Of a DNA stretch of 25,627 nt, positions 1 to 25,627 are shown one piece after another. The translations under genes and the position numbers were made by a program. This stretch comes from a virus: positions 1 to 25,627 of the IMG/VR virus record IMGVR_UViG_3300034023_000083. One strand, written 5' to 3'. How positions within the stretch are numbered: position 1 is the first letter of the stretch; every line of letters starts with the position of its first letter. Under the pieces are notes generated by a model. It was not told the DNA's origin. It did not search any database and was given only the letters and a program-made list of their open reading frames with translations.

Positions 1-1576
1 AACCCCACTGCGACGACAGCGAGTCGTTATCAAGCAGACCGCGATTCTTTAGTCCTGGCCCGCACACGGCCCAAAGAAAAGGCGCCCACATAGTGTCCTT
101 ACCGCAGCCTTGATCGCCGCCATGCAACACGGCGTGATTGATCTTGACCTCAGGGTGCTGCAACTTATACGCCATGACGTTAAATAGGTGCTCGCGCTCG
201 CTAGGATCAGGCACAAGGCGCTCGCAATGCTCAAGCCACGGCGTAATATCCCCAACGTAGGCCTTATCGACCACGGGGCGCGCATCGCGCCAACGGTTGC
301 CGTAGACGTCGCCATCACGCGCAACAAGCAGGCTCTCGCCCGCAGCGTAGGTGATGCCGACCAGGGTACGAGCGCCCATCGCCTGACGCTGCTCATCGTA
401 TGCGGTAGCGGCCTCGACCTTGCGCTTACTGTTAATCGATATGCAGTTCACATGGCGATAGAGCGCATTGAATACGTAGCGCGGCACCTCGCGCCTATCT
501 TGCATATCAAAAAACGAGTCATCGGACAAGATGTACGCAAAGCGCTCAAACCAGCCCTTCATCTCCACGCGACCAAGCTCTTTACGCTCGACCTCCTCGA
601 TGACTTTCTTGGCGTCATCACTAAAAAAATTCGATGGCTCGATCTTGTTAAGGGTCGATTGCATGGTGACCGCAAGCAGATCATCGCGCAAGCCAAGCGC
701 GTGCTCGGGGCCGCCCTGCTCGGCAACCCACGATAAGAACGTCTTAGAGTCAAGATCGACGCAGTGCGAGTGCAGGCAACAGTACGCGCGCAGAGCAGGC
801 TTGTAACGCCCCTCTGGGTTGCCGTCGGTGTGCGCGGCATGGTTCGGGCAGATCACGCCAGCCCAGCCCTCAGGGTTAGGTTTAGACAGCACCAGACCCT
901 GCGCGGCAAGCCACGCGAAGACGTCATCATCGCCCGTGTCGACGATCTTAATCGGGCTTGGGCCTGCGCTATCAGCCTCAGCAGGCGTAACGCCCATCGC
1001 CTCGCAAATTTGCGCGAGCGTGAACAGTCGATCGGGGTGGAACTCGATAAGTTGCGCGGCGAAATTATTGCGACCTGGCTTTAGATTGACCGACCCTGGC
1101 AGACGGAAGTTACGCACGGCATTGGTTGCGCCTGGGTCGGTGTAGCCTGCGTTGGCGATTGCTTTAATGGCCGCGCTGAACTCACCCTTGGTGGGTTGGT
1201 CATCGCCAAAGGCGTAGCCCCACTGATACGACCCTGGCGAGGTCTCCATCACCCACGTCGGCGCAAGCGATGGCGCCTTCGACTTAGTGCCCACGTCATC
1301 CAACACGAGCACCAGACAATACTCGCAGTTAGCCGCAGATGCCGACACATGATCGCCAAAGCGGTCTAAGATAAAACTCGCCGTGTTGCCGTACCACGCC
1401 TGATCGGGCTTGATCTTTTTAATGTCGGGCAGATGGGCAGGCCATGTGCACTTGATCGCGCCATCTGCGTGAAACTGTAGCTCACCGTCCTTAAGCTGCG
1501 GCTTTTGCCGCACGATAAGCGGTGTCTCGCCCTCAGGCGCAAGAGAGATTAGGAACTCCAAAAAATTTTTTATCAT
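1..1576 (-). CDS. PrimPol-type DNA primase fused to helicase, 3' end cut by window edge
   Basis: Reading the minus strand from the ATG at 1574-1576 gives 525 codons with no stop up to the window edge, so the C-terminus is missing. The N-terminal half carries archaeo-eukaryotic (RepB/PrimPol-type) primase signatures: DDVGTK at residues 93-98 (acidic catalytic pair), ETSPGSYQWGY from 111, and RNFRLPGSVNLKPG at 155-168. A Cys/His cluster follows (CPNH 243-246, CCLHSHC 266-272), probably binding zinc. Near the edge comes a helicase Walker A, GGDQGCGKDT at 486-495, preceded by NVMAYKLQHPEVK as in phage D5/DUF5906-like helicases. The expected role is primer synthesis and unwinding at the phage fork. 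The start overlaps the polymerase stop as ATGA, with an AAGG ribosome site about 9 bases upstream, so the two are translationally coupled. Family assignment is confident; priming activity is inferred. Confidence 0.9.
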   Translation of the reverse strand, partial: MIKNFLEFLISLAPEGETPLIVRQKPQLKDGELQFHADGAIKCTWPAHLPDIKKIKPDQAWYGNTASFILDRFGDHVSASAANCEYCLVLVLDDVGTKSKAPSLAPTWVMETSPGSYQWGYAFGDDQPTKGEFSAAIKAIANAGYTDPGATNAVRNFRLPGSVNLKPGRNNFAAQLIEFHPDRLFTLAQICEAMGVTPAEADSAGPSPIKIVDTGDDDVFAWLAAQGLVLSKPNPEGWAGVICPNHAAHTDGNPEGRYKPALRAYCCLHSHCVDLDSKTFLSWVAEQGGPEHALGLRDDLLAVTMQSTLNKIEPSNFFSDDAKKVIEEVERKELGRVEMKGWFERFAYILSDDSFFDMQDRREVPRYVFNALYRHVNCISINSKRKVEAATAYDEQRQAMGARTLVGITYAAGESLLVARDGDVYGNRWRDARPVVDKAYVGDITPWLEHCERLVPDPSEREHLFNVMAYKLQHPEVKINHAVLHGGDQGCGKDTMWAPFLWAVCGPGLKNRGLLDNDSLSSQWG

Positions 1577-3519
1577 TTCCCGTACCTTGTCATAATGTTG
1601 ATCTCGGCCTCTAAGGGCAGACCGCTTGCCCATGCGGGCGACGTACACATGACGCTATGCAGCATCGCCACCGCAGCGTCAGCGTCAGACGCTGGCACCT
1701 CTAAAACAATCTCATCATGCACGTGCAAGACCACGCCATCAAGCTGACGCAGCGACGCGCGCAAGATGTCAGCCGCTGCGGCCTGGCAGATATTCTCAGC
1801 CGCCAAGCCCTTCCATAACCGCGCTCTAGGCCACTCCTTAGCGTCAGCAGCAGGCTTCCATGACGCCTTGGCATAGGACACGCCATCATCCTCTAGCCGC
1901 GCGTAGGGGTAGCATAGGATGCGCCCTGACGGCAGCGCGTACCAGAGATGCTGACCGTCAAAATAGTACGTCACACGGCCAGCCTTGAACTCAGACTTTG
2001 GGTGCTTCATCGCGCGTAAGTACGACGACTCAAGCGACTGCCAGTAATGCACCGCCCACGGGTTAGCGCGACGCCATGCGTCGACCATGCGCCTGCTGTC
2101 AGCCTCGGGTAAGTTAACGCCATAGATGCGCCCCATCGAGGCGAACGCACCCACGCCACCACCGTAACCGCAGGCAAGCTCTTGCACCTTGCCGATCTGC
2201 CGTTGCTCCTTATCGATCTGCTCAATCGGCACGTTAAAGGTACGGCTCGCGTTGTGTTTGTAAATGTCTGCGCCTGTGCGAAATAGGTCGAGCTTGGCCT
2301 CCGACGTCACATGCGCTGACAGCCACGGGTTCATACGCGCTTCAATAGCCGCCCAATCTGCTACGATCAAGACATGCTCAGGCGCAGGCATCAGCGCAGG
2401 CCGTAGCATCCCCTTCAAGACGTCAGTGACGCGTCGCCCGTAGGTCGGCACGATCTTATGGCCGCGCACCATCGCGTGACGCACAGCCTCAGGATCATCC
2501 GCGCACTTGCGCGTGAAGTTGTGGACCTGAGCGCCGTAGGACGACGCACGGCCCGTGGCCGAGCCGCCAGCGAATACGAACGCGCCTCTGACGCGTTGAT
2601 CCTCATCGTCTGCAAGCGCAGCCAGGCGGGCGAACTTAGCAACCGATGAGGCCCACAGATCGTCAGCGCACTGGATCACATCAGCAACGTCTGGTGGCAC
2701 CTGCTCGGGGTCGTCCATCGCAAGCAGGTTAGCGCGGACGGTCTTATCAATCGAATACTTCTTCTCACCGTCCTTGTAAGACTCCATGAGCTTGAGCGCC
2801 TCGGGACCAACGCGGTCCATGACCCACTGACGCATCTTAGGCGAGCGCACGCTCATGATCTCGCCCTTCGTTACCTCGGCGACCAGTTGCTCGATCTCGA
2901 CCAGTTCGTCTGATGCGTACTCGATCGCGGCCTTGCACAGCGCCACATCGACCAACACGCCACGGTCGTTGATGCGCTCGTTCACATGGTAGTCGGCTAG
3001 TTCTTCGGCTGACAGGTCGCGCATGGCCTTGGAGATAGCCCGCATGGCGCGGACGTCTTGCTCACAATAGGCCACCATCTCGGCAAAAAGTGCCGCATCC
3101 TGGCAAAACTTGCCGTCTGCCTGCGGCATACACAGCCGCCTGATCAGTTGCGCTCCTCGGTAGTCCTTACGCATGTCTGCGCTAGCGAACCTGCCAACGT
3201 CCTCCAACGACCCTGGCGCACAGTTAGCACGCGCTTGTGTTGCAGTGCAATAGAACTGCTCAAGATTGAAGTTGATCTGCAAGACATACCAAAAGATCAG
3301 ACGCTCAAAGGCTGCGTTATGTGCGCGTATCTGACCCTTGTGTTGGCGCACGGCCTCGGGGAAGGGCTGATCGGGCGTCCACGTCACGACCTCATCATCG
3401 TCGAACGCATAGGACATGCACAAGACGTCAGTGCTGCCGTCTTGCGCGTAGTTGTACACACCTTTGGTTGTCAGGTCACAGCGGCTGCGAGTCTCAAAGT
3501 CAACCCACAGGGTGCTCAT
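1573..3519 (-). CDS. DNA polymerase, family A, with 3'-5' exonuclease domain
   Basis: This 648-aa protein is the replicative polymerase of the phage. The N-terminal DnaQ-like exonuclease shows DFET (D7, E9), AHNAAFE (66-72) and YCEQD (151-155). The polymerase domain has TGR-SS near 322-328, motif A DWAAIEAR (388-395, D388 and E393), motif B R440...K444...Y452-G453, and motif C HDE at 601-603. All catalytic residues are present. There is no 5'-3' flap nuclease domain, as is usual for phage enzymes of this size. The ATG follows the stop of the 55-aa gene directly (TAGATG) and has no strong ribosome site of its own, so coupled translation is likely. The 3' end overlaps the primase start by 4 bases, linking polymerase and primase in one transcript. 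Confidence 0.96.
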   Translation of the reverse strand: MSTLWVDFETRSRCDLTTKGVYNYAQDGSTDVLCMSYAFDDDEVVTWTPDQPFPEAVRQHKGQIRAHNAAFERLIFWYVLQINFNLEQFYCTATQARANCAPGSLEDVGRFASADMRKDYRGAQLIRRLCMPQADGKFCQDAALFAEMVAYCEQDVRAMRAISKAMRDLSAEELADYHVNERINDRGVLVDVALCKAAIEYASDELVEIEQLVAEVTKGEIMSVRSPKMRQWVMDRVGPEALKLMESYKDGEKKYSIDKTVRANLLAMDDPEQVPPDVADVIQCADDLWASSVAKFARLAALADDEDQRVRGAFVFAGGSATGRASSYGAQVHNFTRKCADDPEAVRHAMVRGHKIVPTYGRRVTDVLKGMLRPALMPAPEHVLIVADWAAIEARMNPWLSAHVTSEAKLDLFRTGADIYKHNASRTFNVPIEQIDKEQRQIGKVQELACGYGGGVGAFASMGRIYGVNLPEADSRRMVDAWRRANPWAVHYWQSLESSYLRAMKHPKSEFKAGRVTYYFDGQHLWYALPSGRILCYPYARLEDDGVSYAKASWKPAADAKEWPRARLWKGLAAENICQAAAADILRASLRQLDGVVLHVHDEIVLEVPASDADAAVAMLHSVMCTSPAWASGLPLEAEINIMTRYGK

Positions 3520-3687
3520 CTACGGGCCCAACGTCGGTTCAGCATTTTGTGCAGCCAGCACCACAAGTTCCGCCGCCACGCGCCTGATCTGCATCGCGCA
3601 CTCCAGCGCAGCAGTCGCATCGCACATGTCGCATAGATGCTTATATTCGCGCAATAGATGCGTAAGTGTTTCATAGGGGTGTTCCAT
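3520..3687 (-). CDS. Small helical protein, 55 aa, unknown function
   Basis: The start was set at the ATG at 3685-3687 because a good ribosome site (GGAG, 6 bases upstream) lies just before it. A longer reading from 3738 would run through a terminator hairpin and is unlikely. The product begins MEHPYETLTHLLREYKHLCD and is mostly helical, with four cysteines and a short Ala/Val-rich stretch (AAELVVLAAQ). I do not recognise it. It sits between a terminator and the polymerase and ends with TAG directly against the polymerase ATG. It may therefore act partly as a leader that brings ribosomes to the polymerase, or be a small replication accessory protein. Confidence 0.65.
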   Translation of the reverse strand: MEHPYETLTHLLREYKHLCDMCDATAALECAMQIRRVAAELVVLAAQNAEPTLGP

Positions 3688-3701
3688 CGTTTTCTCCAAA
3701 G

Positions 3702-3731
3702 AAAAAAAAGCCACGGCTGTTACACCGTGGC
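3702..3731 (-). terminator. Rho-independent terminator ahead of the polymerase gene pair
   Basis: On the minus strand a perfect 7-bp stem GCCACGG/CCGTGGC (3731-3725 and 3716-3710, 8-base loop) is followed directly by eight T (3709-3702). It lies just after the 216-aa gene and before the 55-aa gene and polymerase. It should therefore stop part of the transcripts and lower expression of polymerase and primase relative to the upstream genes. Confidence 0.85.
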
Positions 3732-3743
3732 CTCCCAAGCTAA

Positions 3744-4394
3744 TTAGGCCGTGCGACGACGACGACGCGGCGCATCTTCGGCGGCGGGGTTAGCCTCCTC
3801 AGTTGCATCCACTTCCTCGGTCTTACCGTCCATGCTTGCCCACTCCACAACCTCAAATACTGGCGTGAATATCTTGCCATAAGACTTGTGTGTGTAGTGG
3901 TCCTTCTTTAGCCGCACGACTGGCACAGGCTTCGATTGATCCTTCTCGACCTGCGCGGCAATCGCTAGCGCGAGCGTCTGTACGCTGCGCTTACCACCGA
4001 CTGACGTGGTGGTGTAGCGGGCTTCCATACCCTCATCGTCGCCTGAAAGACACTTAAGCGACATGCCGACTTGGGTTTCCCAACCTTTTTTGGCGCCTGG
4101 CGGGGCGACATCGATGTTGGGCAAAGGCTCAGATACCGATACCATCTTTTCAGCCAACACCTCACCGTCACCCCACGCGATATAGCCGTGGACAAACGAG
4201 AAGGGATTGACTGCCCAAGTGGAACCATCTTCGATTTCTGTCTGGTCAGCACCAAAGACCCAATGGCCGGTCTTGTCCATCTTGAGAATGACAACGCCAG
4301 ACGGGCCGACGTCCTTCTCAAGCGCACGCAGTGCTGTCGAAAGGCTTGTTACGGATGGGAGATTTGCTTGACTGAAAGCTACTAAATTAGACAT
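3744..4394 (-). CDS. Conserved phage replication-block protein, candidate ssDNA-binding protein
   Basis: This 216-aa protein begins MSNLVAFSQANLPSVTSL. I chose the ATG at 4392-4394 over the GTG one codon earlier because AAGGA lies 7 bases upstream of it; that site overlaps the stop of the nuclease gene. The middle looks beta-rich (GVVILKMDKTGHWVFG, then YGKIFTPVFEVVEW near 185-198). The C-terminus is an acidic stretch (EEVDATEEANPAAEDA) followed by an Arg tail (RRRRRTA). There are no catalytic motifs. Its place between a Cas4-like nuclease and the polymerase, and the beta-rich core with a charged tail, suggest a single-strand DNA-binding or recombination-partner role. The domain is not one I can name, and the basic end differs from the acidic tip of classical SSB. 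The gene is certain; the role is a guess. Confidence 0.8.
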   Translation of the reverse strand: MSNLVAFSQANLPSVTSLSTALRALEKDVGPSGVVILKMDKTGHWVFGADQTEIEDGSTWAVNPFSFVHGYIAWGDGEVLAEKMVSVSEPLPNIDVAPPGAKKGWETQVGMSLKCLSGDDEGMEARYTTTSVGGKRSVQTLALAIAAQVEKDQSKPVPVVRLKKDHYTHKSYGKIFTPVFEVVEWASMDGKTEEVDATEEANPAAEDAPRRRRRTA

Positions 4395-4404
4395 CACTAT
4401 TTCC

Positions 4405-5520
4405 TTACTGAAGTTTAGAAAGGGCTGCGGTTAAGTGCAACCCAACGTTAAGCACGGCAGGCCGAGGATCGCTCTCCGGCGCTAACGTGCTGCCGCTCGA
4501 CACTGCGATGACAAGATCGTCAGGCAGTGCTAGCTTGCTCTTTTTTAGCACCTTCTCGGCTTGAGCAGGGCTAATTAATTCGGTCTTGCGGCGCTCGCTG
4601 TCAGGCACACCAAGCTGTGCGAGCGCAGCGTCTGCTTTGCTCTCGTCCGTCCACTGACGCGTTGCGCGCTTTGATACAAGTTTATACCCCGGCACGGGCA
4701 TGTTTTTCTCAAGGCGACTAAACGCCAGCTTGCGCGCCTCTGCGATGAACGACTCTAGCTTATCAGCCATGTCGAGCGCCGACGCTAATCGATCAGGCGC
4801 GAGTGCCTCTAGCTTCAGGTGCACCACGCGGTCGATCTCGCCGGTCATCTTAGGGCAGACAGGCTTACCAGTACACCAGCGGCACCAGTCGCCTATCTCA
4901 AGCGGCGCGTTGGGTCTGCTAGCAAGCGTGACCGCAGTCTGTAGTTCGGCTACAAACTGCTGCACACGCTCAAACGTCGTCACCCAACGCCGCACGGCAG
5001 GCGGCTGTACGATGATGATCTCAATCTCGTCTACAAAATAAAATGCCCACGAGAGCTTGTTCGTTGCCATCGCAGCGGCAGCGTAAAAGAGACCTTGGTA
5101 GTTTTCCTCAGCGTCAACGATCACACCATCGCCAAACTTCCAATCAAGGACCACGGCGGTGCGACCGATGCGCCCGATCAGATCGACGTTACCGAAGACG
5201 CCCTCAAGACCTTTGACGTTTTCAAACTCAACCTGCACCTCTTGCGCGAACTCCATCGTCTGATCAGGATCAATCGCTTCAAGCGCCTGCACGCAAAAAG
5301 CGAGCTTCTCGATCTGCTCATCAGTCAGGTTGTGCTTGGCCGCAACCTCGGGCAGTGTTGACGCGCCGAGTAAATCTTCCATGCACGCGTGCAAGAGCGT
5401 ACCCTCTGCTGCGTACTTGCTCTCGACCTGTGGTGGCATTTGCTGCACAAGCGCCACCGAGCCAGGGCAGTTAATCACACGCTTGGCGGTCGAACCGCCG
5501 ACAATCTTAGAGTGATTCAT
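4405..5520 (-). CDS. PD-(D/E)XK nuclease, Cas4/RecB-like (DUF2800 type), probable Fe-S protein
   Basis: This 371-aa nuclease has the RecB-type core: E39 and H44 in EGTLLHA, D113 in FGNVDLIGR, D126-x-K128 in LDWKFG, and Q142 in NYQGLFYAA. Cysteines at 18, 213, 216 and 222 follow the Cx(n)CxxCx5C layout of Cas4/AddB-type Fe-S nucleases. A C-terminal helical part follows (residues 240-371). The likely job is 5' or 3' end resection during phage recombination and replication, paired with the next protein. The start at the ATG 5518-5520 is supported by GGAG 7 bases upstream; the longer frame from 5598 is just readthrough over the upstream 52-aa gene. The start overlaps that small gene by 14 bases. 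All key residues are intact. Confidence 0.9.
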   Translation of the reverse strand: MNHSKIVGGSTAKRVINCPGSVALVQQMPPQVESKYAAEGTLLHACMEDLLGASTLPEVAAKHNLTDEQIEKLAFCVQALEAIDPDQTMEFAQEVQVEFENVKGLEGVFGNVDLIGRIGRTAVVLDWKFGDGVIVDAEENYQGLFYAAAAMATNKLSWAFYFVDEIEIIIVQPPAVRRWVTTFERVQQFVAELQTAVTLASRPNAPLEIGDWCRWCTGKPVCPKMTGEIDRVVHLKLEALAPDRLASALDMADKLESFIAEARKLAFSRLEKNMPVPGYKLVSKRATRQWTDESKADAALAQLGVPDSERRKTELISPAQAEKVLKKSKLALPDDLVIAVSSGSTLAPESDPRPAVLNVGLHLTAALSKLQ

Positions 5521-5665
5521 CGTCGGTCTCCACTTTGGTAAAGACAAACGATTCAGTGTAGGAGTAGCCTTCTTTGCGAACGCAATTGAACACGTCACCG
5601 AACTTAGCCCGTGCCCACTCCAACAATATCTTTTGTGCTTCTTCCGTCGTTAGTTTCAATTCCAT
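5507..5665 (-). CDS. Small acidic protein, 52 aa, first gene of the leftward operon
   Basis: This short reading frame has an ATG at 5663-5665 and a strong ribosome site (AAAGGA, 7 bases upstream). The product begins MELKLTTEEAQKILLEWARA and ends in the acidic stretch TKVETDDESL. Its stop lies inside the start region of the nuclease gene (14-base overlap), which implies coupled translation. It is the first gene after the leftward promoter. An amphipathic N-terminal helix is followed by a probable beta hairpin. I do not recognise a family. Phages often place small regulators or host-takeover proteins in this position, but nothing in the sequence shows such a role. Confidence 0.75.
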   Translation of the reverse strand: MELKLTTEEAQKILLEWARAKFGDVFNCVRKEGYSYTESFVFTKVETDDESL

Positions 5666-5684
5666 TTGAATTTCCTTTAGTTGA

Positions 5685-5713
5685 TTGAGACTTCACTGTA
5701 GCACATCTATTTT
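5685..5713 (+). promoter_or_regulatory. Rightward sigma70-like promoter for the VRR-NUC/helicase operon
   Basis: On the plus strand TTGAGA (5685-5690) and TATTTT (5708-5713) are separated by 17 bases, predicting a start near 5720 and a leader of about 30 bases before the VRR-NUC ATG. It is weaker than the leftward promoter and interleaved with it. The two could therefore hardly be used at the same time on one DNA molecule. Confidence 0.45.
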
Positions 5714-5722
5714 ACTTGTCAA
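5695..5722 (-). promoter_or_regulatory. Leftward sigma70-like promoter for the replication block
   Basis: On the minus strand a consensus -35 TTGACA (5722-5717) is followed after 16 bases by TACAGT (5700-5695). A TG lies one base before it, giving an extended -10. Transcription would start near 5688, about 23 bases ahead of the ATG of the 52-aa gene. The -35 lies within the inverted repeat at 5717-5735. Confidence 0.7.
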
Positions 5723-5735
5723 ATAGTTTTTGACA
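5717..5735. promoter_or_regulatory. Perfect inverted repeat, candidate shared operator
   Basis: TGTCAAA (5717-5723) and TTTGACA (5729-5735) form a perfect 7-bp inverted repeat with a 5-base spacer (TAGTT). It covers the -35 of the leftward promoter and the predicted start point of the rightward one. A dimeric helix-turn-helix repressor bound here could shut off both operons. Candidate binders within the window are the HTH proteins at 7287-7598 and 8720-9031, but this link is only inferred. Confidence 0.5.
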
Positions 5736-5750
5736 GGTTATGATTCAGAC

Positions 5751-6017
5751 ATGGAAAAACACATTGAAGCGTATCTCGTTAAGCGCGTCAAAGCGATGGG
5801 CGGCATTGCGTACAAGTTCACAAGCCCCGCTCATCGTGGCGTTGCTGACCGCGTTGTCTGCCTGCCTGATGGTGTTGTATGGTTCATTGAACTCAAAGCG
5901 CCTGGGGGCCGTCTATCGCCGCTCCAGAAGGTATTTGCAGACGACATGGCACGGCTAGGACAACGGTACGCTTGTTTATGGAGCAAGGAAGATGTTGATG
6001 CGTGGGCAAAAACTTAG
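5751..6017 (+). CDS. VRR-NUC domain nuclease
   Basis: This 88-aa single-domain protein is a VRR-NUC nuclease of the PD-(D/E)XK superfamily. The pattern is complete: GGIAYKF (17-23), GVADR with D33, ELK with E47 and K49, and Q59 in SPLQ. Stand-alone phage VRR-NUC proteins are thought to cut branched or flap DNA. I chose the ATG at 5751; a TTG start at 5730 would add seven residues but sits in the operator and has no ribosome site. The ribosome site for the ATG is weak as well. The 3' end overlaps the SNF2 helicase gene by 20 bases, a pairing that recurs in phage genomes and suggests a joint job in processing replication intermediates. Confidence 0.9.
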   Translation: MEKHIEAYLVKRVKAMGGIAYKFTSPAHRGVADRVVCLPDGVVWFIELKAPGGRLSPLQKVFADDMARLGQRYACLWSKEDVDAWAKT

Positions 6018-7290
6018 ACCCTATCAAGAGCAGGCCGCTGACTTCTTGTACGAGCGTGATCGTGCGATGGTGCTTGCGCCCGTAGGTGCGGGCAAGACTG
6101 CGATTACGCTTACGGCCATGAGCGATATGGTGCGTGATGGGCTAGCCGCGCGTTGGCTAGTCGTAGCCCCTAAGCGCGTGTGCACTGACGTGTGGCCCAT
6201 CGAGGCACCTAAGTGGGCGCCCGAGCTAGATGTGCAGGTTGCGGTCGGAACGCCAAAGCAACGCACCGCCGCCTTGACCGCGCAGGTTGTTGTGATCAAC
6301 TACGACAACTTGCAGTGGCTGGCCGAGCAGTCGATGGACTTCGATGGCGTTGTGTTTGATGAGCTGACACGCCTCAAGAACCCATCAGGTGCCAGATTTA
6401 AAGCGCTTGCCAAAGTGCTTGACTGTCCGATCCGTTGGGGTCTGACCGGATCGTTTACGAGCAACGGTCTTGAGGATGTCTTCGGTCAGTGCAAGATCAT
6501 CGATCAAAAGTTGCTCGGGCGCTCGAAGGGCGCGTTCATGCAGCAATACTTTAGTCTTAATACTTACGCTGGGTTCGACGATTGGACGCCGCTTCCCGGC
6601 GCGCTAGAGCGCGTCATGCAGCGCATCAAACCTGCTACTTTCGTATTAGAGCCAGGCGAGTACAAGGACAAGTTGCCGCTTTGCCATGTGGTGCAAATAG
6701 ACGTTCAATTAAACGACCGTGAGCCGTACGAGGCGATGAAGCGTGACTTTGTGGTGCAGTTCCCCGATGCTCAGGCTATCGCTCAGAACGCTGCGGTTGT
6801 CACGCAGAAGTTACAGCAGATGTCTTCGGGGTTTGTTTACTCACCTGAGCCTGTCTGGTTTAGCCCGCATAAGTTTGATGCGTTGGATGATCTGCTGTCT
6901 GAGAACCAACGCGCTAACACGATCCTTGTTTACCAATACAAAGAGGAACTTGATGAACTCAAACGACGATACCGAAATCTTACCGTTTTGGACGACCCTG
7001 ACGCCATTAGACGATGGAACGCTGGCAACGTACCGCTTTTGGCGGTGCACCCAAAATCAGCCGGTCACGGCCTTAACTTGCAGTTCGGCGGCTGCCACAT
7101 GGTGTTTCTGTCCCTGCCATGGTCACTTGAGCTTTTCGAGCAAACTGTCGGACGTTTGCACCGCTCCGGCCAGCAGCGCGACGTGTGGGTCTACGCCCTG
7201 ATGACTAAAGATACCGTCGATGAGCGCATATGGACCGCGCTGCACGACAAACGCAAACTAAGCGATATTGCAATGGAGGCATTGAAATGA
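5998..7290 (+). CDS. SNF2-type superfamily 2 helicase/ATPase
   Basis: This 430-aa protein has two RecA-like lobes. Visible motifs are Q-motif-like KLRPYQEQA (6-14), Walker A APVGAGKT (27-34), motif II DELT (121-124, in place of the usual DEAH), motif III LTGS (149-152), and motif VI QTVGRLHRSGQ (382-392) with its arginine finger. This set is typical of small phage SNF2 proteins that translocate on DNA. I chose the ATG at 5998 over that at 5992 because AAGGA at 5985-5989 is 8 bases from the former and only 2 from the latter. It is translationally coupled to the VRR-NUC gene upstream and overlaps the next gene as ATGA. No extra DNA-binding domain is seen. Confidence 0.93.
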   Translation: MRGQKLRPYQEQAADFLYERDRAMVLAPVGAGKTAITLTAMSDMVRDGLAARWLVVAPKRVCTDVWPIEAPKWAPELDVQVAVGTPKQRTAALTAQVVVINYDNLQWLAEQSMDFDGVVFDELTRLKNPSGARFKALAKVLDCPIRWGLTGSFTSNGLEDVFGQCKIIDQKLLGRSKGAFMQQYFSLNTYAGFDDWTPLPGALERVMQRIKPATFVLEPGEYKDKLPLCHVVQIDVQLNDREPYEAMKRDFVVQFPDAQAIAQNAAVVTQKLQQMSSGFVYSPEPVWFSPHKFDALDDLLSENQRANTILVYQYKEELDELKRRYRNLTVLDDPDAIRRWNAGNVPLLAVHPKSAGHGLNLQFGGCHMVFLSLPWSLELFEQTVGRLHRSGQQRDVWVYALMTKDTVDERIWTALHDKRKLSDIAMEALK

Positions 7291-7598
7291 GTAGAGAAGT
7301 TATGCAACAAGCACTTGAGGCGTTGGAAAAAGTGATCGAAGCATTTGGCCCAGGTTTAACGCTACAACAGAGAGCTATCACCGCCTTGCGCCAAGCACTG
7401 GAGACAGAGCCGGTATTTGTGGACCAAGAATATCTTGAGCGTCGTTGGGGTGTGAGCGGGGCAACACTGGAGCGTGATCGATCACTTAAGCAGGGCATGC
7501 GGTATCTAAAGATTGGCGGATCAATTCGCTACAGATTGCAGGATGTGCTCGACTACGAGGCCGAATGCACAGTGGAAACAGAGCGGAGGAAAAAATGA
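7287..7598 (+). CDS. ALEALE-module protein fused to an excisionase-like HTH domain
   Basis: This 103-aa protein has two parts. Residues 1-39 are a helical pair (MSREVMQQALEALEK ... AITALRQALE) shared with the next two genes. From about residue 44 it has VFVDQEYLERRWGVSGATLE, then YLKIGGSIRYRLQDVLDYE. This is the layout of MerR/AlpA/excisionase-type helix-turn-helix domains (HTH_17 style), with a winged turn at GGSIRYR. It may bind DNA as a small regulator or recombination directionality factor. No integrase is seen in the window, so regulation is the safer guess. The start is set by GGAGG 7 bases before the ATG at 7287, which overlaps the helicase stop as ATGA. Confidence 0.85.
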   Translation: MSREVMQQALEALEKVIEAFGPGLTLQQRAITALRQALETEPVFVDQEYLERRWGVSGATLERDRSLKQGMRYLKIGGSIRYRLQDVLDYEAECTVETERRKK

Positions 7599-8050
7599 GC
7601 AGAGAAGCTATGAAGCTGGCGCTTGAGGCGCTAGAGAGCGATCCGGTAAGCCATGCGGGTTTAGTTAATAGAAAACAGGCCATCACCGCCCTGCGCCAAG
7701 CGCTGGAGACAAATCAAGAACCGTTTGAGTATTGGAGCGTGGCTGATGGCTGGGTAAAGATCGACGAGTTGCGTGAGCATTTTGATTCGGTAGGTTGCGG
7801 CACGATTTACAAATCTGCTGGCGACGGTCGATCACCTCTTTACACCGCACCACCAAAAACTACTGATTTGACCTGCGTATGCGGTGCCGTGTGGGAGGGT
7901 GAAACGATGGTGCATTCACCGCCAAAGCGTGAATGGGTTGGGCTTACTAAAGAAGATATGCCCGATGGTGATAACCCAATGTTTGATACAAATGAATTTT
8001 ATGCTGGCATGGCTTGGGCAGAAGCCAAACTTAAGGATAAGAACACATGA
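7595..8050 (+). CDS. ALEALE-module protein, 151 aa, unknown function
   Basis: The N-terminus (MSREAMKLALEALES ... QAITALRQALE, residues 1-39) repeats the module of the preceding gene. The middle contains YTAPPK and a Cys pair (CVCGAVW), possibly half of a metal site. The C-terminus has WVGLTKEDM and ends in AEAKLKDKN, a pattern shared with the next protein. Such proteins are frequent in proteobacterial phages and have no known role. GGAGG lies 5 bases before the ATG, which overlaps the previous stop, so the longer frame from 7565 is not the real start. Confidence 0.85.
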   Translation: MSREAMKLALEALESDPVSHAGLVNRKQAITALRQALETNQEPFEYWSVADGWVKIDELREHFDSVGCGTIYKSAGDGRSPLYTAPPKTTDLTCVCGAVWEGETMVHSPPKREWVGLTKEDMPDGDNPMFDTNEFYAGMAWAEAKLKDKNT

Positions 8051-8499
8051 GCAAAGAAGCTATGCAGATGGCGCTTGAGGCGTTGGATTCAGACAACCCA
8101 GACATTCAATTACGAGCAGCGATAGCCCTGCGCCAAGCACTCGTCGAGCCTAAGCAGAAGTCTGACCCCAGCGCGTGGCACGGATGGGTGCTGCGTGAAG
8201 TGCTGTTTGACAACGGAGAGCCTATTGGACACCGAAAGCCTGAGCAAGAGCCTGTGGCGTGGTTTTCTACATCGCCTGACGGAAAATTATCAAACAAATT
8301 TGCTTGTAAACCAACGGAAGGTAATTGGGTTGAGCCGCTTTACGCTGCACCACCAAAACAATGGGTTGGGCTGACGGATCATGAGATTCAGGACTTAAGT
8401 TATCTGTCTCAAAAAATTGATGCAAGTAATGCAGCATGGTTTGACCGCTTGGGTTTTGCCCGTGCCGTTGAATCCAAATTGCGGGAGAAGAATCAATGA
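8047..8499 (+). CDS. ALEALE-module protein, 150 aa, paralogue of the upstream gene
   Basis: This is the third protein of the series. It begins MSKEAMQMALEALDSD with AAIALRQALVE at residues 25-35. It shares YAAPPKQWVGLTDHEI and a C-terminal VESKLREKN with its upstream neighbour (YTAPPK ... WVGLTKEDM ... AEAKLKDKN). The region between is different (EPVAWFSTSPDGK), so the two are paralogues with a swapped or diverged middle. The ATG overlaps the previous stop as ATGA and has AAGGA 9 bases upstream. Function is unknown; a virion role is unlikely given the early-type operon. Confidence 0.85.
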   Translation: MSKEAMQMALEALDSDNPDIQLRAAIALRQALVEPKQKSDPSAWHGWVLREVLFDNGEPIGHRKPEQEPVAWFSTSPDGKLSNKFACKPTEGNWVEPLYAAPPKQWVGLTDHEIQDLSYLSQKIDASNAAWFDRLGFARAVESKLREKNQ

Positions 8500-8729
8500 G
8501 TGGCGATCACAACATGTTTCAAAAAGCCACTTCTTATTTATCAGGCGAGGCTTTTTGGCGCACCGCTGAAGATCAGGAGCCGCCGCTTGGTGTGAAGATG
8601 CTACTGCTAAACCCTAGTGGCGTCTGCGTCATCGGGACTTGGGACGATTGGGCGGTGGCCTGGGCACCGTTGCCCAAGGTACCCGCGCACATCAAACAAA
8701 TTTTATTGGAGAAAAGCACATGGCTATAG
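8496..8729 (+). CDS. DUF551-like small protein, 77 aa
   Basis: The sequence WRTAEDQEPPLGVKMLLLN, a later GTWDDWAVAW, and APLPKVP near the end match the general plan of DUF551 and similar small phage proteins (W..PP.G..VLL ... W.PLP.P). The role of that family is not known. GGGAG lies 8 bases before the ATG, and the start overlaps the previous stop. It follows the ALEALE genes, and in many phage proteins the two kinds of domain occur next to each other or fused. That suggests a common, unknown process. Confidence 0.75.
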   Translation: MSGDHNMFQKATSYLSGEAFWRTAEDQEPPLGVKMLLLNPSGVCVIGTWDDWAVAWAPLPKVPAHIKQILLEKSTWL

Positions 8730-9031
8730 GTATAGTGCGGCTGAGAAAAGAATCAGCCGTTGATCGGAAACAAGCATGTCTAAAGTATTTGCAGCAACGC
8801 TCGACACCGATCACGGCGATTGAGTTAGCCTCCAAACTTAAGATGTCATCAAAGACCATCCACAATTCACTGTGGCCTTTGCTGGACGAAGGCAAGATCA
8901 TACGCAAGCGCGTCAAACGGCAGTCATCTGTATCAAAACGATCAGGCTGGGCCTACGGCTACACCGCGACCGAGATAACACCGCCTACGCGCAATAAGAA
9001 AATCTCTTGGCACAACCCCTTCTCGTTATGA
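8720..9031 (+). CDS. Winged helix-turn-helix DNA-binding protein, 103 aa
   Basis: Residues about 15-60 (KYLQQRSTPITAIELASKLKMSSKTIHNSLWPLLDEGKIIRK in outline) form a winged helix-turn-helix. The helix pair is ITAIELASKLKMSSKTIHNSL, followed by a basic wing (KRVKRQS) and an aromatic strand GWAYGYTATEI. It should bind DNA and is a candidate regulator of the divergent promoters at 5685-5735. The ATG at 8720 has GGAG 8 bases upstream and overlaps the previous gene by 10 bases. The longer frame from 8639 lies within that gene and is not used. Confidence 0.8.
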   Translation: MAIGIVRLRKESAVDRKQACLKYLQQRSTPITAIELASKLKMSSKTIHNSLWPLLDEGKIIRKRVKRQSSVSKRSGWAYGYTATEITPPTRNKKISWHNPFSL

Positions 9032-9228
9032 TTAGCGACGATGAATTGATTGGCATGATCCGCAACGCCGCTACCGAGCAGTTGCCGATTGCCGTAATGA
9101 CCGTCAAGGAGATGCGCCAGTTCGCGCAAAAGGTTGCGATGGATTGCATACTGATCGCAGCCATCCCCCACATGACGCCTAAAGACATCATGCGAGTGAT
9201 TAAGGACCGCTATGACCTCCCGACTTAG
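9028..9228 (+). CDS. Small helical protein, 66 aa, unknown
   Basis: The product runs from MISDDELIGMIRNAATEQLP to IMRVIKDRYDLPT and is largely helical. I do not recognise it. The ATG at 9028 overlaps the preceding stop as ATGA. No clear ribosome site exists, so translation probably depends on ribosomes finishing the HTH gene. A TTG seven codons earlier is a poorer start. It overlaps the next gene by 17 bases. Confidence 0.7.
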   Translation: MISDDELIGMIRNAATEQLPIAVMTVKEMRQFAQKVAMDCILIAAIPHMTPKDIMRVIKDRYDLPT

Positions 9229-9424
9229 TTTGTGGCAGACTAAACTTAAAGCCGCTAAAGCCGAGCAGCATCAACACGAGAAGATGTTGCGGCAGCAGTA
9301 CCGCGCACTTGAGCGCATACAAAAGCAGATTACCGAACTGGAGAACAAAATTGAGTATGAACTGGCGAAAACTCAACAAAGAACTGGCGCTTATGACAGA
9401 GGATCAGGTGTTGAGTTTGCTTAA
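9212..9424 (+). CDS. Coiled-coil protein, 70 aa, unknown
   Basis: Residues about 8-55 (from WQTKLKAAKAEQ to ENKIEYELAKTQQ) form a highly charged coiled coil with heptad-like spacing. The C-terminal 15 residues look unstructured. There is no membrane segment or lipobox, so it is not a spanin. It overlaps the previous gene by 17 bases and the following one in another frame. It may bind a partner through the coiled coil; nothing more specific can be said. Confidence 0.65.
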   Translation: MTSRLSLWQTKLKAAKAEQHQHEKMLRQQYRALERIQKQITELENKIEYELAKTQQRTGAYDRGSGVEFA

Positions 9425-9542
9425 TGAGGAGCGAGCAGGTGCCAAGCGCATCTCGATACTGGAGCGCCTACACCAGCGCTACACGGCGATGCGTACGGCA
9501 CGTGAGCGTATGGAGTTGCTGAAGGAAGCGAGAGCGCTCTAG
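9357..9542 (+). CDS. Small charged helical protein, 61 aa, start uncertain
   Basis: From the ATG at 9357 the product begins MNWRKLNKELALMTEDQVLSL and continues with a long charged helix (ERLHQRYTAMRTARERMELL). An alternative ATG at 9393 gives 49 residues and would shorten the overlap with the coiled-coil gene from 68 to 32 bases. Neither has a good ribosome site. It is the last gene of the rightward operon; its stop overlaps the stop of the convergent holin gene by 4 bases. It may form a pair with the coiled-coil protein. Function is unknown. Confidence 0.6.
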   Translation: MNWRKLNKELALMTEDQVLSLLNEERAGAKRISILERLHQRYTAMRTARERMELLKEARAL

Positions 9543-9554
9543 CGCTTCTTTGAG
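9525..9554. terminator. Inverted repeat between convergent operons, weak bidirectional terminator
   Basis: GAAGCG (9525-9530) pairs with CGCTTC (9543-9548), enclosing the self-complementary AGAGCGCTCT, followed by TTTGAG. It spans the overlapping stops of the rightward and leftward operons. The position suits a terminator or collision point, but the T-run is short, so strength is doubtful. Confidence 0.4.
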
Positions 9555-9904
9555 TAGAACAGCGTCCGGTCGCCAAAGAGATAGAAACCTACGGCGGCTG
9601 CGAAGTTATCAACCGACTCGGACGATTGCCCGTTGAGCTTTAGCGTCGCCCACGTCGTGAGCACGATAAGCGCAACGCCTGGGCGCATCAGCCGTACGAT
9701 CGCCTCGACCCACGGGTAGGACGGGTTAGCACCACCGGCATCGTTCATCGCCTTGAACATGTTAAGGTCTAGTTCGCGCATCCGCACGTACTCGGCGATG
9801 TTGGTAGGCTTATACCCTTCGGTCTGTATAAACCGACCGATCAAGGATTTACCAAGATCAACAGCCAGTGGGCCAAACGCCGCAAGGATTGTTAGCGGGT
9901 CCAT
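9539..9904 (-). CDS. Holin, GTA/3TM type
   Basis: This 121-aa protein begins MDPLTILAAFGPLAVDLGKSL and carries DAGGANPSYPWVEAIVRLMRPGVALIV in outline around residues 55-82. That 'GG...PWVEA..RL.RP' block is the mark of phage and gene-transfer-agent 3TM-type holins. Hydrophobic stretches are at about 4-22, 70-90 and 100-112. The last residues are basic (KKR). It would open the inner membrane to release the endolysin. The ATG overlaps the endolysin stop (TAATG). Order in the lysis cassette is XhlA-like, endolysin, holin. Confidence 0.85.
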   Translation of the reverse strand: MDPLTILAAFGPLAVDLGKSLIGRFIQTEGYKPTNIAEYVRMRELDLNMFKAMNDAGGANPSYPWVEAIVRLMRPGVALIVLTTWATLKLNGQSSESVDNFAAAVGFYLFGDRTLFYSKKR

Positions 9905-10284
9905 TACGGGTAATACTTTCGGTCTAGTTCAAAATGCGGGCCGTCCTTAAACGTCTTCCAATCCCCACCCCAGACAATAGCGACGCCTAACTCATTTGCT
10001 GCGGCTTTCATGGCGTTGGCGATCTTATGGTACAGAGGCCAAGACCAATCAACTTGATTGTCTACCCATGCACCAAGATCAACGGCGTGGCCTGTGATGT
10101 GACGGCTGTTAAGCGTTTGACTTGCGCCTGATGCTACTAAAGTCTGTTGACGCTCAGGCGAGCGTAAGCCCTCAAGCACCGTAAAGTCTACGGGCGACAG
10201 ATCAATCGCGCGCTCGACAACCTTGACAAGATCGGGATGAACGCCTTGCAGACGTTCGATCGATCGTTTGCCTAGCTTAAACAC
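9904..10284 (-). CDS. Endolysin, M15 (VanY-like) peptidase
   Basis: This 126-aa single-domain lysin has the M15 zinc peptidase pattern S60-x-H62..G65-x-A67-x-D69 (SRHITGHAVD) and a late H117 in DGPHFEL, with D108 in WGGDW as likely catalytic acid neighbour. Such enzymes cut L-Ala-D-Glu or D-Ala bonds in peptidoglycan peptides. There is no signal peptide, so it depends on the holin. The start is GTG at 10282-10284; no ATG occurs in frame before the catalytic region, and the GTG lies within the 8-base overlap with the upstream gene, implying coupled translation. Confidence 0.92.
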   Translation of the reverse strand: MFKLGKRSIERLQGVHPDLVKVVERAIDLSPVDFTVLEGLRSPERQQTLVASGASQTLNSRHITGHAVDLGAWVDNQVDWSWPLYHKIANAMKAAANELGVAIVWGGDWKTFKDGPHFELDRKYYP

Positions 10285-10495
10285 CTAACAGCTTCTTAAA
10301 AAAAATAGCAGCAGCGCCAGGACCAAGGAGCACGGCCACCATGACGGCGTACATCAGGTACTCAAGTTTCTTCATCTTAGCCGAGCCATCGTCGAAGCGT
10401 TGTTCGACACGACCAAATGACTGTTCAATCGACTTGTACCGTTCTGCACAAACTGCCTCATGGACAGTCAAACGCGTATCCACATCGTGCTCCAT
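10277..10495 (-). CDS. XhlA-like small membrane protein of the lysis cassette
   Basis: The 72-aa product has a short charged coiled-coil region (RYKSIEQSFGRVEQRFDDG, residues 19-37), then a single membrane helix YLMYAVMVAVLLGPGAAAIFF at about 46-66 and a basic end (KKLLGV). This plan matches XhlA/haemolysin-type proteins that help endolysins or act as antiholin or holin partners. The ATG has AAGGA 5 bases upstream. It directly precedes the endolysin. A tail-anchored role in ejection is possible but less likely here. Confidence 0.7.
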   Translation of the reverse strand: MEHDVDTRLTVHEAVCAERYKSIEQSFGRVEQRFDDGSAKMKKLEYLMYAVMVAVLLGPGAAAIFFKKLLGV

Positions 10496-10510
10496 GATGT
10501 TCCTTACCTA

Positions 10511-12724
10511 TTAATCGATCAGCGCATTTTCGCTCGGTTCAGATGCTAGCGCATTAATAGACGTCGTTGTTGCTCCACTTCTCATAAACTCCGCAGCACG
10601 TTGCGCGGCTTTGTTTTTAAAGGCTGATGGGTTGCTAATGATCTTCAACACATTATTGCGTTCTTGCGCTGGCAACTTTTCTAACAGGTTCTTTGCGCCT
10701 TGGGGCGACTGCATAGCCTCCCCTAGTATCTTCATCGTTTTAGCACCAACCGCCTTTTCCAATTCACTAATTGTTTTGTTGGTAGCTGTATTCCAAAAAT
10801 TTAAACGAGAAGGAAGTCGAAAACTAGACGTATTTTGTTGTATTAGTGTTACAAGTGCTTTCTGACCTTCAGACGCTTGTTTACTCGCCGCCATTTGCGC
10901 AAGATGTTTATCTGTTAAAGACTTAAGCGTTGATATTGTGTTCTCGCTTAGTTCAGTGGCGATGTTGTAGTTACCTGGGCCAAGGAATTTTTCAACTACA
11001 TCAGGCGCTTCGTTTTGCACCAAGCGCACAAACGCGTCCTTATCTGTTTTCCATAGCCTAGCGGCTTCGCCGGTCAGCTTAGTCTCAGCAATTTTTTGCA
11101 TACCTTTAGAAAACTCATCAAGGTACTCACGGTAGCCTTTGCCGCCCGCCGCTTCAATTGCGCTAATCAGTGTGGGTTTTAATTCTGACGTTACTTTAGC
11201 TGCTAAGTTGCGCTGCGTCGTAGCGTCTACGCCTGGGCGCAATTGTTGCACCGCAGCGTTAATAGAGTTCTTACGAATAGCATCTAACGCTCTAGCGTCG
11301 ATGATGCCGCCATTCTTAGTCCATTGAGCAATATCGTTAGCGACGTTCTTAGCCGCGCCACTAAGCAGATCATTACCTGCAAACTCAGGATTGTTTAACA
11401 CACCGCGAATCTGGCTTACTATCTCGTCACCCTTAAGTGGTTTGATGCCCGCCTGCCGTAAACTGTCCGCAGCCGACTGAGCAAACCTTGCTCCTTGACC
11501 TAAATCAAGCGACGCTTCCGCTGCTTTCGACGCCCACTCATCAGACATTTGCGCTAACTTGCCAGGGTATGTAAACGTAGCCGCCCAAGTGTTTGAGTAA
11601 CCAGGTTGCACCTTAGCAGGAGCAAAACGTGAGCCTGCGGGGATGCCTGCTTTAATCTCTTGTAGTCGCGCTGCTGCTGCCGCATGATCACCAAGATCAA
11701 TCAGTCGGCGCACCTCTTGCACCTTAGCCGCCGCCTCAGCGCTTAACTTACCAGCCTCGGCCTCGTACTGCGCAACCTGCTGACCAAGATTGGCGCGATT
11801 TAGCGCCGCTTGACGCGCAGGGCTTGTGATGTCACGTAGCGTCTGCTTCATCACATCAGTGGTAGCGCGGACGTCTGTTGCTGTCATACCGCCCGCAAGT
11901 TTCGCTAATTCATTAACACCTTCATCATGGCTCATCGTGGCAAATTTATTCAGGTACTGAGCGCCTGACGGACTTTTCTCTAATGCGTTACGTACAAACG
12001 CTTGCCACGTTGGGTTTTGAATCTTCGCCGTTACCTCAGCCACGCTAGCGTTAGGTGGCGCATTGCGAAGGATACTTAAGGTTTGCTCAAGATCGTTACC
12101 TAGCGATGCGCGTGCTAAGGATGCAGCTTTGTTTTGCGCTACGTTTTTAAAGTCAACAAACTTACCAATAGTCTTACCAAGTAACGGCGCAACCACACGC
12201 CCGCCCGCTTCGTAAGTGGCGCCTTCAAGCACGTTTTGTATCGGCGTTGTTATGGCGGCTTCGCCTTGACGTGGCTGCTTGCCACCAAGATAAACGTCGC
12301 CTAACTCAAGCGCTTCTTTAGCTATACCATAACCTAAACCAGCGCCAGCAACGCCGCCCGTAGCGACACCAATCGGACCACCAGGCAGCGCAGCCGCGCC
12401 GCCAAGCAACGCGCCTCCTGCCGAACCGAGCGCTTCTATGGTCGGCGCAACGTAAGGGCGAATGTTTTGGTACATCTGCTGCCCAGGCGTTAACTGTTGC
12501 CGTGGTGCCGTAGGCATACCTTCACTGCGAGGCTCAAGTCTAGCTGGCGCAGCAGGTTCAGGTGCCGCAACGGCAGGTGCAGCAGGTTTTAGCCCAACTT
12601 TGGCGTCAAAGTCTGCGCGGGGCATGTCTGAATAAAACTTTTTATAAAGCGCATCCGCTAGCGCTTCGTCAGACATGTCTGAATATTGGGGATACTTAGC
12701 GCGGACTTCAGCAATCGTAGCCAT
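10511..12724 (-). CDS. Large internal virion / DNA-ejection-type protein
   Basis: This 737-aa protein starts with a motif common in podovirus ejection proteins: EVRAKYPQYSDMSDEALADA then KKFYSDMPRADFDAKVG (residues 5-44). An Ala/Pro-rich linker (46-80) follows, then a Gly-rich hydrophobic segment (about 98-140; SAGGALLGGAAALPGG and GGVAGAGLGYG) that could insert into a membrane. The rest is long, helical and Ala/Gln/Lys-rich. Position, size and composition fit a P22 gp16/gp20-like protein stored in the head and injected with the DNA. I see no lysozyme or transglycosylase motif. The start overlaps the previous stop (TAATG). Confidence 0.75.
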   Translation of the reverse strand: MATIAEVRAKYPQYSDMSDEALADALYKKFYSDMPRADFDAKVGLKPAAPAVAAPEPAAPARLEPRSEGMPTAPRQQLTPGQQMYQNIRPYVAPTIEALGSAGGALLGGAAALPGGPIGVATGGVAGAGLGYGIAKEALELGDVYLGGKQPRQGEAAITTPIQNVLEGATYEAGGRVVAPLLGKTIGKFVDFKNVAQNKAASLARASLGNDLEQTLSILRNAPPNASVAEVTAKIQNPTWQAFVRNALEKSPSGAQYLNKFATMSHDEGVNELAKLAGGMTATDVRATTDVMKQTLRDITSPARQAALNRANLGQQVAQYEAEAGKLSAEAAAKVQEVRRLIDLGDHAAAAARLQEIKAGIPAGSRFAPAKVQPGYSNTWAATFTYPGKLAQMSDEWASKAAEASLDLGQGARFAQSAADSLRQAGIKPLKGDEIVSQIRGVLNNPEFAGNDLLSGAAKNVANDIAQWTKNGGIIDARALDAIRKNSINAAVQQLRPGVDATTQRNLAAKVTSELKPTLISAIEAAGGKGYREYLDEFSKGMQKIAETKLTGEAARLWKTDKDAFVRLVQNEAPDVVEKFLGPGNYNIATELSENTISTLKSLTDKHLAQMAASKQASEGQKALVTLIQQNTSSFRLPSRLNFWNTATNKTISELEKAVGAKTMKILGEAMQSPQGAKNLLEKLPAQERNNVLKIISNPSAFKNKAAQRAAEFMRSGATTTSINALASEPSENALID

Positions 12725-14211
12725 TAGCGAATACCTAATGGGTCGTCTTTAGCGCCTTTGCTGCTTTTAGGTGCTGAGGAAGGTCGTGCAGGGGTAGGCG
12801 CGACGCTTGGCGCAGCGCTTGGTGCTGGCGTTTCATCCTTCTTAGTATTGTTAGCAATGAATCGTCTCATGTTGCTAAGAATAGCCCTGTTAGCTTCAAT
12901 AGACCTTGTTGGGTCAGACAGTGCCTCAAGCCAAGACCTAAATTCAACGTTAGAGTTAAGCTGTTGCGCGGACATACCAGTAGCATTTTTAACCGCGTTT
13001 AGCAACTGATTTCTTGAACTTTGAATAATGTCGCGCTGCGTCTGCGCTTCAGACCCTACCACGCGGCCAGCTACTTGACCAACGCCTGTACCCGCAACAT
13101 ACGACAACGCATTAGTTATAGCGCTGCGCCGCTGACTCGGTACAGCTTTCATTCTATCTAAGTCGTTGTACGCTGTCTCTAGTGTGTCGAGTATGTCGCC
13201 TGCTTGCTGTTGCCCTTCTTCGCGTTTGTTTGCCGCAGCAGTTGCCGCAGGTGTTTTTCCTGCTAGACCTATAACGCCAACCGATCCTACACCACCACCC
13301 CCATATTGACGCGCATCAATCGTAATCATTTGATTAGGGTTAGTGGGGTCTTGAATAGTCGTAAGCGTCGGTGCGGGCGGTTCTTTAGGTTCTCTTCCTG
13401 GCCCCAAACCTAATACTTGTACTGCCGCAGGAGAAAACGGCGTTTGACCCACAGCTTGATCGCGAGGTACAAGTGTAGGTCTGCCATTTTGTAGCACAGG
13501 AACTAATGGGGCTGGTTGTTGAGGTGGTCGTTGCGCGCCTTGAAACGCTTGATAACCTTCAGGTGTGGCTGGATAGCCAAGCGATGTCATCGTACGAATA
13601 GTCTCAGGCGGCAGCGTAGCGCGGAAGTCGTTTTCAATCTGTTTCAATATCAACTGAGCTTCAGCTTTAGCGGCTGGCGTATTGATGTTAGACACCATTC
13701 TGTAGCGGCGTTGTAATTCTTGGCTTGAAGGTGTTGGTGTTGTTAATGCGTTAGCGGACGCTGGAGCAGGTGTCGGTGCAGGCGTTAATGCGTTAGCAGG
13801 TGCTGGAGCAGGCGCTGGAGCAGGCGCTGGAGCAGGCGCTGGAGCAGGCGCTGGAGCAGGCGCTGGAGCAGTCGCAGGTGCTAATGCGTTAGTTGGGGCG
13901 TTTTCAGTTTGTCTTAAGTATTGATTAAACTGATCTTGATTGTCTAATCGCTCTAAGATAGATACGGCTGTTTTTACAAATTCAGGCCGACCCGTTTTGA
14001 ACATCGCTTGCGCGGCGGCTCTTAAATCAGTCGGTCCACCTTTAGACGCAATAGTTGATTGAATCTGCGCCAACGCCTCACGCTCTTTAATTATTTCTTC
14101 CATCTTAAGCGCGTTAAACTGCGCAGCAGACGCCTTGCTGTATTGGTCCAACGGGTCTTGCAGTTGGACGCCCTTGTACGACAAGGCGATGTTCGGGTCA
14201 ACGAGGGCCAT
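12724..14211 (-). CDS. Probable ejection protein with long Ala-Pro linker
   Basis: This 495-aa protein has an N-terminal helical part (1-105; SKASAAQFNALKMEEIIKER), an Ala-Pro repeat (111-139) flanked by three NAL triplets, a Pro/Thr linker to about 160, and a helical C-terminal part with SVGVIGLAGKTPAATAAANK near 305 and a long helix to residue 450. The N-terminal pattern recurs in podovirus internal-virion proteins. Its place between two other ejection-type genes supports the same role. GGAGG 7 bases upstream sets the ATG at 14209-14211; this site overlaps the end of the upstream gene. The linker is encoded by a 12-bp tandem repeat (13802-13870). Confidence 0.75.
   Translation of the reverse strand: MALVDPNIALSYKGVQLQDPLDQYSKASAAQFNALKMEEIIKEREALAQIQSTIASKGGPTDLRAAAQAMFKTGRPEFVKTAVSILERLDNQDQFNQYLRQTENAPTNALAPATAPAPAPAPAPAPAPAPAPAPAPAPANALTPAPTPAPASANALTTPTPSSQELQRRYRMVSNINTPAAKAEAQLILKQIENDFRATLPPETIRTMTSLGYPATPEGYQAFQGAQRPPQQPAPLVPVLQNGRPTLVPRDQAVGQTPFSPAAVQVLGLGPGREPKEPPAPTLTTIQDPTNPNQMITIDARQYGGGGVGSVGVIGLAGKTPAATAAANKREEGQQQAGDILDTLETAYNDLDRMKAVPSQRRSAITNALSYVAGTGVGQVAGRVVGSEAQTQRDIIQSSRNQLLNAVKNATGMSAQQLNSNVEFRSWLEALSDPTRSIEANRAILSNMRRFIANNTKKDETPAPSAAPSVAPTPARPSSAPKSSKGAKDDPLGIR
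13802..13870. repeat. 12-bp tandem repeat coding an Ala-Pro linker
   Basis: The unit GCTGGAGCAGGC occurs five times in perfect succession from 13802 to 13861, plus a 9-base partial copy to 13870. On the coding (minus) strand it yields Ala-Pro pairs. Gain or loss of units keeps the frame, so linker length can drift by four residues at a time. Confidence 0.95.
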
Positions 14212-14213
14212 GA

Positions 14214-14921
14214 TTAGCCTCCAAAACCTTGAGAATAATACCCACCTTCATAGATAGGCGCAGGTGTTGCTGCTTCCTGTGGGCGCAAGGCGTTCAAAAA
14301 GTTCTGGCCTTGCTGATAATTTAAATACGTACCAAGACCTTGTGACAATGCGTTTGCGCCGCCTACGTACCCCGACGCCCGTGCTTGGGCAGCAGCGCCC
14401 AGCGCTTGACCGACGTTGCCTGCCATCGTCTGCCCTGCTTGGCCTAGTTGGTTGGTCGCCGTCTGGCCTACGCCTGCAAGCGATTGAAGCGGGTTAAGAC
14501 GAGCGTTACGTTCAGCCTGGTAGCGGTTAAACGCGTTCATATACTCTTGCGACGCTAGACCTTGACCGTACTGTTGCGCGCCTTTTAACATGCCACCTGA
14601 CAACAAGCCACCTCGCGCGGCTGCCGAGCGTTCTAAGGCTTTCATGCCTTCTTGCATACGGAACGCATAGCCTGGGTCTTGCTGAAACTGATCCATCCCA
14701 AAGGGTGTGTACTCAGTCGCAAGCGGCGTCAGTTTGTTAAGCGCGGTAATACCTGCTTGGCGCCAAGGCTCTTGCAGTTCAACTTGTCGCTCAAACTGCT
14801 GCATCTGCAAGTCTGCGGCGCGGTTAGCCGCGTCAGCTTGCGTGCTAGCGGCTTTCTTAGCTGCGCTTGACCCTATTAAAGCACTTCCAATTGTTGCGGC
14901 GGCAATCATCCAAGGTAGCAT
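14214..14921 (-). CDS. P22 gp7-like DNA transfer / ejection protein
   Basis: This 235-aa protein begins with a small hydrophobic Gly/Ala segment (MIAAATIGSALIGSSAAKK), then a helical ADAANRAADLQMQQFERQ region. The widespread block LQEPWRQAGITALNKL ... DPGYAFRMQEGMKALERSA ... GGLLSGG ... YGQGLASQEY follows at residues 49-130. The tail is Gly/Gln-rich. This family is found beside internal virion proteins in many short-tailed phages and is commonly annotated as a DNA transfer or tail-needle-associated protein. The AAAGGA site lies 9 bases before the ATG. It probably travels with the two following proteins as the ejected set. Confidence 0.8.
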   Translation of the reverse strand: MLPWMIAAATIGSALIGSSAAKKAASTQADAANRAADLQMQQFERQVELQEPWRQAGITALNKLTPLATEYTPFGMDQFQQDPGYAFRMQEGMKALERSAAARGGLLSGGMLKGAQQYGQGLASQEYMNAFNRYQAERNARLNPLQSLAGVGQTATNQLGQAGQTMAGNVGQALGAAAQARASGYVGGANALSQGLGTYLNYQQGQNFLNALRPQEAATPAPIYEGGYYSQGFGG

Positions 14922-14960
14922 TTTAAATATCCTTTAGACTTAATTCTAAGCAACAGTGAA

Positions 14961-15296
14961 TCATGTGATCTCACGCCCGCTCATGCGCAGGTTAACGCCG
15001 GTGTTGTTGCTGGCAATCGCTGACACGTAATCGCCCGTGTTAAGAATTTGCCCTACAACCTCAGGCCAAATATACGTTTCTTTAGCAGCTAACGTTTGTT
15101 TAGCTATGTAATATGCGTTTCCAACTGAACCACCAGACGCTACGATACTAATCGTGATTTCGCGCGCCACCGAATCATAGTTAGCGGTAGTCAGTTTATC
15201 AATGATAGTCGTCACAGCTAACGGTGCGGTGTAAACCGTTGTGTCTGCGTTCGGAATAATCTGGCCTTCAGCCAGTGTTTTTGCAGTTACAGTCAT
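14961..15296 (-). CDS. Small beta-rich virion-type protein, 111 aa
   Basis: The product (KTLAEGQIIPNADTTVYTAP ... TTIIDKLTTANYD ... GREIT) is a compact beta-rich protein of a kind often found next to tail fibre genes in phages, with alternating strands of Thr/Val/Ile. I cannot name its fold. GGAG 8 bases upstream overlaps the tailspike stop, so it is translated together with the tailspike. It may be a fibre-tip, collar or decoration component; a chaperone for the tailspike is another option. Confidence 0.75.
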   Translation of the reverse strand: MTVTAKTLAEGQIIPNADTTVYTAPLAVTTIIDKLTTANYDSVAREITISIVASGGSVGNAYYIAKQTLAAKETYIWPEVVGQILNTGDYVSAIASNNTGVNLRMSGREIT

Positions 15297-15299
15297 TTT

Positions 15300-17369
15300 T
15301 TAAACTCCATAGCGCAAGGTCAGCAACGGTGTGCTGCTCGATGAATAAGATACGGCGGGGAAAGTTGAAGGTAAAGTGCCGTACGTTTGACTAGCGGTAA
15401 TCAACGTGTCCGCTGTCCCTACTGCGCTGCATCCTACCGTAGCCAACGCAATATCACTAGGTGTTCCAGCCCTGACCGTAGCACCACTGGCGTTAGCAAG
15501 CAAAACAAGCGCGTAAGTACCTGAGGGCAACGGTTGCGAGATAGTGATTTCTTTAGTGCCTGTAGTGGTCAGCCCAACAGCGCCAGCGTCTAATACTAAC
15601 GACGTTGGGATGCCGTTTTCCATACGATAAACACCAAGGTACGCAAAAACACCTGTACCTGCGGTAGTGACCGTGCAGCCTAACTTTGTCCAAAGTTGAT
15701 GTTGTCTTACCGTAAAAGGCATAGCGTATAGGGTGTTAGCTGCCACAGCCAACGTGCCTGCTGCCGTGGCAGGCGATAACGTTTCACCTGCGTAGAATCG
15801 ACCTGACGCATAGCCGCCTTGGTCAAACACATCAAACGCGCCAGGATTGTCACGGAAGATTTGCGATACCGACGCTTGACCGGATGAGACGTAGATAGCC
15901 TGACCAGACGTCCACGTATTGCCGTTCATCTGATTGTCGTTAATCGTCACGTACTGCGGTGCTGATGATGTGCCATAAAAGTACACCGCAGCGTAGGCGT
16001 CGTTAGCAGGCGCCCACATGTTGTTACCGACAATCAACAAGTAACGAGGTTGGTTAGGGCTAGCCGTCAGCGAAATAATACCAATGCAACTAGCGTTAGG
16101 GAACGACGCGCTCTCACGTCGTGGGTTGTAAAGCGAGTTACCTGTAACGGTCGTAAACTGCACGTCAGTGATCGCAATGCAGTAGTCACCGCAATCGCCA
16201 ACAAAGTTGCCGCTGATCGTATGAAAACTACCGCCTGCCTCAATACCTGACGCGGAGATGTTCTTTTTAGTTTGGCCGCTAATCCAGTTGTCAGCAATTA
16301 CGTTGTTGTTGCCGGTCATAAAGATGCCGGACTCTTTATTGTTCGACAAATAGTTACCGATGATCGACAAACGATTGCCGTTAGCGTACATAGCCGACCA
16401 GTTGTTGCTGATAAAGCTACTCTCACTAACGCTTACGTCGTACGATATGGTCGTGTCAGCCGCTGGACCCATCCAAATAGCGGCGCCGCCCTCGGCAAGC
16501 ACACTGTCGCTGCCGCACTCGGTAAACAGACATTTATCAACCGCAACAGCAATACACCCTGCTATAGCAATACCAATGTATTGCACGTTGTAAACGTAAC
16601 AGTTAGTGATGTTAACGTCTTCAACCTTAGCAAACGACACCAATTCAGCCGTGCGTGGGCCTAAGTTGTTACCGTCAAACTTAATATTGCTGACGCTAAT
16701 ACCTTTGTCAGTGTAGACGTACGCCGTGCCGGTTTGATTGGGGTTCTTGAGCAGCGGCGTTGTCGCGCCAAGCGTATTTTTAGCTTTGATAATAGATGTA
16801 GCAGGCGAGTCACCATACATGTTGGTGCCGCTATAAATTACAAGCCCCGTACAAAGATAAGTACCAGCAGGGACGTATAAGGATTTACCCGTTGCTGCGG
16901 TCAGCGCATTTTGAAATGCCACGGTATCGTCAGTAACGCCGTCGCCTGTTGCACCAAAATCTTTAACACTGATGGTCTGACGAAGTTTGGCCTGCACGGT
17001 TGTCGTAACAGCGCCTGCGCCAGACGGCGAATAACCAATCAACGATGACCCCGACGCAGCGGCTAACGACGCGCTTAACGCGTCAATCAAACCTTGCGGT
17101 GTAGAAATGTTATCGACCGTCCAGATCGATACGTCGTTGCTATCCTTAAGAACAAATTTGTATGATGACGTGCCTAACCAAACGTTCGCTTCACCACGGA
17201 CGTCTAAGATAATCGGGTTAGTGTTAGCTGTTGTACCCGTCGAATCGGTGTAGGTCGCTAGCGGTGTGGTTGTGCCAGCTTGATAGGTGTACAGTTTGCC
17301 GCCTACCAGCAATTCCCCGCTCGATGAGAAGAATTGCAGCTTTGGATTAGGGGATAAAATGGTTGGCAT
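15300..17369 (-). CDS. Tailspike with pectate-lyase-like beta-helix
   Basis: This 689-aa receptor-binding protein has an N-terminal attachment domain (1-90; NPKLQFFSSSGELLVGGKLY ... DVRGEANVWLG), a linker (LIGYSPSGAGAVTTTVQAKL), then the start of a right-handed beta-helix, ISVKDFGATGDGVTDDT at 133-149, continuing to about 535 with many NxxxGN/D turns typical of Pectate_lyase_3 depolymerases. The C-terminal part (about 545-689) looks like a beta-sandwich carbohydrate-binding or trimer-locking domain. It probably binds and cuts a surface polysaccharide. The ATG at 17367-17369 has AAGGA 7 bases upstream; the longer frame from 17462 runs into the previous gene. Confidence 0.88.
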   Translation of the reverse strand: MPTILSPNPKLQFFSSSGELLVGGKLYTYQAGTTTPLATYTDSTGTTANTNPIILDVRGEANVWLGTSSYKFVLKDSNDVSIWTVDNISTPQGLIDALSASLAAASGSSLIGYSPSGAGAVTTTVQAKLRQTISVKDFGATGDGVTDDTVAFQNALTAATGKSLYVPAGTYLCTGLVIYSGTNMYGDSPATSIIKAKNTLGATTPLLKNPNQTGTAYVYTDKGISVSNIKFDGNNLGPRTAELVSFAKVEDVNITNCYVYNVQYIGIAIAGCIAVAVDKCLFTECGSDSVLAEGGAAIWMGPAADTTISYDVSVSESSFISNNWSAMYANGNRLSIIGNYLSNNKESGIFMTGNNNVIADNWISGQTKKNISASGIEAGGSFHTISGNFVGDCGDYCIAITDVQFTTVTGNSLYNPRRESASFPNASCIGIISLTASPNQPRYLLIVGNNMWAPANDAYAAVYFYGTSSAPQYVTINDNQMNGNTWTSGQAIYVSSGQASVSQIFRDNPGAFDVFDQGGYASGRFYAGETLSPATAAGTLAVAANTLYAMPFTVRQHQLWTKLGCTVTTAGTGVFAYLGVYRMENGIPTSLVLDAGAVGLTTTGTKEITISQPLPSGTYALVLLANASGATVRAGTPSDIALATVGCSAVGTADTLITASQTYGTLPSTFPAVSYSSSSTPLLTLRYGV

Positions 17370-17377
17370 AATATTCC

Positions 17378-19870
17378 TTAAAGTGCGGCAATGATAAAGG
17401 CTAACAACTCGCTGTATCGCACACCTAAACGCGTTTGTGAAGAGCCGTCTGAAGTAGTCCATGTATCACTGCAAAACAAACCGTATTTTGACGCATCTAA
17501 GCCTTCTGCGGCAAATGCTTCTTGAACTTCTTGCGCGATAACACCAAAATGAATCCGCGCCTCATCACCTTTGGCCTCAACAGCGTCGTTCCATTTAAAC
17601 GCCCGTATGAGTTTTTTGACTCGTTGAGCCGTGCGCTGCTCGGCGTCTGACAAATCTCTGATCTGTTGCTTTTGATTTGCGTCTGACGTATTGATCGTAC
17701 CTGTGGTTGCGTAGACTACGGTGTATCTAAACGACGCAGTACCTAGCGCGCGGACGTTGTCTGTAGTGGGGCGCCAAGTGCCGCTGTCACCCGCAAAAAT
17801 AACAGTGCCTGGGTAAGACCCATACGCAAGCAATACACCACTAGGCCCACCTACAATGCCGTAAGTAGTATCGTCATAAAAATAACCGTTAGCGGTTTTG
17901 TAGGTGGCGCCCACAAACGCGTTACTAGTGCTTGAAAACGTCTTAACACCTGAGATGGTTTGAGTGCCGGTTGTTGTGACAATACCAGCGCCGGTAAGTG
18001 ATGTCGCGCCTGTTCCACCGTTAGCTACAGCAAGCGTACCTCCAAGCGTCAACGTTCCCGATGTAGTGATCGGACCGCCGGTAAGCGTTAACCCCGTAGT
18101 ACCACCACTACCGCTGACGCTAGTTACCGTACCGCTGCCGCCCGTTGCAGAGATGGTTATGCCGCCCGAACTGTTGCTAATCGATATGTTTGTGCCTGCG
18201 GTTAGGTTGGCAACGCTGTAGCCTGAACCGTTACCTATAAGTAACTGACCGTTAGACGGCGTGGATGTAACGCCCGTACCGCCGTAGCCGATACCAATAG
18301 TTGACCCGTTCCACGTACCTGCGGCGACGACACCTGACAAGTCAAGGTTTTGTGAGTAAACGGTTGTCCAACGTTGGCTTAAGGTGCCGCTGCTGTAAGA
18401 CGCTGTGGTAGATGGGCGAAAGGACGTGGCGTCGCCTACGTAGCGGCTTGTGCCTGGGTACGTACTACCGCTAGCCAACACAACACCATTGACGCCACCA
18501 ATAACTGCATACGCCCCACTCTCACCAAAGTAAGCGTTTGTTGTTGCGTAAGTTGTACCTGCGTAGGTGCTAGAGTAGCTAGTGAAGTTCTTTTGACCGC
18601 TAATAACTTGGCTGTCGGTTAACGTAACAATACCCGCGCCTGTAAGCGACGACGACCCCGTACCACCATTAGCGACGTTTAACGTACCCCCAAGCGTAAT
18701 CGTGCCAGACGACGTAATAGGACCGCCAGACGTCGTTAATCCTGTCGTACCGCCTGAAACATCAACTGAACTTACGCCCGTGGACCCCGACGCGCTTATC
18801 GTGATTGATCCTGCGCCGTTTGATATAGAGATGTTAGAGCCAGCAGTCAATGTGGCTAACGAATAGCCAGAACCGTTGCCAATCAACAGTTGACCATTAG
18901 ACGGCGTTGATGTGACGCCTGTGCCACCATAGCCAACTGTTATGGTTGAACCATTCCATGTGCCTGCGGCAACAACACCTGATAAGTCAAGGTTTTGCGA
19001 GTAAACCGTCGTCCAACGCTGTGTCAGCGTACCCGAACTGTAAGAGGCTGTTGTTGAAGGTCTAAACGACGTAGCGTCGCCTACATATCGGCTTGTGCCA
19101 GGATAAGTAGCACCGCTGGCTAGTACGACACCATTAGCGCCGCCTACAACGGCATAAGCGCTGTTTTCACCAAAGTAAGCGTTAGAACCTGTGCCGCCGT
19201 CTGACGTGGCATAGGTGGTACCAAGAAACGTGTTGGTGTAGCTAGTAAAGTTTTTTTGACCGCTGATGGTCTGCGTGCCGGTCTTAGTTACGATACCCGC
19301 GCCGTCTAGCGTCGTTGAACCCGTACCGCCGTTAGCTACAGCAAGCGTACCCGACATCGTGATGGTGCCGGAAGACGTGATAGGCCCACCTGTAAACGTC
19401 ATGCCTGTCGTGCCACCAGACACATCAACGCTAGTTACAGTGCCGCTAGACGTTGGTCCTGGTGGGATAATCGGCGGCGATAAATTAGCGTAGCTATCGA
19501 TGAAAATTTGCATAGCCGCAGGCAGCAGCGCTTGGCTATCGTCGGCAGACGGCACAACAAAAGGCGGCGAAACTGCTTGGCTATCATCAAACGATTGTTG
19601 AGCAAACGGTGGCAGCAGCGCTTGATTGTCTGCCACTGACATAGGTGTGACGGCAGGCGGCGCTAGATCAGTAGCGCTACCCGCTACTAATATGTTGATG
19701 TTCTGCGCGGGCGGTCCAACTTGAAGATCGTCAAGACTTGTCTGGTTGTTGCCCTGCCCCACCAACGTAAACAGATTTAAAAAGAACCGATACCATTCGC
19801 GCGAAATGAGTCCCGTCTTCTCATCGATGATACTGACGCGGGGTGCGGGTATGTTAGTGATGTTAAGCAT
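17378..19870 (-). CDS. Repeat-rich tail fibre with C-terminal S74 chaperone
   Basis: This 830-aa fibre begins with IPAPRVSIIDEKTGLISREW (residues 7-26), the kind of N-terminus that docks fibres to podovirus tails. Residues 66-136 hold four loose copies of a 'D-[ND]-[SY]-[QA]-A ... PP' motif (DNQALLPP, DDSQAVSPP, DDSQALLP, DSYANLSPP). Three large repeats follow at 143-362, 364-579 and 580-725, full of VANGGTG and GGPITSSGT turns. The end (727-830) is an intramolecular chaperone of the S74 family: NTSD with S729 and K734, then HFGVIAQEVQEAF at 774-786. S74 domains assemble trimers and then cleave themselves at the Ser. No ribosome site is evident; the start overlaps the gp10-like gene by 8 bases. 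Confidence 0.9.
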   Translation of the reverse strand: MLNITNIPAPRVSIIDEKTGLISREWYRFFLNLFTLVGQGNNQTSLDDLQVGPPAQNINILVAGSATDLAPPAVTPMSVADNQALLPPFAQQSFDDSQAVSPPFVVPSADDSQALLPAAMQIFIDSYANLSPPIIPPGPTSSGTVTSVDVSGGTTGMTFTGGPITSSGTITMSGTLAVANGGTGSTTLDGAGIVTKTGTQTISGQKNFTSYTNTFLGTTYATSDGGTGSNAYFGENSAYAVVGGANGVVLASGATYPGTSRYVGDATSFRPSTTASYSSGTLTQRWTTVYSQNLDLSGVVAAGTWNGSTITVGYGGTGVTSTPSNGQLLIGNGSGYSLATLTAGSNISISNGAGSITISASGSTGVSSVDVSGGTTGLTTSGGPITSSGTITLGGTLNVANGGTGSSSLTGAGIVTLTDSQVISGQKNFTSYSSTYAGTTYATTNAYFGESGAYAVIGGVNGVVLASGSTYPGTSRYVGDATSFRPSTTASYSSGTLSQRWTTVYSQNLDLSGVVAAGTWNGSTIGIGYGGTGVTSTPSNGQLLIGNGSGYSVANLTAGTNISISNSSGGITISATGGSGTVTSVSGSGGTTGLTLTGGPITTSGTLTLGGTLAVANGGTGATSLTGAGIVTTTGTQTISGVKTFSSTSNAFVGATYKTANGYFYDDTTYGIVGGPSGVLLAYGSYPGTVIFAGDSGTWRPTTDNVRALGTASFRYTVVYATTGTINTSDANQKQQIRDLSDAEQRTAQRVKKLIRAFKWNDAVEAKGDEARIHFGVIAQEVQEAFAAEGLDASKYGLFCSDTWTTSDGSSQTRLGVRYSELLAFIIAAL
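17696..19444. repeat. Three-copy internal repeat of the tail fibre gene
   Basis: Copy 1 (about 19444-18782) and copy 2 (18781-18134) encode about 220 and 216 residues that are nearly alike for long stretches (both hold GTSRYVGDATSFRPSTTASY and RWTTVYSQNLDLSGVVAAG). Copy 3 (18133-17696) keeps only the first part and is more diverged. Copy 1 has about five extra residues (SDGGTGSN for TN). The DNA differs at many third codon positions, so the duplication is not recent. Confidence 0.85.
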
Positions 19871-21404
19871 TGGTCGGCGTTATGAGGAGTTCCGCGCCCA
19901 TAATCGCTGTTTTTACAGGATCGGTCATTGATAATTCATAGACCCTATCGCGCAACTTCATGGTCATCCCTAGACGCCTAAACCAAACGCGGTGGCCGTA
20001 CTCACCAATCTTTCCAACCGAGGATGTACGGTAGTTAGACCATGTGTGACCGCCATCATCAGACCAACGTAGCATGACCTCAGGGTCAGCGCCCTGCGTG
20101 CCTGGAAGCTGTTGCTCCTCAATGAAGTAGTCACCTGTTTCTGTCACTAGATAGTTGCCGCCTGTTTCAGTAATAAAATAGACGTTTTCGGTGCGTGGAT
20201 AGCCGTTTAAACCAACGCCAGACTCAATGTCGATCTGCATCGAATACTGCGCGGTACGTTTGAGATTGTTTTGGCCGGTCGGCAGCGCCCGCCACGAGCG
20301 CAGCCACTTTTGTATCTGACCGTTGTCAGCGTAGGTGTCAAGGTCAAACGCGTAAATATTGCCGTTTTGATAGTCGCCCACAATAATTTTATTGTTGAAC
20401 GCCATCTGGCAATTGCTGCGGTGCCGCGTAAACGATCCGTTATTCCACCCAGCGCGCTCATGCCATGCGCCTGTCGCAACGTCATAGACCCAAGTTGTAT
20501 TGGCGCTGGGGAAGATAAGCACGTAAAAGCTGTGGCCGTCTTGCTGGTAGGTGTAAGCAAGCGCGTCAGTAAGATTGCCGTACTGTTGAATTTGCCACTC
20601 AACCGCGTGGGTACTGATGCGTTGGCCGGTGTAACCGTTAGCGCGGTAGACAATACCTTGGCCTCTGGCGTCAGCGCCCAACCAAAACAGACCGTTATCC
20701 ATCTTAGCGATGGTGTACGCTGATATACAGCCAATCTCATTAAACGCGCCTTGGATGCGCTGTAACGGGAAATCAGGCGTACCAGCGTCGTACCAAACTT
20801 CAACGGTACTTGTGCCGTACACCCAAACTTCACGATGATCAACAATAAGACCCACCACACCGTCGGGTGATCCTTCAGCGCTTGCAAAGTCAAGCGGATC
20901 AATAGACGTACCATCAAGCAGTTGCGTAACCCAAATACGTTGGCTGTTAGGCTCATTAAAAACAAAGTAGCCGTCGATATAGCCAACCGTTACCGCACCA
21001 GGAAAATCAGGGTCTATGATCTGACCAAATTCGCCGGTGTCAATGTTGTAGATGTAGCTAGGACCGTTGCAGGCAATGAATAACTGTATGCCGTTGTCAG
21101 CCATGCTGACAGGGCCAGTGCCAGGAATAGAGCCGATAAGCGTAGCGGCGTAGCTGGTGTTGATTCGGTACAGTTCGTTACCGGATACAACAAACGCGGT
21201 ACTGTTATCAGACGAAAAAGTCCATAACCCTCTAACAGGACCGCTGCCGATCGTAGCAAGGTTTAGTAGACCAGGGCAGCGCTGAAGAAACGCAGGTTCT
21301 TTGCCGCCTTCCGGCACTACCTCTGGAAATAAATTGACCATCCTCGCATCGGCTGCGTTGACGGAACGGGCAACGTAAGTCGAGCCAAGGATCGGCGTTT
21401 TCAT
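19863..21404 (-). CDS. P22 gp10-like tail accessory factor (packaged-DNA stabilisation)
   Basis: This 513-aa protein begins MKTPILGSTYVARSVNAADA, then RMVNLFPEVVPEGGKEPAFL and CPGLL. This is the hallmark N-terminus of P22 gp10-type head-to-tail proteins. The body is a string of beta blades (LYRINTS, YIYNIDTGEFGQI, WVYDVATGAWHERAGW, YAFDLDTYADNG) consistent with a beta-propeller. It forms part of the short tail hub that the fibres attach to. Near residues 410-425 there is a tight double motif, ITETGGNYLVTETGDYFIEE. The start overlaps the gp4-like stop (TAATG). Confidence 0.92.
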   Translation of the reverse strand: MKTPILGSTYVARSVNAADARMVNLFPEVVPEGGKEPAFLQRCPGLLNLATIGSGPVRGLWTFSSDNSTAFVVSGNELYRINTSYAATLIGSIPGTGPVSMADNGIQLFIACNGPSYIYNIDTGEFGQIIDPDFPGAVTVGYIDGYFVFNEPNSQRIWVTQLLDGTSIDPLDFASAEGSPDGVVGLIVDHREVWVYGTSTVEVWYDAGTPDFPLQRIQGAFNEIGCISAYTIAKMDNGLFWLGADARGQGIVYRANGYTGQRISTHAVEWQIQQYGNLTDALAYTYQQDGHSFYVLIFPSANTTWVYDVATGAWHERAGWNNGSFTRHRSNCQMAFNNKIIVGDYQNGNIYAFDLDTYADNGQIQKWLRSWRALPTGQNNLKRTAQYSMQIDIESGVGLNGYPRTENVYFITETGGNYLVTETGDYFIEEQQLPGTQGADPEVMLRWSDDGGHTWSNYRTSSVGKIGEYGHRVWFRRLGMTMKLRDRVYELSMTDPVKTAIMGAELLITPTNA

Positions 21405-22114
21405 TAGAAGTTATTGGCGTAGATGTTGTACCGTTGACGCGTCGCAACAATCGGATAAGGTATCGCCATAAGATCGCCAGGAAAGTTAACGCGTTTGATG
21501 TTGCGCTTACTTGACATGGCAATACGCTGTACCTGCGGCGAAGGTTCTACACCAAACTCAGGCGCTAACTCGCACGCTAGGTTGTAGCGAAACGCGCGTA
21601 AATAGCCTGGTGGAAAGTACATGTCTGTAGCGACGCTTGACACTTCATTGAGCGTTTCTACCGAAATGATGTGCCACTCTAAGGCTTTAATAGGCACAGG
21701 ATAAATGGTCATCTCAATATCAGGAAAGGTATTGTTGACCCATAAAACCTGCGGATAGGTGGACGTAACCGTTTTGAACGCGATGCCGTCGTACTGCTGC
21801 TGATTGATAAGTTTGACGCCAAACGACAACCCTGATGAAGGGTCTTTAAAGTAAGTTGCGTCGTCAACTTCGATAGGACGATTGCCAACAAAATCACCAG
21901 TAGGCCCAAGCGTGCGGGACATGGTGTAAGCAGGCCATGTAAACACCTGATCTTGCGTGCTGAACACCGACAGGCGCTCGGTATCCCATGACTGAATCAT
22001 TTGATTCATCGCCATGATGGAATCTTGCATCACAGCAACCGAAGGCTGTTCACCTTCGGCCAACACGCCAAGAAGTCTAAGCGACCCTTCAATCAATTCA
22101 GCGGCAGTTGTCAT
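21404..22114 (-). CDS. P22 gp4-like tail accessory factor / head completion protein
   Basis: The 236-aa sequence opens with TAAELIEGSLRLLGVLAEGE, then LNQM-type helix MAMNQMIQSWDTERLSVF, and ends with a helix block FPPGYLRAFRYNLACELAPE and MSSKRNIKRVN. This is the arrangement of P22 gp4-type adaptors that sit below the portal. The middle beta part (60-150) is longer than in P22 gp4. Its position right before the gp10-like gene supports this. P22 gp4 also has a cell-wall hydrolase activity; I see no motif that would confirm it here. The start overlaps the previous stop as ATGA. Confidence 0.85.
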   Translation of the reverse strand: MTTAAELIEGSLRLLGVLAEGEQPSVAVMQDSIMAMNQMIQSWDTERLSVFSTQDQVFTWPAYTMSRTLGPTGDFVGNRPIEVDDATYFKDPSSGLSFGVKLINQQQYDGIAFKTVTSTYPQVLWVNNTFPDIEMTIYPVPIKALEWHIISVETLNEVSSVATDMYFPPGYLRAFRYNLACELAPEFGVEPSPQVQRIAMSSKRNIKRVNFPGDLMAIPYPIVATRQRYNIYANNF

Positions 22115-22299
22115 GACTCAATCTCCTGAGGTCTGCGACTGCGACGACGTGGTTGAAGTTCGTTAACAGTCTCATGCTCATCCGTTACGGCATTAGGATC
22201 ATACGCTTCCCAGCCATTTTGTCTGTCATGTTCAGCTTCCATGTCAGATATAGCAACTTTAGCACCATGCGTAGGGTGGCGAAGATAGATGACGGCCAT
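22111..22299 (-). CDS. Conserved small phage protein, 62 aa
   Basis: The product starts MAVIYLRHPTHGAKVAISDM and continues EAEHDRQNGWEAYDP, with an Arg-rich end (RRRSRRPQE). Similar short proteins sit between coat and tail-adaptor genes in many podoviruses; their role is not known. No ribosome site precedes the ATG; it is only 10 bases downstream of a GC hairpin (22310-22326) in an A/T-rich stretch, which may leave the start open. Its stop overlaps the gp4-like start. Confidence 0.7.
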   Translation of the reverse strand: MAVIYLRHPTHGAKVAISDMEAEHDRQNGWEAYDPNAVTDEHETVNELQPRRRSRRPQEIES

Positions 22300-22309
22300 A
22301 ATTTTAAAT

Positions 22310-22326
22310 GGGGGTAGTTAGCCCCC
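22310..22326 (-). terminator. GC hairpin after the second decoration-type gene
   Basis: On the minus strand GGGGG (22326-22322) and CCCCC (22314-22310) pair around a 7-base loop, followed by ATTTAAAATT. It lies between the 136-aa gene and the 62-aa gene. With no clean T-run it is a weak terminator or an mRNA-stabilising hairpin. Confidence 0.5.
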
Positions 22327-22332
22327 GCGCCT

Positions 22333-22743
22333 TTACACGCAATGAATTACAGCAAAATTAATAACAACTGCTTCAGACAGCGAGCCGCCTGAGATGTTAC
22401 GCACGGTAATTGACGCAGAACCTGCGCTTATACCGGAAACCCAGCAGTTATACGCGCCAGCCGTAGCACCACCGCTTACGTTCAGAATCAAGATGTCGTT
22501 AGTAGAAATAAGCGAGTTGTTTAACGTAAAAGTTACGTTGGTTACGCTCGCCAAAGCTGCGTTATTCATCGTGATCTGACCGGCGGCTTTGTTAAGCGTT
22601 ACAGCGGTCGATTTGCTAGTAGCCTGAGTTACCGTACCTTGAGCGTTTGCTGTGTAACCAAACTGTTCATCAGACAATATGTACTGCGCGCCGATGATGT
22701 CTTGGTCAGTGAAAGCAACGCCGATTGGCTTAGTGTTTGACAT
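22333..22743 (-). CDS. Candidate head decoration protein, 136 aa
   Basis: The N-terminal 30 residues (GVAFTDQDIIGAQYILSDEQFGYT in outline) are followed by a beta-sandwich-like block: GTVTQATSKSTAVTLNKAAG, then ITMNNAALASVTNVTFTLNN and RNISGGSLSEAVVINFAVI. This domain is found in many phage virion proteins with Thr/Val-rich strands. Its place two genes after coat suggests it sits on the capsid. AAAGGA lies 7 bases before the ATG. A fibre-type role cannot be excluded. Confidence 0.8.
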   Translation of the reverse strand: MSNTKPIGVAFTDQDIIGAQYILSDEQFGYTANAQGTVTQATSKSTAVTLNKAAGQITMNNAALASVTNVTFTLNNSLISTNDILILNVSGGATAGAYNCWVSGISAGSASITVRNISGGSLSEAVVINFAVIHCV

Positions 22744-22756
22744 AGCTAATCCTTTT

Positions 22757-22780
22757 AAAAATAGGGGGCGAACCCCCTAT
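22757..22780 (-). terminator. UUCG hairpin terminator between the two decoration-type genes
   Basis: On the minus strand ATAGGGGG (22780-22773) and CCCCCTAT (22768-22761) form a perfect 8-bp stem with a TTCG loop, followed by TTTT (22760-22757). It has all features of a rho-independent terminator, although the run of T is short. It lies directly ahead of the ribosome site of the next gene. Confidence 0.75.
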
Positions 22781-22783
22781 CGA

Positions 22784-23179
22784 TTACGCAATCCGATAAG
22801 CCGTCCAAGTGCCGTCGCCGGTCTTGCGAGCCAGCCATTGCGACGATGTACCTGCCGATACCGCAGCCGTGCCAACAAGCGTCCAACCCGTGCCTGCCGT
22901 TACGGTCACCGCATCTGTACTGTCGATGTTAACCACCGCAAACGTAAACGCTGCATTGATCTTAGCTGCGGAAGAAACTTCAGCCTCAAGCAACGCAACC
23001 GTAGGCAGCGTCATTGCGCCAGCGGTGCCGTCAAACGTAAACAGACCGTTTGCTAGTTGAGCCGCTGTGATTGTAGCTGCGCCAGTAAGCGCGGTAGGAG
23101 CACCTTGAACAAACAACAAAGCCTCGCCGGTATTACCGTCGTTGTACTGATAGCCACCAGCACCGTTAGGAATTGCCAT
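22784..23179 (-). CDS. Candidate head decoration protein, 131 aa
   Basis: The product begins MAIPNGAGGYQYNDGNTGEA, then TALTGAATITAAQLANGLFTF and AMTLPTVALLEAEVSS, and ends with GTSSQWLARKTGDGTWTAYR. This beta-rich plan is seen in small proteins directly after the coat gene in phages and is likely a capsid decoration or head-fibre subunit. The ATG at 23177-23179 was chosen since AAAGGA lies just upstream; a start at 23194 would include that site in the coding sequence. Hairpins flank the gene on both sides. Confidence 0.8.
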   Translation of the reverse strand: MAIPNGAGGYQYNDGNTGEALLFVQGAPTALTGAATITAAQLANGLFTFDGTAGAMTLPTVALLEAEVSSAAKINAAFTFAVVNIDSTDAVTVTAGTGWTLVGTAAVSAGTSSQWLARKTGDGTWTAYRIA

Positions 23180-23192
23180 GATAAATCCTTTC

Positions 23193-23226
23193 AAAAAATA
23201 ATTCGGTAAGGGGGCCGAAGCCCCCT
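23193..23226 (-). terminator. UUCG hairpin after the coat protein gene
   Basis: On the minus strand AGGGGGC (23226-23220) and GCCCCCT (23215-23209) form a 7-bp stem closed by an extra-stable TTCG loop. Six T (23198-23193) follow, but only after a 10-base gap. It may end part of the coat transcripts or protect the 3' end of a processed coat mRNA. Confidence 0.6.
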
Positions 23227-23233
23227 AGATTAA

Positions 23234-24442
23234 TTAACCCCAGAGACGAACAGCCATTTGCGGACGAATCACGCTGTAGCCGTACAGCACGTCAATACGG
23301 CAGGGCATACGGTCGTTGTTGATGTCGTATTGACGAACAATACGCATCGAAATACCGTTATGAACCTGACGCGATGCCATGTCAACGCCTTGCGGCATCA
23401 TCAGATCGGCAGTGGCGAAAGTGATAGCGTCTTTGTGGTAGACGAGGTTTTGTGGGTACTGGCTAGATGCTGCACCAACAAAAGTCACGGCCTTGCTGGT
23501 AGCAGGAAGGCTAGCAACGGTAGCTAAGGCGTTACCCGAAGAATAGATCGGAGCGACAGTGATGTTACCTGCGCCAGAGCCATTCAGCGTGACGTCAACG
23601 GTTGCAACGAACTGGAACAGCGAACCAGTGGACTCACGGGTCTGTGGGTTAACTGCATAGCAATCAGCCACGGTAAACACGTCGCCAGCTTTAACGGTTG
23701 CGCTAGCACCTGCGCCAGTGATGGCGATAGTCGTTGCACCTTCGCTTGTTACAGCAGCAGACGTTGTACCGCCGGTAGCCGTACGCGAGCCGGTCGTGAA
23801 CTGCTTGATCGACTGAGACATGTTGATCTCATCAAACCCAAGCACACCCATACCCATCATGCCGTTCTTGAACTGACGGCTGATCGTGTCGGTGGGGTTG
23901 AAAAGACCTTTCATGCCTTCAACCAAACCAGCGTTAGCGGCTGGGTTGACCGTGGCGTAACGGGGCGACATAACCGCAGCGTTCTCGTTAAGTTTCTGCT
24001 GTGCTTGCAACAGAACCAACGATGTAGCGGGCGTCGTTCCAGGCGTACCAACTGTGTTACCGATGTACTGGTAGGAGTTAGCAACGTCAGCGTCGATGCT
24101 AGCAGCAAGCTGGCTAATACGAGGCTTAAGCACACGCTCTGCGAAGTCGTCCAACTGCAAGGTCAATTCAGCAGATGTGAAGTTAACACCAATGTGCTTT
24201 TGCGTAGCAACAGTCAACGTGGTGTACTGCTCGTTATCGCTTTGGACTTGCAGTGCAGCACCGTCAGTGACAAGCGCACGGTCCGGGAGGCGAATACGGA
24301 GGGTCGAACCAATCTTAGCGCCTTCAACGGCAAAGCTGTCGTCGTACTGGCGGTTTACGTTGCGGGTTAAGACAAGATTATTCTCAAGGATTTCAAGCGC
24401 CTTGCGAGTAATCATGTCGATGGTAAGTAGGCTATTTGCCAT
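23234..24442 (-). CDS. Major coat protein, P22 gp5-like
   Basis: The 402-aa sequence starts MANSLLTIDMITRKALEILE, then GAKIGSTLRIRLPDRALVTD and VNFTSAELTLQLDDFAERVL. These match the N-arm, E-loop and spine of P22-type HK97-fold coats. Residues about 215-320 (AGDVFTVADCYAVNPQTRES and following beta strands) correspond to the insertion (I-) domain. The C-terminal part holds YHKDAITFATADLMMPQGV and ends in RLWG. It would assemble with the scaffold encoded next to it. AAAGGA is 7 bases upstream of the ATG. It is among the longest and most clearly conserved genes of the late block. Confidence 0.95.
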   Translation of the reverse strand: MANSLLTIDMITRKALEILENNLVLTRNVNRQYDDSFAVEGAKIGSTLRIRLPDRALVTDGAALQVQSDNEQYTTLTVATQKHIGVNFTSAELTLQLDDFAERVLKPRISQLAASIDADVANSYQYIGNTVGTPGTTPATSLVLLQAQQKLNENAAVMSPRYATVNPAANAGLVEGMKGLFNPTDTISRQFKNGMMGMGVLGFDEINMSQSIKQFTTGSRTATGGTTSAAVTSEGATTIAITGAGASATVKAGDVFTVADCYAVNPQTRESTGSLFQFVATVDVTLNGSGAGNITVAPIYSSGNALATVASLPATSKAVTFVGAASSQYPQNLVYHKDAITFATADLMMPQGVDMASRQVHNGISMRIVRQYDINNDRMPCRIDVLYGYSVIRPQMAVRLWG

Positions 24443-24462
24443 GACAATTCCTTTTCAAAAAA

Positions 24463-25254
24463 TTAGCGGACTCGGTTTTGAGATTCCCACTTCTTAATCT
24501 GCCTTTGACGCTCGGCTTCTATCCACTCTGACGTTGACATTTCCTTAATCGAACGCGGGTCAGTTGTGTCTAAAACTCTTGCGTTGCCACCCCTAGGAGT
24601 GACAGGCTGAATCGGCGCTGGGGCACTCGATGATTTCTTAACAGGAGGATTTTCACTTAACCTAGCTTCAATCTTCCCAATCTCTTTTGCCTGCAAAAAA
24701 GGCGACAACTTGGCAATACGATCAGCTTCTTTCGGATTAGAACCAAGGTAATAAGCCACCTCGGGGCCAATGTCAGACGCTTGAATCGTTTCAGCCATCA
24801 CTGTCGTGATTGGAAGTCGGGGGTTGTACGCGACTTGTTCAAAATCTTCGTACTTAGACCGCGCTTCTTCTTCGCGCTCGTGATAGACCTCAAGAACTTC
24901 CGCACGCTGTCTTTCTGCATCCCGACGTGCAAGCAATTCTGCGGCTTTTCTTTCGGCTAACGCTTCCGCGTATTCCTCAGTTGACGCAAAACTATCTTGC
25001 GCGGGTAGATCACCAGACGGCATATCGGGCGTTGACGCCCTCAGCTTTTGTTCTCGTTCCCACTTGCGTTGCTCTCTTGCAAGGCGTTTGCTGATCATCG
25101 CGTCTAGTTCAGCCTGGGTAAAACGCTTTTCCTCAGTCTGATCTGGCGCTTGTTCAGCGACCTCCGGCGCATTTCGTGCATCCTCCGTGGTGGCCGTCAC
25201 CTCGGGTGCTAGCGCGGATTCTACTTCCGCTAAGGTTTGACTTTCGTCGCTCAT
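24463..25254 (-). CDS. Scaffolding protein, P22 gp8-like
   Basis: This 263-aa protein is highly charged. Its acidic N-terminal 45 residues are followed by FTQAELDAMISKRLAREQRK (45-64), a long coiled coil (EEYAEALAERKAAELLARRD and onward to about 135), and a basic C-terminal helix, STSEWIEAERQRQIKKWESQ. The last is the kind of coat-binding helix found at the end of scaffold proteins. It would direct procapsid assembly and leave before or during DNA packaging. Position immediately before coat agrees. The ribosome site is weak (GAG 6 bases before the ATG). A promoter lies directly upstream. Confidence 0.9.
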   Translation of the reverse strand: MSDESQTLAEVESALAPEVTATTEDARNAPEVAEQAPDQTEEKRFTQAELDAMISKRLAREQRKWEREQKLRASTPDMPSGDLPAQDSFASTEEYAEALAERKAAELLARRDAERQRAEVLEVYHEREEEARSKYEDFEQVAYNPRLPITTVMAETIQASDIGPEVAYYLGSNPKEADRIAKLSPFLQAKEIGKIEARLSENPPVKKSSSAPAPIQPVTPRGGNARVLDTTDPRSIKEMSTSEWIEAERQRQIKKWESQNRVR

Positions 25255-25301
25255 GACTTACTCGTTAGAGTCCCGGTCTACTGGGCCGGTACAGTTAAAA
25301 C

Positions 25302-25330
25302 ATCATATCTTACACAAGTTATTGTGGCAA
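25302..25330 (-). promoter_or_regulatory. Sigma70-like promoter ahead of scaffold and coat
   Basis: On the minus strand TTGCCA (25330-25325) and TATGAT (25307-25302) are spaced by 17 bases; each matches the consensus at five of six positions. Transcription would begin near 25295, about 40 bases before the scaffold ATG. The -35 overlaps the 3' end of the previous gene. It could give extra transcripts for scaffold and coat. Confidence 0.65.
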
Positions 25331-25627
25331 TATTGCTTCAACCCAACTTGTCGTTGCTTCATCCCAACTGTACATCTTTCCATCTGTAGGCATTGCTACT
25401 GGCGCTTCCCACTGTGCATCAGCGTTAAGTAGCCAACTAGCAAAAGGCTTAGGCGGTACGAAAGCGTCTATATCTTCGCGGTAGGTATAACCGATACCTG
25501 CGTAGTTCTTACGCATGTTGCCGTTATACGAAGTCTGCTTCCAAGTGCCACCGAGAATTTTCTCAAGATGCGCTGCGCCAATATGCTCTTTCTCAACGCC
25601 AGAAGCATCACTGGTGTCTTTGTTATC
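25319..25627 (-). CDS. Marine-phage-type virion protein, 5' part outside the window
   Basis: The frame is open to the right edge, giving 102 visible residues: DASGVEKEHIGAAHLEKILG, then TWKQTSYNGNMRKNYAGIGY, DAFVPPKPFASWLLN and PTDGKMYSWDEATTSWVEA. This 'RKNYAGIGYTY...DAFVPPKPF' protein is very widespread in cyanophages and other aquatic phages, where it is unassigned or called tail-related. Here it lies just ahead of scaffold, where the portal end is expected in P22-like phages. The apparent ATG at 25516 is internal. The role is unknown; a small virion component is likely. Confidence 0.85.
   Translation of the reverse strand, partial: DNKDTSDASGVEKEHIGAAHLEKILGGTWKQTSYNGNMRKNYAGIGYTYREDIDAFVPPKPFASWLLNADAQWEAPVAMPTDGKMYSWDEATTSWVEAILPQ

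Follow-up and report, generated by a model that had tools for sequence, protein, structure and literature searches.

Several hundred coat proteins and a few adaptor proteins come from one late phage transcript, a disproportion for which a single terminator behind the capsid gene is commonly held responsible. A study of T7 (PMC5592923) places the sole phage terminator right after gene 10, genes 11 and 12 being expressed by read-through only, and a report on LUZ100 (PMC10134795) describes an apparent strong terminator immediately past the capsid gene. In E. coli, stabilised segments of operons have at their 3' ends hairpins that lack a U-run, and in menBCE consecutive protective hairpins follow menB and menC, the mRNA falling stepwise (PMC5927463). 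In the record of phage P22 a 'putative' stem-loop is annotated immediately past the coat gene (6102-6119) and noted as similar in location to those of HK97 and lambda; the Sf6 record has a post-coat stem-loop, 't coat' (6147-6173), which it labels a likely terminator. In T4, CUUCGG hairpins, with C(UUCG)G loops at gene ends, are scattered between the genes; a literature search for them found no paper. Nor was a paper on serial post-capsid hairpins found in the open literature. Here we describe a phage that has such a device at every gene boundary from coat to gene 4, built with loops that are found again behind capsid genes unrelated to its own.

Three hairpins in the late gene cluster

The stretch of DNA analysed, here called the window, comprises 25,627 bases of an IMG/VR virus record, and its late genes lie on the minus strand. 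Its features, from the scaffold gene downstream, are as follows.

24463-25254, minus strand: scaffold gene of the late cluster
24443..24462, minus strand: coat ribosome site with a T6 run and without hairpin (MFE 0), the internal control
23234..24442, minus strand: coat (major capsid) gene, P22 gp5 family (Pfam PF11651, E 9e-39; phrog_283)
23209..23226, minus strand: hairpin H1, AGGGGGC(UUCG)GCCCCCU, after coat; GC core from 8 nt past the coat stop, without direct U-run
23187..23198, minus strand: gene 2 ribosome site and T6 run, apart from H1; motif as before the coat start
22784..23179, minus strand: gene 2 (P0002, 131 aa), probable capsid spike or decoration protein (AlphaFold model and Foldseek)
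22761..22780, minus strand: hairpin H2, AUAGGGGG(UUCG)CCCCCUAU, after gene 2; GC core from 6 nt past the gene 2 stop
22757..22761, minus strand: U5 run adjoining H2, terminator-like; also the upstream part of the gene 3 ribosome site (22750-22756)
22333..22743, minus strand: gene 3 (P0003, 136 aa), beta-sandwich (phrog_18251; structure model)
22310..22326, minus strand: hairpin H3, GGGGG(CUAACUA)CCCCC, after gene 3; from 6 nt past the gene 3 stop, with a weak U-run
22111..22299, minus strand: gene 4 (P0004, 62 aa), kept in relatives
21404..22114, minus strand: gene 5, head-tail adaptor, P22 gp4-like (phrog_12985, phrog_637 Ad3)
19863-21404, minus strand: head-closure gene of the late cluster

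An earlier note on this DNA had placed GC hairpins after the coat gene and after each of the next two genes, two of them with TTCG loops. All three are present on the minus strand, which is the mRNA strand of the late cluster, at the coat-gene 2 (J1), gene 2-gene 3 (J2) and gene 3-gene 4 (J3) junctions; the UUCG loop is closed by C-G in H1 (the cUUCGg type) and by G-C in H2, and the loop of H3 has 7 nt. Their arms make up 6 of the 11 G5 or C5 runs in the window. When the junctions are mononucleotide-shuffled, a hairpin of five GC pairs arises in fractions of 0.0004 (H1), 0.0002 (H2) and 0.0008 (H3) of 5000 shuffles. With dinucleotide shuffles as the reference, in which G runs stay intact, junction folding gives z scores of -2.18, -2.15 and -0.42, respectively, so that H3 alone would not stand out in the window and is carried by its conservation. 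The scaffold-coat junction has no hairpin. Rfam covariance models gave no match for the hairpins and one chance match elsewhere, under its gathering score.

The coat identity given in the earlier note is backed by the Pfam match. Its two 'decoration' genes fared differently: the AlphaFold model of gene 2 resembles the capsid spike 9ny6_C of Pseudomonas phage Pa223 (Foldseek E 3.8e-5, TM 0.45 by query), which supports the label and makes gene 2 a probable capsid spike or decoration protein, whereas gene 3 offers nothing beyond its beta-sandwich model, for which a Foldseek search of the PDB returned no confident match. We also observe that a T5-T6 run just 5' of an AAAGGA-type Shine-Dalgarno motif is common to the ribosome sites of coat, gene 2 and gene 3 (24443-24462, 23187-23198 and 22750-22761).

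Conservation among relatives

As relatives we took 80 IMG/VR loci, the best by coat protein out of at least 600; one of them, L061, was left out because its coat runs off the contig end, and the window was added, which restored the number to 80. A hairpin was counted as present at -8 kcal/mol or better, and each relative was counted as one, although the relatives are not independent of one another. On this basis a strong hairpin occupies the coat-gene 2 junction in 75 of 80 loci, the gene 2-gene 3 junction in 67 of 69 and, in loci without gene 3, the gene 2-gene 4 junction in 7 of 7. After gene 3 it is found throughout (66/66), whether gene 4 follows (56/56) or gene 5, where no gene 4 was detected (10/10). 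At the gene 4-gene 5 junction none of 62 relatives has a hairpin, and in 26 of these the gap there measures at least 12 nt.

The exceptions are few. One of the two misses at J2 (L049) is due to a gene 3 start placed too early, its hairpin being in fact present, and in the other (L078) none was found. H1 is absent from five relatives (L014, L038, L044, L052 and L073) and thus dispensable; the coat-gene 2 gaps of these loci measure 20-28 nt, against 51-65 nt in most others, a shortening which indicates that H1 can be lost cleanly.

Two relatives, L017 and L019, carry an extra ORF of ~510-576 nt between gene 4 and the adaptor gene, about 1140-1716 nt past the coat stop. It leaves almost no gap to its neighbours and hence has no hairpins, unlike the genes from coat to gene 4.

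Selection at the RNA level

The covariation set consisted of tetraloop hairpins with 7 nt on either side (72 of 75 for H1, 70 of 74 for H2 and 48 of 66 for H3), which reduce to 29, 46 and 23 distinct hairpins. In all three groups of distinct stems pairing is kept at nearly every position despite turnover of the pair types. Changes occur on both arms, including switches of the whole stem between G-first and C-first forms, with pairing retained; when the 3' partners are shuffled between sequences, pairing at H1 positions 1-5 drops from 28-29 to 14-21 of 29. Conservation and covariation together rule out a chance origin, and judged by these alignments the hairpins are under strong selection while their sequence turns over.

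The loops point to the level at which this selection acts. A UNCG loop is found on the mRNA strand in 24 of 29 distinct H1 tetraloop hairpins, 36 of 46 for H2 and 21 of 23 for H3 (81/98 in total), and on the opposite strand in none of the 98. Perfect sense UNCG stems of 6 or more pairs number 91 in 10.2 kb of junctions and 2 in the remaining 660 kb of these loci; of the two, one is a hairpin after gene 2 whose downstream neighbour is unannotated. UUCG stabilises RNA and its TTCG counterpart is not particularly stabilising for DNA (PMC2864571). The strand-specific UNCG, its confinement to junctions and the stability of UUCG in RNA indicate an element that works as RNA in the late mRNA; an element acting at the DNA level is disfavoured, since the UNCG loops appear on the mRNA strand only. 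Taken with conservation and covariation, the sense-strand loops show a selected RNA element at every junction from coat to gene 4 and support a punctuating role of the hairpins in the mRNA.

Exchange of gene 2

Among gene 2 homologs of the relatives, identity falls below 60% in 72 of 132 pairs whose coats are 93% or more identical. Gene 2 has been swapped between phages with 93-98% identical coats; in the 15 pairs listed, identity of the adaptor gene remains at 82-97%. Most hairpins are retained across the swaps. Could the hairpins, then, be module boundaries, short shared sequences that aid exchange of the decoration genes and are kept for recombination and not for expression? The frequency of the swaps would agree with this, as would the comparison of L012 with L013, in which the final 150 nt of coat are 98% identical and the stretch across H1 is 76% identical. 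This drop, however, sets in at about the stop codon, which means that H1 changes along with the cassette, and the stems diverge with pairing kept, which is the reverse of what homology needs; strand-specific UNCG is moreover an RNA feature. On account of the diverging stems and the strand-specific loops, recombination is disfavoured as the main role, and we regard it as very improbable.

U-runs and termination

The tails of the hairpins were scored with the decaying T-weight of Lesnik over 15 nt past the GC core and compared with shuffled tails. H1 tails have a median of 2.30 against 2.44 when shuffled (60 distinct), and in 16 of 60 at least 5 of the first 8 nt are T. The corresponding medians are 3.34 against 2.32 for H2 (62 distinct; 47/62 with 5 or more T) and 3.10 against 2.60 for H3 (46 distinct; 26/46); H2 tails thus clearly exceed their shuffles and H3 tails moderately. 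In the window the first 8 nt contain 2 T after H1, 6 after H2 and 3 after H3, and the post-coat hairpins of P22 and Sf6 have 6 each. A terminator scan of the window listed H2 among 16 terminator-like sites, no excess over a shuffle mean of 15.7; a promoter scan gave 19 promoter-like sites against 11.7 expected (sd 3.4), a modest excess.

These tails bear on the possibility that all three hairpins are leaky intrinsic terminators stepping transcription down, in effect t-coat or T-phi in series. The H2 tails would suit such a role, as would the immediate U-runs of P22 and Sf6, of which the Sf6 one belongs to an annotated likely terminator; exact H3-type hairpins elsewhere also often have U-runs (59/83 and 21/32 distinct flanks for the two loop forms described below, among the matches listed). 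Yet H1 tails are no better than shuffled ones, the H3 tail of the window is weak, and of 38 distinct coat ribosome sites that have a Shine-Dalgarno-like motif and no hairpin, 24 show 5 or more T in the preceding 12 nt. T-runs thus belong in part to the ribosome site, which weakens the H2 T-run as proof of termination: the U-run of H2 is terminator-like, but the T-run may serve translation too. With a direct U-run only at H2, none beyond chance at H1 and U-runs that double as ribosome-site elements, stepwise terminators are only partly supported, and we consider three of them in series rather unlikely. The earlier note had proposed a stepwise drop of transcription or a protection of 3' ends, which might set the order coat > gene 2 > gene 3 > adaptors from one promoter. 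Of this proposal the punctuating role is supported, on the strength of conservation, covariation and UNCG loops, and a series of three terminators, in view of the H1 tails, is not supported as stated.

Spacing and translation

In the relatives the GC core starts mostly 5-10 nt past the stop codon (6-9 nt for H1, 6-8 for H2, 6 or 10 for H3), and the median distance to the next start is 28 nt at J1, 16 at J2 and 10 at J3. That the hairpins lie just before the next ribosome site, as the earlier note had it, is true of H1 and H2 and not of H3, after which no Shine-Dalgarno-like site exists in the window between the hairpin and gene 4 (22300-22332). Within 22 nt of the gene 4 start such a site is likewise absent from 34 of 51 distinct relatives.

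The close spacing to the stop and the missing site after H3 would be expected if the hairpins insulated translation, parting the terminating ribosome from the next start, with H3 at the position of the gene 4 ribosome site and controlling it. The varying distance to the next start speaks against this, and in other phages these same hairpins stand behind capsid genes whose downstream neighbours differ widely, so that we find translational insulation improbable.

A recurrent 17-mer

The H3 17-mer of the window, GGGGGCTAACTACCCCC (CUAACUA loop), occurs exactly in 65 viral contigs, and GGGGGCTAATCACCCCC, with the CUAAUCA loop common at H3 in the relatives, in at least 120. Controls with a changed loop occur in 3 and 13 viral contigs and one with a flipped stem in 5. 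Distinct sites lie 5-9 nt past an ORF stop in 84 of 96 cases for CTAATCA (among the matches listed) and in 23 of 35 for CTAACTA, compared with 0 of 11 loop-changed and 0 of 5 stem-flipped control sites; for the UUCG form GGGGGCTTCGGCCCCC, taken as a comparator, the count is 76 of 128 sites among the matches listed. Near the hairpin, 40 of the 120 CTAATCA contigs listed have no match to coat or genes 2-5, and 5 more match coat only.

The genes upstream were scanned against PHROG with one representative per cluster, covering 10 of 11 CTAATCA clusters, 9 of 11 CTAACTA clusters and 10 of 38 UUCG clusters. CTAATCA follows, among the matches listed, major head proteins of phrog_1328 (16 loci), 283 (5), 4523/371 (3), 617 (1) and 1357 (1), and also a virion structural family (4 loci), a homing endonuclease (3) and two unknown or tail-type families (6 and 3). 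CTAACTA is preceded by a single-strand DNA-binding protein (8 loci), major head (2), gene-2-like (3), tail tube (1) and Hsp20 (1) proteins and unknowns; major head proteins lie upstream of the UUCG form in 4 of the 10 clusters scanned, again among the matches listed. When the phrog_1328 capsid family was fetched by protein and not by hairpin, all 44 distinct sequences (80 loci) had a strong post-capsid hairpin, with loops CTAATCA (10), GAAA (7), TTCG (5) and others, which indicates that the post-capsid hairpin is general and that a few loops are recurrent. Besides CTAATCA and TTCG, the post-capsid loops of this family (L409-L488) include CGTAACAA, TAAC and GAAA.

Genome contigs show another setting of the same letters. 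The 102 matches of GGGGGCTAATCACCCCC in genome_contigs (L215-L316) consist to about 80 of one mobile-element-like end with the same flanks, and an ORF ends within 14 nt upstream in only 10 of the 102, so that a host-borne 17-mer was rejected for the genomes searched. The repeated end, gtgagaggac...tcctactcgat, lies mostly near the ends of Clostridia contigs and is probably a mobile-element terminus.

The distance from stop to stem is 6, 7 or 8 nt in 24, 45 and 34 of 112 cases among the matches listed. An in-frame back-up stop provided by UAA in the H3 loop was rejected, as such spacing does not keep the frame. With a ribosome at the stop codon, the leading edge reaches to about the distance at which the GC core starts, and a stem whose core begins there could stay closed under heavy translation. 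The CTAAYNA loop, 7 nt on a 5-pair stem, may resemble an anticodon arm with a U-turn-like C-U-A-A start.

As far as sequence goes, the exact recurrence of H3-type hairpins 5-9 nt past the stops of unrelated major capsid genes is the new part of these observations. We put forward, tentatively and as a possibility more than an expectation, that tailed phages with unrelated capsids share a few 3'-end hairpins, G5-CUAAYNA-C5 among them, situated 5-9 nt past the stops of their most abundant proteins. The spacing would put the stem at the leading edge of the terminating ribosome, and the loop would be chosen for its fold or its partner; such sequence-defined hairpins would be exchanged or re-evolved across families and are here stacked three deep. 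A narrower proposal would make G5-CUAAYNA-C5 the binding site of a specific factor, a protein or small RNA of phage or host. Its recurrence as an exact 17-mer well above the control counts, behind unrelated genes, is what such a site would produce, but an intrinsically stable fold would explain the recurrence too, and relatives freely use UUCG loops at the same junction, where no single factor is therefore needed. We hold a dedicated factor to be quite improbable.

Discussion

How might a series of hairpins act in the late mRNA? The best-supported account, which we consider somewhat probable, combines serial 3'-end barriers with leaky termination at H2. Where many tailed phages have one hairpin just past the major capsid gene, this phage would have multiplied it to three, and each of the three would form a 3'-end barrier in the mRNA for the gene preceding it. 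The stem would form a few bases past the stop, and a 3'-to-5' exonuclease, after cleavage or termination further on, would be halted there. H1 may be taken for a hairpin of the protective type because it lacks a U-run, like the menBCE class, and H2 resembles a terminator because it has one; H2 with its adjoining U-run could thus also be a leaky intrinsic terminator, a function unlikely for H1 and weak for H3. Barriers in series would make the message most abundant for coat, less so for gene 2 and gene 3 in turn, with the adaptor genes lowest of all. That exonucleases are blocked, that transcription terminates in part and that a graded protein ratio results is what we infer from the arrangement, and the hairpins probably step down the amount of each later protein. 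The system allows a direct test of whether serial hairpins set the ratios of virion proteins by termination or by mRNA decay, and the hairpins offer an easy sequence marker of capsid-gene ends in unknown phage contigs.

The closest described counterparts of H1 are the post-coat hairpins of P22 and Sf6, which share its coat family, place and size, their own GC cores starting 6 nt past the coat stop; the P22 loop, UGCG, is also a UNCG. These phages have one hairpin each, however, and the window phage has three, and their stems are followed by direct U-runs, which H1 lacks. H1 was found in the place of the post-major-capsid stem-loop with 2 T of 8 in its tail, and without a U-run it is filed as a variant at the t coat place and not as a proven t coat terminator. 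More distant phages and complete records with a P22-type coat have a hairpin after coat in 13 of 14 cases, the exception being MW202520, where one follows the next gene instead. In PAE2, FGH, X14, BA3, VvAW1 and 36E38.1 the post-coat hairpin is the only one in the junctions examined; in DSL-LC05, PBR31, MW202483 and P26218 further hairpins follow later genes. DSL-LC05, whose coat is 74.6% identical, has them past both coat and gene 2.

The CUUCGG hairpins of T4 are scattered, whereas in the loci examined hairpins of the window type keep to a single gene cluster. The T-phi terminator of T7 and that of LUZ100 likewise stand right after the capsid gene, but these are phage RNA polymerase systems with a single terminator and another capsid family. 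The malE-malF, puf and menBCE operons share a stable hairpin after the more abundant gene, two in a row in menBCE; they differ in being bacterial operons where the effect was shown by experiment, and H2 here also has a U-run. Of the traits of a protective hairpin (stable, at a gene boundary, without U-run), H1 has all and H2 does not. By its place and sequence, the element is of a known kind, the post-coat stem-loop, multiplied to one per gene and using a restricted set of loops.
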